DNA from: Tropicimonas sp. IMCC34043
Lineage (GTDB): Bacteria; Pseudomonadota; Alphaproteobacteria; Rhodobacterales; Rhodobacteraceae
DNA: 64,000 nt
Reading direction: 5' to 3'
Assembly: GCF_003390845.1 (NCBI RefSeq)
Contig: NZ_QMEK01000007.1
Span: 124,001 to 188,000 of the forward strand
The notes below the pieces were generated by a model. It searched no databases, had not been told where the DNA came from, and was given only the letters and a program-made list of their open reading frames with translations. The translations under genes were made by a program, and so were the position numbers. Each line of letters begins with the position of its first letter. Position 1 is the stretch's first letter. Shown here piece after piece: positions 1-64,000 of this stretch.

Positions 1-1989
1 GCCATCGCGCTGTTCGGGATGTTCATGGGCTATGTGATGCTGGGCGTGCCCGACCCGACGCTGGGCGATTCGCTGCCGCGGTTTCCCTTTCTGATCGTCG
101 GCGGCGCGCTGTCGGGCTGGGTTGCGGCGCGGATCGCGGCGGGGATCATGGCGCTGTTCTCGCGCTATGAGATGGCGCAGATCTCGGTCTCGGTCGCGCT
201 GCCCTATCTGGCCTATATCGGATCCGAACAACTCGTCGGCGCCTCGGGGGTGATTGCGGTGGTGGCCGCGGGGATGACGCTGAACCTGATCTGGCCCGGG
301 CGGCTGGCGCCGCAGGCCTGGGTGAACATGACCGAGGTCTGGGGGCTGCTGGCGCATTGGGCGGGGGCGCTGATCTTTATCCTTGCCGCGCTGCTGATCC
401 CGCGCCTGCTGGAGGCGGTGCGGGTCGAGGATTTCGCGCTGATCGCGGTCGTGATTGTCGCCGCCACCGCCGCGCGGGCGGTGATCCTGTTCGGGCTGAT
501 GCCATTGCTGTCGGCGCTGAAGCTGTCGCCCGTGGTGGAGCGGCCCTATCGCACCGCGATCCTCTGGGGCGGGCTTCGCGGGGCGGTGACGCTGGCGCTG
601 GCGCTGGCGGTCACCGAAAGCTTCCGGGTGCCGCTCGAGGTCAAGCGTCTGGTCGGTATCCTGGCCACCGGATACACGCTGTTCACGCTGATCGTGCAGG
701 GCACGACGCTGCGGCTGGTGATCGGGTGGCTCGGGCTCGACCGGCTGTCGCCGATCAATCAGGCGCTGTCGAACCAGGTCATCGCGGTCGCGTTGCAGAC
801 CGTGCGCGAGGATGTCGCGAAGATGGCCGAGAATTACGAGCTGACCCACGAGATCGTCCGCGCCGAGGCCAAGCGCTTTGGCGAGCGGCTCGACGGGGCG
901 GTGAAGGCGGCCGAGGAGGGCGGCGAGATCCTCGACCGCGACCGTATCACGCTGGGTCTGATCGTGCTGGCCGGGGCCGAGCGCGACAATATCCTGCGGC
1001 GGGTGCGCGAAAGGTCGATCTCGGCGCGGATCGCCGAACAGGTGGTGTCGGATGCCGACCACCTGATCGAGGCAACCCGGCTTGGCGGGCGCAGCGGCTA
1101 TTCCCGCGCCGCCCGCAAGAGCGTCGGCTATGGCCAGTCGTTCCGGCTGGCGCTGTTCCTGCACAACCGTCTCGGCCTGTCGCGGACGCTGGCGCGGATG
1201 ACCGCCGACCGCTTCGAGCTGCTGCTGTCGCAGCGCCTGACCCTGCGCGACCTCGACGGCTTCATCGACGGCCGGATCCGGCGCATTCACGGCCGCCGCG
1301 TTGCCGATCTGCTGCACGAACTGCTGGCCCGGCGGATCGAGATGGTGGACACCGCGGTCGACGGGCTGCGCCTGCAATACCCCGGCTATGCCGAGGTTCT
1401 GGAGCGCCGGTTCATCCTGCGCACCGCGCTCAGGCTCGAGGAACGCGAATATGCGGCCATGCGCGAGGACGGGCTGGTCGGGGCCGAGCTTCATACCGCG
1501 CTGATGCAGGACATTGCGGCGCGGCGCGCCAAGGCCGAAAGCCGCCCCAAGCTCGACCTCGGGGTGCAGCGCAGCAAGCTGGTGCAGCAGTTCCCGCTGT
1601 TCGCCGATTTCGACGCCGAGGCGCTGAAACGTCTGAGCAGGGTGCTTGTCACCCGCTATGTCGACGAAGGCACGGTGCTGTTTCGCAAGGACAGCCCGGC
1701 GAAAAGCGTCTATTTCATCGCCTCGGGCGCGGTCGAGCTGGAAAGCGCGGGCCAGACCCTGCGGCTGGGACGCGGCGAGATGTTCGGCCAGATGGCGATC
1801 CTGCTGCAAAAGCCGCGCCGCGCGGTGGTGCGGGCGATTGCGCCCTCGACCCTGCTGGTGCTGGACGAAACCCGATTTCGCCGCATGCTGAAACGCAGCC
1901 CGAGGTTGCAGAAAGCGGTGCGCGACAGCGCCGAAAAGCGCGGCATCGCGCCCGAAATGCTGCTGGAGGAAGACTCGAAGGCCGCCTGA
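1..1989 (+). CDS. CPA1-family Na+/H+ antiporter with C-terminal cyclic-nucleotide-binding domain (5' end outside window)
   Basis: The reading frame is open from base 1, and the first in-window ATG (19) falls inside a membrane segment, so the start and the N-terminal half of the transport domain lie upstream. The visible part has several hydrophobic helices, including a conserved run around LWGGLRGAVTLALALAV that is typical of NhaP/CPA1 antiporters. A long soluble, charged region follows. The last ~130 residues look like a cNMP-binding fold, with GRGEMFGQMAILL followed by PRRAVVRA matching the phosphate-binding cassette. Inner-membrane cation/proton exchange gated by a cyclic nucleotide is inferred from the domain order. 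The ion specificity cannot be read here. Confidence 0.85.
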   Translation, partial: AIALFGMFMGYVMLGVPDPTLGDSLPRFPFLIVGGALSGWVAARIAAGIMALFSRYEMAQISVSVALPYLAYIGSEQLVGASGVIAVVAAGMTLNLIWPGRLAPQAWVNMTEVWGLLAHWAGALIFILAALLIPRLLEAVRVEDFALIAVVIVAATAARAVILFGLMPLLSALKLSPVVERPYRTAILWGGLRGAVTLALALAVTESFRVPLEVKRLVGILATGYTLFTLIVQGTTLRLVIGWLGLDRLSPINQALSNQVIAVALQTVREDVAKMAENYELTHEIVRAEAKRFGERLDGAVKAAEEGGEILDRDRITLGLIVLAGAERDNILRRVRERSISARIAEQVVSDADHLIEATRLGGRSGYSRAARKSVGYGQSFRLALFLHNRLGLSRTLARMTADRFELLLSQRLTLRDLDGFIDGRIRRIHGRRVADLLHELLARRIEMVDTAVDGLRLQYPGYAEVLERRFILRTALRLEEREYAAMREDGLVGAELHTALMQDIAARRAKAESRPKLDLGVQRSKLVQQFPLFADFDAEALKRLSRVLVTRYVDEGTVLFRKDSPAKSVYFIASGAVELESAGQTLRLGRGEMFGQMAILLQKPRRAVVRAIAPSTLLVLDETRFRRMLKRSPRLQKAVRDSAEKRGIAPEMLLEEDSKAA

Positions 1990-2049
1990 CCGGGGCGTGC
2001 CGACGGGGGTCAGAGGCGGGCAGGGAGGGCAGATCGCCCGGACCCTGCC

Positions 2050-2080
2050 GCGGGTATTGCTTCAGACCGAGCGGGTATTG
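2050..2080. promoter_or_regulatory. Tandem direct repeat upstream of catB, candidate regulator-binding site
   Basis: GCGGGTATTG occurs exactly twice, at 2050-2059 and 2071-2080, with a 21-bp period (two helical turns), ending about 62 bases before the catB start. The second copy continues as GGGTATTGGAC. That is one base different from GGGTATCGGAC in the dioxygenase promoter at 5350-5360. A shared activator or repressor site is an inference. Confidence 0.5.
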
Positions 2081-2142
2081 GACAGCGCCCCCCGAAGCCG
2101 GGCATTTTCGGTGCGGACGCACAGGGGGTTCCGGGGCCGGAC

Positions 2143-3294
2143 ATGACGAAAATCGACAGCATCACGACCCGGATCATCGACCTGCCGACCATTCGCGGCC
2201 ATGTGCTGTCGATGACCACCATGGTGGTGCAATCCATCGTTCTGGTGCAGGTCCGGTTTTCGGACGGCTCGACGGGTCTGGGCGAGGGCACCTCGATCGG
2301 CGGCCTGAGCTATGGCGCGGAAAGCCCCGAAAGCATCAAGGCCGCCATCGACACCTATATCGCGCCGCTGCTGGAAGGCTGTAATGCCGACAATATCAAC
2401 CATGTCCGGACGCTGATCGAAAAGGCGGTGCGCGGCAATCCGATCGCCCGCTGCGCGGTCGAGATCGCGCTGTGGGACGGACTTGGCAAGCGGCTCGGCG
2501 TGCCGGTCGCGGCGCTGTTCGGCGGCACGGTTCACGAGGCGATGGATGTCGCCTGGACGCTGGCCTCGGGCAATTCCGACCATGACATCGCCGAGGCCGA
2601 AGACATGCTGGCGCGCCGCCGCCACCGCCAGTTCAAGCTGAAGATCGGCAAGCGCGCGGTGCGCGAGGACATTGCCCATGTCGCCCGGATCTGTGCCGCC
2701 GTGGGGGATCGCGCCATGATCACCGTCGATGTCAATCAGGCCTGGGATCTGCACGATGCCCGCTGGGGCCTGGCCGGGCTGCAGGAGATCGGTGTTGCCA
2801 TGGTCGAACAGCCCATCGACGCCCGGATGCGCGACCGGTTGAAGGCGCTGACCGACGGCTACGAGATCGCGGTGATGGCCGACGAGGCGCTGCAGGGGCC
2901 GGTCGATGCGCTGCAGCTTGCCTGCAACCGGGGTGCGGATGCCTTCGCGGTCAAGATCGCCCAGTCGGGCGGGCTGAAGCGTGGCGCCGACGTGATCGCG
3001 ATTGCCGAGGCCGCGGGCCTCGGGATCTATGGCGGCACCATGCTGGAGGCGGGCATCGGCACCGCGGCGGCGCTGCATCTGTTCTCGACCGTCGAAAAGA
3101 TGCGCTGGGGTACCGAACTGTTCGGCCCGCTGCTGTTCAAGGACGAGATCCTGGCGACCCCGCTGCGATATGCCGATTTTCAGGTCCACCTGCCCGAAGG
3201 CCCGGGCCTTGGCGTCGCGCTCGACGAGGACAAGGTCGCGCATTTCTGCCGCGACCGGGTCAAGCCGGTGCGGCTGTCCGTGACCAACGGCTGA
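2143..3294 (+). CDS. catB: Muconate cycloisomerase (CatB-like)
   Basis: This 383-residue member of the enolase superfamily probably converts cis,cis-muconate to muconolactone in the ortho-cleavage branch of catechol degradation. The superfamily residues are in place: the KxK motif at K165/K167, metal ligands D196, E222 and D247, and the catalytic Lys K271 in AVKIAQSGG. The N-terminal segment (TIRGHVLSMTTM) and full length agree with muconate cycloisomerases rather than dipeptide epimerases. It is convergent with the LysR gene and stands apart from the dioxygenase gene. No catC is visible in the window. A chloromuconate or other lactonising role cannot be excluded. Confidence 0.88.
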   Translation: MTKIDSITTRIIDLPTIRGHVLSMTTMVVQSIVLVQVRFSDGSTGLGEGTSIGGLSYGAESPESIKAAIDTYIAPLLEGCNADNINHVRTLIEKAVRGNPIARCAVEIALWDGLGKRLGVPVAALFGGTVHEAMDVAWTLASGNSDHDIAEAEDMLARRRHRQFKLKIGKRAVREDIAHVARICAAVGDRAMITVDVNQAWDLHDARWGLAGLQEIGVAMVEQPIDARMRDRLKALTDGYEIAVMADEALQGPVDALQLACNRGADAFAVKIAQSGGLKRGADVIAIAEAAGLGIYGGTMLEAGIGTAAALHLFSTVEKMRWGTELFGPLLFKDEILATPLRYADFQVHLPEGPGLGVALDEDKVAHFCRDRVKPVRLSVTNG

Positions 3295-3319
3295 ACAACC
3301 CTGCGGGTCGCGACCCGGC

Positions 3320-4240
3320 TCAGCCCTGCGTGCCGCGGTCGTCCAGAAGGCTGCGTGCGACCGTCTGGGCCATCTTGACGAAATTGCGCACATGCACGCC
3401 CTGTTCGTCGATCCGGTGGTTGATCGACAGCTCGGTGGTGCCAAGCGCCGGTTCGAAGGGCAGAAACCGGATGCCGTGGCGCTGTGCCGTCCCGACCGAT
3501 TCAGGCACCACGCAGACGCCCTCGCCAATCGCGACAAGGCTCAGCGCGGTTTGCAGATCCATGGTGAAGACCCGGTTCTGAACGCTCATCCCCTGCGCCT
3601 CGCAGAGCCCCAGCACCAGATCGGCATAGCTCGGCCGGGGATATTCGGGATAGAGGATGAAGGCCGCGTCCCGCAGGGCGGCCAGTGTCACGTGGCGGCG
3701 GTTGCCGGTGTCGAACGTGTCGGGCGCGGCCAGCACCAGCGGCTCGTCGCGCAGCTTCAGCCTGGCCAGGTCGGCATCCTGCAGGGCAGGGCGGGCAAAG
3801 GCCACGTCGATCTCGCGGCTGATCAGCATCCGGTGCAACTGGGCATTGTTCATCGGCAAGAGGCTGAGCGAGATCTGCGGATAATGGGCGCGGAACGATT
3901 TGATGATGTTGGGCAGGATGCCATAGGTCGATGACCCGACAAAGCCGATCCGCAGCCGGCCCTCGGCGCCCTGTCCGATGCGGCGTACCTCGAGCCTTGT
4001 ATCGGCGATCAGATCGAGGATGGTCTTGCCGCGGGTCTGCAACCGCTCGCCCGCCTGGGTCAGGGTGATCGCGCTGCGGCCGCGGTTGAACAGCGTCGCG
4101 CCGATCTCGGCCTCGAGCTGCATGATCTGGCGCGACAGCGGCGGCTGCGCGATCCCCAGCCGTTCGGCGGCGCGGCCGAAATGCAGTTCCTCGGCCACGG
4201 CCATGAAATACTTGAGCTGCTTGAGGTTCATCTCGGCCAT
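3320..4240 (-). CDS. LysR-family transcriptional regulator, probable regulator of the cat genes
   Basis: The protein has 306 residues. It has an N-terminal winged helix-turn-helix (residues ~6-65, LKYFMAVAEELHFGRAAERLGIAQPPLS...) and a C-terminal effector-binding domain of normal LysR size. The start could also be the Met four codons in, at 4231. It lies between catB and the intradiol dioxygenase gene, which makes a CatR/BenM-like role sensing a muconate-type inducer likely. A rho-independent terminator separates it from the dioxygenase gene, so it should have its own promoter. Target and effector are inferred from position only. Confidence 0.85.
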   Translation of the reverse strand: MAEMNLKQLKYFMAVAEELHFGRAAERLGIAQPPLSRQIMQLEAEIGATLFNRGRSAITLTQAGERLQTRGKTILDLIADTRLEVRRIGQGAEGRLRIGFVGSSTYGILPNIIKSFRAHYPQISLSLLPMNNAQLHRMLISREIDVAFARPALQDADLARLKLRDEPLVLAAPDTFDTGNRRHVTLAALRDAAFILYPEYPRPSYADLVLGLCEAQGMSVQNRVFTMDLQTALSLVAIGEGVCVVPESVGTAQRHGIRFLPFEPALGTTELSINHRIDEQGVHVRNFVKMAQTVARSLLDDRGTQG

Positions 4241-4266
4241 GCCTGCAGGCTAGGGGAAGAGCCGCC

Positions 4267-4301
4267 AAAGAAGAAGGGCCCCCGGGGTGCCCCGGAAGCC
4301 C
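4267..4301 (-). terminator. Rho-independent terminator after the intradiol dioxygenase gene
   Basis: Read on the minus strand, a GC-rich hairpin whose arms are near-complementary (GGGC..CCGGGG / CCCCGG..GCCC) is followed directly by TTCTTCTTT. A second small GCGCC-TTGC-GGCGC hairpin lies between it and the dioxygenase stop codon. Confidence 0.7.
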
Positions 4302-4325
4302 GTCGCGCCGCAAGGCGCGCTGTCG

Positions 4326-5201
4326 CTATTCGGCGGCCATCGACGCGGCGGCGGCCTTTTCCTTCAGCACGAAATCGAATTTCACATAAAGGTCGTCGTG
4401 CATCTCGTCCGGCGCCTTCTGGAATTCGGCGACAAGGCTGTCCTTGACCGCAAAGACCGAGTCGTTGTCGAGCCACGCGCTGCTTGAATCATAGACCTGG
4501 CTGATCAGCGGCCGGAAGCCATCCTTGCTGAGGATGAAGTGCATGTGGCCGGGGCGGTTCGGGTGATGGCCCATAAAGCGCAGCAATTCGCCCGCGGTCT
4601 CGTTGTCGGGGATCGGATAGGGCACCGGGCGCAGCGCGCGGAAGGCATAGCGCCCCTCGGCATCGGTCTCGAACCGGCCACGGAGGTTGTATTCGGGCTG
4701 GTCGGGGTCGTGGTTTTCGTAAAGCCCGTTCGGCGCATCCTCCCACACGTCGAGCGTGACGCCGGCAAGCGGATTGCCGGCGGTGTCGCGCACGACGCCC
4801 TCGAAATAGACGGTCTCCTCGTCATCGAAATGCTTTTGCACCGTCGAGGCGCCATGGGGCAGGACCGGCGGGTTGTCGCGATAGAACGGGCCGAGCACGG
4901 TGCTGACGCTTTCGGGGCCTTCGACCACGTTGGTCAGCATGTCGACCAGAACCTCGACGCCGAGGATGTCGCCGAGCAGGATGAACTCCTGACGCTTGTC
5001 CGAACAGGTCTGGCCGGCACGGGCGAGATAATCGCAGGCGGCCAGAAACTCGCCATGCTGCAGCTTCACGTCCTTGCAGAAACCGTGCAGGTGCCGGATC
5101 AGCGAGGTCATGATCTCGCGCTGACGATCGTCGATTGCGCCGCTTTCGCCAAGCGAGGCGATGACGACGTCGGTGACGTTCTCGAGGGTTACGTTGGGCA
5201 T
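4326..5201 (-). CDS. Intradiol ring-cleavage dioxygenase (catechol/hydroxyquinol 1,2-dioxygenase family)
   Basis: The 291-residue protein should open an aromatic diol ring between the hydroxyls, using non-haem Fe(III). The start at 5201 was chosen for its strong GGAGGAG Shine-Dalgarno, and longer frames upstream lack family similarity. The N-terminal helical linker domain is followed by the catalytic barrel. It carries the Tyr of NGLYENHD, the Tyr of VPYPIPD and the two His of RPGHMHF, matching the Tyr-Tyr-His-His iron site. YPIPxxxxAGELL and the DSVFAVKDSLV tail look closer to hydroxyquinol dioxygenases than to classical CatA. The neighbouring muconate cycloisomerase favours catechol. The substrate is therefore left open. 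Confidence 0.85.
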   Translation of the reverse strand: MPNVTLENVTDVVIASLGESGAIDDRQREIMTSLIRHLHGFCKDVKLQHGEFLAACDYLARAGQTCSDKRQEFILLGDILGVEVLVDMLTNVVEGPESVSTVLGPFYRDNPPVLPHGASTVQKHFDDEETVYFEGVVRDTAGNPLAGVTLDVWEDAPNGLYENHDPDQPEYNLRGRFETDAEGRYAFRALRPVPYPIPDNETAGELLRFMGHHPNRPGHMHFILSKDGFRPLISQVYDSSSAWLDNDSVFAVKDSLVAEFQKAPDEMHDDLYVKFDFVLKEKAAAASMAAE

Positions 5202-5303
5202 TGCTTCTCCTCCCAGAAGACTGCTGCGGGGCATCTCCCGTGCCGCCACAGCGCACTGGCGCCAATTTCGCGCAAGGCAGGCATCGAACCAATGCACTTT
5301 ATG

Positions 5304-5364
5304 GTATCTCTCGATACTCAAACCCGGCGCGCGGGCGGGCCCGGCAAAGGGTATCGGACGATAC
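5304..5364. promoter_or_regulatory. Two dyads GTATC-N4-GATAC in the dioxygenase/SCP2-like divergent promoter
   Basis: GTATC-N4-GATAC occurs at 5304-5317 and again at 5351-5364, with centres 47 bp apart. The second extends to GGTATCG-GA-CGATACC. They lie in the 235-base gap between the divergent dioxygenase (start 5201) and SCP2-like (start 5437) genes, so one regulator could control both directions. The identity of the regulator is inferred, with the neighbouring LysR protein as first candidate. Confidence 0.55.
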
Positions 5365-5436
5365 CGACAGCGACATTGAGCGCGGCCGCCCTGGCGGCGC
5401 ATCCTGCCGCCATCGCGGGTGCCAGCCGGAGGGGCA

Positions 5437-5820
5437 ATGTTCGAACGACTTCAAGGGATGCAGGCGCGCCTGAACGAGACGCCGCATCTGCAGCGTCTGG
5501 GGCGGCTTTTTTCGGAAACCGTGCTTCTGAGTGTCGACGGAGACGAATATTATCTGAGCTTTGACAAGGGACGGCTGGTTCAGGTGATGCCGGGGCCAAG
5601 CCGCAAGACGCCCTATCGCTTTGGCCTCATCACCGATGCCGCGGCGCTGGACGAATTCTGGCAGCCGCTGCCGCGCCCCGGATTTCACGACATCTTCGGG
5701 CTGGTAAAACTCGGCCGCGCGCAGATTTCGGGCGACATTCTGGTGCTGGTCAAGAACCTGCGGTTCTTCAAGGAGTTCATGGCCTTGCCGCGCCCCTCTG
5801 GAGTGGAGGCCAGAGCATGA
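5437..5820 (+). CDS. Small SCP2-like protein of unknown function
   Basis: The start is ATG 5437 behind GGAGGGG. The 127-residue soluble protein has a core (VLLSVDGDEYYLSFDKGRLVQVMPG) and length that recall SCP2 sterol-carrier-like domains, which form a hydrophobic pocket for lipids or aromatic ligands. I cannot assign a specific function. Its stop overlaps the next start in an ATGA junction, so it is translationally coupled to the hydrolase that follows. It is divergent from the intradiol dioxygenase across a promoter with two dyads. An accessory role in handling an aromatic or lipophilic substrate is an inference. Confidence 0.6.
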   Translation: MFERLQGMQARLNETPHLQRLGRLFSETVLLSVDGDEYYLSFDKGRLVQVMPGPSRKTPYRFGLITDAAALDEFWQPLPRPGFHDIFGLVKLGRAQISGDILVLVKNLRFFKEFMALPRPSGVEARA

Positions 5821-6674
5821 GCATCGAGCCCATTATCGGCCGCTATGTCGGTGTCGACATCGCGGGCACCCCGCAGAGGATCTATTTCGAAGAGGCCGGG
5901 CAGGGCCGGCCGGTGCTGTGCCTGCACACCGCGGGGGCCGACACCCGCCAGTGGCGGCACCTGATGAACGACGCCGCGATCACGGCCGAGAACCGGCTGA
6001 TCGCCTTCGACATGCCCTGGCACGGCAAATCGCTGCCGCCCGAGGGTTTCGAGACCGAGGAATACCTGCTGACGACCGAGACCTATGTCGCGACCGTGCT
6101 GGCGGTGGCCAAGGCCCTCGGGCTCGACCGGCCGGTGCTGGCGGGCTGTTCGATGGGCGGGCGGATCGCGCTGCAGCTTGCCGCGTTGCACCCCGCGGCC
6201 TTTTCGGGATTCATCGCCATCGAGGCGTCGGATTTCCAGCCCGCGTGGTACGACATCGACTGGTTTCACCGCCCCGACGCCCATGGCGGCGAGATGGGGG
6301 CGGCGCTGGTCTCGGCCAATATCTCGCCCTACGCGCCCGAGGCCGAGCGCTGGAACACGCTGTGGATGTTCATGTCAAGTGGCCCCGGCGTGTTCCGCGG
6401 CGATCTGAGCTTTTACACCGGGGATGACAGCCTGATCGGGCGGCTCGGCCAGATCGACACGGCGCGCACGCCCGTTCACATCATCGTCGGCGCCTATGAT
6501 CTGACCTGCACCCCCGAGGACGCACGGCGCACCGCCGGGGCGATCCCGGGCGCGACGCTGGCCGTCATGGACCAACTCGGCCATTTCCCGATGAGCGAAC
6601 ATCCCGCGGGTTTTCGCCCGTTCTTCGTCGAGGCGCTGGCAAAGATGCCCGAAAGCAGCGCTTCGGCGGCCTGA
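5817..6674 (+). CDS. Alpha/beta-hydrolase fold enzyme
   Basis: The 285-residue protein has a clear catalytic triad. The nucleophile is S112 in the elbow GCSMGG, the acid is D228 in VGAYDLTCTP and the base is H256 in QLGHFP. The oxyanion region is LHTAGADTRQW. There is no signal peptide, so it is cytoplasmic. It is coupled by ATGA overlap to the SCP2-like gene and belongs to the same divergent unit as the ring-cleavage dioxygenase. A hydrolase acting on a ring-cleavage product or an aromatic ester is plausible. It does not look like a standard 3-oxoadipate enol-lactonase, so I do not call it CatD/PcaD. Confidence 0.75.
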   Translation: MSIEPIIGRYVGVDIAGTPQRIYFEEAGQGRPVLCLHTAGADTRQWRHLMNDAAITAENRLIAFDMPWHGKSLPPEGFETEEYLLTTETYVATVLAVAKALGLDRPVLAGCSMGGRIALQLAALHPAAFSGFIAIEASDFQPAWYDIDWFHRPDAHGGEMGAALVSANISPYAPEAERWNTLWMFMSSGPGVFRGDLSFYTGDDSLIGRLGQIDTARTPVHIIVGAYDLTCTPEDARRTAGAIPGATLAVMDQLGHFPMSEHPAGFRPFFVEALAKMPESSASAA

Positions 6675-6990
6675 ACCGTCGTTTCCGCCCGCCGCCGCCC
6701 CACCGCGAGGCCGGCCCTGATCGCTGGCCCCGCCGCGCCCCGCTGCGCAGACCCGAGGGTGACATTCTCCGCACACTTTTGCCTGACCTAACGTCGCAGA
6801 CGTCCGTCAGGACATTGTGTGTGGACTGCGAGCGAAATTTCGCCGATGCTTTCCCACAGGGCTGGTTACGAGCGAGCAGTAGTACGTTCCAGCTTGACAA
6901 AAATGATTCGGCGTCCGTCCGAAGCCGGCTTCGATTCTTCGTGGCCGTCAACGGGTAAGGTATGCGCCGACGGGGCGAGCGAGAATTATT
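6675..6990. other. Intergenic region upstream of the ABC transporter
   Basis: No convincing gene is seen here. The composition becomes less GC-rich from about 6760. A TTGACA hexamer at 6894-6899 could be a -35 box, but no matching -10 element follows at the right distance. The promoter of the downstream gene probably lies here but cannot be placed. Confidence 0.4.
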
Positions 6991-8916
6991 GTGAAGGACT
7001 TGGAGAAATTCTGGGGCCTCGTGGCTTCCTATTGGCTGTCCGAGCGCTGGCGTGAAGCCTGGACGCTTACGGCGATCATTTTTGCCATGACAACCGTTCT
7101 CAGCAAGGCGTCGGTCTGGACCGCAACCGCGAGTGCCGACTTCCTCGCCTCGCTTGCAGGCTTTCACCGCGCCGATGCGGGCGTCGATCCGGTGCGTGTG
7201 GTGCTGATGGCGGCCGCGGCCTATGTCGCGATCTTTGTCGCCCGCAGTGGCGGCGTCGCGCTGCGCCACTTCGTGTCCTCCACACTCCACCGCCGGGCGC
7301 GCGCCTGGCTGGTCGACCGCTTCGACCGCCAGATCTTGGCAGACGAGCGCATCGCGCTCGACCTGATGAGCGACCGCTCGGACGCGGGCGGCTCGCCCAG
7401 GATGCCCGATGCCATCGACCAGCGGATCGACGAATGCTCGGTCGGGCTTTACGGCGGCATCATCGGCCTTGCCATGGGGCTTTGGGGGGCGATTGCCTCG
7501 ATCTGGTTCGTGTCGCGCGCGCTGATCGAACGCAGCCAGCCGGTGCCGTTTCTGGACCGCTGGGGCGCGGCGGCGAACGATCTGTTGGCGCAGCTTGTCG
7601 GCCCGGGCCTTGCCGGGCGCATCGATCTTGTGCCCGGACATCTCGGCACCGTGTTTCTGGTCGGCGCGATGGTTGCGATCTATGTGCCCACGATAACCTT
7701 CTGCGCCTGGTTGCTTGGCCGGGTCCTCGAACGGCTGAACCTGGAACGGCAGCGCCGCGACGGCGCATGGCGGGGCGAATGGGGCGTGTTGCTGAACCGG
7801 GTCAGCCAGCTTGCCTCCTCGCATGGCGAACGGGCGCAGCGCCGCATCAACCGCCGCCTCTATGCCGATGTGAACAATGTCTGGGGACGCCAGAACAAGG
7901 TCAACGCCGGGATGTTGATGTTCACCGACGTCTACAACTTTCTCTCCAGCCGGCTGCTGGCCTATATGCCGGCGCTGCCCGCCTTCATGGCCGGTCACAT
8001 GAGCTTTCGCACCTTCGCGGCCAGCAGCGAACTGACCGCCGAGCTGATCAACGACGTCTCGTGGTTCATCAATGTCATGCCGTCGATTGCCATGCTGAAG
8101 GCCCATGCCGACCGGTTGATGGAACTGGCACAGGCGGTCGAACGGGTCCGCGACCGCAAGGCGTTCTACGCCGAGACCGGCGTCAGCCGCTTTGACCGGG
8201 CCGGCGTTGCCGATGGCTCGGCGCTCAAGGTCGAGGGCCTCGCGCTGCGCCACCGCGGCCACGACGCGCCGGCCTTCCTGCATGTCCCGCGGCTGGTGCT
8301 GGCCGCCGGCGACCGGGTCTATCTGCGCGGCCAGAACGGCTGTGGCAAAAGCAGCCTGCTGAAGGCCGTGGCGGGGCTGTGGCCCTATGGCGACGGCAAG
8401 GTCGCGATGGCCGATGGCGCGCGGTTGTTCTTTGCCGGGCAGGAACCCGACCTGCCCGACCGCATGACGCTGAAGGCGCTGGTCAGCTACCCCGACCACC
8501 CCGAGACCCACGACGACATCTCGGTCGCCCATGTGCTGTCGCGCGTCGGTCTGGGCGAGTTCATCCGGGCGCTCGAAGACGACCTCTATCAGGGCAAGAA
8601 CTGGCGCAATGTCCTGTCCGGCGGGCAGAAGCAGCGTCTGGTGCTGGCCCGTATCCTGCTGATGAAGCCCGACATCGTGCTGCTCGACGAGGCGACCTCG
8701 GCGCTCGACGTCAATGCGGTCGTGGACTTCCATCTGGCCCTGTGCGAGGGGTTGCCCGATGCCGCCGTCCTTGCGGTGCTTCACGGCGATAGCGTGCCGC
8801 ATGATCCTGACGGGATGCCCTTCTACAACGCTGTGCTCGACATCAGCGCCAAGGTGGGTCACCTGCGTCCGGTCAAGCCGCCGGTGTTCGCCGCGGTCCG
8901 TGTCGCGGCCGAGTAA
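6991..8916 (+). CDS. YddA/SbmA-BacA-like ABC transporter, fused membrane and ATPase domains
   Basis: The protein has 641 residues and starts at GTG 6991. The N-terminal ~390 residues hold several hydrophobic helices with the membrane-domain pattern of the SbmA/BacA-like family. The C-terminal ATPase has Walker A GQNGCGKSS, signature LSGGQKQR and Walker B DIVLLDEATS. A homodimeric half-transporter in the inner membrane is expected. Relatives include E. coli YddA and mycobacterial BacA-type transporters of peptides or hydrophilic solutes. The substrate is unknown. The beta-glucan hydrolase genes directly downstream in the same orientation make a carbohydrate cargo possible, which is inference. 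Confidence 0.8.
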   Translation: MKDLEKFWGLVASYWLSERWREAWTLTAIIFAMTTVLSKASVWTATASADFLASLAGFHRADAGVDPVRVVLMAAAAYVAIFVARSGGVALRHFVSSTLHRRARAWLVDRFDRQILADERIALDLMSDRSDAGGSPRMPDAIDQRIDECSVGLYGGIIGLAMGLWGAIASIWFVSRALIERSQPVPFLDRWGAAANDLLAQLVGPGLAGRIDLVPGHLGTVFLVGAMVAIYVPTITFCAWLLGRVLERLNLERQRRDGAWRGEWGVLLNRVSQLASSHGERAQRRINRRLYADVNNVWGRQNKVNAGMLMFTDVYNFLSSRLLAYMPALPAFMAGHMSFRTFAASSELTAELINDVSWFINVMPSIAMLKAHADRLMELAQAVERVRDRKAFYAETGVSRFDRAGVADGSALKVEGLALRHRGHDAPAFLHVPRLVLAAGDRVYLRGQNGCGKSSLLKAVAGLWPYGDGKVAMADGARLFFAGQEPDLPDRMTLKALVSYPDHPETHDDISVAHVLSRVGLGEFIRALEDDLYQGKNWRNVLSGGQKQRLVLARILLMKPDIVLLDEATSALDVNAVVDFHLALCEGLPDAAVLAVLHGDSVPHDPDGMPFYNAVLDISAKVGHLRPVKPPVFAAVRVAAE

Positions 8917-8964
8917 CCGCAGGGGCCACGCGCGCCTCGCTCCGGGTTGCACATGGGATCGCAG

Positions 8965-11208
8965 ATGAACACGCCAGACGCCGTCGACCGCCTGCTCGGG
9001 CGCATGACGTTGGACGAAAAGATCGGACAATTGAACCTGCTGGCCGCGGGCGAGGGGATCGCCACCGGGATTGCCGGCGACAACACCCTGACACGGCGGC
9101 TCGATACCGGCCGGATCGGCGCGATTTTCGGCACCAAGTCGCTGGCCTCGGCACGCTCGATGCAGGAACGCGCGCTGGCCGGATCGCGGCTGAAGATCCC
9201 GCTGTTCTTTGCCGAGGACGTGATCCATGGCCACCGCACGGTGTTTCCGCTGCCGATCGCGCTTGCCTGCAGCTGGAACATGGCGCTGATCGAGGAGACC
9301 GCCGCCTTCGCCGCCGCCGAGGCCGCGGCCGAGGGCCTGCATCAGGTCTATGCGCCGATGATCGACATCGCCCGCGATCCGCGCTGGGGCAGGGTGGCCG
9401 AATCCCCGGGCGAGGATCCCTATCTCGCCTCCCGCGTTGCCGTCGCCATGACCCGCGGCTTTCAGGGGGCGCAGATTTCGGCGCCGGGCCGGGTCGCGGC
9501 CTGCCTGAAGCATTTCGTGGCCTATGGCGCGACCGCGAGCGGCCGGGATTACGACAACGCCAGCCTTGCCTGGGAGGATCTGCTTGGCACCTATCTGCCG
9601 CCCTTCGCGGCCGGGGTCAGGGCCGGGGCGGCCAGTGTCATGGCCGCGTTCAACGCCGTCAACAAGCTGCCGATGCATTGCAACGAACCGCTGATCGAGG
9701 GCTGGCTGCGCAGCAGGACCGGGTTCGAGGGGCTTGTCGTCTCGGACTACACCGGCGTGCGCGAATTGATCGACCACGGCATGGGGCCGGCGCCGGTGGC
9801 GGTTGCACGCGCGCTGCACGCGGGTATCGACATGGACATGGTGGGCGAGGATTACCTTGCCGAACTGCCGGCGCTTGCCGCACGCGGGATCGATGCCCCC
9901 GATTGCGCGGTCAGCTTTTCGGCCGGCGAGATCGTCGCGCTGATCGACCGGGCCTGCCGGCGGGTGCTGCGATTCAAGGCCGACCTCGGGCTGCTCGACG
10001 ATCCGTTCCGGGGCCTGACCGGCCGGCCCGCTGCGCCCTCGCCGGCCGCGGGCCGCAAGCTCGCGCGCAAGGCCGCCGCCGCCGCCGCCGTGCTGCTGAA
10101 GAACAATGGCGTGCTGCCCTTGCGCCGCAATGCGCAGGTGGCGCTGATCGGCCCGCTGGGGGCCGACCGCGCCAATCTTCTGGGGACCTGGTCGGTTTCG
10201 GGCCGGGCCGAGGATGTGGTGCCGCTCGATCAGGCCATCGCCGCCCTGACAGGGCACATGCCCGCCACGGCGTTCGGGTCGAATATCGTCGAGGAACAAT
10301 GGCTTGTCGCGCGCACCAACGTGCATGGCGTCACCGTGGAGCCCGATGAGCGGCCCGAGGCCGAGATGCTGGCCGAGGCGGTCGCGCTGGCCCGCGCCTC
10401 CGAGGTCGTGATCGTGGCGGTGGGCGAGGCCAAGGAACAGGCCGGCGAATCCTCCTCGCGGCTGTCGCCCGACCTGCCAGCGCCGCAGCGCCGGCTGGTG
10501 GCAGCCCTTGCCGAAACCGGCACGCCGCTGGTGATCGTCGTCTTCGCCGGCCGCCCGCTGGCGATGGGCCATATCCCGAACCAGGCCGACGCGCTGATGT
10601 TTGCCTGGCACAACGGCATCGCGGGGCCCGAAGGCGTCGCCGATCTGCTGTTCGGGGTCGACGAACCCTCGGGGCGGCTGGCGGCGACGCTGCCTGCGGC
10701 CCCGGGCGAGGTGCCGCTGTCCTATGCCGAGGAACCGACGGGGCGGCCGTTTCCGGGCCATTTCGCCAAGTTCCGCACCGGCTGGCTCGATCTCGCCGAC
10801 GATCTGCAACGCTTTCCCTTCGGCTTCGGCCTCGGCTATGCCCCGGTGCGCTATGGCCCGCCGCGGCTGTCGGCGACCAAGGCTCGACTGGGCGAGAGCG
10901 TGCGCCTGACGGTCGAGATCACCAACGAGGGCGACCGGCCCGCGGTCGAGACGCCCCAGCTATACCTGTCGGACCCGGTGGCGCGGACCACCCGGCCCGG
11001 CCGCTTCCTCGTCGATTTCCAGCAGGTCTCGCTGGCACCGGGCGAGACCCGGGCAATCGAATTCGTGATCGATGCCGAGATGGCGCGCTATCCGGTGGCG
11101 CCCTCGCTCGAGACCGCCGAATGGGTCTGGGACCCGGGCCTCGTCCGGGTCCATGTCGGCCCCAACAGCCGTGACACCCAGATGCTGGAGCTGACATGGC
11201 AGGCGTGA
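8965..11208 (+). CDS. Glycoside hydrolase family 3 beta-glucosidase (BglX-like), no signal peptide
   Basis: The 747-residue protein should release glucose from the non-reducing end of beta-glucosides. It has an N-terminal (beta/alpha)8 domain with KHFVAYGA and the nucleophile Asp261 in VVSDYTGV, a second alpha/beta domain from about residue 380, and a C-terminal fibronectin-III-like domain (EITNEGDRPAVETPQLYLSDP). ATG 8965 was chosen over ATG 8953 because GGGAT lies at a suitable distance. Unlike most periplasmic BglX proteins there is no signal peptide. Its end overlaps the next gene by 13 bases. That partner is a PF10091/GH144-type protein, so beta-1,2-glucan oligosaccharides are a likely substrate. 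Confidence 0.88.
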   Translation: MNTPDAVDRLLGRMTLDEKIGQLNLLAAGEGIATGIAGDNTLTRRLDTGRIGAIFGTKSLASARSMQERALAGSRLKIPLFFAEDVIHGHRTVFPLPIALACSWNMALIEETAAFAAAEAAAEGLHQVYAPMIDIARDPRWGRVAESPGEDPYLASRVAVAMTRGFQGAQISAPGRVAACLKHFVAYGATASGRDYDNASLAWEDLLGTYLPPFAAGVRAGAASVMAAFNAVNKLPMHCNEPLIEGWLRSRTGFEGLVVSDYTGVRELIDHGMGPAPVAVARALHAGIDMDMVGEDYLAELPALAARGIDAPDCAVSFSAGEIVALIDRACRRVLRFKADLGLLDDPFRGLTGRPAAPSPAAGRKLARKAAAAAAVLLKNNGVLPLRRNAQVALIGPLGADRANLLGTWSVSGRAEDVVPLDQAIAALTGHMPATAFGSNIVEEQWLVARTNVHGVTVEPDERPEAEMLAEAVALARASEVVIVAVGEAKEQAGESSSRLSPDLPAPQRRLVAALAETGTPLVIVVFAGRPLAMGHIPNQADALMFAWHNGIAGPEGVADLLFGVDEPSGRLAATLPAAPGEVPLSYAEEPTGRPFPGHFAKFRTGWLDLADDLQRFPFGFGLGYAPVRYGPPRLSATKARLGESVRLTVEITNEGDRPAVETPQLYLSDPVARTTRPGRFLVDFQQVSLAPGETRAIEFVIDAEMARYPVAPSLETAEWVWDPGLVRVHVGPNSRDTQMLELTWQA

Positions 11209-12461
11209 AACGCGGCCTTGACGATGCCGCCCTGCGCGACCGCATTGCCGAGGCGAGCGCCAGTTACTTCCTTGACTGGAGCCATCCGGTCAGCGGCATG
11301 GCGCGCGAACGCAGCGCCGGCGCCTTTGGCTATGACGTCGAGGAAACGGTCTGCATCGGCGGCACCGGCTTTGGCGTTCTGGCCCAGATCGTCGCGGCCG
11401 AGCGCGGCTGGCGGCCGCGGCGCGAGATCCTCGACCGGCTGGAGCGGCTGGTCGGGTTCCTCGAACAGGCCGACCGCTTCGATGGCGTGTTCCCGCATTT
11501 CATGAACGGCACCACCGGGCATCTTCTGCCCTTCATGGCGGGCAACGACGGCGACGACGGCGGCGATCTGGTCGAGACCGCGTTCCTGATGACCGGCCTG
11601 CTGGGCGCTGCGTCCTATTTCACCGAAGCGCCCGAGATCGGCGCAAGGATCGAGGCGCTGTTCGATGCCGTCGACTGGGCCGCCCACATCCGGGCGGGGC
11701 GCGAGGTGATGTGGCACCACAAGCGCGGCCGCCCCTGGCCCGACACCGCGTTGCCGATCCGTGGCTGGAACGAGGCGATGGCGGTCTTCATCCTGGGTGC
11801 GGGGTCGAAAACCCACCCCTTGCCGCCCGAGGTCTATCACGAAAGCTGGGCGCAGGCGCCGGCGTTCCGCAATGGTCGTGACTATGGTGGCATCACGCTG
11901 CCGCTTGGCCCGGACTGGGGCGGGCCGCTGTTTCTGTCGCAATACCCGTTCCTCGGGCTCGACCCGCGCGGGCTGATCGATGCCTATGCCGATTACGGGG
12001 TTCAGGCCCGCGCCCATGCGTTGATCAACCGCTATCATTGTCTGGTGAACCCGCATGGCTGGGCGGGCTATGGGCCCGACTGCTGGGGACTGACCGCCAG
12101 CGACACGCCCGGGGGCTATGCCGCCCATTCGCCGACCGAGGATCTGGGCGTCATCACTCCGACTGCGGCGCTGAGCTCCTTCCCCTATGCGCCGGAGGAG
12201 GCGATGCCGGTGCTGCGCCACCTTCACGACGATCTGGGCGACCGGATCTGGGGCGAGGCGGGGTTCATTGATGCCTTCAGCCCGGCCCATGACTGGGTTG
12301 CGGAAAGCCGGCTTGCCATCGACCAGGCGCCGATTGTCATCGGGCTGGAAAACCACCGCTCGGGCCTGATCTGGCGGCTGGTCTCGAACCGGCCAGAGAT
12401 GCAGCGCGGCCTGCGGCGGCTGGGATTTCGTGCGCCCTACCTTGGCGACGCCAGCGCCTGA
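11196..12461 (+). CDS. PF10091 'glycoamylase' domain protein, GH144-type (endo-beta-1,2-glucanase family)
   Basis: The 421-residue protein is made almost entirely of the (alpha/alpha)6 domain annotated as putative glucoamylase. The hallmark runs are WNEAMAVFILGAGSKTHPLPPE, WGLTASDTPGGY, LGVITPTAALSSFPYAPEEA and ENHRSGLIWRL. Characterised GH144 members cleave beta-1,2-glucan (sophoro-oligosaccharides), not starch. No signal peptide is visible, which suggests cytosolic action. The start codon lies inside the end of the GH3 gene (13-base overlap), so the two enzymes are co-translated: chain cutter plus exo-glucosidase. It meets the glucoamylase gene tail to tail with a 25-base overlap. Confidence 0.82.
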   Translation: MAGVKRGLDDAALRDRIAEASASYFLDWSHPVSGMARERSAGAFGYDVEETVCIGGTGFGVLAQIVAAERGWRPRREILDRLERLVGFLEQADRFDGVFPHFMNGTTGHLLPFMAGNDGDDGGDLVETAFLMTGLLGAASYFTEAPEIGARIEALFDAVDWAAHIRAGREVMWHHKRGRPWPDTALPIRGWNEAMAVFILGAGSKTHPLPPEVYHESWAQAPAFRNGRDYGGITLPLGPDWGGPLFLSQYPFLGLDPRGLIDAYADYGVQARAHALINRYHCLVNPHGWAGYGPDCWGLTASDTPGGYAAHSPTEDLGVITPTAALSSFPYAPEEAMPVLRHLHDDLGDRIWGEAGFIDAFSPAHDWVAESRLAIDQAPIVIGLENHRSGLIWRLVSNRPEMQRGLRRLGFRAPYLGDASA

Positions 12462-13741
12462 ACCGCGGCGTCGCGCGCGGTGGCGGCGCCCAGGAAGGCT
12501 GCCGCCGACCAGGTGAGCGCGAGGCAGGCGGCGGGGGCACCGGTCTTGCGGTCGATCTGCTCGGGCAGGTCGTCGCCTTCGGGCGCCACAGCCTCGACCC
12601 AGGCCATCCAGTCCTCGGCCTTGGCGAAAGCGGCAGGGTCCTGCCTTTGCGCCGCGATGCGATAGCTGAGTTCGGCAAAGCCCAGCGTCACCGGCAGCCA
12701 GGGATTGCCGCCGAAATAGACATCCTCGCGCCAGCGCCCCATGGCCGGGGCGGCGCGGCCCGCGTTGAGCGGATAGAGCGTGGCGAAGATCGCTTCGAGC
12801 GCAGCCGCCGTGGCACGGGTCTGCGGGGCGTCAAGGGCGAAGCGGCCATCGCGGCGGTCGGCATGAAGGACGGCAAGGATCGTCGCGCTGTCGAGATGCC
12901 CGGCGGGGGCCTCGATGCTTTCGCGCCAGACGCCGGTTGCCCTGTCTTCTGCCTCGTCGATCAGGCCCGCGACCCGGTCGGCCGCGGCCAGCATCGCGGC
13001 CGCGTCGGCTCCGCTGCTGCGCGCGGCACCACGGGTCAGCGCATCCCATTCCACGATCAGGGTGAAGGTGGTCCGCCGCGGCGGCGATTCCTCCCACGGC
13101 CCGATGCAGGGGCGGCCGGCCACGGCGGTGACATGGGCCAGATCGCGGGCGATCAGCGCCTCGGTCCCGGTCCCGTCGCCGGCAAGCTCCGGCATCTCGT
13201 CGAGCAACCCCATCAGGGCCGAGGCGCGCAGCGCCGGGCCGTCATCCTGCGGCCGGCCCCATTGTTCGAGGTCGGGTCCGCCATCGGGCGCGCAGCGCGG
13301 TTCCTCCAGCCAGGCGGAGCCGCCAAGGGCGGCCAGTTCGGCGTCGGGACGCAGGAATTTCCTGAATTCGGGCGTCGCGGTGGCGGCCAGCGGGTTGGTC
13401 GCGGGGCCGGCGCGGTCCGGATCCGAGATCGCCAGCGAGAACCGGATATGGTCGGCCACGGCCCGGGTCCAGAAGCCGCGCGCCTCGGGGTCCGCCGCAA
13501 TCGCCGCGGGCACGGCGCGGAGCGCGATGGCAGCGTCGCGGATCCAGTGGTGGAAATAGTCGGGCTCTGGGTCCCAGGAGGCTGTCCGGGTCGAGGCAAG
13601 GATCGATCCGGGGGCTGGCACGACCGTCCAGCCAAAGCCAGCGCGATGGCGGGCGAGGCCGGTCGCCGAGGTGGCGCGCCGCAGCGCCCTCGCCGCCCCG
13701 AGCCTGCGCGCCGCAAGCCAGTCGGGCGAGGGGGCGATCAT
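12437..13741 (-). CDS. Glycoside hydrolase family 15 glucoamylase-like protein
   Basis: The 434-residue protein should release glucose from alpha-1,4-glucans with inversion. GH15 landmarks are DYFHHWIRDAAI near the N-terminus, WGRPQDDGPALRASAL, the catalytic-acid motif GPWEE, and the C-terminal VYFGGNPWLPVTLGFAEL. No signal peptide is visible, so it may act on internal glycogen-like material. The start (13741) sits in an ATGA overlap with the upstream hydrolase gene, which makes the pair one transcription unit facing the beta-glucan genes. Confidence 0.85.
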   Translation of the reverse strand: MIAPSPDWLAARRLGAARALRRATSATGLARHRAGFGWTVVPAPGSILASTRTASWDPEPDYFHHWIRDAAIALRAVPAAIAADPEARGFWTRAVADHIRFSLAISDPDRAGPATNPLAATATPEFRKFLRPDAELAALGGSAWLEEPRCAPDGGPDLEQWGRPQDDGPALRASALMGLLDEMPELAGDGTGTEALIARDLAHVTAVAGRPCIGPWEESPPRRTTFTLIVEWDALTRGAARSSGADAAAMLAAADRVAGLIDEAEDRATGVWRESIEAPAGHLDSATILAVLHADRRDGRFALDAPQTRATAAALEAIFATLYPLNAGRAAPAMGRWREDVYFGGNPWLPVTLGFAELSYRIAAQRQDPAAFAKAEDWMAWVEAVAPEGDDLPEQIDRKTGAPAACLALTWSAAAFLGAATARDAAVQALASPR

Positions 13742-14481
13742 GCCTGCAACAGGCTCAGCGCCATCGCCAACGCCGCGGCGCACTCGGGTCCGGCGGGGCA
13801 ATGGTGGACATCGGGAAGGGCGGCAAAGAACCGGGCATTCGGGGCGGTCGCGAAATAGCGCTGCGCATGGGCCAGCGGCACGATGCCATCGGCCGATCCG
13901 GTCACCACGGCGACGGGTGCTTCCAGCCGGGCAAGGTCGGGGGCGGCATCCTCGGCCTCCATCTCGGCGCGGAACTGCGGCGCCTCGCGCTCCATCACCG
14001 CGACCGCGTCGGGGCCCATGGCGATCCGCGCGGCCAGCAGCATCCGGCCCGACAGCACCGGCGAGACCGCCAGCAGATGATGCAAGCCCTCGCCCGCCAG
14101 CCGCGCCCCGGCATAGCCGCCAAGGCTGTGCCCGGCCAGCGCCAGCCGCTCGCCGGGAAAGCGCGCGACAGCCCAGTCCCGCACCGCGGCCGCGGCGGCA
14201 AGGTGGTTGGCCATGGTCAGCCGCTCGCGCGGGCCAAGATGGGGGAGGGCCGCGGAAAACGGCAGTTCCGGCGCCACGACCCGCCAGCCGCGGGCCAGAT
14301 AGGCCAATGCGATTTCGGCGATCTGCACCTGATCGGGGGCGCCGTCGCGGCCGTGAATCAGAAGGACGGTGCCGCGGGGACCCGCGGCGCGGCAGGCGAT
14401 CAGGACCGGGATGGCGCAATCGGGGCCGGGCACCGCCTCGCGCGTGGCGGTTTCGGTCCAGGGGGTGTCAGGTCCGGGCAT
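13738..14481 (-). CDS. Alpha/beta-hydrolase, dienelactone-hydrolase-like
   Basis: The 247-residue protein has an oxyanion strand VLLIHGRDGAP, nucleophile elbow GHSLGGYAG, acid loop VVTGSADGIVPL and a late His (LPDVHHC), giving a complete Ser-Asp-His set. The start at 14481 follows GAAGGAAC. Longer frames upstream (to 14568) add only unconvincing residues. It is translationally coupled to the GH15 gene that follows. It may remove acyl groups from a carbohydrate before glucoamylase attack, but that is only suggested by the pairing. Confidence 0.68.
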   Translation of the reverse strand: MPGPDTPWTETATREAVPGPDCAIPVLIACRAAGPRGTVLLIHGRDGAPDQVQIAEIALAYLARGWRVVAPELPFSAALPHLGPRERLTMANHLAAAAAVRDWAVARFPGERLALAGHSLGGYAGARLAGEGLHHLLAVSPVLSGRMLLAARIAMGPDAVAVMEREAPQFRAEMEAEDAAPDLARLEAPVAVVTGSADGIVPLAHAQRYFATAPNARFFAALPDVHHCPAGPECAAALAMALSLLQA

Positions 14482-14611
14482 GTCTGTTCCTTCGTCGCAT
14501 CGGATCGGCCGGCCATGGCGGCATGGATTTTGCAGACAGATGTAGCCTGCGCCGCCCGTCAGGCACATGCGGCGGGAATGTCGCGGGCCGGGGTCCGGGC
14601 GGGCGCGGGGC

Positions 14612-15511
14612 CTAGTCCTTCTCGGGCAATCCGTTGGCGGCGGCCACGAAATCTGCGAGCATCGGCAGGTATTTCTCGCCCTGACCCGCGGCCTCCATCG
14701 CCGCCAGACTGTTGCGGACCGCCGATTGCACCGGGTTCACCGCGCCCACGTCCATCGAAAGGGCGGTGAGATAGCGCATGTCCTTGTGGGCATTGGCGAT
14801 GGAGAAACGGTGGGCGTTCTCGTCGCGTTCGAGCGACCACTTCATGAAGGTGTCGTAGAACCCGTTGCGCATCCGGCTGGTGCCGATGACCGAATGGAAC
14901 TGCTCGACGCTCAGCCCGGATTTGCGCGCGATCGCCAGCGCCTCGGCATAGAGCGCGCCATAGCCGAGCGAGATGAAGTTGTTGACAAGCTTCATCTTGT
15001 GGCCCGATCCGACCGGGCCGAGATGAACGATATTGCCCGCCCAGGTCTGCAGGATCGGCTCGATCCGGGCATAAGTCTCGGGGTCGGCACCGACCATGGT
15101 GTCGAGCGTGCCCGCCAGCGCCTCTTTCGGGGTCCGGCCAAGCGGCGCGTCGGCCAGCGCGATGTCGCGCAGGGCAAGCTCGGCCGACAGTTCAAGCGTG
15201 CTGACCGGGTTCGAGGTCGAGCAGTCGATGACGATGCTGCCCGGTGCGGCATTGGCCGCGATCCCGTCCGTGCCGCGGATCACCGCCTCGACCTGCGGGC
15301 TGCCCGAGACGCAGATATGAATGACCTCGGCCTGCGAGGCGAGCTCTGCGACCGTGCCAGCCTCGGTCGCGCCGCGCGCGATCAGGTCCTCGACCGGGCC
15401 GCGGTTGCGGTGGGCCACGACGACCAGCGGATAGCCGGCCGCGAGGATGTTGCGCGCCATGCCGTGCCCCATCAGGCCGACACCGATGAAACCGACGACG
15501 GGTTTTGTCAT
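14612..15511 (-). CDS. NAD(P)-dependent beta-hydroxyacid dehydrogenase (3-hydroxyisobutyrate/tartronate-semialdehyde reductase family)
   Basis: The 299-residue protein has the family order: N-terminal dinucleotide-binding motif GFIGVGLMGHGMARNI, substrate-binding motif DAPLGRTPKEALAGTL, catalytic lysine in GSGHKMKLVNNF, and an all-helical C-terminal domain. The start at 15511 has a strong AAAGGAGG site and overlaps the epimerase stop (ATGA). The family oxidises small 3-hydroxy acids such as 3-hydroxyisobutyrate, tartronate semialdehyde or threonate. Position next to an epimerase-type dehydrogenase and a TRAP importer suggests a sugar-acid substrate, not proven here. Confidence 0.82.
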   Translation of the reverse strand: MTKPVVGFIGVGLMGHGMARNILAAGYPLVVVAHRNRGPVEDLIARGATEAGTVAELASQAEVIHICVSGSPQVEAVIRGTDGIAANAAPGSIVIDCSTSNPVSTLELSAELALRDIALADAPLGRTPKEALAGTLDTMVGADPETYARIEPILQTWAGNIVHLGPVGSGHKMKLVNNFISLGYGALYAEALAIARKSGLSVEQFHSVIGTSRMRNGFYDTFMKWSLERDENAHRFSIANAHKDMRYLTALSMDVGAVNPVQSAVRNSLAAMEAAGQGEKYLPMLADFVAAANGLPEKD

Positions 15512-16407
15512 TGCGCCTCCTTTGGCACATAGGCCCGCCAGTCGTGTTCCTCGCGGAAGCCCAGCATATCGCGGATCTTGCGGTTCGAGAACAGCGCCTC
15601 GTTCTCGGCCAGATCGCGCGTCACCGGCACGCCGGGGAAGAACCGCGCGAGGATCTCGGCGGTGGGCAGGTTCATGCCGTTGGTATCGTTGCCGGCGTTG
15701 AAGATCTGGAAGCCAAGGCCGTCCGTCTTCAGGCACAGATCGACGATCTGGCCCAGATCGCGGGCGTCGATATAGCAAAACAGGTTGCGCCGCCGCTGCT
15801 CCGGATCGGCGAAGAAACCTGGGAACAGGGTGCGGTATTCGTCGGGCTCGATCACGTTGCCGATGCGCAGCCCATAGATGTCGGCGCCCGAGCGGCGCTG
15901 GAAGGTGCGCGCGGTCTTTTCGTTGACGACCTTGCTCAGCCCATAGCTGTCCATCGGGTCGACATCGTAATCCTCTTCGACGGGCAGGCTGTGGGGGTCG
16001 ACCCTGCCGTCGGCAAAGCAGACGCCATAGGTGGTCTCGGACGAGGCAAAGACGATCTTGCGGATGCCAAGCTTCACCGCCGCTTCGATCACGTTGTAGG
16101 TGCCGATCGCGTTGACCCGGAAGGTCTCGTGATCCGGCGCGATCAGGATCCGCGGGATGGCGGCGAAATGCACCACCGCGTCATAGCCCTGCACCCCGGT
16201 TCCGGCGTCAAGCTCGTCGAGGCCGGCATAGCTCGTCAGCACGTTGAACATGGCGCCCGCGTCGGTGATGTCGGCGCGCAGGTTGTCGATGCCGGGCTCG
16301 TCGAGCGGGGTCAGATCGACATTGACCACCCGGTGCCCCTGATCGCGCAGATAGCGGCAGACATGGCGGCCGGCCTTGCCCGAGCCGCCGGTGAACAGGA
16401 TTCGCAT
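15508..16407 (-). CDS. NAD-dependent epimerase/dehydratase-family oxidoreductase (extended SDR)
   Basis: The 299-residue protein has an N-terminal TGGSGKAGRHV nucleotide-binding loop, D31 after the second strand for NAD, and an active-site SYGLSK carrying the Tyr-x3-Lys pair. The start at 16407 follows GGAGGAGG. It resembles the SDR group that includes uronate and D-erythronate dehydrogenases as well as sugar-nucleotide epimerases. The exact substrate is unknown. It is coupled to the beta-hydroxyacid dehydrogenase and lies downstream of the TRAP genes, separated by a terminator. Confidence 0.75.
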   Translation of the reverse strand: MRILFTGGSGKAGRHVCRYLRDQGHRVVNVDLTPLDEPGIDNLRADITDAGAMFNVLTSYAGLDELDAGTGVQGYDAVVHFAAIPRILIAPDHETFRVNAIGTYNVIEAAVKLGIRKIVFASSETTYGVCFADGRVDPHSLPVEEDYDVDPMDSYGLSKVVNEKTARTFQRRSGADIYGLRIGNVIEPDEYRTLFPGFFADPEQRRRNLFCYIDARDLGQIVDLCLKTDGLGFQIFNAGNDTNGMNLPTAEILARFFPGVPVTRDLAENEALFSNRKIRDMLGFREEHDWRAYVPKEAQ

Positions 16408-16542
16408 GGTGTCCTCCTCCGGTTCCGAACGCCCGGAAACCTCGGGGCGCCAGGGTTCGAAGTGGGACGCAGCGCGCGGACTTGCAAGTCCGTATCGTGT
16501 CGCAGCCCTGGCCGCCTTCCGGCGCAGGGCCGGCGGCCGACG

Positions 16543-16580
16543 CAAAAGGCCGGCGCAGGCGGGGATGCCTGCGCCGGCCG
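16543..16580 (-). terminator. Rho-independent terminator of the TRAP operon
   Basis: The 13-bp arms at 16548-16560 and 16567-16579 are perfectly complementary around a 6-base loop. On the minus strand they are followed by a short T run (complement of 16544-16547). It ends dctM transcription before the epimerase gene. Confidence 0.8.
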
Positions 16581-16597
16581 AAGTCAATTGCCGGGGA

Positions 16598-18031
16598 TCA
16601 TTTCAGGATCAGTTCCGGCCCCATGAAGGTTGTCGGCAGCCAGGTCGAGATCACCGGCACGTAGGTCACGATGATCAGGAAGATCACCAGGATGCCAAGC
16701 CATGGCAGGGCCGCGCGCACCACGTCCATCATCGGCATGCTGGCAACCGAGGACGTGACGAAGAGGTTCAGACCGACCGGCGGCGTGATCATCCCGATTT
16801 CCATGTTGACCACCATGATGATGCCCAGATGGATCGGATCGATGCCAAGTTCGAGCGCGATCGGAAACACCAGCGGTGCCACGATGACGATCAGGCCCGA
16901 GGGCTCCATGAATTGCCCGCCGATAAGCAGAATTATGTTCACAGCGACCAGGAACATCACCGGCCCGAACCCGGCGCCCAGCAGTGCATTGGTGATCGCC
17001 TGCGGGATCTGTTCGTCGGTCAGCACATGCTTCAGGATCAGCGCGTTGGCGATGATGAACATCAGCATGATCGTGATCCGGCCGGATTCGAACAGCGCGT
17101 TCTTGGTGTCGCGGTGAAAGAACACGGTCAGCAGTGCCCATGGTTTCGACATCAGCGGGATCGGCCGGGTCGGCACCGCGGCCGCATTCAAACTGGCGGC
17201 GTCGGCGTCGGGATGGTGCGCGGTATAGGGATCGCTCGCGGCAAGCGGCCCCATGTCGCGATAGACGAAGTTGGCGATGAAGAAGGAATAGACCGCGGCG
17301 ACGGCGGCGGCTTCGGTCGGCGTGAAGACCCCGCCATAGATCCCGCCCAGGATGATGACGATCAGGAACAGGCCCCAGCCGGCCTCGCGGGCGGCGGTAA
17401 AGACCTCGCCCCAGCCGGCCCAGGGTTGCGACGGCAGGTTCTTGACCCGCGCCGCAATATAGATGCCGATCATCAGCATCACACCGGCCAGCAGCCCCGG
17501 AATGACACCGGCCAGAAACATCCGCCCGACCGAGACGTCGACCGAGGCCGCATAGACCACCATGACGATCGAGGGCGGGATCAGGATGCCGAGCGTGCCC
17601 GCGTTGCAGATGACCCCGGCGGCGAATTCCTTGGAATAGCCGACCTGGCGCATGCCGACGATACAGATCGAACCGATGGCGACGACGGTCGCGGGCGAGG
17701 ATCCCGAAAGGGCTGCGAACATCATGCAGGCAAAGACCGCGGCCATGGCAAGCCCGCCGCGGAAGTGGCCGACGCAGGCGATGGCAAAGCGGATGATCCG
17801 CTGCGCCACCCCGCCGGTAGACATGAAGGTCGAGGCGAGGATGAAGAACGGGATCGCGAGCAGCGTGTAGTGGCCCGAGAAGGCGTTGAACAACTGCTGG
17901 GCGATGGCGCCGAGCGAGGTGTCGGAAAACGCCAGCATGAACAGGATCGACGACAGCCCGAGGCTGACCGCGATGGGAACGCCGATCAGCATCATGCCGA
18001 TGATCAGCGCGAACAGAAGCACGATATCCAT
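16598..18031 (-). CDS. dctM: TRAP transporter large membrane subunit (DctM-like)
   Basis: The 477-residue polytopic membrane protein forms the ion-coupled transport channel of a tripartite ATP-independent periplasmic importer. Typical DctM stretches are ALSGSSPATVVAIGSI, NAGTLGILIPPSIVMVVYA, FTPTEAAAVAAVYSFF and the C-terminal MITPPVGLNLFV. A hydrophilic loop of about 50 residues (residues ~260-310) interrupts the middle. It lies three bases after dctQ and ends at a strong terminator. It uses an Na+ or H+ gradient, with substrate set by DctP. Confidence 0.92.
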   Translation of the reverse strand: MDIVLLFALIIGMMLIGVPIAVSLGLSSILFMLAFSDTSLGAIAQQLFNAFSGHYTLLAIPFFILASTFMSTGGVAQRIIRFAIACVGHFRGGLAMAAVFACMMFAALSGSSPATVVAIGSICIVGMRQVGYSKEFAAGVICNAGTLGILIPPSIVMVVYAASVDVSVGRMFLAGVIPGLLAGVMLMIGIYIAARVKNLPSQPWAGWGEVFTAAREAGWGLFLIVIILGGIYGGVFTPTEAAAVAAVYSFFIANFVYRDMGPLAASDPYTAHHPDADAASLNAAAVPTRPIPLMSKPWALLTVFFHRDTKNALFESGRITIMLMFIIANALILKHVLTDEQIPQAITNALLGAGFGPVMFLVAVNIILLIGGQFMEPSGLIVIVAPLVFPIALELGIDPIHLGIIMVVNMEIGMITPPVGLNLFVTSSVASMPMMDVVRAALPWLGILVIFLIIVTYVPVISTWLPTTFMGPELILK

Positions 18032-18034
18032 GGG

Positions 18035-18661
18035 TCAGTCCTCCAGATGCCGGCCGATGGCGGCTTCTTCGATCATTTCCTCGACCTCGTGGCTGGCGAT
18101 CAGCAGGCCGGCGCGGCCACGCCACACCTCCCAGGTCACCTGGCAAAAGCGGAAGGTCATCAGCGCCATGCCAAGCGGCAGCGCGGCATAGGGGATGAAG
18201 CGCGGCAGCTTCTCGTAGGCCTCGCCCTCGTTCAGGATCGGCTCGATGAAGCGCAGCCAGTTCGGCATCACGATGTCGTTGACCTCGTACCAGGCCTGCT
18301 TGCCGATGAAGGGCGACCAGTATTGCCAGGAGCCGATCAGCAGCAGCACCGAGAACAGGATGCAGAGCAGCCCCGAGATCACGGTCAGGATCCGCCGGGT
18401 GCCGGGACCGGTCATGTTGACCATGGCATCGACGCCGAGGTGGCCATAGATCTTGACGACATAAGAGGCGCCGATCAGCACCAGCCAGGCGAACAGGAAG
18501 ACCGTGGCCTCCAGTGCCCACAGGACATTGGCGTTGAAGACATAGCGCGCGACGACATTGGCGAAGGTGATGAGCGTCATGAGCCCGAGGAGGAGGGCAA
18601 TCAGCGTCTCCTCGATCTCGTTGACGACCCGTCCCACGGCCGTCTTCGGCTTGTTGGACAT
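18035..18661 (-). CDS. dctQ: TRAP transporter small membrane subunit (DctQ-like)
   Basis: The 208-residue protein has four hydrophobic helices, with ETLIALLLGLMTLITFANVVARYVF first and the LFAWLVLIGASYVVK helix second. This is the DctQ pattern, although it is longer than many because of an insert before the last helix. It partners DctM in the inner membrane. The start follows AAGGA. A GC-rich hairpin in the gap behind dctP may reduce its expression relative to the binding protein. Confidence 0.88.
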   Translation of the reverse strand: MSNKPKTAVGRVVNEIEETLIALLLGLMTLITFANVVARYVFNANVLWALEATVFLFAWLVLIGASYVVKIYGHLGVDAMVNMTGPGTRRILTVISGLLCILFSVLLLIGSWQYWSPFIGKQAWYEVNDIVMPNWLRFIEPILNEGEAYEKLPRFIPYAALPLGMALMTFRFCQVTWEVWRGRAGLLIASHEVEEMIEEAAIGRHLED

Positions 18662-18745
18662 CTGGGAAATCCTTTGGGTTGGGTGTCGGGTCAGGATCGC
18701 GGGGCCAGGGGGCAGACCTGCGGTGGCCAGACGGCGGGCTTGCGA

Positions 18746-18771
18746 CCGGCCGGCCCGACAGGGCCGACCGG
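18746..18771 (-). terminator. Hairpin between dctP and dctQ (attenuator or mRNA-stabilising element)
   Basis: CCGGCCGGCCC and GGGCCGACCGG pair over 11 positions with one mismatch around GACA. There is no T tract, so partial termination or 3'-end protection of the abundant binding-protein mRNA is more likely than full termination. Confidence 0.4.
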
Positions 18772-18795
18772 CTGGCCGAGCGCCGGAAAGGGCGC

Positions 18796-19806
18796 TCAGT
18801 TCGTCGGCGTCTCGTTGAAGGAAACCGCGGCCTCGATCACCTCTTCGCCGATCTGGTCGGAGAACTGCGCCCACACCGGCTTCATCGCATCGACCCATTC
18901 GGCGCGCTGCTCGGGCGTCAGGGTGCGCACTTCCGAGCCGGTCGCGATGATCGCCTGTTTCGATCCCTCCTCGACCTCGACCACGGCGGCGTTCCGCTCG
19001 GCCGTGACCTCGTCCATGATCGTCTTGATCTGGGCGCGCACGTCGTCGGGCAGGCCCTCCCACCAGTCGGTCGACACCACGACCATATAGTCGAGCACGC
19101 CGTGGTTGGTTTCGGTGGTGCCGTCCTGCACCTCGAAGAACTTCTGGCCATAGATGTTCGACCAGGTGTTTTCCTGCCCGTCGACCACGCCGGTCTGCAG
19201 CGCGCCATAGACCTCCGAGAACGCCATCTTCTGCGGGTTGGCGTCGATCGCCTCGAACTGCGCCTGCAGCACGTCGGATTGCTGGATGCGGAACTTCAGC
19301 CCCTTGGCGTCGGCGGGCACCAGCAGCGGCCGGTCGGCCGAAAGCTGTTTCATCCCCGAATGCCAATAGGCCAGCCCCTGCAGCCCCTTGCGCTGCATCG
19401 AATCGAGCAGCGCCTGCCCCTGTTCGGAATTCTGGAACCGGTCGACGGCGGGCATGTCGGCAAAGACGAACGGCAGATCGTAAAGCCGCAGCTTCTTGGT
19501 GAAGGTCTCGAATTTCGACAGCGAGGGCGCGGCCATCTGCACATCGCCCAGCAGCATCGCCTCGAGCACCTTGTCGTCGTCATAAAGCGTCGAGTTCGGG
19601 AACACCTCGACGCAGGCAATGCCGTCCATCTCGGTGTTGACGCGGTCGGCGAACAGCTGCGCGGCAATCCCCTTGGGGTGTTTGTCGGCATTGGTGACGT
19701 GGGCGAACTTGATCAAGATCTCGCCGTCGTCGCAGGCGGCAAGCACCGGCGCGGCGGAAAGGGCAAGCAGGCTGACGCCAGCGGCGAGAATGGGACGAAT
19801 GTTCAT
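18796..19806 (-). CDS. dctP: TRAP transporter periplasmic substrate-binding protein (DctP-like)
   Basis: The 336-residue protein has a Sec signal peptide (residues 1-23, ending SAAPVLA). The mature protein follows the DctP order: KFAHVTNADKHPKG near the start, LGDVQMAAPSLSKF, then GLKFRIQQSDVLQAQFEAIDANPQKMAFSEVYGALQTGVVDGQEN, which includes the family arginine that binds the carboxylate. It delivers an organic acid to DctQM. It is the first gene of the TRAP operon, directly downstream of dctBD. A C4-dicarboxylate is the default guess, though the neighbouring oxidoreductases also allow a sugar acid. Confidence 0.9.
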   Translation of the reverse strand: MNIRPILAAGVSLLALSAAPVLAACDDGEILIKFAHVTNADKHPKGIAAQLFADRVNTEMDGIACVEVFPNSTLYDDDKVLEAMLLGDVQMAAPSLSKFETFTKKLRLYDLPFVFADMPAVDRFQNSEQGQALLDSMQRKGLQGLAYWHSGMKQLSADRPLLVPADAKGLKFRIQQSDVLQAQFEAIDANPQKMAFSEVYGALQTGVVDGQENTWSNIYGQKFFEVQDGTTETNHGVLDYMVVVSTDWWEGLPDDVRAQIKTIMDEVTAERNAAVVEVEEGSKQAIIATGSEVRTLTPEQRAEWVDAMKPVWAQFSDQIGEEVIEAAVSFNETPTN

Positions 19807-19968
19807 GGAAATCCTCCGGTTCAGGTTGGTCGTTGTGCCCGCCTTCCGTCCGCTGACGCGGCGACTGCGGCGGGTCTGGGGGGCAGAAACCATCCGGGGG
19901 GTCAGCCTTGCAACCTGTGCAAGTCCGACATGCGAAATTGTTTTGGGTCAGAGGGACGCGAGGTTTCC

Positions 19969-20005
19969 GTTTCCACCCGCAGGCCGCCGGGACGTGGGTG
20001 GAAAC
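19969..20005. promoter_or_regulatory. Long dyad upstream of dctP, candidate DctD enhancer site
   Basis: GTTTCCACCC (19969-19978) and GGGTGGAAAC (19996-20005) are perfect 10-bp inverted arms 17 bases apart, lying 163-199 bases upstream of the dctP start and just after the dctD stop. Position and symmetry fit an upstream activator site. A hairpin ending dctBD is the alternative. I found no correctly spaced sigma-54 promoter between it and dctP. Confidence 0.4.
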
Positions 20006-20032
20006 GGGGACAGGCGCGGGCGCGCGCCGGGC

Positions 20033-21360
<1,328 letters not shown>

Positions 21361-21364
<4 letters not shown>

Positions 21365-23226
21365 TCCGCGGCCTCCCGCGCGCCCGCGTCCGCCTTGCGC
21401 AGCACGATCACGAACCGCGCACCGCCCTCTGTCCGGTTTTCGGCGCGCATGGTGCCGCCGAAATCGGTGACGATGTTGAAGCTGATCGACAGGCCAAGCC
21501 CCAGCCCCTTGCCGACATCCTTGGTGGTGAAGAACGGATCGAAGATCCGCGGCAGCACATCGGGCGGAATGCCCGGGCCATTGTCGTCGAAGGTGATGCT
21601 CACGCGGTCCCCGTCCGCAGTCACCGCAATGTCGATCCGGGGCCGGGTGTCTGGCGGCACGGCATCGAGCGTGTTGCCGACGAGGTTCATGAAGACATGT
21701 TGCAGCCGCACCTGCCCGCCCAGCACCCGGACACCCTCGGCACCCGTGATCGCGACCTCGGCCTCGGCCCGTTCGATCCGCCCCTGCAGCAGCGTCAGCG
21801 TCTCGGCGAAGGCATCGCTCAGCGCCACGGGGTCGACCTTGCCGTCCGAGCGGCGGGCAAAGCGGATCAGATGTTTGGACAGCTGGGCCATGCGTTCGGT
21901 CAGGCGCAGCACGCGGGCGAGGTTTTCGCGCGCCTTGTCGCCCGATCCCGCCTCGATAAAGGCGATGGCGTTCTCGGAATAGGTGCGCACGGCGGTCAGC
22001 GGCTGGTTGAACTCGTGGCTGAGGGCGGCCGACATCTGGCCAAGCGCGGCCAGCTTGCCGGCCTGGACCAGCTCGGCCTGGGCCTGCCGCAGGCTGGCCT
22101 CGGCGGCCTTGCGTTCGGCGACCTCGTCCAGAAGCCGCAGGTTTGCGGCACTCAGATCGGCGGTGCGTTCGGCAACCCGGCGTTCCAGCAGCAGCTGCGC
22201 GCGCTCGCGGTCGTGCAGGCGCTCCATCAGCCGGCGGCGGCGCTGCCCGAGCAGCGCGAGCAGGGCCGCCACCGTCAGAACGCCCGCCGCCGCGACAAAG
22301 GCCGCCGAGGTCAGCTGGGTGCGGATCGGCGCGATGTCGACCAGCATGTGCAGGGTCCAGCCCTCGGCCAGCATGGGCCGGGTGAGGTGCAGGAACTCGC
22401 CCCGCCGCTCGCCCGACCGGTCGGCGGGTGCGGACACAACCGGATGCGCCCCGCGCAGCCAGGATCCGGCGGCGGTGATCGGCACAGGCGTGATCCGGGT
22501 CAGATCGAACTGCCGCGTCTGTTCGATCCGGTCGCGGTCGCCGTTCGGGATCTCGCCAAGCGCGGTCAGCCGCAGCACCGGGTTGCCCGACAGGATCACG
22601 ACGCCCGCCCGATCGCTGACAAAGACCTGGTTGGTGCCAAGCCGCAGGTCCTGCTCCATCCCGGTCACGGGCACCTTCACCGCCACGACGCCAAGCGTGC
22701 CGGCCTCGCCGCGCACCGGCGCCGCAAAATAATATCCGCGCTCGCCCGAGGTGGTGCCAAGGCCGAAGAACCGGCCAAGCTGCCCGCCGATGGCATCCTC
22801 GAAATAGGGCCGGAAGGCAAAGTTCTGGCCGACGAAGCTGTCCGGGTCGGACCAGTTCGAGGCGGCGATGGTCGTGCCCGCGGCGTCCATGACATAGGTG
22901 TCGGCGGTGCCCGCCGCGGCGTTCCAGATCTCGAGCTCGCTGTTCAGCGCGGCGATGGCATCGGGGTCGGTCGGGTCCCAAAGGGCCGCGGCAAGGCGGG
23001 GATCGTGGGCATAGATCGGCGCAAGCACGCGGTAGCGGTCAAGCCAGGACCGCACCATCTCGGCGCTGAGCGCAAGCGACTCGTTGCCCTTCTCGACCAG
23101 TTCGCTGCGGTACTGGCGCGACAGCGTGGCATAGCCGAACAGCCCGGCAAGGATCAGGCCAAGCGCGGTGAGTGCGGCCAGCGCAAGACGGGGCCGGGTC
23201 GCGGTCTTTGGCCGGACATATTGCAT
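21361..23226 (-). CDS. dctB: DctB-like sensor histidine kinase
   Basis: The 621-residue inner-membrane sensor has two transmembrane segments (near residues 14-35 and ~275-300) that enclose a large periplasmic sensing domain (VGQNFAFRPYFEDAIGGQ..GERGYYFAAPV). A coiled-coil region follows, then an H box SHEFNQPLTAV and ATPase boxes NLVGNTLDA, DNGPGI and GKGLGLGLSIS. This is the DctB plan for sensing external carboxylates. Start 23226 (MQYVRPK) is preferred because it places the first membrane helix near the N-terminus. An in-frame start at 23301 is possible. It is coupled by ATGA to dctD. Confidence 0.88.
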
Positions 23227-23351
23227 GCGCGCCACCCCCCCCTGCGACGTTCCCCCCTTGCACGATGCGCCATCATGACATCGGCGGATGGGCGAGGCCA
23301 TAGTCAGGTTCGGGCGTGGCCCCGCGGTAGTTGCCGCCCGTAGCGACAGGC

Positions 23352-23960
23352 TTAGCCCCCGGTGCCCGGGGGGGCTGCCAGCCCGGCATCCTCGATCACC
23401 TCGCGGTCGGGCAGGTCGCGCAGGGATTGCAGATCGAAGGCGGCAAGAAAGGCGTCGGTGGTGACAAAGGTATAGGGGGCGCCGGGTCTGGGGCTGCGCG
23501 GGCCTGCGGCGATCAGATCGCGCTCGCGCAGCCGGCCGATCAGGTCGCGGCCGACCTCGCGGCCGAAGATTTCGGCCAGGGCTGCACGGGTGATCGGCTG
23601 GTTCCAGGCGATGGCGGCCAGCACCGCGGCGTCGAACTCGGACAGATCGAGCCCCTGCCCCTCGCCCGCCGCCGCGGCGTGGATCGCGGCGGCATAGGCG
23701 GGGCGGGTGCGAAACATCCAGCCGTCCGCGACGGCCACCACCTCATAGGGCCGCTCGGCCAGGTCGGCGCGCAGATCCTCGACCAGCAAATCGACATTGG
23801 CGCCCTGCCCCACCACCCGCGCCAGATCCTCGCGCGGCACCGGCCGGGGGGCGGCAAACAGCACCGCCTCGATCCGGCGCATCCATTCGCGCCAGCGCAG
23901 GCCCTGCGGCAGGTCGGCAAGCTCGCGGTCGAGATCCCCGGTCGGTCGGTTCCGCGCCAT
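23352..23960 (-). CDS. ScpB-family protein (SMC-ScpB chromosome-segregation type), paralogue without ScpA
   Basis: The 202-residue protein has two winged-helix units with the ScpB pattern: RRIEAVLFAAPRPVPREDLARVVG, LSEFDAAVLAAIAWNQPITRAALAEIFG, and a KTAP-like end GAPYTFVTTDAFLAAFDLQSLRDLP. Normal ScpB works with ScpA and SMC in condensing DNA. No scpA or smc is nearby, and the only partner is a DUF1403 gene two bases upstream. It is therefore probably an accessory paralogue with a specialised role, not the housekeeping copy. Confidence 0.82.
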   Translation of the reverse strand: MARNRPTGDLDRELADLPQGLRWREWMRRIEAVLFAAPRPVPREDLARVVGQGANVDLLVEDLRADLAERPYEVVAVADGWMFRTRPAYAAAIHAAAAGEGQGLDLSEFDAAVLAAIAWNQPITRAALAEIFGREVGRDLIGRLRERDLIAAGPRSPRPGAPYTFVTTDAFLAAFDLQSLRDLPDREVIEDAGLAAPPGTGG

Positions 23961-23962
23961 GC

Positions 23963-24892
23963 TCACAACCCGTAAAGCCGAAAGCTGGGCCGTCCGGTCA
24001 GCTCGCGCACCACGCCAAGCTCGACCAGACGGTCGCAAAGCCGCCGCGCCGCGCGGTCGGTCATCCGCAACGCACTGCCGCGGATGATCGGCGACAGCGC
24101 GACCGAGGGCGAAACCGCATCCTCGGTCAGAAACAGCAGCACCGCCGCGGCCGAGCCCTTGGCGCGCAGCTTCGGTTCGACCCGGGCCAGGCCCGCCGCG
24201 CGGCGGGCGAGATCCGCGGCCGTGCGGCAGGCCGCCAGCGCCGCGGCCGCGACCGCGCGGTGACATTCCGTCCGCAGCCCCTCGCCGCCCGCGCGCAGCG
24301 CCCGGCGTGGCAGCCCGGTGCCCAGCAGCGGCACGATCTGTGGCCAGCCAAGCGCCCGGGCCAGCACCGCGTCGGCAAGGATCAGCGCTGCCGCCTCCTC
24401 CCGCGGGTGATCGGCCAGCACCGTTTCGAGCATTGCCGCCGCCGCGGCGACCGGGCCGTCCGCCGTTGCCGTCAGCCCGTCCATTGCCCCCGTCAGGTGG
24501 TCGGGCAGGATCTCGGCCATCCGCGCCGTCCAGTCGCCGCGCAGCGGCAGGCCGACCGCCCGGCGCCAGAGCGCAAAGATCGTGCCCGCCGGTCCCGGCG
24601 TCTCGCCCGGCCGCAGCAGATGGATCTCGTCGCGCAGCTCTGCGATGCGTTCGGACCGGCCGGCGTGCCGGACGCAGGCCTCGGCCGCGGCCAGCGCCAG
24701 CCGGTCGCGCAGCAGCGCCTGTGGCAGGTCGCTCCGCGCCGTGGCGACCCAGGGGTGCAGCGCCGCGAGTGCAGCGCCGGAGCGGAAGGCAAGCGCTTCC
24801 AGCCCGTCGGCCGCCGATCCGGGCGCAATCCAGCCGGGCGCCCTGGCATCGAGTGCGGTGTCGTCGAGCGGGATGGACCGGTTCTGGATCAT
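23963..24892 (-). CDS. DUF1403-family protein
   Basis: The 309-residue Ala/Arg/Leu-rich and mostly helical protein is recognised as DUF1403, a family of unknown function. The C-terminal part (LRMTDRAARRLCDRLVELGVVRELTGRPSFRLYGL) reads like a winged-helix tail, which hints at nucleic-acid or protein contact. In this window it forms a tight two-gene unit with the ScpB paralogue (two-base gap). The N-terminus is unremarkable, with no signal peptide or membrane helix. No function is proposed beyond partnership with ScpB. Confidence 0.7.
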   Translation of the reverse strand: MIQNRSIPLDDTALDARAPGWIAPGSAADGLEALAFRSGAALAALHPWVATARSDLPQALLRDRLALAAAEACVRHAGRSERIAELRDEIHLLRPGETPGPAGTIFALWRRAVGLPLRGDWTARMAEILPDHLTGAMDGLTATADGPVAAAAAMLETVLADHPREEAAALILADAVLARALGWPQIVPLLGTGLPRRALRAGGEGLRTECHRAVAAAALAACRTAADLARRAAGLARVEPKLRAKGSAAAVLLFLTEDAVSPSVALSPIIRGSALRMTDRAARRLCDRLVELGVVRELTGRPSFRLYGL

Positions 24893-24964
24893 GGCCGAAA
24901 TCCTAGCGGCTTGCGGCGCTTTCGTCTATGCTCAAGCCATCAAACCGCCGCAGCGGATCGGCGC

Positions 24965-25765
24965 TCAGGGCGCCCTGTGGCCCGGCTCGCCCGGGGGGCT
25001 GCCGATGTCCGCAACGTGAACTTCGGTGCCGCAGGTGGTGCAGAACCGCGCCAGATCGGGGCCGAGCGGTTCGTCGGTAAAGAAATGGTGCACGTCGCGC
25101 AGCGAGGCGATCCTGACCGGCGCCACCCTTTCGAACTTCGTCGCGTCGGCGACAAGGCAGGTGCGGCGCGCCCGGGTGATGATGGTCTGGTTGACCCCGA
25201 CCTCCTGAATGTCGAAATCCAGCAGATCGCCGTCCTGATCCAGCGCCGAACAGCCGATCACGGCAAAGTCGAACTTGAACTGCTCGATGGTGCGCATGGT
25301 CAGCGCGCCGACCAGACCGCCGTCGGACCGCCGCAGGGTGCCGCCCGCGACAATGATGGTGACGTCAGGCTTTTCCTGCAGGATGTTCGCCACGTTCATG
25401 TTGTTGGTGACGATCAGCAGTTCGCGATGGTGCAACAGCGCCCGCGCCACCGCCTCGGTGCTGGTGCCGATGCCGAGAAACAGCGAGGAATTGTCGGGAA
25501 TGATCGCGGCGCAGCATTTCGCGATCGCCGATTTCGCCTCGGCGGCCAGATCGCGGCGGTCGCTATAGCCGATATTGGCGACGCCCGAGGGCAGGATCGC
25601 GCCGCCATGCACCCTTTCGAGCTTTCCCGCCTCGGCCAGTTCCGCCAGATCGCGGCGGATCGTCTGGACCGAGACGCCGAACCGTTCGGCCAGATTGTCG
25701 ACCGACACCTTCCCCTCGCGGCGGGCGAGATCGAGAATGTCGGGCTGGCGGAATGTCTGGGACAC
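24965..25765 (-). CDS. glpR: DeoR-family transcriptional regulator, glycerol-3-phosphate type
   Basis: The 266-residue protein has a DeoR helix-turn-helix at residues ~8-60 (VSVDNLAERFGVSVQTIRRDLAELAEAGKLERVHGGA) and a C-terminal sugar-phosphate sensor domain (FLGIGTSTEAVARAL, VAGGTLRRSDGGLVG). It is divergent from glpD, and the 333-base gap holds two sets of phased repeats. It probably represses the glp operon until glycerol-3-phosphate binds. Its C-terminal 30 residues contain a CTTCGTEV run, a possible but unproven metal site. Confidence 0.88.
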   Translation of the reverse strand: MSQTFRQPDILDLARREGKVSVDNLAERFGVSVQTIRRDLAELAEAGKLERVHGGAILPSGVANIGYSDRRDLAAEAKSAIAKCCAAIIPDNSSLFLGIGTSTEAVARALLHHRELLIVTNNMNVANILQEKPDVTIIVAGGTLRRSDGGLVGALTMRTIEQFKFDFAVIGCSALDQDGDLLDFDIQEVGVNQTIITRARRTCLVADATKFERVAPVRIASLRDVHHFFTDEPLGPDLARFCTTCGTEVHVADIGSPPGEPGHRAP

Positions 25766-25853
25766 CAGCGGCCTCCTTTTCCGGGCGAGTCTGACCGCAA
25801 CCGCGGATCAAGACAAGCGTCAACGGTTGATTCCATCCCAACCATGGCCCCGC

Positions 25854-25870
25854 ATGATCGTTTATGATCG
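25854..25870. promoter_or_regulatory. Phased repeat near glpR start, candidate operator
   Basis: ATGATCG at 25854-25860 and again at 25864-25870, exactly 10 bp apart, with a further ATGATC at 25882. The array sits about 90 bases upstream of the glpR start. It may serve autoregulation. Confidence 0.4.
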
Positions 25871-26018
25871 AATTTGGTCCCATGATCCTCGTGCCGGTGG
25901 GTTTCCGCCACGATTCCTTGCATTTAGTGCCCGAAACACCTGATTTTCTGCGATTGCTCTGCGGCGTTGCAGCAAGTCACGTTTCTGCAGGTCGTTGGTT
26001 TATAACAACAAATTGTAG

Positions 26019-26036
26019 AACGAAAAGCAACGAAAA
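26019..26036. promoter_or_regulatory. Tandem 10-bp repeat upstream of glpD, candidate GlpR operator
   Basis: AACGAAAA occurs at 26019-26026 and 26029-26036. On the minus strand it reads TTTTCGTTgcTTTTCGTT, the kind of TTTCGTT tandem bound by several DeoR-family regulators. It lies in the AT-rich stretch 25960-26050, about 65 bases before the glpD start, where the promoter must be. Confidence 0.55.
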
Positions 26037-26098
26037 TACTTTGACACGATACGCGCATTATGGTTTCGTCACCGCACTCGCAAGGGGAGCTGGACCAG

Positions 26099-27694
26099 AT
26101 GCCGAAAACTGCAGAGATCAGCGATCTCATCGTCATCGGCGGTGGCATCAACGGCTGTGGCATCGCCCGCGACGCCGCCGGGCGCGGCCTGTCCGTCAGC
26201 CTTGTCGAGATGAGCGATCTTGCCTCGGCGACGTCCTCGGCCTCGACCAAGCTGTTTCACGGCGGGCTGCGCTATCTCGAATATTTCGAGATCCGGCTGG
26301 TGCGCGAGGCGCTGATGGAGCGCGAGGTGCTGCTGCGCGCGATGCCGCACATAAGCTGGCCGATGCGCTTCGTTCTGCCCTATCACCCCGACATGCGGTT
26401 CGAGGCGAGCACGCCTGCCTCGCGTCTGGTCGGGGTCTTCATGCCCTGGCTCAAGGGGCGGCGTCCGGGCTGGATGATCCGGCTGGGGCTGTTCATGTAC
26501 GATCACCTCGGGGCGCGAAAGACCCTGCCGGGGACCTCGACACTCGACCTGCGCAAGGCGCCCGAGGGCCGGCCGCTGAAGGCGAAGTTCGAAAAGGCCT
26601 TCGAATATTCCGACTGCTGGGTCGAGGATTCGCGTCTGGTCGCGCTGAACGCGCGCGATGCCGCGGCGCGCGGCGCCGAGGTCCTGACCCGCACTCGCGC
26701 CGTCAGGGCCATCGTCGAGGACGGCATCTGGACCGTCACGCTGGAGGATGTCGCAAGCGGCGTGCAAAGCACCCGCAAGGCCAGGATGCTGGTCAACGCC
26801 GGCGGTCCCTGGGTGGCCGACATCATCCATGACAAGCTGCACCACGATTCCGGCGACAACGTGCGGCTGGTCCGCGGCAGCCACATCGTGACCCGCAAGC
26901 TGTTCGACCACGACAAGTGCTATTTCTTTCAGGGCACCGACGGGCGGATCATCTTTGCCATCCCCTACGAGACCGATTTCACGCTGATCGGCACCACCGA
27001 TGCCGATCACGCCGACCCGTCGCAGCGCCCGGTCTGCACCGAGGCCGAGCGCGACTATCTGCTCGACTTCGCCTCGGGCTATTTCGAACGGCCGGTGACG
27101 GCCGAGGATGTGGTCTGGAGCTATTCCGGGGTACGGCCGCTTTATGACGACGGGGCGAAATCGGCCACCGCCGCCACCCGCGACTATGTGCTGAAGGTCG
27201 ACGAAACCGGCGGGGCGCCGGTGCTGAACGTGTTTGGCGGCAAGATCACCACCTATCGGCGGCTGGCCGAACACGCGCTGGAAAAGATCGTGACGCATTT
27301 CCCGGGCAAGGGTGCCGCCTGGACGGCCGGTGTGGCGCTGCCCGGCGGGGATTTCCCGGTCGACGGGGTTGCCGATCTGATCGACGGGCTGAAGGCGGAT
27401 TATCCGTTCCTGACCGACCGCTGGGCGCGGCGGCTGGTGCGGGCCTATGGCACCGAGGCGCGCGAGATCCTGGGCGATGCCGCCTCGGCCGCCGATCTCG
27501 GCACCGACTTCGGCGCGACGCTGACCGAACGCGAATTGTGCTGGCTGATCGACCACGAATTTGCCCGGACCGCCGAGGATGTGCTGTGGCGCCGCTCGAA
27601 GCTCGGTCTGCGGATGACGGCCGAGGAGGTGGCGGCGCTCGAGGCACGACTGCAGGGAGAGCAGGCGTCGTCTGAGGCATTCGGCACCGGGTAA
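26099..27694 (+). CDS. glpD: Aerobic glycerol-3-phosphate dehydrogenase (FAD-dependent)
   Basis: The 531-residue membrane-associated flavoprotein oxidises sn-glycerol-3-phosphate to dihydroxyacetone phosphate and feeds electrons to quinone. The N-terminal FAD motif is IGGGINGCGIARDAAGRG. Other landmarks are STKLFHGGLRYLEYFEIRLVREAL, FALIPYETDFTLIGTTD-like IFAIPYETDFTLIG, and FGGKITTYRRLAEHAL. Start 26099 was chosen because AAGGGGAG lies at a good distance, whereas ATG 26060 would add 13 unlikely residues. It opens the glp operon, 61 bases before glpS. Confidence 0.95.
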   Translation: MPKTAEISDLIVIGGGINGCGIARDAAGRGLSVSLVEMSDLASATSSASTKLFHGGLRYLEYFEIRLVREALMEREVLLRAMPHISWPMRFVLPYHPDMRFEASTPASRLVGVFMPWLKGRRPGWMIRLGLFMYDHLGARKTLPGTSTLDLRKAPEGRPLKAKFEKAFEYSDCWVEDSRLVALNARDAAARGAEVLTRTRAVRAIVEDGIWTVTLEDVASGVQSTRKARMLVNAGGPWVADIIHDKLHHDSGDNVRLVRGSHIVTRKLFDHDKCYFFQGTDGRIIFAIPYETDFTLIGTTDADHADPSQRPVCTEAERDYLLDFASGYFERPVTAEDVVWSYSGVRPLYDDGAKSATAATRDYVLKVDETGGAPVLNVFGGKITTYRRLAEHALEKIVTHFPGKGAAWTAGVALPGGDFPVDGVADLIDGLKADYPFLTDRWARRLVRAYGTEAREILGDAASAADLGTDFGATLTERELCWLIDHEFARTAEDVLWRRSKLGLRMTAEEVAALEARLQGEQASSEAFGTG

Positions 27695-27755
27695 GTTGGG
27701 GCGCGGCCTGATCGGGAGCAGGCCGGATGGAGGGATGAATGGGAGGAGACGCGGG

Positions 27756-28844
27756 ATGGCGCTGACGCTCGAGGGCGTTTCGAAGGTCGTCGATGGGGTC
27801 GTGCACATCCATCCGACCACCCTGACGCTGGAAAAATCCACCATGAACGTGCTGCTGGGGCCGACGCTGTCGGGCAAGACCTCGCTCATGCGGCTGATGG
27901 CCGGGCTCGACCGGCCCAATACCGGGCGCATCCTGTGGAACGGCGCCGACGTGACCGGAATGCGGGTGCAGGACCGCCGGGTCGCCATGGTCTATCAGCA
28001 GTTCATCAACTACCCCTCGATGACGGTCTACGAGAACATCGCCTCGCCGATGCGGCTGATGCGCAAATCGGGGACCGAGATCGACACCGCCGTGCGCACC
28101 GCCGCCGACCTGATGAAGCTTGGCCCGCTGTTGCAGCGCAAGCCGCTGGAACTGTCGGGCGGGCAGCAGCAGCGCTGCGCGCTCGCCCGCGCGCTGGTCA
28201 AGGACGCGGGCCTCGTGCTGCTGGACGAGCCGCTGGCGAACCTCGATTACAAGCTGCGCGAGGAACTGCGCGTCGAGATCCCGAAGATCTTCGAGGCCGC
28301 AGGCTCGATCTTTGTCTATGCGACGACCGAGCCCGAAGAGGCGCTGCTGCTCGGCGGCAATACGGCGACCCTTTGGCAGGGCCGGGTCACCCAGTTCGGG
28401 CCGACCGCCGAGGTCTATCGCCGGCCGGTCGATGCCACCACGGCGCGGGTGTTCTCGGACCCGCCGATGAACTTCCTGCAGATCACCAAGGCGGGCTCCC
28501 GGCTGACCTTTGGCGAGGGGCAAGGCACCGAGGCCAGGGGCGCGCTGGCCGCCCTGCCCGACGGCCGCTATGCCGCGGGCTTCCGCCCCAACCATCTGTC
28601 GCTGCGCCAGCATTCCCCCGACGCGATGCAGTTCGTGCCGCGGCTCGCGGTCTACGAGATCACCGGCTCCGAGACCTTCATCCATCTCGATCATCACGGC
28701 GAACGCTGGGTCGGGCTGATCGAGGGGGTGCGCGATCTGGAGATCGGCGCCGAGCTGCCGGTCTATCTGGACCCGTCGCACGTCTATACCTTTGGCGAGG
28801 ACGGCACGCTGGTTGCGCCTGCCGCCTACGCGCTGGCCGCCTGA
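27756..28844 (+). CDS. glpS: Glycerol ABC importer ATP-binding protein GlpS
   Basis: The 362-residue cytoplasmic ATPase is of the sugar-importer (MalK-like) type with a C-terminal regulatory domain. Walker A is GPTLSGKTS (35-43), signature LSGGQQQR, Walker B LVLLDEPLANLD. It carries the canonical half of an asymmetric ATPase pair with GlpT. The start follows GGGAGGAG. The gene order glpS-T-P-Q-U-V with glpD and glpK matches the alphaproteobacterial glycerol ABC transporter described in Rhizobium leguminosarum. Confidence 0.92.
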   Translation: MALTLEGVSKVVDGVVHIHPTTLTLEKSTMNVLLGPTLSGKTSLMRLMAGLDRPNTGRILWNGADVTGMRVQDRRVAMVYQQFINYPSMTVYENIASPMRLMRKSGTEIDTAVRTAADLMKLGPLLQRKPLELSGGQQQRCALARALVKDAGLVLLDEPLANLDYKLREELRVEIPKIFEAAGSIFVYATTEPEEALLLGGNTATLWQGRVTQFGPTAEVYRRPVDATTARVFSDPPMNFLQITKAGSRLTFGEGQGTEARGALAALPDGRYAAGFRPNHLSLRQHSPDAMQFVPRLAVYEITGSETFIHLDHHGERWVGLIEGVRDLEIGAELPVYLDPSHVYTFGEDGTLVAPAAYALAA

Positions 28845-28855
28845 GGGAGGATCGC

Positions 28856-29958
28856 ATGGCAAAGATCACACTCGACAATCTGGCGCATTCCTACCTGCCT
28901 CACCCGAAGTCCGAGGACGACTTTGCGCTGAAGGAGCTGAACCACGTCTGGGCGGACGGCGAGGCCTATGCGCTGCTCGGTGCCTCGGGCTGCGGCAAGT
29001 CCACGCTGCTCAACATCATCTCGGGGCTGTTGCGGCCCAGCCAGGGGCGCGTGCTGTTCGACGACCGCGACGTGACCGATGCCCCGACGGCGGCGCGCAA
29101 CATCGCCCAGGTGTTCCAGTTTCCCGTGGTCTACGACACCATGACCGTGCGCGACAATCTTGCCTTCCCGCTGCGCAACCGCGGCCGGGACGAGGCCTAT
29201 GTCGCGGCCCGGGTGCAGGAAATCGCCAAGATGATCGGCATGGAGGCCGAGCTCGACCAGAAGGCGCGCGGGCTGACCGCGGACGCCAAGCAGAAGATCA
29301 GCCTCGGCCGCGGCATGGTGCGCAAGGACGTCAACGCGCTGCTGTTCGACGAACCGCTGACGGTGATCGACCCGCATATGAAATGGGCGCTGCGCACGCA
29401 GTTGAAGTCGCTGCACCATCAGTTCGGCCACACCATGATCTATGTCACCCACGACCAGACCGAGGCGCTGACCTTTGCCGACAAGGTCGTCGTCATGCAC
29501 GATGGCCGGGTGGTGCAGATCGGCACCCCGCAGGAGCTGTTCGAACGTCCGGCGCATACCTTCGTCGGCTATTTCATCGGCTCGCCGGGGATGAACCTGC
29601 TGCCCGCCCGCATCGAGGGCGACATCGCCCATGTCGAGGGGGCGGCGGTGCCGCTTGGCCACGGCTATGGCGCGCTGTCGGGCAAGGTCGAGATCGGCGT
29701 GCGGCCGGAATTCGCCCGGCTGAGCGCGGACGAGGGCCTGCCGATGACGATCCGCCGCGTCGAGGATGTGGGCCGCCACAAGATCGTGCGCGCCGAGGTC
29801 TTTGGCCGCGAGATCAACATCATCGCGCCGGAAGGCGAAGGCATCGGGCCCGACAAGACCCGCGTCAGCTTCGATCCCGACCGCATCAACGTCTATGCCG
29901 ACGACTGGCTGGTGCCGCCGATGGCGCAACGGTCCGGTCCCGTGGGGGAGGCCGCCTG

Positions 29959-29959
<1 letters not shown>
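28856..29959 (+). CDS. glpT: Glycerol ABC importer ATP-binding protein GlpT, degenerate signature motif
   Basis: The 367-residue protein has Walker A GASGCGKST (42-50) and Walker B NALLFDEPLTVIDP. The signature that should read LSGGQ is GLTADAKQKISLGR, so this subunit probably contributes one degenerate ATP site when paired with GlpS. The downstream TOBE-like domain ends with SFDPDRINVYADDW. Its stop codon shares a base with the glpP start (TGATG). The gene symbol follows the ABC-system naming and is unrelated to the MFS protein GlpT of E. coli. Confidence 0.9.
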
Positions 29960-30830
<871 letters not shown>

Positions 30831-30831
<1 letters not shown>

Positions 30832-31682
30832 TGGCCGACATGAGTGTAGCCGCCCCGCGCAGCCGCGGCCTGAGCCTGCCCAGGGTCAATATCCGCGCCG
30901 TGGTCATGGTGCTCTACCTCGGGTTCCTGCTGCTGCCGATCTACTGGCTGATCAACATGAGCCTGAAGACCAATTCCGAGATCCTCGGCACCTTCAGCCT
31001 GTGGCCGCAGAACCTGACCTTCGACAATTACCGCACCATCCTGACCGATCCGGCCTGGTACATGGGTTACGTGAACTCGTTGATCTATGTGGTTATGAAC
31101 ACTGTGATAAGTCTGACGGTCGCCCTGCCCGCCGCCTATGCGTTCAGCCGCTATCGCTTCATGGGCGACAAGCATCTGTTCTTCTGGTTGCTGACCAACC
31201 GGATGGCGCCGCCGGCGGTCTTTGCGCTGCCGTTTTTCCAGCTTTATTCCTCGATCGGGCTGTTCGACACCCATATCGCGGTGGCGCTGGCGCATTGTCT
31301 GTTCAACGTGCCGCTGGCGGTCTGGATCCTCGAAGGCTTCATGCGCGGCGTCCCGAAAGAGATCGACGAGACCGCCTATATCGACGGCTATTCCTTTGGC
31401 CGCTTCTTCGTGAAGATCTTCATGCCGCTGATCGCCAGTGGCATCGGCGTCGCTGCCTTCTTCAACTTCATGTTTTCGTGGGTCGAATTGCTGCTGAGCC
31501 GGACCCTGACATCGGTGAACGCCAAGCCCATCGCGGCGACGATGACGCGCACGGTCTCGGCCTCGGGGCTCGACTGGGGGGTGCTGGCGGCGGCGGGCGT
31601 GCTGACCATCGTGCCGGGGGCGCTGGTAATCTGGTTTGTCCGGAACTACATCGCCAAGGGCTTTGCTTTGGGGAGGGTGTGA
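30831..31682 (+). CDS. glpQ: Glycerol ABC importer permease GlpQ
   Basis: The 283-residue MalG-like inner-membrane permease has the EAA loop IDETAYIDGYSFGRFFVKIFMPLI. First helix VVMVLYLGFLLLPIYWLINMSLKT, then four more hydrophobic segments and a charged C-terminus ending YIAKGFALGRV. It pairs with GlpP. The stop codon overlaps the start of the next, unrelated small gene in a TGATG junction. Confidence 0.92.
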
Positions 31683-32062
31683 TGAAGCAATTTAGTGTAT
31701 TGTCAATAACATGCATCGTATTTCTAAGTCTGTGCTTTATCGCGGGCAACCCGTTGAGTGCAGGCGCACAACAATCCGCAGAACAGTTCACGCAGCAGTG
31801 CAACGAGAACGGCTATGTGATTGTTCCGGATAAAGGTTCCGGTGGTCCGCTGACCAAGGCCAGCACCTATCTCGGCAAAAGCTGCGATGCCTATAACGCC
31901 GCCTTCGGCGACGGTGCCTGGTGCTGGGCCAATGGCGGCGTGCTGATGGAATTCAGCGGCCAGGCGATGAGTATCCGCAGTATGGAACTTTACTGCGAAC
32001 ATCCCGCACTGAATGCGCTCGACTGCGCCTGTTCCGACAACCCCCTGCCGAGCGCGAGGTAG
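31682..32062 (+). CDS. Small secreted cysteine-rich protein inserted in the glp operon, function unknown
   Basis: The 126-residue protein has a Sec signal peptide (residues ~1-29, hydrophobic core ITCIVFLSLCFIAG, cleavage near SAGAQ). The mature part has six Cys (40, 68, 81, 105, 115, 117), enough for three disulfides. I do not recognise a family. It lies between glpQ and glpU, where the standard operon has nothing. Its first ~90 bases are markedly AT-richer than the neighbours and use codons rare here (ATA, CTA, TCA, AGT, GTA), a sign of recent acquisition. It is nonetheless joined to glpQ by TGATG and its end supplies the glpU ribosome-binding site. Confidence 0.7.
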   Translation: MKQFSVLSITCIVFLSLCFIAGNPLSAGAQQSAEQFTQQCNENGYVIVPDKGSGGPLTKASTYLGKSCDAYNAAFGDGAWCWANGGVLMEFSGQAMSIRSMELYCEHPALNALDCACSDNPLPSAR

Positions 32063-32066
32063 GCCG

Positions 32067-32339
32067 ATGGCATGGATGGCATGGACCTGGCCCACGGCGG
32101 CCTTCTTCGCAATCATCGGCGCGCTGCTGATCCTGTTCACGGTGCTGGCGATCCGCTTCCCCGAAACCCCGCGCCTTGGCGTGCTGCGGATCGAGACCAC
32201 GCGCGGCGACCGGCTGTTCATTTCGTTGCTCGGCTCGGCCTTTCTGAACCTGATCTGGCTCGGACTTGGGCTTGCCCCGCAATGGGGCGCGCTGATCGTC
32301 TGCGCCTTCTATGCCGCAGCGGTGTTCCGCTGGGTGTGA
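32067..32339 (+). CDS. glpU: DUF2160-family small membrane protein GlpU
   Basis: The 90-residue protein has two or three hydrophobic helices (TAAFFAIIGALLILFTVLAI; LLGSAFLNLIWLGLGL; GALIVCAFYAAAVF). It matches the small DUF2160 membrane protein found in alphaproteobacterial glycerol ABC operons. It starts at ATG 32067 behind GAGGTAGG. The role in transport is not established, though conserved position argues for a transporter accessory. Confidence 0.82.
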   Translation: MAWMAWTWPTAAFFAIIGALLILFTVLAIRFPETPRLGVLRIETTRGDRLFISLLGSAFLNLIWLGLGLAPQWGALIVCAFYAAAVFRWV

Positions 32340-32348
32340 CCTGCCGAA

Positions 32349-32373
32349 GCGGCGGAGAGCACAATTCCGCCGC
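32349..32373 (+). terminator. Hairpin before glpV (attenuator or mRNA-stabilising element)
   Basis: GCGGCGGA (32349-32356) and TCCGCCGC (32366-32373) pair around a 9-base loop in the glpU-glpV gap. There is no T tract. Such a hairpin could protect the glpV mRNA from upstream decay. Confidence 0.35.
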
Positions 32374-32415
32374 ACGGATCCAAGACTGAGTGAATTTCAT
32401 GGGAGGAAACCACGA

Positions 32416-34125
32416 ATGGAACGACTGTTGAAATCGACCACGGCCTTCGGTCTGGCCATTGCCGCGCTGACCGCGCCGGCGCTGGCCGGGATGGACGAGG
32501 CCAAGCAGTTCCTCGACACCGAGATCGACGGCATGTCGGTGCTGTCGCGCGGCGAACAGGAAGAGGAGATGAACTGGTTCATCGACGCGGCCCAGCCCTT
32601 CAAGGGCATGGACATCAAGGTCGTGTCCGAGACCATCGCCACCCACGAATATGAATCGAAGGTGCTGGCGCCGGCCTTCTCGGCGATCACCGGCATCAAC
32701 ATCACCCACGACCTGATCGGCGAGGGCGATGTGGTCGAAAAGCTGCAGACCCAGATGCAGTCGGGCGAGAACATCTATGACGCCTATGTCAACGACAGCG
32801 ACCTGATCGGCACCCACTGGCGCTATCAGCAGGTGCGCAACCTGACCGACTGGATGGCGAACGAAGGCTCGGCCGTTACCAGCCCGACGCTCGATCTGGA
32901 CGATTTCATCGGCACCCAGTTCACCACCGCGCCGGACGGCAAGCTTTATCAGCTGCCCGACCAGCAGTTCGCCAACCTCTACTGGTTCCGCTATGACTGG
33001 TTCACGGACCCCGCGATCATGGCCGAGTTCAAGGAGAAGTACGGCTATGACCTTGGCGTTCCGGTCAACTGGACGGCCTATCAGGACATTGCCGAGTTCT
33101 TCACCGGCCGCGAGATCGACGGCAAGCAGGTCTATGGCAACATGGACTACGGCAAGAAGGACCCGAGCCTTGGCTGGCGCTATACCGACGCGTGGATGTC
33201 GATGGCGGGCATGGGCGACAAGGGCGAGCCGAACGGGCTGCCGGTCGACGAATGGGGCATCCGGGTCGATGAAGATAGCCGCCCCGTCGGCGCCTGCGTC
33301 GACCGTGGCGGTGCCGCCAACTCGCCGGCCGCGGTCTATGCGGTGAACAAGGCGATCGACTGGCTGCAGAACTATTCGCCGCCCGCCGCGCAGGGCATGA
33401 CCTTCTCGGAGGCAGGCCCGGTCCCCGGACAGGGCGAGATCGCCCAGCAGATGTTCATGTACACGACCTTCGTCGCCTCGCTCGTCGATCCGAGCCTGCC
33501 GGTGATGAACGAGGACGGCACGCCGAAATGGCGCCTCGCCCCCAGCCCGCATGGCGCCTATTGGGAAGAGGGCATGAAGGTCGGCTATCAGGACGTGGGA
33601 TCCTGGACGCTGATGAAATCGACGCCCGAGGATCGTGCCAAGGCGGCCTGGCTCTATGCCCAGTTCGTCACCTCGAAGACCGTTGACATGAAGAAGGCCG
33701 ACGTCGGCCTGACCTTCATCCGCGAGTCGACTATCAACTCGGAACACTTCAGCGAACGCGCGACGAAGCTCGGCGGTCTGGTCGAGTTCTATCGCTCGCC
33801 CGACCGGGTGCGCTGGTCGCCGACCGGCACCAACGTTCCCGACTATCCGAAGCTTGCCCAGCTCTGGTGGCAGAACATCGGTGACGCGATGTCGGGCGCC
33901 AAGACCACGCAGGCCGCCCTCGACAGCCTGTGCAGCGACATGGAAAAGGTCATGGAGCGGCTGGAGCGGGCCGGCGTGCAGGGCGACATCGGGCCGAAGA
34001 TGAACCCGAAGGAAGACCCGGAATACTGGCTCAGCCAGCCCGGATCGCCGAAGCCGAAGCTCGACAACGAAAACCCGGCGCCGATCACCATTTCCTATGA
34101 CGAACTGGTGGCGTCCTGGCAGTAA
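32416..34125 (+). CDS. glpV: Glycerol ABC importer periplasmic substrate-binding protein GlpV
   Basis: The 569-residue protein has a Sec signal peptide (residues 1-24, ending APALA). The large mature protein belongs to the family 1 solute-binding type, with [30 protein letters not shown] near the start and [19 protein letters not shown] late. Length above 550 residues is characteristic of GlpV compared with ~430 for ordinary sugar-binding proteins. The start follows GGGAGGAAA. It captures glycerol or a related polyol in the periplasm for GlpPQ. Confidence 0.92.
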
Positions 34126-34183
34126 TGTGAACCGGGGTCGCGGGGCGCCGAACGGGGCCTCGCGGACCCATCCCGATCCATCG

Positions 34184-34209
34184 GCCGCGGCGGCATTGTC
34201 CGCCGCGGC
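34184..34209 (+). terminator. Hairpin between glpV and glpK
   Basis: Perfect 10-bp arms GCCGCGGCGG and CCGCCGCGGC around CATTGT, 32 bases before the glpK start, followed by TGTTCTGC with no T run. Partial termination would leave GlpK less expressed than GlpV. Confidence 0.45.
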
Positions 34210-34240
34210 TGTTCTGCAAGATACGGAACCGAGACCTGCA

Positions 34241-35728
34241 ATGACCCATGTGCTTGCCATCGACCAAGGGACCACCTCCAGCCGCGCGATCCTGTTCGAC
34301 AAGGATCTGAACGTGACGGCCACGGCGCAGGAGGAATTTGCCCAGCACTTTCCCGCCAGCGGCTGGGTCGAACACGATCCGGCCGAGATCTGGTCGACGA
34401 CGGCGCGCACCTGCCGCGACGTGATCGCGCGCGCCGGGATCGAGCCGCGCGAGATCGTGGCAATCGGCATCACCAACCAGCGCGAGACCACGCTGGTGTG
34501 GAACCGCAAGACCGGCGAGCCGATCCACAATGCCATCGTCTGGCAGGACCGGCGCACCGCCGACACCTGCCGCGATCTGCGGGCCGCGGGCCACGAGCCG
34601 ATGGTGACGCTGCGCACCGGGCTGCTGCTCGACCCCTATTTCTCGGCCACCAAGCTGAAGTGGCTGCTCGATCATGTCGAGGGCGCGCGGGCGGCGGCCG
34701 AGGCGGGCGATCTGCTGTTCGGGACCGTCGACAGCTTTCTGATCTGGAAGCTGACCGGCGGGCGGGTCCATGCGACCGACGCGACGAACGCCGCGCGCAC
34801 GATGCTTTATGACATCCGCAAGGGGCGGTGGAGCACGACGATCTGCGGCCTGCTCGACATTCCGCCCCAAATGCTGCCCGAGGTCCGTGACAGTGCCGCC
34901 GAGTTCGGCGTGACCAGCGCCGATCTGTTCGGCCGCGAGATCCCGATCCTTGGCGTTGCGGGCGACCAGCAGGCGGCGACGGTCGGGCAGGCATGCTTCC
35001 GGCCGGGGATGCTGAAAAGCACCTATGGCACCGGCTGCTTTGCGCTGCTCAACACCGGCGCCGAGCCCGTCGCCTCGAACCACCGGATGCTGACGACCAT
35101 CGCCTATCAGTTGAACGGCACGCCGACCTATGCGCTCGAAGGTTCGATCTTTGTCGCGGGGGCGGTGGTGCAATGGCTGCGCGACGGTCTGGGGCTGATC
35201 CGCGCGGCGCCAGAGACCCAGAAAATGGCCGAAGGTGCGGATGCGCAGCAGGATATCATCATGGTGCCGGCCTTCACCGGCCTTGGCGCCCCGCACTGGC
35301 AGCCCGACACCCGCGGCGCGATCTTCGGGCTGACCCGCAACACGGGGCCTGCCGAATTCGCCCGCGCGGCACTGGAAAGCGTCGGGTTTCAGACCCGCGA
35401 CCTGCTGGAGGCGATGCGCGCCGACTGGTCGGGCGAGAATTGCGGCGCGGTGCTGCGCGTCGATGGCGGCATGAGCGCCTCGGATTTCGCGATGCAGTTC
35501 CTGTCGGACATCCTCGGCGCCCCGGTCGACCGGCCGCGGGTGCAGGAGACGACAGCGCTGGGGGCCGCCTGGCTGGCGGGGATGCAGGCGGGCGTCTATC
35601 CGGGGCCGGAGGAATTTGCCGAGACCTGGGCGCTGGAACGGCGGTTCGAACCGGCGATGGAGCCCGCGCAGCGCGAGGCGCGCTATCAGCGCTGGCTCCG
35701 CGCGGTCGAGGCGACGAAGGCGTTCTGA
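34241..35728 (+). CDS. glpK: Glycerol kinase
   Basis: The 495-residue cytoplasmic enzyme makes sn-glycerol-3-phosphate from glycerol and ATP. FGGY-family landmarks are [17 protein letters not shown] at the N-terminus, [44 protein letters not shown], and the C-terminal [19 protein letters not shown]. Full length. It closes the glp operon and supplies both the substrate of GlpD and the effector of GlpR. Confidence 0.95.
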
Positions 35729-35740
35729 CCCCGCCCGGGA

Positions 35741-37552
35741 TCAGACCTCTGCCATCAGATGCGCCCGCCAGCCGCCGAGGCGGGTGATGTCGGTCGCCCC
35801 CGACAGCCCCGCCGCCTCGGCCAGAAAGCCCGTCACAAGACGGCCGTCCGCCAGCACGACCTGGCCAAGGCCAAGCGGCGCGGGGATGGCTGCCAGCAGA
35901 TCGCCCATCGCGGTCAGCGGCATGGCCCAGAGTTCGAGCGCGATGGACGCCCCCTCCTCGCCGACCCGCACCAGCCCCGGGCGTTCGGGCGGGCCGCCTG
36001 CCAGCGCGTGCAGGCGATAGCAGGGGGCGGTCTGCGCCTCGGCCAGAAACCGTCCGCCGCGGCCCGTGATCTGATGGTTGAGCGGCAGCCCCGACATATG
36101 CGCCCCGACGAGCGCGAGCACAATCTCGCCCGCGCCCGCCGCGGCGGCCATCTGGGGCAGCGGCGGCACCCCCTGCCCGGTCGCGCCAAGCGTCCGGCCA
36201 AGGCGGGGATGCAGCCGTGCGGCAAGCCCGGCGGCCAGCGCATCCTCGCCCGCGCGGGCCAGCAGCGTGACGCTGCCGGGCCTCCCGTCGCGGCGCGGCC
36301 CGGTCGGCACGGCAATGCCGCAGAGATCGAGCAGGTTGACGAAGTTCGTGTAGGTGCCAAGCCGGCTGTTCGGGCCGATCGGGTCCTCCTGCAGATCGGC
36401 AAGGCTGACGAAGGTCGGGATCGTCGGCACGCAGAGCAGATCGAACCCCGCCATCGCCGCGGTCGCCAGCCGCTTCAGCGCCGCCAGCCGATAGGCGGCG
36501 CGGAACGCGTCGGCGGCGGAAAAGCGGTCGGCAGAGCCGATGATGCGGGCGGTCACCGGGTGGAACGCCTCGGGCCGGTCGCGGTAGAGCGGTTCGACCG
36601 CCGCCATCCGTTCGGCCACCCAGGGGCCGTCATAGAGCATCCGCGCCACGTCGAAGAACGGCGTGAAGTCGATCTCGGCCACCTCGCAGCCAAGCGATTG
36701 CAGATCGCCCGCCGCATTGGCAAAGGCGACGGCCTGCGCGATGTCGCCAAAGACCTCGCGCGTTGCCGCATCGGGGATCGCGACGCGCAGCACCGGCGGT
36801 GGGGCGTTCAGCGGCGGCGCCGGGAAGGCCCGCGAATAGGCGTCGGCGGCATCGAACCGGCAGGCGGCGCGAAAGGCACGCCAGGCGTCCGGCACCGTCA
36901 GTGCGAAGATCGAGATGGTGTCGAGCGTGCGGCAGGCGGGCACCATGCCGGTTGCCGACAGCGCCCCAAGGCTCGGTTTCAGCCCGACGATATTGTTCAG
37001 CGCCGCCGGCACCCGGCCCGATCCCGCCGTGTCGGTGCCAAGCGCGAAGCTGACGATGCCGCGCGCGACCGCCACGCCCGAGCCGCTGGACGAACCGCCC
37101 GGCACGATCAGGGGATCGATAGCGTTCCGCGGCACGCCAAAGGGCGATCTTGTACCGACAAGCCCGGTCGCGAACTGATCGAGGTTGGTCTTGCCGATCC
37201 AGATTGCCCCGGCCTTGCGCAGCAGATCGACGACAAAGGCGTCCTCTGCGGGCGTATAGGCAAAGGCCGGGCAGGCGGCGGTTGTCGGCACGCCCGCCAC
37301 GTCGATATTGTCCTTGATCGCGAAGGGCACGCCCCAGAGCGGGAAGGCGTCCGGATCGAAGGGTGGCAGCGCCTCGGCCTCGGCCATCGCCCCGGCCGCG
37401 TCGCGCAGGTGCAGGAAGATCGCCGGGTCCTCGGCCCGCGCGATCCGGGCGAAGCTCTCGGCCAGCACGGAGGTTGGCGAGACGCCCGCGGCATAGGCGG
37501 CGTGAAGGCTGGCGATGTCAAAGGACAGCGCGGTCAGGTCGGTGTCTGTCAT
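35741..37552 (-). CDS. atzF: Allophanate hydrolase
   Basis: The 603-residue cytoplasmic enzyme hydrolyses allophanate to ammonia and carbon dioxide, the last step of biuret breakdown. The N-terminal amidase-signature domain has the Ser-cisSer-Lys triad K80, S154 (in GGSSSGSG) and S178 (GTDTAGSGR). From about residue 470 the C-terminal allophanate-hydrolase domain (LVGAHMSGLPLNHQITGRGGRFL) acts on the carboxylated intermediate. It is the last gene of the operon, 13 bases after the cupin gene, and is convergent with glpK. Confidence 0.92.
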   Translation of the reverse strand: MTDTDLTALSFDIASLHAAYAAGVSPTSVLAESFARIARAEDPAIFLHLRDAAGAMAEAEALPPFDPDAFPLWGVPFAIKDNIDVAGVPTTAACPAFAYTPAEDAFVVDLLRKAGAIWIGKTNLDQFATGLVGTRSPFGVPRNAIDPLIVPGGSSSGSGVAVARGIVSFALGTDTAGSGRVPAALNNIVGLKPSLGALSATGMVPACRTLDTISIFALTVPDAWRAFRAACRFDAADAYSRAFPAPPLNAPPPVLRVAIPDAATREVFGDIAQAVAFANAAGDLQSLGCEVAEIDFTPFFDVARMLYDGPWVAERMAAVEPLYRDRPEAFHPVTARIIGSADRFSAADAFRAAYRLAALKRLATAAMAGFDLLCVPTIPTFVSLADLQEDPIGPNSRLGTYTNFVNLLDLCGIAVPTGPRRDGRPGSVTLLARAGEDALAAGLAARLHPRLGRTLGATGQGVPPLPQMAAAAGAGEIVLALVGAHMSGLPLNHQITGRGGRFLAEAQTAPCYRLHALAGGPPERPGLVRVGEEGASIALELWAMPLTAMGDLLAAIPAPLGLGQVVLADGRLVTGFLAEAAGLSGATDITRLGGWRAHLMAEV

Positions 37553-37565
37553 GTCGGCTTTCCGG

Positions 37566-37901
37566 TCAGGGCAGGAAGGTTACGGGGCGTTCCCACTGGA
37601 TCAGGACGGTGCAGCCGGCGTCGGACCAGACGGAATGGCTGCTGCCTTCGGGGTTCAGGATCAGCGAGCCCTCGGGGTAATCGCCGCGCTCGTCGCTTTG
37701 GGTTCCCTCGAGCACCAGAATGGTTTCGAGCCCGGTGTGCAGATGTCGCGGAACGCCCGCACCCGGGGCATAGCGCAGCAGCGCGACGCCCGGCGCGCCC
37801 TCGATCAGCGGGCAGATCTCGACCCCCTCCTGGAACGGGGCGAAGGCGGCCTCGCGCCAGTAGCGGGTCAGCATTTCGGGCAGGTGGATCGGGTCAGACA
37901 T
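37566..37901 (-). CDS. Small cupin (ChrR-like) protein
   Basis: The 111-residue single-domain cupin has motif 1 [20 protein letters not shown], with the His-x-His-x4-Glu metal ligands (HLHTGLE), and motif 2 [19 protein letters not shown] with the last His. The metal set is complete, so it can bind Fe, Zn or another divalent ion. Related ChrR-type cupins are regulators or small-molecule enzymes. Its start overlaps the end of the isochorismatase-like gene by eight bases, tying it to the biuret operon, but its role there is unknown. Confidence 0.75.
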
Positions 37902-38561
37902 CGAGCGCCTCCAGAACCTCGGCCGTGGTGGCGGTCCAGCCGACGATGGCGCCCTGGGCGCGGATCATGTCGAGCGTGGCGGCCTTGAAGGCGGGGAAAT
38001 AGCTTTCGGTTGCGTCCTCGACGAGCAGCCCGTCAAAGCCGCGGTCGTTGGCTTCGCGCATCGTGGTCTGGACGCAGACCTCGGTCGTGACGCCGGCGAA
38101 CAGCAGGAACCTGACCCCGCGGTCGGCAAGGATTTGTCCCAGCGGCGTCGCATGGAAGGCGCCCTTGCCGGGCTTGTCGAGCACCACCTCGCCCGGCAGC
38201 GGGGCAAGGTCGGGCACGATCTCGGCCCCCGGTTCGCCCGCGATCAGGACCCGGCCCATCGGACCGGGATCGCCGATCCGCAGCGTCGGGCTGCCGCGGT
38301 CGCGCTTGGCTTGCGGCAGGTCGGACAGATCGGGGCGATGGCATTCGCGGGTGTGGATGATGGCCAGCCCGGCGCGGCGGGCGCCCGCGATCAGCGCGGC
38401 CACCGTGGGCACGATTGCCTGCAGCCGGGTCACGTCGTTGCCAAGGCTCGCGCCAAAGCCGCCCGGTTCGACGAAATCGCGCTGCATGTCGATCACGATC
38501 AGCGCCGTCGCGGCGGGATCGAAGCTGAAGGGAAAGGGCTGTGCCCCCGCGATCCCGGCCA

Positions 38562-38562
<1 letters not shown>
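37894..38562 (-). CDS. Isochorismatase-family cysteine hydrolase, second copy in the biuret operon
   Basis: The 222-residue amidohydrolase has the family triad D25 (IVIDMQ), K130 (LDKPGKG) and C163 ([10 protein letters not shown]). It shares the [20 protein letters not shown] and [12 protein letters not shown] blocks with the BiuH protein encoded just upstream, so the two look like diverged duplicates. The N-terminal segment differs ([12 protein letters not shown] against [13 protein letters not shown]). It may hydrolyse a related ureido or carbamoyl compound. The start overlaps the ATPase stop by one base (TGATG). Confidence 0.82.
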
Positions 38563-40093
<1,531 letters not shown>

Positions 40094-40097
<4 letters not shown>

Positions 40098-40771
40098 GCC
40101 AGCGCCCCGATCAGCGCCGTGCTGTCCGAGACCGCGCCGAAGACGCCGCCCTGCATGGTCACCATCTTGATTGCGGCGGCATGGTTGCCGGGATCGGTCG
40201 CGCCGCAGCAATCCTGCAGGATCAGGCATTCGAAGCCGCGGTCGTTGGCCTCGCGCATGGTGGTCGAGACGCAGACGTCGGTGGTGATGCCGGTCAGGAT
40301 CAGGTTGTCGATGCCGCGCGTGCGCAGGATCAGCTCCAGATCGGTGGCGCAAAAGCTGCCCTTGCCGGGCTTGTCGATGATCGCCTCGCCGGGCAGCGGA
40401 TAAAGCTCGGGGATGATGTCCCAGCCCGGCTCGCCGCGGATCAGGATCTTGCCGCAAGGGCCGTCGTCGCCGATGCCGGCGCCGATCTGCTGGCTGCGCC
40501 AGCGCTTGTTCGGCGGCAGGTCGGCAAGGTCGGGGCGGTGGCCTTCGCGCGTGTGGATGATGTGATAGCCCGCCTCGCGCATGGCCCCCAGCACCGACCT
40601 GATCGGCCCGATCGGCGCTTGGGTCAGTGACAGGTCATAGCCCATCGCATCGACATAGCCGCCGGTGCCGCAGAAATCGGTCTGCATGTCGATGATGATC
40701 AGCGCGGTGTTGTCGGGGCGCAGGTCGCCGTTCCAGGGCCAGGCATAGGGGATCGAAAAGACATGGGTCAT
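40094..40771 (-). CDS. biuH: Biuret amidohydrolase (BiuH)
   Basis: The 225-residue cysteine hydrolase converts biuret to allophanate and ammonia. The triad is D28, K134 and C167, each eight residues lower than D36, K142 and C175 of the Rhizobium leguminosarum BiuH I recall. Long matching runs include [20 protein letters not shown]-type N-terminus, [19 protein letters not shown] and [18 protein letters not shown]. AtzF, which uses its product, is in the same operon. This supports the assignment more strongly than either gene alone. Confidence 0.92.
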
Positions 40772-40780
40772 CGGAGGGCC

Positions 40781-41707
40781 TCACTTGGTGATGGAGAGCT
40801 CGCCCGGTGCGCCGGCCATGGCGCGGGAGGGCGAGGAGGTCGCGATCAGGACGCCGAGCGTCAGGACATAGGGCGCGGCATAAAAGAGGTAATAGCCTTG
40901 CGTGACACCGACCGATTGCAGTGCCGGGCCAAGCGCGCCCGCGCCGCCGAACAGAAGCGCGGCCCAGATGCAGGCGATGGGGTTCCAGCGGGCAAAGATC
41001 ACCAGCGCCACAGCCATCAGGCCCTGCCCGGACGAGATCGCCTCGTTCCAGCTGCCGGGATAGTAGAGCGACAGATAGGCGCCGCCGACCCCGGCAAAGG
41101 CGCCGCCGATGGCGGTCGCGATGGTGCGGATCTGCGCGGGCTTCAGCCCCATGGCGCGGGCGGCATCGCTTGAATCGCCGACCACGCGGACGATCAGCCC
41201 GGGCCGCGTGGCGCGCAGCATCCAGTGCATGGCAAAGGCGAGCGCCAGCCCGATCAGGAACAGCACGTTGACGTTCAGCGCCGCCTGCACCTGCGGCAGG
41301 TCGGACCACCAGCCAAGCGGAATGGCGGGCAGGTTCGGCGCGACCGGCTGGATGAACGGCTTGCCGAAGTAGAAGGCAAGCCCGGTGCCAAGCAGCATCA
41401 TGGCGATGCCGATGGCGATGTCGTTGACCTTGGGCAGCGAACAGACCAGCCCGTGGACCAGCCCGAACACCGCACCCGCAAGCGCCGCGACCAGAACGCC
41501 GGCCCAGGCGCTGCCGGTCAGGACCGCGGTCGCGTAGCCCGTCATCGCGCCGATCACCAGCGTGCCTTCGAGCCCGAGGTTGATGCGGCCCGAGCGTTCG
41601 GTCAGCGTCTCGCCCAGACTGACGAACAGGATCGGGGTCGAGACCCGGATCGCGCCGCCGATGACGGCGATGGGAACCCCCCAGAGGCCGATGTCGCCTG
41701 TGGTCAT
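40781..41707 (-). CDS. BMP-type ABC importer permease 2
   Basis: The 308-residue inner-membrane permease is of the nucleoside-importer class, with TPILFVSLGETLTERSGRINLGLEGTLVIGA near the N-terminus, a run shared by YufQ/NupQ-like permeases. Start 41707 has AAAGGAG. A longer frame from 41749 is not needed. It lies between the first permease gene (one-base gap) and biuH, and forms the channel for the ureido substrate together with the first permease. Confidence 0.9.
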   Translation of the reverse strand: MTTGDIGLWGVPIAVIGGAIRVSTPILFVSLGETLTERSGRINLGLEGTLVIGAMTGYATAVLTGSAWAGVLVAALAGAVFGLVHGLVCSLPKVNDIAIGIAMMLLGTGLAFYFGKPFIQPVAPNLPAIPLGWWSDLPQVQAALNVNVLFLIGLALAFAMHWMLRATRPGLIVRVVGDSSDAARAMGLKPAQIRTIATAIGGAFAGVGGAYLSLYYPGSWNEAISSGQGLMAVALVIFARWNPIACIWAALLFGGAGALGPALQSVGVTQGYYLFYAAPYVLTLGVLIATSSPSRAMAGAPGELSITK

Positions 41708-41708
41708 C

Positions 41709-42809
41709 TCAGGCTCCTTTCCCGGCCGCAAACAGGCGCAGCCGGCCATAGAGGGTTTCCGACATCAGGATCGCCATGAAGACGAGGCCCTGCAGCACCT
41801 GCACCGTCGCATCCGGCAACTGCATCCGCCGCTGCACGAGGCCCGAGGAGGCATCGAACCCGGCCAGAAGGATTGCGACCGGGATGATGGCGAGCGTGTT
41901 CTGGCGGGCAAGGAAGGCGATCAGGATGCCGGTATAGCCATAGCCCGCGGCGAGCGAGGCATTGGCTGAGCCGTGGATCGCCGTCACCTCGAAGAACCCG
42001 GCCAGCCCCGCGAAGGCGCCGCCAAGGGCTGTGAAGCCGACGATCAGACGCCCGACCGGCAGGCCCTGCACCTCGGCCGCGCGCAGGTTGCCCCCCGCGA
42101 TGCGGGCGGCAAAGCCCCAGGTCGTGCGCTCGATCAGCACCCAGGACAGCACGCAGGCGGCAATGCCGAAGGCAAGGCCCCAGTGCACATCCATCCCGGG
42201 CATGTTTCCGACGCGAAGCTGGTCGGCCAAGGGCGCGGTCGAGGGCTTGTTGAGGCTGGCGGGGTCGCGCAGCGGCCCCTCGACCAGCTGGTTCATCAGC
42301 GCGATGGCGATATAGGACAGCAGCAGGCTCGCAATGGTCTCGTTCACCCCGCGCAAATGGCGCAGCGCGCCCGAGGCGCCGATCCAGACCCCGCCGACGA
42401 CCATGGCAGCCGCCGCCAGCAGCGGCAGGCCGACGATCGCGGGGGCGCCGGCGAGCGGCCCGGCAAGCGCGCCTGCCGCGACACCGCCCAGAACGATCGC
42501 GCCCTCGCCCCCGATCACCACAAGGCCAAGCCGGGCGGGCAGCGCGACGCAAAGGGCCGACAGCAGCAGCGGGGCTGCCCGCGACAGCGTGTTCTGCCAG
42601 GAGAAGGCAGAGCCATAGGCGCCCTTCCAGACCAGCGCGAAGAAATCGACCGGCGACTTGCCCTGGGTCAGCAGGAACAGCCCGAAGACCGCCAGCCCCG
42701 CGAGAAGGGCGAGCAGCGGGATCACCACCGCCTCGGCGCGGCGGGCGAGGCCCGCGCGCAGCAGCGTACTGCGCGCGCCCCCACCGGACAGGCTCTCGGC
42801 CAATGCCAT
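41709..42809 (-). CDS. BMP-type ABC importer permease 1
   Basis: The 366-residue inner-membrane permease has multiple hydrophobic helices and the class-specific run LSRAAPLLLSALCVALPARLGLVVIGGEGAIVLGG, like YufP/NupP-type proteins. It is the longer member of the permease pair, as is usual. It follows the binding-protein gene by 12 bases and precedes permease 2 by one base. Confidence 0.9.
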   Translation of the reverse strand: MALAESLSGGGARSTLLRAGLARRAEAVVIPLLALLAGLAVFGLFLLTQGKSPVDFFALVWKGAYGSAFSWQNTLSRAAPLLLSALCVALPARLGLVVIGGEGAIVLGGVAAGALAGPLAGAPAIVGLPLLAAAAMVVGGVWIGASGALRHLRGVNETIASLLLSYIAIALMNQLVEGPLRDPASLNKPSTAPLADQLRVGNMPGMDVHWGLAFGIAACVLSWVLIERTTWGFAARIAGGNLRAAEVQGLPVGRLIVGFTALGGAFAGLAGFFEVTAIHGSANASLAAGYGYTGILIAFLARQNTLAIIPVAILLAGFDASSGLVQRRMQLPDATVQVLQGLVFMAILMSETLYGRLRLFAAGKGA

Positions 42810-42821
42810 CGGACCGGCCCC

Positions 42822-43961
42822 TTACGAGGTCGCGCCGATGACGCCCTCGACGAGATAGCCCATACTCTCGAGCGAGGGATCGGTTTCAAGAAAGGCCTGA
42901 CCCTCGGTCGCGACCACGTTGCCGGCGTTGTCCTTCAAGGGTCCCTTGATGACGCTGAAGCCGCCGGTCATGATCTCGGCCTTCACGGCCTCGAACTGCG
43001 AACGCCCGGCCTCGGGCACCGCGGGGCCAAGCGGCGACATGGTGACGAAACCCTCGGCCAGTCCGCCGCGGACAAAGTTCGGGATCGTCTCGCCGGCAAG
43101 GGTCGTGTTGACCATGTCGGTATAGACCTTGCCCCAGTTCCATTCGGCGCCGGTCAGGTATTTCTCGGGCGCCAGCGCCGACTGGTCGGCGTGATAGCCG
43201 CAGACAAAGCTGCCGCGCCCGGCGGCGGTTTCGATCACCACCTTCGGGCTGTCGACATGGCAGGTGATGACGTCGCATCCGGCATCGGCCAGCGCATTCG
43301 TCGCCTCGGCCTCTTTCACCGCCAGCGACCATTCGCCGGTAAAGATCACCTGGCACATGATGGTCGGGTCGACCGACCGCGCGCCCAGCAGGAACGAGTT
43401 GATGTTCAGCAGCACCTGCGGGATCGGCTTTGCCGCGACAAAGCCGATCTTCTTCGTCTGGGTTACGTGACCGGCGGCGACGCCGTTCAGATACTGGCCC
43501 ATGCCGATATAGCCGAAATAGCTGCCGGCATTCGTGGGGTGCTTGTCCGCCGACCACAGCCCGCCGCAATGTTCGAACCGCACCTCGGGGTATTTCGGCG
43601 CCAGCGTCAGGATATGCGGGTCGAAATAGCCGAACGAGGTCGGAAACAGCAGCGTCGCGCCATCGAGGTTGATCATCGATTCCATCGACTTCTGCACGTC
43701 GATGGTTTCGGGGACGTTTTCTTCCTCGACCACGGTGACACCGGGGATTTCCTTGAGTGCCGCGGCGCCGATGGCATGGGCCTGATTATAACCATAATCG
43801 TCGCGCGGTCCGACATAGATGAAACCGACGGTCAGCGGCGTTTCGGCCCGCGCGCCAAGCGGAAGGCTCGAAAGCGCCGCGGCGCCGCCAAGCGCGGCCG
43901 AGCCCCTGAGAAAGCCGCGGCGCGACAGCGGATGGGAAAACGGACGGGTGAGGGATGTCAT
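42822..43961 (-). CDS. BMP-family periplasmic binding protein, probable biuret/ureide receptor, Tat signal
   Basis: The 379-residue protein has a twin-arginine signal (SRRGFLRGSAALGGAAALSSLP) and a mature BMP-family fold (VGFIYVGPRDDYGYNQAHAIG, GHVTQTKKIGFVAAKPIP). BMP proteins usually bind nucleosides. The operon content points instead to biuret or a related ureide. Start 43961 is chosen for the AGGAGA site and intact signal peptide. It is the first gene of the eight-gene operon and is divergent from the LysR gene. Confidence 0.88.
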   Translation of the reverse strand: MTSLTRPFSHPLSRRGFLRGSAALGGAAALSSLPLGARAETPLTVGFIYVGPRDDYGYNQAHAIGAAALKEIPGVTVVEEENVPETIDVQKSMESMINLDGATLLFPTSFGYFDPHILTLAPKYPEVRFEHCGGLWSADKHPTNAGSYFGYIGMGQYLNGVAAGHVTQTKKIGFVAAKPIPQVLLNINSFLLGARSVDPTIMCQVIFTGEWSLAVKEAEATNALADAGCDVITCHVDSPKVVIETAAGRGSFVCGYHADQSALAPEKYLTGAEWNWGKVYTDMVNTTLAGETIPNFVRGGLAEGFVTMSPLGPAVPEAGRSQFEAVKAEIMTGGFSVIKGPLKDNAGNVVATEGQAFLETDPSLESMGYLVEGVIGATS

Positions 43962-44080
43962 GCGGCGTCTCCTGATTGGCAAAAGGGGCGTTGTTGCCGG
44001 CCCGGCCGCGCGACCCGCCCCGTTCATGTATTCGCTGATACCCAACATGAGGCGTTGAAGCGATGCTGTCTCGTGCTAAG

Positions 44081-44111
44081 TTTGCACCAAACCGCTGCAG
44101 GATTTGCACCA
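44081..44111. promoter_or_regulatory. Tandem repeat before the biuret LysR gene, candidate operator
   Basis: TTTGCACCA at 44081-44089 and 44103-44111, a 22-bp period that places both on one DNA face. The second copy ends three bases before the LysR start codon, so binding would block expression of the LysR gene and could also act on the divergent transporter promoter. Confidence 0.5.
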
Positions 44112-44114
44112 CCT

Positions 44115-45020
44115 ATGCATCAGCTGTCGCCCTATCAGTTCATCGACGCGATTTCGCGGGCCGGATCGATCCGCAAGGCTGCCGAGGCGCTGGCCATCAC
44201 CTCGACCGCGCTCAACCGCCGGGTGCTGGCGCTGGAGGAGGAGATGGGCGTGCCGATCTTCGAGCGGCTGCCGCGCGGGGTCAGGCTGTCCACCGCGGGC
44301 GAGCTGCTGATCCTGCATCTGCGCGCCCAGGCCTCGGATCTGGAAAAGCTGAAGGGCCAGATCGCGGATCTGGCCGGCGAACGGCGCGGCCATGTCATCA
44401 TCGCCTGTTCGCAGGCGCTGCTGCCGTTCTTCCTGCCCGAGAATATCGGGCGTTATCGCCGCGACCATCCGGGGGTGACCTTTTCGGTGCATCTGCGCGA
44501 CCGCGCGGCGGCCGAGGCGGCGCTGGTCGAACACGCCGCGGATCTGGCGGTGGTGTTCGAGCCGATCCGGCTGTCCGAGGTGCAGATCCTTGCCACCGCG
44601 CGGCAGACGATCCACGCGGTGATGGCGGCCGATCACCCGATGGCCGGGCAGGAAACGGTGCGGTTGCGGGACTGCGCGGCCTATCCGATCGGGCTGCCGA
44701 CCGTCCAGTATGGGGTGCGCCATCTGATCGACCACGCGCTGCTGAGGTCGTCGACCCGGCTGCGGGTGGTGCTCGAATCGGACAATTTCGACTTTCTGCG
44801 CCGCTATCCGGCGCAGGAGCGGCTGATCAGCTTTCAGATCCCGATCGGCCTGCCCGACGATGCCAGCGCCGAGGGCACGGTCTCGCGCCCTGTCGACACC
44901 CGCGACATCCCCGAGGGGCTGCTTTACCTGTGCCAGTTGCGCGGCCGCACGCTGCCGGTTGCCGCCGCGAAGTTCGCCGCCCAGATCGAGGCAGCGCTCG
45001 ACCGCCGCTATCCGGCCTGA
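44115..45020 (+). CDS. LysR-family regulator of the biuret operon
   Basis: The 301-residue protein has a LysR helix-turn-helix at residues ~4-62 (YQFIDAISRAGSIRKAAEALAITSTALNRRVLALEEEMGVPIFERLPRGVRLSTAGE) and a normal effector domain (GHVIIACSQALLPFFLPENIGRYRRDHPGVTFSVHL). It is divergent from the binding-protein gene with a 153-base shared promoter region. An effector such as biuret or a product of BiuH is inferred. Confidence 0.88.
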   Translation: MHQLSPYQFIDAISRAGSIRKAAEALAITSTALNRRVLALEEEMGVPIFERLPRGVRLSTAGELLILHLRAQASDLEKLKGQIADLAGERRGHVIIACSQALLPFFLPENIGRYRRDHPGVTFSVHLRDRAAAEAALVEHAADLAVVFEPIRLSEVQILATARQTIHAVMAADHPMAGQETVRLRDCAAYPIGLPTVQYGVRHLIDHALLRSSTRLRVVLESDNFDFLRRYPAQERLISFQIPIGLPDDASAEGTVSRPVDTRDIPEGLLYLCQLRGRTLPVAAAKFAAQIEAALDRRYPA

Positions 45021-45032
45021 GGCCGGGCGCGG

Positions 45033-45743
45033 TCAGCCGGCGGCGGCCGCGTTCCTGGCGCCCTGCCCCAAGATGATCGCCAGCAACTCGCTGGCATCCT
45101 CGCGGACCGCTTCGGCGCCGGCGGCGTACAGCGCCGAGGCATGGCTGTCGCGGATCCCGTCCAGATGCGTGCCGCCGGTGAAGCCGACGCCGCGCATTCC
45201 GGCCGCCATGGCGCCGCGAATGCCGTGCGGCGAATCCTCGACCACGACGCAGCGCGCAGGTTCGACGCCCAGTTCCCGCGCCGCGAGCAGCACGAGGTCC
45301 GGCGCGGGTTTGCCATGGGCGACCTGCTCGGCACTGAAGATACGCGTGCCAAACCGTTCGGTCAGATCGGCTGCCGCCAGCGTCCGCCGTATCCGGTCCG
45401 GTGACCCGCCCGAGGCGATACAGGTCGCGATGCCTTCGGATTGCAGCCGGTCGAGCACCTCGACCATGGCCTCGATGCGCGGGATCCCGGCCTCATAGGC
45501 GGCATAGAGCCGGCGGTGGTAGTTGTCGATGAAATCGGGCGGACAGGGCCGGCCGAGACGGGCCGCCAGGTGCCGGCTGACATCGGTGGCCGAGACGCCG
45601 AGGTAACGGTCGCGCATCGCCGCGCTGGTCGCCTCGGCGACACCCGAGGCGCGCATTTCGGCGGCCAGTGCCTCGAGCGACATGGGCTCGCTGTCGACGA
45701 GACAGCCGTCGAGGTCGAAGATCACCGCTTGCGGTCTGTCCAT
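45033..45743 (-). CDS. HAD-superfamily phosphatase, beta-phosphoglucomutase-like
   Basis: The 236-residue protein has motif I DLDGCLVDSE with both catalytic Asp, motif II ASGGS, motif III Lys in GKPAPDLVLLAA and motif IV VVEDSPHG. The helical cap after motif I places it with HAD-IA enzymes such as sugar-phosphate phosphatases and beta-phosphoglucomutase. It is the last gene of the pentitol operon, 66 bases after the kinase. It probably removes or moves phosphate on a dead-end sugar phosphate, which is an inference from context. Confidence 0.8.
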   Translation of the reverse strand: MDRPQAVIFDLDGCLVDSEPMSLEALAAEMRASGVAEATSAAMRDRYLGVSATDVSRHLAARLGRPCPPDFIDNYHRRLYAAYEAGIPRIEAMVEVLDRLQSEGIATCIASGGSPDRIRRTLAAADLTERFGTRIFSAEQVAHGKPAPDLVLLAARELGVEPARCVVVEDSPHGIRGAMAAGMRGVGFTGGTHLDGIRDSHASALYAAGAEAVREDASELLAIILGQGARNAAAAG

Positions 45744-45809
45744 GGGTCCTCCTGTGCGCCCCGGCCGGCCAGATGGCTTTGCACCGGGGCCGGGGTCTGT
45801 AAGGTGATG

Positions 45810-47423
45810 TCAGCCGCGAACCGCAGCCTCGCGTGCCAGCGCCTGGAACTTGCCGAACAGGTCGAACCGGCGGTCGTGGAACGCCCGCGACTCCCCCCCG
45901 GCCGGGTCATAGCGCGAGGCATAGGAGGACATCGCCGCCATCCCCGCGGTCATGTCGGCAAAATCGCCCGCCGCCAGCGCACCAAGGATCGCCGAGCCCA
46001 GAAGCACCGGTTCCTCGGTCGTCGGCGCGGCAACCGGCACGCCCGTCGCATCGGCCAGCAACTGCCGGACCAGATCGCTGCGCCCGGCGCCGCCGCTGAT
46101 CACGATGGTGCCAATCGCGGCCCCGTTGGCGGCCTGGGTCTCGATGATCTGGCGCAGGCCATAGCCGAGCCCGCAGATCCCGGCGACATAGAGCCGGGCC
46201 AGATCGTCGAGATCGCTCTCCATCCCGAGCCCGGCGATGACGGCGCGGGTGTGGGGGTCGGCGAAGGGCGCACGGTTGCCGATGAATTCGGGCACCACGT
46301 GCATGCCGTCGGCAATCTGTGCGGCCGCCGCCGCGGACCCGGCAAGCGCGGTCGCGCGCTCGGCAAGCCAGACCGGCAGTGCCATCCCGGCGGCCTTGGC
46401 GGCCTCGGCCGCCTCGGTTGCTGCGGGGTGAAAGCGCAGAAGCTGGTCGATGGCGGCCCCGGCGGCCGACTGGCCGCCTTCGATCAGCCAGGCGCCGGGC
46501 ACCATGGCCGAGAAATACGGACCCCAGACACCGGGCACGAAGACCGGGTCGGTCGTCGTCGTCATGGTGCAGGAGGAGGTTCCGAACACATAGGCAAGGC
46601 TGTCCTTCGGGCCGCCGCCGCCCTCGGCACCCACCGTGCCGACACCGCCCGCGTGGGCATCGATCAGGCCAGCCGCGACCCGGGTGCCGGGCGCCAGGCC
46701 AAGATCGGCCGCGGCCGCCTCGGTCAGGCCCTGGCCGAGCGCGGTGCCGGGATTGACCACCTCGGTCCCGATCCGGGCAAAGCCCTCGTCGGCCAGCGCG
46801 CCAAGCCCGACCTTGCGGAAATAGCTTTCGTCCCAGCAGCCCTCGTGACCCATATAGGTCCACTTGCAGGTGACGGTGCAGATCGAGCGGGCCTCGCTGC
46901 CGGTCGAACGCCAGGTCAGATAATCGGTCAGATCGAAGAACCGCCATGCCGCTTCGAAGATCGCCGGGCGATTTTCCAGCAGCCACAGGAGTTTCGGGGT
47001 TTCCATCTCGGGCGAGATCTTGCCGCCGACATAGTCGAGCACCCGGTGCCCGGTCGCGTTGATCCGCTCGGCCTGGTCGATGGCGCGATGGTCCATCCAG
47101 ACGATGACGTTGCGGTTCGGATCCTCGCTTGGCCCGATCGGCAGCGGCACGCCGCCCTCGCCCAGCACGACCAGAGAACAGGTGGCGTCGAAGCCGATGC
47201 CGACGATCTCGGCGGGGGTCACACCTGCCTCGCGCACCGCGCCGCGGCTTGCGGCCGAAACCGCCTGCCAGATCTCGGCCGAGGATTCCTCGACCATCGA
47301 ACCCGGGCCATGGTGGACCGTGAAATCCTTCTTGGCGGTGCCAAGCAGCTTGCCCGAGGCGTCGAAGACGCCGGCTCTGGCGCTGGCGGTCCCGACGTCG
47401 ATGCCCATGTAATATCGGCTCAT
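45810..47423 (-). CDS. FGGY-family pentulose kinase, probable D-ribulokinase
   Basis: The 537-residue protein has the two-domain FGGY fold. The N-terminal phosphate loop is MGIDVGTASARAGVFD, GIGFDATCSLVVL follows, and the C-terminal ATP-binding motif is VISGGAGRSDLVRQLLADATG. The GTASARAG form and length are those of the D-ribulose/ribitol kinase branch rather than L-ribulokinase or xylulokinase. Ribitol dehydrogenase, encoded in the same operon, makes its likely substrate, D-ribulose. Phosphorylation gives D-ribulose 5-phosphate for the pentose-phosphate pathway. Confidence 0.85.
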   Translation of the reverse strand: MSRYYMGIDVGTASARAGVFDASGKLLGTAKKDFTVHHGPGSMVEESSAEIWQAVSAASRGAVREAGVTPAEIVGIGFDATCSLVVLGEGGVPLPIGPSEDPNRNVIVWMDHRAIDQAERINATGHRVLDYVGGKISPEMETPKLLWLLENRPAIFEAAWRFFDLTDYLTWRSTGSEARSICTVTCKWTYMGHEGCWDESYFRKVGLGALADEGFARIGTEVVNPGTALGQGLTEAAAADLGLAPGTRVAAGLIDAHAGGVGTVGAEGGGGPKDSLAYVFGTSSCTMTTTTDPVFVPGVWGPYFSAMVPGAWLIEGGQSAAGAAIDQLLRFHPAATEAAEAAKAAGMALPVWLAERATALAGSAAAAAQIADGMHVVPEFIGNRAPFADPHTRAVIAGLGMESDLDDLARLYVAGICGLGYGLRQIIETQAANGAAIGTIVISGGAGRSDLVRQLLADATGVPVAAPTTEEPVLLGSAILGALAAGDFADMTAGMAAMSSYASRYDPAGGESRAFHDRRFDLFGKFQALAREAAVRG

Positions 47424-47622
47424 GTCATTTCCTTCCTTTCGCCGCTCTGGCCGCCGCCTGGCAGATCCCTGCGGCTGGATCGTCAGTTACCGGATGACGA
47501 CGATCTGCGACAGGGCCGCCATGCGCATGGCGCCGGCGGCCGTGTCCTTTTGTGGTTCAGAATACGCCGCGGGGGCCTTGTCCGATGACCGGGCCGCCGC
47601 GGGCGCTCCTTGCAGGTCCGCG

Positions 47623-48354
47623 TCAGACCCGGTCGAAATTGGTCGGCAGGACCAGCATGTCGCGGATCGTGACGTTGCGCTGACGGGTCAGCATGAACTC
47701 GAGCGCATCGGCCACTTCGCTGGCCTCGATCAGGCTGCCCGATTCCTTGGCCTTGCGCAGGTTCTCTTCCGGCCAGTCCGCGAGCAGCGCCGAGATCACC
47801 GGGCCCGGCGACACCTGCGACACCCGCACGCCATGCGGGATCATCTGGCGCCGCATCGTCTGCACGAAGCAGGTGATCGCCCATTTCGAGGCGGCATAGA
47901 CCGGCTCCCAATGGGTGGGATAGTGGCCGGCAATCGACGAGGTGACGACGATGTCGCCGGTGTGGCGTTCGATCATGTGCGGGATCACGTCGCGCACGTT
48001 CTTCATCACCGCGTTGATGTTGAGGTTGAGCATCTTGTCGATGGTGGTGGTGTCGGTGTCGATCAGATCGCCGCCGATATAGGTGCCGGCGTTGCAATAG
48101 AGGATGTCGATGTGATCGACCTTGGCGAGGATCTCGGGCACCATCGCGGCGCAGCTCTCGGTGTCGAGCAGGTCGGTGATCTGGGCGATGGCCTTGTCGC
48201 CAAGTTCGGCGGTCAGCTTGCTCAGCGCCTTTTCGTCCCTGTCGACCAAGACGACGGTTGCACCGTTTGCCAGCAACATCCTGGCGGCGGCCAGCCCGAT
48301 CCCCGAAGCGGCCCCGGTGATCGCGGCAATCTTGCCTTCTAGCGATTCAGACAT
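47623..48354 (-). CDS. rbtD: Ribitol 2-dehydrogenase (classical SDR)
   Basis: The 243-residue protein is expected to oxidise ribitol to D-ribulose with NAD. Motifs are TGAASGIG (13-20), D38 after the second strand (NAD preference), NAG at ~88, catalytic S139/S140 and Y153-x3-K157. The segment IAGHYPTHWEPVYAASK and the C-terminal NVTIRDMLVLPTNFD closely follow Klebsiella ribitol dehydrogenase as I remember it. The transporter and kinase in the same operon complete a ribitol route. Confidence 0.88.
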   Translation of the reverse strand: MSESLEGKIAAITGAASGIGLAAARMLLANGATVVLVDRDEKALSKLTAELGDKAIAQITDLLDTESCAAMVPEILAKVDHIDILYCNAGTYIGGDLIDTDTTTIDKMLNLNINAVMKNVRDVIPHMIERHTGDIVVTSSIAGHYPTHWEPVYAASKWAITCFVQTMRRQMIPHGVRVSQVSPGPVISALLADWPEENLRKAKESGSLIEASEVADALEFMLTRQRNVTIRDMLVLPTNFDRV

Positions 48355-48395
48355 TGTCTTACTCCTTGATTTGTCTTGTTTCTGGAGCGGTCCGC

Positions 48396-49121
48396 TCAGA
48401 CGGCGAGGAAGCCGCCGTCGACGGCAAGAACCGATCCGGTCATCATCGCGGCGTCGTCGCTCAGCACCATCGCGATGCTGCGGGCGACGTCATCGGTTCC
48501 GGCGAACCGGCCCAGCGGATGGCGCACCATCATCGGCTCGCTCTTGGCCGGATCGCTCCAGGCTTCAAGCGCAAGCTCGGTCAGGGTAATCGTCGGCGAG
48601 ACCGCGACGACGCGGATGCCGTGGGGGCCGAGTTCCTTGGCCATGACCCGTGTCGCGCCCTCGAGCCCCGCCTTCGAGGCGGCATAGCAGACGTGATCCT
48701 GAAACCCGCGATGCCCGGCGATGCTGGTGATATTGACGATCACGCCGCCGCCGCCCGCGGCGACCCGCGCAATCGCGAATTCCTGGGCACAGACGATGGC
48801 CGCGCGCAGGTTGACGCCTAGCACCGCATCGCAGCCCTCGTCGGTCATCTCGAGCACGCTTTCGAGCACGTTGATGCCGGCGCAGTTGACCAGCGCATCG
48901 CAGGTCCCGGCCTCTTTCATGGCGGCGCGCACCGCCTTCGCATCCGAGAAATCGGCCGCAATCACCCGCGCACCGATTTCCTCGGGCAGACCTTCGAGCG
49001 AGCGGGCGCTGCGGCTGAGCGCCACGATCTTTGCCCCGCGCGCGGCCAGCAGCGTGGCGGTTGCGCGCCCGATGCCCTTTCCCGCGCCGGTGACGATGAT
49101 TGTCTTTCCAGTGAACTCCAT
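48396..49121 (-). CDS. DCXR-like short-chain dehydrogenase (L-xylulose reductase / xylitol 4-dehydrogenase type)
   Basis: The 241-residue classical SDR has TGAGKGIG (11-18), R37 after the second strand (NADPH preference), S133 and Y146-x3-K150. The late segment TLTELALEAWSDPAKSEPMMVRHPLGRFA closely resembles mammalian dicarbonyl/L-xylulose reductase. It therefore probably interconverts L-xylulose and xylitol, or acts on a similar pentitol. The start at 49121 follows GAGGAAG. Its NADP bias beside two NAD-type dehydrogenases fits redox interconversion of several pentitols. Confidence 0.8.
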   Translation of the reverse strand: MEFTGKTIIVTGAGKGIGRATATLLAARGAKIVALSRSARSLEGLPEEIGARVIAADFSDAKAVRAAMKEAGTCDALVNCAGINVLESVLEMTDEGCDAVLGVNLRAAIVCAQEFAIARVAAGGGGVIVNITSIAGHRGFQDHVCYAASKAGLEGATRVMAKELGPHGIRVVAVSPTITLTELALEAWSDPAKSEPMMVRHPLGRFAGTDDVARSIAMVLSDDAAMMTGSVLAVDGGFLAV

Positions 49122-49233
49122 GGTCTTCCTCACAAGCTGGCCTGGCGGGTTGCGGCGCGGCCGATGGCGGTCGCGGCGGAGGATTGCAGGTCTGCCCAAC
49201 CCTCCGCAGGGTCTGTTTCGGATCGGTCGCCGG

Positions 49234-50220
49234 TCAGCGCCATTCGCGCCCGATGTAGATGGCGAGCAGGATGATGAGGCCCTTGATGACGTCCTGAAGG
49301 TAGGGGTTGATGCCCATCAGGTTCAGGCCGTTGTTCAGGATCCCGAGCAGCACCGCGCCGATCAGCGTGCCAAGGATCAGCCCCCGGCCGCCGGCGATCG
49401 AGGTGCCGCCCAGAACCACCGCCGCGATGGCATCGAGCTCGAATCCGACACCGGCGTTCGGTTGTCCGCTCATCAGGCGGCCGGTCAGCACGATTGCGGC
49501 CAGCGACGAGGTCAGCCCCGAGATCGTGTAGATCGCAAGCTTGATCCTCTGGGTCTTGACCCCCGACAGGCGCGCCGCCGTCTCGTTGCCGCCGATCGAA
49601 TAGACATGCCGGCCAAAGGGCGTGCGCTGCAGCAGAACCCAGGCGCAGGCATAGATCAGCACCATGAAGATCACCGGCACCGGGACGATGCCGATCCGGC
49701 CGATGCCGAACCACGACAGCCACGACGGCAGGCCGCTGATCGGATAGCCGCCGGAATAGATCAGCCCGAGGCCGCGGGCGATGCCCATGGTCGCAAGCGT
49801 GACGATGATTGCCGGCATCCGCCCCCAGGCCACCATGGCACCGTTGAACATGCCAAAGGCGATCCCGACCAGCACGCCACCGGCCAGACCGACGACCCCC
49901 GGCATCCCCATGTTGACGACCAGCCCGGCACAGATCGTGCCCGACAGCGCCATGACCGCGCCGACCGACAGGTCGATGCCGCCGGTCAGGATGACAAAGG
50001 TCATGCCGACGGCAAGGATGCCGACGATCGAGACCTGCCGCAACACGTTGAATATGTTGTCGAAGCTGAAGAAGTTCTCGCTGGCGAGCCCCATCAGGAG
50101 CGACACGACGATCAGCCCGGCAAGCGGCAGCACAAGCGGCGAGCGCAGCATCTGGCCGATCTGGAGTTTCGGGCGTCTGGTCTGTTTGACCGGGGTGGTG
50201 GCTGTGGTGTCAGGCTGCAT
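49234..50220 (-). CDS. RbsC-type ABC importer permease
   Basis: The 328-residue inner-membrane permease is of the ribose/xylose class. Hallmarks are [50 protein letters not shown] and the ATPase-contact run [30 protein letters not shown]. It overlaps the ATPase gene by 11 bases. It probably forms a homodimeric channel for a pentitol delivered by the adjacent binding protein. Confidence 0.92.
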
Positions 50221-51712
50221 TTTCTTTCCTCCCGGTCGTTGCGTAGGTCATGATCTTCTCGGAAGTGATGTCGCTGCCATCGACTGTGGCCACGATCCCG
50301 CCGTCCCGGAACACGCACACCCGGTCCGACATGCCGAGGATTTCGGGCAATTCGGACGAGATCATGATGATCGAGCATCCTCGCGCAGTGAGATCGCGCA
50401 TGAGGTGATAGATTTCGGCCTTCGCCCCGACGTCGATCCCGCGGGTCGGTTCGTCGAAGATCAGGACCTTCATGTCGTGGTTCAGCCAGCGGGCGACCAC
50501 GACTTTCTGCTGGTTGCCGCCCGACAGGGTATCGAGCCGGTCAAACGGGCTGTTGGCCTTCACGCTGACCTGGCTCATGGCCTCCTGCGTGCAGTAGAGC
50601 TCTTTCTTCAGGTCGATGAAGAAACGGTTCCTGGCGTATTTCGCATAATTGTTGATCGAGATGTTGCGCACGATCGAGAAGCTGGTGATCAGCCCCTGTT
50701 CCTTCCGGCTTTCGGGCAGCAGCCCGATCCCTGCGGCAAGCCCGTCGGCGGGTTCGCGGAACCGCACCTCCTTGCCTTCCATCTTCATCTTGCAGCGCGC
50801 CGCGGGATGGGCGCCGAGCATGGCAAGCGCGGTTTCGGTCCGCCCCGAGCCGACCAGCCCGGCAAAGCCCAGCACCTCGCCCCGGCGCAGCGCGAAGGAC
50901 GAGACCGGCCCGCCGCGGGCAAGCTGGATCTCCTCGACCTCGAGCACCGGATCGGCCTTGGGCAACAGATCCCGCCGCGGCGGGAAGTTGTGTTCGATCC
51001 GCCGGCCCACCATCATCTCGACCAGACGGTCGTTGTCGACGTCCGCGACGTCGCAGGTGGCGACGTATTCGCCATCGCGCAGCACGGTGATCCGGTCGCA
51101 GATCTCGAAGATCTCTTCCAGATGGTGGGAAATGAACACGATGGCGACGCCCTTGCGCCGCAGCTCGCGCAGCACCTTGAACAGGTGTTCCACCTCGCTC
51201 GGCGTCAGCGTCGCGGTCGGTTCGTCGAGCACGAGGATACGGGCCTCGAGCGACAGCGCCTTGGCGATCTCGACGAACTGCTGTTCGGCGACCGACAGGT
51301 CCGCCACCGGGGCGTTCAGCGGCAGCTCGACATCGAGCTGGGCCAGGATCTCGCGCGCCCGTTTTCGCATGGCGCGGCGGTCGAGCAGGCCAAAGCGGTT
51401 GCAGATCTCGCGGGCGAGAAACATGTTCTCGAACGCCGACAGGTAGGGAATGAGGCTGAATTCCTGAAAGACGATGCCGATCCCCGCCTCGATGGCCTCG
51501 TCGTAATTGGCGAAGTGTTGTTCCTCGCCGTTGATCTTGATGGTTCCGTCGCTGGCCTGGATGATGCCGCACAGAACCTTCATCAGGGTCGATTTCCCGG
51601 CGCCGTTTTCACCCAGCAGCGCGTGCACCTCGCCAGCGCGCACTTCGAGATCGACGCCGTGCAGGACTTCGACCTTGCCGAAGCTTTTCTTGATGTTCTT
51701 CAGTTCCAGCAT
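50210..51712 (-). CDS. RbsA-type ABC importer ATP-binding protein
   Basis: The 500-residue protein has two ATPase halves. The first has Walker [10 protein letters not shown], signature [15 protein letters not shown] and Walker [12 protein letters not shown]. The second has a degenerate Walker A (GLVGSGRTE), signature [15 protein letters not shown] and [15 protein letters not shown]. This is the standard monosaccharide-importer ATPase. A strong hairpin separates it from the binding-protein gene upstream. Confidence 0.92.
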
Positions 51713-51734
51713 GGGGGCCCCGACAGGTTGGAGG

Positions 51735-51770
51735 AAAAGGTGCCACCCCCGCGACAGGCGCGGGGGTGGC
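51735..51770 (-). terminator. Hairpin with T tract between the binding-protein and ATPase genes
   Basis: The 12-bp arms GCCACCCCCGCG (51742-51753) and CGCGGGGGTGGC (51759-51770) are perfectly complementary. On the minus strand they are followed by ACCTTTTCC. Partial termination here would give more binding protein than ATPase and permease. Confidence 0.65.
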
Positions 51771-51784
51771 GAGGGAGGAGACCT

Positions 51785-52702
51785 TTACCAGCTGAAGCCT
51801 TCGGCGTTCTCGGAGTCGACGACCCGGACGTCGATCGGCACTTCGGCCGGGACAACGCGGGCGCCCCAGAGCTGGGCCAGCGCCATGCCAAGACCGACAC
51901 GGACCTGGTCACGCGGGAACTGCGCCGTGGTTTCGATGAAGGGCGTGCCCTTCGCGATCGCATCGACGGCTTCGGGGGCACCATCGACCGAGGTCAGCTT
52001 GATGTCGCGGCCCGAACCCTGGATCGCCGACAGCGCACCCATGGCGCCACCGTCGTTGACCGAGAACACACCTTCGAGATTCGGGTGCGCCTGGATCATG
52101 TTCTCGACCACGCCGAGCGCGACCGAGCGGTCCTGACGGCCGTTCTGGACGTCGACGAGCGTGATGCCCGGGAACTCTTCCAGAGCCGCCTTGCAGCCTT
52201 CGACGCGCTGCAGGATCGGGATGACCGGGATACCGTCGAGGATGGCGACTTCGCCGTCACCGTCGAGAGATTCGGAGAGGTACTTGCACGACATGTAGCC
52301 GGCATCGCGGTTCTTCGAGCCGACGAAGGTGTCGACCGGGCCGTTGGCATTGGCATCAACCGCGACGACGATCACGCCGGCGTCCTTGGCCATCTTGACG
52401 GCGGCCTCGATCCCGGCGCTGTCGGTCGGGTTCAGCAGCAGGATGTCGATGTTTTGCTGCAGCATGTCCTCGACGTCCGAGATCTGCTTGGCAACATCGT
52501 GGCCCGCATCGGTGACGATGACTTCGGCGCCAAGGAAGTCTGCGGCTTCCATCAGCGCTTCCTGCATCGAGACGAAGTAGGGGTTGTTCATCTCCTGAAA
52601 GGTCATGCCGATCTTCAGCTTGCCATCCGCGGCCGACGCGATCGCGGCCGAGGCGACGACGCCGATTGCGGCGACGGAGACGGTTCTCATCAAGGTTTTC
52701 AT
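51785..52702 (-). CDS. RbsB-type periplasmic binding protein of a pentitol/sugar ABC importer
   Basis: The 305-residue protein has a Sec signal peptide (1-24, ending AAIASA). The mature protein follows the type-1 sugar-binding fold: KIGMTFQEMNNPYFVSMQEAL, DILLLNPTDSAGIEAAVKMAKDAGVIVVAVD, and GVFSVNDGGAMGALSAIQGSGRDIKLTSVDG. The enzymes of the operon suggest ribitol, xylitol or a similar five-carbon polyol. It is the first gene of the operon. Confidence 0.9.
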   Translation of the reverse strand: MKTLMRTVSVAAIGVVASAAIASAADGKLKIGMTFQEMNNPYFVSMQEALMEAADFLGAEVIVTDAGHDVAKQISDVEDMLQQNIDILLLNPTDSAGIEAAVKMAKDAGVIVVAVDANANGPVDTFVGSKNRDAGYMSCKYLSESLDGDGEVAILDGIPVIPILQRVEGCKAALEEFPGITLVDVQNGRQDRSVALGVVENMIQAHPNLEGVFSVNDGGAMGALSAIQGSGRDIKLTSVDGAPEAVDAIAKGTPFIETTAQFPRDQVRVGLGMALAQLWGARVVPAEVPIDVRVVDSENAEGFSW

Positions 52703-52798
52703 AGGGGTTCCTCCCAGTTGCTAAAGTAGTCAAGCCATCCCCGTTCGCAGCCTGCACAATGCCTGCCACGCGGGGAATTTCTGTTTTTCGGTCGTTTG

Positions 52799-53683
52799 TT
52801 ATCCGGCCATTCGCACCAGATCGTTTGCTGCGAAGGTGGCGCGAAACTGTGTCGGGGACATCCCTTTCAGCTTCAGGAAGTGCCGGTTGAAGTTCGACAG
52901 ATTTGAAAAGCCGATGTCATAGCAAATGTCGGCCACACGCACGTCGGGATCCGACAGCAGCATCTGGCAGGCAAGATCGATGCGCAGTTCGTTCTTGTAG
53001 CGCACCAGCGTCGTGCCGGTGTGCCGCTTGAACGACCGCGAGAAGGCGCTCGGGCTCTGCCCGGTCCGGTCGGCCAGTTCGGATTCGGACACAGGCGCGG
53101 TCAGGTTCTCGCGCAGATAGGCAATCGCGCCGTTGATCCCGGTCTCGTCCGCCTTGCCCATGTTGAGCTGGAAGTTGAGGCTGGCCAGGATCTGCGGCTC
53201 GGGGGCGCGGACCAGCAGATCGACGATCTCGCAGAACAGCGCAATGCGCCGGACCCCGCGGGCGTCCATCAGCTGGGTCATCAGCGGCGTGATCTGGGCG
53301 CCGGTCTCGGCATCGAACAAAAGCCCCCGGCGGCTGCGGTCGAGCAGCGGGCGAAAGGCCTGAAACTCGGGAATGACGTCGAGCGCGCTGTCGATGAAGG
53401 ATTCGGCAAACTGGATCACCTGGCTGCGCCGCGGCGAGATGGTGCCGGCGGGCACATTGCTGATCCAGTTCTGCGGCAGGTTCGGACCGACCATCACCAG
53501 TTGGCCAGGTGCGAAATGTCCGATGTGATCACCGATATAAAATCGGCCCGAAGTCGCGACGACCAGGTGAATTTCGTATTCGGGATGATAGTGCCAGCGT
53601 ACCGTGCGGAACGGATATCCGTGGTGCCACGCGGCAAAGGACTCGCCTTTGCGGATGTGGACCAGCTCCAGATCTGGTTGCAT
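52799..53683 (-). CDS. AraC-family transcriptional regulator of the pentitol operon
   Basis: The 294-residue protein has an N-terminal cupin-like effector domain (YHPEYEIHLVVATSGRFYIGDHIGHFAPGQLVMVGPNLPQNW) and a C-terminal double helix-turn-helix from ~190 (GAIAYLRENLTAPVSESELADRTGQSPSAFSRSFKRHTG ... VADICYDIGFSNLSNFNRHFLKLKGMSPTQFR). Start 53683 follows GGGAGACGAG. It lies directly upstream of and in the same direction as the importer genes, so it likely activates them in response to a polyol. Confidence 0.88.
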   Translation of the reverse strand: MQPDLELVHIRKGESFAAWHHGYPFRTVRWHYHPEYEIHLVVATSGRFYIGDHIGHFAPGQLVMVGPNLPQNWISNVPAGTISPRRSQVIQFAESFIDSALDVIPEFQAFRPLLDRSRRGLLFDAETGAQITPLMTQLMDARGVRRIALFCEIVDLLVRAPEPQILASLNFQLNMGKADETGINGAIAYLRENLTAPVSESELADRTGQSPSAFSRSFKRHTGTTLVRYKNELRIDLACQMLLSDPDVRVADICYDIGFSNLSNFNRHFLKLKGMSPTQFRATFAANDLVRMAG

Positions 53684-53997
53684 GTCTCGTCTCCCCGTCG
53701 CCGCCGGTCCTGCTCTCCCCAAGCTGGATGATCCGTTCGGCGCTGGAGTCCAACCTACAGCTTTCACCTCGTGTTATCCACGACCCTACGAAGAAATTAC
53801 TGATACGAATTTGACCGGTTAACGCAAGAAACTACTCATGACGTTAGGGTCACCGCCCCCGCGCGACACCAGGGGGAGTGTCGTCGTCCGGGTGCGGTGT
53901 ACCGAGTCGCGGATGCTCTGACCCAGGTGTCTGGACCGCCGGCACGGTTGCAAAGCCGGATTGCCGCCGGTCGCGCGCCGCGCCATCGCAAAACGAA
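53684..53997. other. Intergenic region upstream of the AraC regulator
   Basis: No gene is seen. The part nearest the regulator (53760-53840) is AT-rich and should hold its promoter. The rest up to the xylitol dehydrogenase terminator is GC-rich with no clear repeat. Confidence 0.4.
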
Positions 53998-54024
53998 ACG
54001 GGCGGGCTGTAACAGCCCGCCCGT
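53990..54024 (-). terminator. Rho-independent terminator of the xylitol dehydrogenase gene
   Basis: The perfect 12-bp arms ACGGGCGGGCTG (53998-54009) and CAGCCCGCCCGT (54013-54024) flank a 3-base loop. On the minus strand they are followed by TTCGTTTTG. A second dyad, GTATCA-N7-TGATAC (54031-54049), lies between it and the stop codon. Confidence 0.82.
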
Positions 54025-54079
54025 CCTGACGTATCATGCTTTGTGATACGGGCCTGCGCGGCCCGCATCAGGCCGCCGC

Positions 54080-55123
54080 TCAGGCGACCGGCATCTCGAT
54101 CTGGATCTTCACGTCGGTGTTGCGCGCCTCGACCGCCCGGTCGAAGGCCGCGATGCTGTCGGCAAAGGGCAGCGTCGCCGAGATCAGCGGCTTCAGATCG
54201 ACCTTGCCGGCCCCGATCAGCGCGATGGCACGGTCATAGATGTTGGCATAGCGGAACACGGTCTCGACCCGCAGCTCCTTGGCCTGCAGCGCGACGATGT
54301 CGACCGGGACCGGATCGACCGGCATGCCCACCAGAACGACCGCCCCGCCCGGCCGCGCCAGCGACGCGATGTCGAAGATCGCCGGGGCCGAGCCGGAACA
54401 TTCGAACACTACATCGGCGCCCCAGCCGTCCGTCGCCTCGGCAATTGCCTGCGCCGTGGGCTGTTCGGTGATGTTGATGGTCTCGATCCCGTCATACTTG
54501 CCGATGATATCGAGCTTTGGCTGGGCAAGGTCGGCGACATAGACCTTGGCGCAGCCCCCCGCGAGGGCCGCAAGCGCGGTCATCATCCCGATCGGGCCTG
54601 CGCCGGTCACGACGCCGATGTCGCCGGGCTGGATGCGGGCGCGCAGCGCGCTTTGCATGCCGATGGCGAAGGGTTCGACCATTGCGCCTTCGGCAAAGGA
54701 CACGTTCTTCGGCAGCTTGTAGGTAAAGGCGGCGGGATGCACGACTTCGGGCGTCAGGCAGCCGTGAACCGGCGGCGTCGCCCAGAAGGTCACGGCCGGA
54801 TCGACGTTGTAGATCCCGAGCTTCGAGGCCCGCGAGGTCGGATTTGGCACGCCCGGTTCCATGCAGACCCGGTCGCCGACCGACAGGCCCGTCACCCCGG
54901 CGCCGATCTCGGTGACGACGCCGGCGGCCTCGTGGCCAAGGATCATCGGCTCGCGCACCACGAAATGCCCGATCTTGCCGTGGGTATAATAGTGGACGTC
55001 CGAGCCGCAGACCCCGACCGTGCGGATTGCCACCCGCACATCCTGCGGGCCGAGGTCCAGTGGCACGGGAAAGTCCCGAAGTGACAGTTTACCTTTTTCC
55101 TCGAGAACAAGCGCCGTTGCCAT
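54080..55123 (-). CDS. Xylitol dehydrogenase, zinc-dependent medium-chain type, no structural-zinc cysteines
   Basis: The 347-residue protein should oxidise xylitol to D-xylulose with NAD. The catalytic zinc site is C39 ([10 protein letters not shown]), H64-E65 (GHEAAG) and E~149 (MVEPFAIG). The segment that carries four structural-zinc Cys in sorbitol dehydrogenase relatives reads [30 protein letters not shown], without those Cys. That is the form I recall from Morganella xylitol dehydrogenase. The Rossmann motif is GAGPIG. It sits in its own unit upstream of the AraC regulator, ending at a strong terminator. Confidence 0.86.
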
Positions 55124-55572
55124 GATTTCCTCCTAGCTTCTGGTTGCCCGCAGCCTGCTGACGCTTGCGCCAGCATCGCTGCCGCGGGTATTTTTGGCCC
55201 AGGAGTCACAGCAGGACGCCAACGGGCTGAACTTGTAAACGCCACAGCCCTGTTGCGGTCGATCAATTCTCGGCACCGGCAAAAATAGTATCGGACGGCA
55301 GTGGCGCATTTCCCAGAAGCGGGGTGACATCCGCCGCCCGGGTGCCCGCCGGGTCCGCCGGCCGCCGGTACTTTCCTGCCGACGTGCGAATCGAGTCGGT
55401 GGCCGTCGCGATCGTCCGGCAGCAGGCGTGCCGGGACGGCGCATTGGGGCAAAAGGCGGTGCCCCGCCGCCCAATGTGAATGGCCTGCATGAAGATGATG
55501 ATGATTATGAATTTCATATCATCGCGAATCCGGAGTAGGAGGGGCGGATCACATCAAGGATTCCAGGCCCCA
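55124..55572. other. Divergent promoter region between xylitol dehydrogenase and metH
   Basis: There is no credible gene in this gap. It should contain the promoters of both genes. On the metH side, a run of GAT triplets (55493-55505) leads into a 13-bp dyad (see 55506-55518). I could not fit a cobalamin or SAM riboswitch fold by eye. Confidence 0.4.
55506..55518. promoter_or_regulatory. Dyad TATGAA-T-TTCATA upstream of metH
   Basis: This perfect 13-bp palindrome lies 55 bases before the metH start, in an AT-rich patch of a GC-rich genome. Position suggests an operator for a methionine-cycle regulator (MetR-, SahR- or SamR-like). The regulator is not identified here. Confidence 0.45.
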
Positions 55573-59340
<3,768 letters not shown>

Positions 59341-59379
59341 GGCCCGGCCGCCCTGCCCGCCCCTGTCCGGGGGGCCGGC

Positions 59380-59802
59380 TCAGGGCGCCGGTTTCTTCCT
59401 GACCCGTATCAGCGTGGTCTGGGCGACGATTTCATAGCCCAGGTCATCGACCAGCGCGCGGCGCAGGCGGTTGATGTCCTCGCTTGCCAGTTCGATCATC
59501 TCGCCGGTGTCGACATCGACAAGGTGGTCGTGCTCGGCGGCGGGCGTGATCTCGAACCGTGCCGGATCGCTTTCGAACGTCAGCTTGCGCACCAGTCCGG
59601 CCTCTTCGAGCGCCGAGAGGGTGCGATAGACCGTGGCGAACGAGACCGCACCATCGACCTTCCTTGCGCGCTCGAACAGCTCGTCGGCACTCGGATGGTC
59701 GACCGAATCCTTCAGGATCGCCATCACGGTCATGCGCTGATGAGTGACCCGCAACCCGGCATCGCGCAGCGCTTGGGCAAATTCGGTCGACTGGGCACAC
59801 AT
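59380..59802 (-). CDS. mur: Fur-family regulator, manganese-responsive Mur type
   Basis: The 140-residue protein has a winged helix (residues ~10-80, GLRVTHQRMTVMAILKDSVDHPSADELFERARKVDGAVSFATVYRTLSALEEAGLV) and a C-terminal metal domain with EHDHLVDVDTGEMIE. The CxxC zinc pair of classical Fur is absent, as in alphaproteobacterial Mur proteins. It is divergent from sitABCD, and the 142-base gap contains two matching boxes. This is the arrangement known from Rhizobium and Rhodobacter, where Mur represses Mn uptake when manganese is plentiful. Confidence 0.88.
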   Translation of the reverse strand: MCAQSTEFAQALRDAGLRVTHQRMTVMAILKDSVDHPSADELFERARKVDGAVSFATVYRTLSALEEAGLVRKLTFESDPARFEITPAAEHDHLVDVDTGEMIELASEDINRLRRALVDDLGYEIVAQTTLIRVRKKPAP

Positions 59803-59861
59803 CTGCGATCTCCTTCCGGGAGGTGACCTTATACCCATCGTGGCGGCATCACGCAACGTAT

Positions 59862-59911
59862 TGCGAATGCCTCGCATTCACAGCTATACTTGCAAATGCT
59901 TCTCATTTACA
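59862..59911. promoter_or_regulatory. Two Mur-type boxes between mur and sitA
   Basis: Box 1, TGCGAATG-N5-CATTCACA (59862-59882), and box 2, TGCAAATG-N5-CATTTACA (59891-59911), are 29 bp apart and differ at only a few positions. Both resemble Fur/MRS-type imperfect palindromes. They sit before the sitA start and can also govern mur. Confidence 0.75.
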
Positions 59912-59944
59912 TGCAGAATGACCGAGGCAGAGGAAACCGGACTC

Positions 59945-60847
59945 ATGATCGCAATGACCAGACGCCTGCTGGCGGCCACAGCCCTTGGACTTCTGTTCGC
60001 GCAGGCGGCCCTTGGCGCCGAGCGGATGAAGGTCGTGACCACCTTCACGGTTCTGGCGGATATGGCGGGCCGGGTGGCGGGCGATGCCGCCGAGGTCGTG
60101 TCGATCACCAAGCCCGGCGCCGAGATCCATGGCTATGAGCCGACGCCGCAGGACATCGTGCGCGCCCATGGCGCCGATCTGATCCTGTGGAACGGCATGA
60201 ACCTGGAACTGTGGTTCGAACAATTCCTGTCGAACCTCGGCGACGTGCCCTCGGTCACGCTGACCGACGGGATCGACCCGATCCCGATCTCGGCCGGCGC
60301 CTATCAGGGCAAGCCCAACCCGCACGCCTGGATGGGGCTCGACAATGCGCTGATCTATATCGACAATATCGAGGCAGCCTTTGCCGCGAACGATCCCACG
60401 AATGCGGCGATCTATGCCGCGAATGCCGCGGCCTACAAGGCCGAGCTGCGCGCGACGCTGGAGCCATTGCGCCAGCAGATCGCCGCGATCCCCGAGGATC
60501 AGCGCTGGCTGGTCACCTGCGAGGGCGCCTTCAGCTATCTCGCCCGCGACTTCGGTTTGAAGGAGCTCTACCTCTGGCCGATGAACGCCGACCAGATGGG
60601 CACGCCGCAACAGGTGCGCAGCGTCATCGACGGGGTCAAGGCGCATCAGATCCCGGTGGTGTTCTGCGAAAGCACGGTCAATCAGGCCCCGGCAAAGCAG
60701 GTCGCCCGCGAGACCGGGGCCGCCTATGGCGGGGTGCTTTACGTCGACAGCCTGTCCGAACCGGGCGGGCCGGTGCCGGGCTACCTCGATCTGCTGGCGG
60801 TCACTGCGCAGACCATCGCCGACGGTCTCGCCGGTGCCGGCAACTGA
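59945..60847 (+). CDS. sitA: Manganese/iron ABC importer periplasmic binding protein SitA
   Basis: The 300-residue protein has a signal peptide (1-23, [20 protein letters not shown]). Metal ligands appear in [10 protein letters not shown] (His), PNPHAWM (His), [13 protein letters not shown] (Glu) and VDSLSEPGG (Asp). The run [15 protein letters not shown] is typical of SitA-type Mn/Fe receptors. Start 59945 is supported by AGAGGAAA upstream. An in-frame ATG at 59918 would only add a charged lead. Confidence 0.92.
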
Positions 60848-60909
60848 GCGCTGCCCCGGACCGGGCCAATTCAACCGCCGGGGATGTCCCGGCAGAAGGA
60901 CGCAACGCC

Positions 60910-61818
60910 ATGCGTGACAGCAACACCGCCGCAGCGGCCACCGGTCCGGCCATCGATCCCGCAGACGATCCGGGCGGCGGGATCCGTGCGCGCGACGTCA
61001 CCGTCACCTATCGCAACGGCCACACCGCGCTGAGGAATGCCTCGTTCGAGATCCCGCGCGGCACGGTGACGGCCCTTGTCGGTGTGAACGGTTCGGGCAA
61101 ATCGACCCTGTTCAAGGCCATCATGGGCTTTGTCCCCGCCGCCCGGGGCGAGATCACGCTGCTGGGGATGAGCGTGAAGGACGCGCTGCGCCGCAATCTC
61201 GTCTCCTATGTCCCGCAGGCCGAGGAAGTCGACTGGTCGTTCCCGGTGCTGGTCGAGGATGTGGTGATGATGGGCCGGTTCGGTCACATGGGGTTCCTGC
61301 GCCGCCCGTCGAAAGCCGATCATGCGGCGGTCGAGGTGGCGCTCGACCGGGTCAACATGCAGGACTTTCGCAGCCGCCAGATCGGCGAGTTGTCGGGCGG
61401 GCAGAAAAAGCGCGTCTTCCTGGCCCGGGCGCTGGCGCAGGCCGGTCAGGTCATCCTGCTCGACGAGCCCTTCACCGGGGTCGATGTCACGACCGAGGAA
61501 CAGATCGTCGCGCTGCTGCGCGAGTTGCGCGCCGAGGGGCGGGTGATGCTGGTCTCGACCCACAACCTCGGCTCGGTGCCCGAATATTGCGACCGCGCGG
61601 TTCTGATCCGCGGGACGGTGCTGGCCTATGGCCCGACCGCGACGACATTTACCCGCGCCAACCTCGAGGATGCCTTCGGCGGCGTGCTGCGCCACTTCAC
61701 GCTGGGCGGCGGGACGCTGCACGACGATGACGATCCGCGGCGGGTCACGATCCTCAGCGACGACGAACGCCCGCTGGTCCAGTACGGCGAGCGCACCATG
61801 CGGGAGGGCGGCGAATGA
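60910..61818 (+). CDS. sitB: Manganese/iron ABC importer ATP-binding protein SitB
   Basis: The 302-residue ATPase has Walker [10 protein letters not shown], signature [15 protein letters not shown] and Walker [12 protein letters not shown]. An N-terminal extension of about 25 Ala/Pro/Asp residues precedes the fold. The tail after residue ~250 ([17 protein letters not shown]) is acidic and may sense metal or lie free. Its stop overlaps sitC by four bases (ATGA). Confidence 0.92.
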
Positions 61819-62675
61819 TCGTGCTGGAACCGTTCAGCTATGGCTACATGACCAACGCCATGTGGGTTTCGGCGCTGGTGGGCGCGGTCTGTGCCTTTCT
61901 GTCCTCGTTCCTGATGCTCAAGGGCTGGTCGCTGATCGGCGATGCGCTGTCGCATTCGGTGGTCCCGGGCGTCGCCGGCGCCTATATGCTCGGCCTGCCC
62001 TTCGCGCTTGGCGCCTTTCTGTCGGGCGGGCTCGCGGCGGCGGCGATGCTGTTTCTGTCCGACCGCTCGGGGCTGAAGGTCGATGTGGTGATCGGGCTGA
62101 TCTTTACCTCGTTCTTCGGGCTCGGGCTGTTCATGGTGTCGGTCAACCCGATGGCGGTGTCGATCCAGACCATCACCATGGGCAATATTCTTGCCATCAC
62201 GCCCGAGGATACGCTGCAACTGGCGATCATCGGGGTCGGTTCGCTGATCGTGCTGCTGGCGCGGTGGAAGGACCTGATGGTGGTGTTCTTCGACGAAAAC
62301 CACGCGCGCTCGATCGGCCTGCGCCCAAGGGTGCTGAAGGCGATGTTCTTCGTGCTGCTCTCGGCCTCGGTCGTCGCGGCGATGCAGACGGTCGGAGCCT
62401 TTCTGGTGATCGCCATGGTGGTCACGCCGGGGGCGACGGCCTATCTGCTCTGCGACCGCTTCCCGCGGCTGATTGCGGTGTCGGTGCTGATCGGAACGGT
62501 CACGAGCTTTCTTGGCGCCTACATCAGCTATTTCCTCGATGGCGCGACCGGCGGGGTCATCGTGGTGCTGCAGACCCTGCTGTTTCTGACGGCCTTCGTG
62601 CTGGCGCCGAAACACGGGCTTCTGGCGGCGCGGCGCAAGGCTGCCGAGGCGCTGCGCATTGAGGCGGCGCCATGA
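61815..62675 (+). CDS. sitC: Manganese/iron ABC importer permease SitC
   Basis: The 286-residue inner-membrane protein belongs to the ABC-3 family, with about eight hydrophobic helices. Conserved blocks are [29 protein letters not shown] and [29 protein letters not shown]. It forms the metal channel with SitD. ATGA junctions join it to sitB before and sitD after. Confidence 0.92.
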
Positions 62676-63505
62676 TCGACGGTCTGATCCTGCCGTTCCA
62701 GTTCGCCTTCATGCAGAAGGCGTTTCTGATCTGCGCGATTGTCGCGATCCCGACCGCGTTGCTGTCGTGCTTTCTGGTGCTGAAGGGCTGGGCGCTGATG
62801 GGCGACGCGATCAGCCATGCGATCCTGCCCGGCATCGTGCTGGCCTATATCGCGGGCTTCCCGCTGATCGTCGGCGCCTTCGGGGCCGGCATGCTGACCG
62901 CGCTTGCGACCGGATTTCTGGCCGAGAACAGCCGGATCAAGCAGGACACGGTAATGGGGGTCGTGTTCTCGGGCATGTTCGGGCTTGGCATCGTGCTCTA
63001 CACCTCGATCCACACCAATGTGCACCTCGATCACGTGCTGTTCGGCAACATGCTGGGGGTCGGGGCAGAGGATCTGTGGACGGCGGGGTCGATCTCGCTG
63101 GTCGTCACCGCGGCGCTGTTGCTGAAATGGAAGGACCTGCTGCTGCATGCCTTCGATCCGGGGCAGGCCCGCGCCTCGGGCCTGCCGGTCAGGGTGTTGC
63201 ACTATGGGCTGCTGACGATCCTGTCGCTGACCATCGTGGCCACGCTGTCGGCCACGGGCCTGATCCTTGCCGTGGCGCTGCTGATCGCGCCGGGGGCCAT
63301 TGCGTTCCTGGCCGTGCGCAGCTTTGGCCGGATGATGGCGGTGGCCTGTCTGGTCTGTCTGACCGCGATGCTGAGCGGCACCTACCTCAGCTTCTTTCTG
63401 GACAGCGCCCCGGCTCCGACCATCGTTCTGATCCTGACGGCGATGTTCCTGCTGGCCTTCCTGCGCCGGACACGGAGCGCGAAACGCGCCGCGGCCAGCG
63501 CCTGA
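62672..63505 (+). CDS. sitD: Manganese/iron ABC importer permease SitD
   Basis: The 277-residue ABC-3 family permease is paralogous to SitC, with FLVLKGWALMGDAISHAILPGIVLAYIAG and SATGLILAVALLIAPGAIAFL. Two different permeases instead of a homodimer is the Sit arrangement. It ends the operon and is convergent with the toxin gene after 16 bases. Confidence 0.92.
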   Translation: MIDGLILPFQFAFMQKAFLICAIVAIPTALLSCFLVLKGWALMGDAISHAILPGIVLAYIAGFPLIVGAFGAGMLTALATGFLAENSRIKQDTVMGVVFSGMFGLGIVLYTSIHTNVHLDHVLFGNMLGVGAEDLWTAGSISLVVTAALLLKWKDLLLHAFDPGQARASGLPVRVLHYGLLTILSLTIVATLSATGLILAVALLIAPGAIAFLAVRSFGRMMAVACLVCLTAMLSGTYLSFFLDSAPAPTIVLILTAMFLLAFLRRTRSAKRAAASA

Positions 63506-63521
63506 AGGCGCCCCGCGCGCC

Positions 63522-63857
63522 TCAACCGCCGCGGCGCCCGACGGCCCCGATCCAGTCGGCGCCGCCCCAGCTGACCGCGTGGACGAGGACCTCGGCCTGC
63601 GCCTCGTCGATGGTAAAGACCAGGACACCGCGGCGGGCGACCGGGATGGCGCGCAGACCCGGCGCGATCTCGTCGCGCAGCGATCCGCGCTGTGGCAGGG
63701 TTTCGAGCGCGCGGATCTTGGCCCCGATCTCGTCGAGGATCGCGACCGCCCGCGCCTCGCCGGCACGTTCGGCGATCCAGTCGGCAATCTGCAGCAGATC
63801 GCCCCGCACGTCGGGATGCAGGCGGACGCGATAGAGCCGCCCGCCGCCCGCGCTCAT
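63522..63857 (-). CDS. ParE/RelE-family toxin
   Basis: The 111-residue basic protein has the ParE-like order YRVRLHPDVRGDLLQIADWIAERAGEARAVAILDEI, then LETLPQRGSLRDEI, LRAIPVARRGVLVFTIDEAQAEVLVHAV. The family includes gyrase poisons (ParE) and ribosome-dependent RNases (RelE), so the target cannot be told by eye. The start sits in an ATGA overlap with the gene before it, the normal antitoxin-toxin coupling. Confidence 0.85.
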   Translation of the reverse strand: MSAGGGRLYRVRLHPDVRGDLLQIADWIAERAGEARAVAILDEIGAKIRALETLPQRGSLRDEIAPGLRAIPVARRGVLVFTIDEAQAEVLVHAVSWGGADWIGAVGRRGG

Positions 63858-64000
63858 TCGCCGGGTCGGGAACCGCGGACGGCCCGCAGCCCGTCCAGCA
63901 CCTCGTCCGCCGGCAGATAGGCCGCGCGCGGGGTCGCCATGCGGGCGCGGATCTCCTCGGCCATGGCGTCGAGCGCCCGGTCGCGCGTCGCCTCGTCGCG
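63854..64000 (-). CDS. Antitoxin of the ParE/RelE pair (partial, N-terminus beyond window)
   Basis: The frame is open from the window edge to TGA at 63854. The 48 visible residues are charged and include AMAEEIRARMATPRAAYLPADEVLDGLRAV, a pattern like the flexible toxin-binding tail of ParD-type or AbrB/RHH antitoxins. The stop overlaps the toxin start by four bases. The DNA-binding part lies outside the window. Confidence 0.65.
   Translation of the reverse strand, partial: RDEATRDRALDAMAEEIRARMATPRAAYLPADEVLDGLRAVRGSRPGE

Follow-up and report, generated by a model that had tools for sequence, protein, structure and literature searches.

The window (the whole stretch of 64,000 nucleotides analysed here) contains two adjoining genes on the reverse strand, namely a DUF1403 gene (23963..24892; 309 aa; PF07183, E 5.2e-76) and, after it, an scpB-like gene of a plasmid ScpB lineage (23352..23960; 202 aa; PF04079, E 3.9e-33). 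The open reading frames and both Pfam matches agree with the two-gene unit described in the preliminary description, with DUF1403 first, a two-base gap (23961-23962) and then scpB, and both frames are full length and conserved. Its further statements that neither scpA nor smc adjoins the window scpB, whose neighbour is DUF1403, and that the pair sits in a catabolic region were likewise right, as carbon-source genes flank the pair: to one side lie genes for a DeoR regulator, an ABC ATPase and a DAO enzyme resembling glycerol-3-phosphate dehydrogenase, and to the other those for a TRAP-type binding protein and a two-component system. Three ScpB matches were detected in the genome, one each on contigs C5, C14 (the window's contig, 230,445 bp) and C15 (138 kb). 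The match on C5 lies directly after the sole ScpA match of the genome, and a separate housekeeping scpAB is thus present; the window scpB has DUF1403 as its partner gene and lacks the adjoining scpA of an SMC-ScpAB unit. DUF1403 was found on C14 and C15 only, with a disrupted frame on C15. Since C14 (repABC at C14:98274-101801) and C15 both carry repABC, they look like plasmids or chromids.

A conserved inverted repeat lies upstream of DUF1403 (24908..24955, reverse strand), with the half-sites GGCGGTTT at 24949-24942 and AAAGCGCCGC at 24922-24913 and a profile score of 20.3 at the expected place (training sites score 14.4 to 67.7). Across loci this palindrome takes the form GGCGGTTT ... AAAGCGCCG and overlies the DUF1403 promoter. 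The aligned upstream regions revealed a hexamer similar to the promoter -10 consensus (24900..24905, reverse strand), which ends so close to the ATG (7 nt) that the promoter is probably leaderless. The palindrome is presumed to be a putative binding site of DUF1403 and an accessory part of a recombination site, and because of its overlap with the promoter it may serve autoregulation only.

The survey of DUF1403 gene neighbourhoods covered two overlapping locus sets, both chosen for DUF1403, and ScpB followed DUF1403 in every examined locus (60/60 fetched and 80/80 named loci), so the possibility that the two are unlinked in most genomes failed. The gap between the genes was -11 to +3 bases in 58/60 loci, with start codons picked by a script, and scpB was close to DUF1403 in 78/80 named loci; these figures describe linkage from the DUF1403 side, and a distant DUF1403 can escape detection. 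At one and the same limit, 731 of 72,556 plasmid records matched an ScpB like that of the window, a count that takes in more distant ScpB, and 435 matched DUF1403; an annotated DUF1403 was likewise present in three Rhizobiaceae records that had been retrieved through their ScpB. Among Alphaproteobacteria, DUF1403-scpB is a gene pair of plasmids. Within the family to which the window genome belongs, DUF1403 was present in 62/295 genomes at E 1e-3 (57 above the curated cut-off), and class-wide in 4/385 genomes including that of the window (3 above the cut-off). Replication genes, among them repABC and parAB-like genes without repC, were located inside the fetched stretch in 44/60 and 57/80 loci.

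Sequence distances over 57 loci were correlated at 0.92 for DUF1403-ScpB, 0.73 for DUF1403-recombinase (see below) and 0.18 for DUF1403-RepA; DUF1403 and ScpB travel between replicons as a pair. Moreover, 13 of the 75 loci having at least 1,300 nt upstream possessed the pair with neither an adjacent recombinase nor the core site described below, indicating that DUF1403-ScpB can persist alone, and the window pair is of the same kind. A phage origin was rejected, as none of 50,697 phage records matched DUF1403 and one viral_contigs scan with ScpB returned no relative. The window ScpB matched the phage protein family phrog_31717 (E 2e-18; function not assigned), so ScpB-like proteins also occur in some phage genomes. 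A role in anti-phage defence was also rejected, there being no PADLOC match.

A divergent tyrosine recombinase gene was identified upstream of DUF1403 in 48/60 loci and directly adjoining it in 48/80 loci, with some of the remaining loci stopping at a contig edge. Its product matched Xer-like models, in all cases far below the XerC/XerD cut-offs. The R, K, HxxR, H and Y at the positions which we take to be catalytic were 100% conserved in 57/57 aligned recombinases of relatives, which thus qualify as having intact catalytic residues. In loci L102, L141, L158, L161, L209 and L210, DNA is inserted such that about 3.9 kb, rather than 0.1-0.3 kb, separates the end of the recombinase gene from DUF1403, and these loci keep an intact core beside DUF1403. 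Neither C14 nor C15 was found to carry such a recombinase, and searching the complete window genome, without a positive control, gave no homologue at E 1e-3.

Between the recombinase and DUF1403 lies a 29-bp dif-like palindrome, the core, with the 11-7-11 arrangement ATGTCCGATAA-TGCAAAC-TTATTGGACAT; its centre usually precedes the beginning of the DUF1403 match by 91 bp and, at 7 bp, differs from the 6-bp centre between 11-bp arms of Xer/dif sites. A core-like site (score >12) was present in 124/151 loci, a few of them being half-sites. The exact pattern occurred in 40/295 genomes of the family, compared with 0 for the reversed-pattern control. These 51 exact sites lay on 51 different contigs, with no second exact copy on any one contig and no separate attB among them; 45 had a DUF1403 match no more than about 150 bp away (some of these matches being fragments), one was displaced by 2.5 kb and five were elsewhere. 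The five stray cores, without DUF1403 beside them, have palindrome half-sites attached at a 13-14 bp offset (palindrome profile scores 14.5, 11.5, 9.5, -9.0 and -24.5, two of them negative), and the recombinase or pieces of it were found at two of the five; judging from these attached sequences, they look like relics of modules. Two modules, their cores identical or nearly so, are present together in some genomes (e.g., G419 and G610). In addition, loci L008, L042, L075 and L167-L169 retain the right part of the core only; the left arm is replaced by foreign sequence and no recombinase adjoins, and these partial cores are possible recombination junctions.

In 114/124 loci the right half of the second palindrome begins exactly 49 bp beyond the core, although several intervening positions vary; an accessory sequence at a fixed distance, as in cer-type sites, is thus present. 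The core and palindrome also occur with standard spacing at C14:95710-95800, about 53 kb from the pair and outside the window, some 2.5 kb before repA, with neither a recombinase nor DUF1403 beside them; the palindrome there (C14:95710-95757) keeps its distance from the core in the absence of DUF1403 and scores 24.9. Scanning both strands of C14 and C15 (368 kb) with the palindrome profile yielded three hits above 12, all at module sites, namely the window repeat (24908-24955) and the two core sites on C14 and C15. The window itself holds the accessory half only, i.e., DUF1403, scpB and the second palindrome, with no core beside the pair. The C15 locus (L023, C15:7363-12561) contains repABC followed by the DUF1403 and scpB unit, with core, palindrome, disrupted DUF1403 and intact scpB, and its scpB clusters with those of other genera and not with the window copy. 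The palindrome was mostly kept in core-less loci, with low or negative scores in L122, L130, L132, L182, L187, L192 and L205.

Comparison of natural mosaics shows the core to be a crossover site. In 34 of 7,503 locus pairs, which are not independent of one another, one flank of the core was >92% identical and the other clearly was not. Under stricter limits, 18 pairs with one-sided identity were detected at the core, compared with 0 at 60-180 bp upstream, 3 to 10 at 240-600 bp upstream and 0-5 at 60-300 bp downstream. For example, L072 and L073, on two contigs of one genome, share the sequence to the right of the core for 10,650 bp, as far as the stretch extends (at least 80% per 50-bp step, and 100% within the first 600), and are unrelated to its left; in L084 and L148 it is the left side that matches, over 6,800 bp up to the stretch end, and the right side that differs. 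Because natural mosaics switch there, the core is the place of crossover, as at Xer/dif sites, and a change of sequence at an element of 29 bp speaks for site-specific recombination and not for RecA.

Structure prediction gave a confident model of the window DUF1403 protein (pLDDT 87.2, pTM 0.87), which aligned with the Fic protein SO_4266 over 272 of 309 residues, winged helix included (Z 19.6, rmsd 4.3). Fic chains matched the model with Z from 19.6 to 10.2, the first non-Fic row having 9.4, and the predicted model thus places DUF1403 in the Fic fold; by sequence, no match to solved structures was obtained. The catalytic motif HPFx(D/E)GN(G/K)R is lacking: it was not seen in the 20-row DUF1403 alignment, and when profiles of DUF1403 and Fic proteins were aligned globally (P 6e-5, with a probability of only 37%) the HPFxDGNGR stretch stood opposite a gap. 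Since the model matches Fic plus winged helix and the catalytic stretch falls at a gap, DUF1403 has probably lost enzymatic activity and become a DNA-binding protein, built from a Fic fold and a C-terminal winged helix. DUF1403 as an ScpA homologue or kleisin was rejected by profile comparison (hhalign probability 0.8%) and by the predicted Fic and winged-helix fold. A model of a fused DUF1403-ScpB chain, from an alignment of 11 rows, was of low confidence (pLDDT 53.5) and was set aside. A sub-threshold HTH_13 match (5e-5) in the window DUF1403 hints at a possible link between DUF1403 and DUF1612 proteins.

The window ScpB belongs to the ScpB family, with PF04079 covering positions 2-159 of 160 and both winged-helix domains, though with TIGR00281 it reached 82.6 bits, below the equivalog cut-off of 89.2. 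Profile comparison identified a true ScpB homologue (hhalign probability 100%, E 1.9e-41), and the solved ScpB chains 3w6j and 4i98 matched the ScpB alignment. In the phylogenetic tree, whose bootstrap had not settled, ScpB from DUF1403 loci formed one clade (33 rows, 100/100) on a long branch, apart from 30 chromosomal ScpB rows; the Gluconobacter plasmid ScpB fell on the chromosomal side, also on a long branch.

The full module therefore comprises a divergent recombinase, the 11-7-11 core, the palindrome at a fixed distance, DUF1403 and scpB, usually near repABC or parAB-like genes. We consider it probable that DUF1403 and ScpB form the accessory half of an Xer-type site-specific recombination module on plasmids; this module most likely resolves plasmid multimers. 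Multimer resolution is suggested by the single exact site per contig, by the adjacent recombinase and nearby replication genes and by the lack of a separate attB among the exact sites. The recombinase would recombine the two core sites of a plasmid dimer, and DUF1403, as an inactive Fic protein with a winged helix, would bind the palindrome and repress its own leaderless promoter. Together with ScpB, DUF1403 might then build or gate a synaptic complex, such that only sites of the same molecule recombine, by analogy with ArgR/PepA at ColE1 cer. We infer multimer resolution as the purpose, DUF1403 binding and an architectural role of ScpB. Since two modules whose cores are the same or almost the same coexist in some genomes, a safeguard against the fusion of plasmids would be of use, and the accessory part is a candidate for it. 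The suggestion that this ScpB serves replicon or element maintenance thus gains support, the pair being found beside plasmid replication genes, an Xer-like recombinase and its site.

An unlikely alternative is that DUF1403-ScpB aids plasmid segregation or condensation independently of the recombinase, the two being neighbours because maintenance genes cluster. It would suit the 13 of 75 loci, and the window, in which the pair has no adjacent recombinase and core, as well as the established function of housekeeping ScpB in chromosome segregation; however, the fixed palindrome-core spacing (114/124 loci) ties the two halves together, the core and palindrome survive without DUF1403 at the five stray sites and on C14, and recombinase distances track those of DUF1403 (0.73) far better than RepA distances do (0.18). 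That DUF1403 replaces ScpA was also proposed in the preliminary description; DUF1403-ScpB would then be a kleisin-kite pair that recruits host SMC. Despite the strict pairing of DUF1403 with an ScpB and the ScpA homologue beside the recombinase on some Acetobacteraceae plasmids, we hold this to be very unlikely, given the absence of profile similarity to ScpA (probability 0.8%) and a predicted Fic fold over 272 residues (Z 19.6), although DUF1403 may conceivably stand in for ScpA functionally without being homologous to it. Similarly, several records annotate the recombinases as integrase and locus L099 lies on a 3.1-Mb contig, as might be expected if the module were part of an integrating element with an att site; yet exact sites occur only at modules or relics (45/51 beside DUF1403, one displaced and five with half-sites), with no second exact copy per contig and no separate attB among them, making this explanation most improbable.

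For the window genome in particular, the pair could be a non-functional remnant of a module, which is compatible with multimer resolution as the explanation for the family. Neither recombinase nor core lies beside the window pair, and DUF1403 is disrupted in the C15 sister copy, but both window frames are conserved over their full length and have retained the promoter palindrome upstream, and we regard the remnant reading as possible though doubtful. The window pair may act in trans on the core and palindrome at C14:95710-95800, or be such a remnant.

A wider pattern was observed in Acetobacteraceae, where plasmid loci L040, L266, L267 and L269 combine an Xer-like recombinase with ScpA and an uncharacterised protein, and in Gluconobacter with ScpB too. 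Specifically, two Gluconobacter plasmids carry ScpB, the Xer-like recombinase, the uncharacterised protein and ScpA; one Roseomonas plasmid carries a divergent recombinase, the uncharacterised protein and ScpA, with VapC and a small gene between; one Komagataeibacter plasmid carries a divergent recombinase, the uncharacterised protein and ScpA; and a second Komagataeibacter plasmid carries the latter two with no annotated recombinase. In Gluconobacter (L040:7554) and Komagataeibacter (L267:4307), the recombinase is adjoined by an imperfect palindrome with 10/11 arm pairs, as scored without a chance control, and no convincing palindrome was seen beside that of Roseomonas. The uncharacterised proteins were rejected as DUF1403 relatives (hhalign below 1%). 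Also, the 709-kb plasmid of Bosea sp. RAC05 (L268, 5956-9333) has an scpA-scpB operon with a DUF1612 gene nearby and no recombinase nearby.

On the B. subtilis chromosome, XerD is reported to unload SMC at dif (Karaboja 2021, as cited in PMC13342612). By analogy with this chromosomal report, and from the Acetobacteraceae plasmid pattern, an SMC link of the module is plausible but unproven. Tentatively, and with rather less chance of being right than wrong, DUF1403 might dock ScpB at the palindrome, where ScpB would bring or release host SMC(-ScpA), and loop extrusion would align the cores of a dimer, coupling resolution to segregation. If true, the SMC machinery would be a synapsis and selectivity device for site-specific recombination, and alphaproteobacterial plasmids would encode their own SMC subunit (ScpB, and in some Acetobacteraceae ScpA or both) as part of an Xer machine. 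As the chromosomal link is already known, the module would be a small and movable setting for dissecting how Xer and SMC are connected. The proposed function is the first testable one for DUF1403 and for a plasmid ScpB lineage; it names the DNA site adjoining DUF1403/ScpB, ties SMC subunits to plasmid recombination and may explain how fusion is avoided between plasmids that share a cell and carry near-identical sites. Among open-licence PMC papers, a scope that leaves most subscription journals outside, there was no mention of DUF1403, no paper with repABC together with ScpB and no description of a recombinase-core-DUF1403-ScpB module.

Several known systems share parts of this arrangement. 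Like XerCD/dif, the module combines an Xer-like tyrosine recombinase with a palindromic site, but it differs in its 7-bp instead of 6-bp centre, in the one dedicated recombinase encoded beside the site, in its plasmid location and in its accessory palindrome and proteins. With ColE1 cer and pSC101 psi, at which ArgR/PepA impose selectivity, it shares a longer centre, an adjacent accessory sequence and a putative DNA-binding accessory protein; unlike in those systems, the recombinase is plasmid-encoded, and the proposed accessory proteins are the plasmid-encoded DUF1403 and ScpB. According to PMC2731167, an 8-bp centre as in ColE1 cer always goes with adjacent sequence and accessory proteins, and GTCCGATAA of the module core also occurs in the dif sites of two delta-proteobacteria. 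PMC10194956 describes a tyrosine recombinase downstream of repABC on pSmeLPU88b, proposed for plasmid maintenance, assigns RinQ of R. etli to the invertase/resolvase family and contains neither ScpB nor DUF1403; the module resembles pSmeLPU88b in having a tyrosine recombinase beside repABC. The module ScpB is, like that of the SMC-ScpAB condensin, a true ScpB homologue, but differs from it in its separate long-branch clade, the lack of an adjoining ScpA/SMC gene and its DUF1403 partner gene. Likewise, DUF1403 resembles Fic proteins of the SO_4266 type with a C-terminal winged helix in its predicted fold (272/309 residues), and differs from Fic proteins in being without the catalytic HPFxDGNGR loop.
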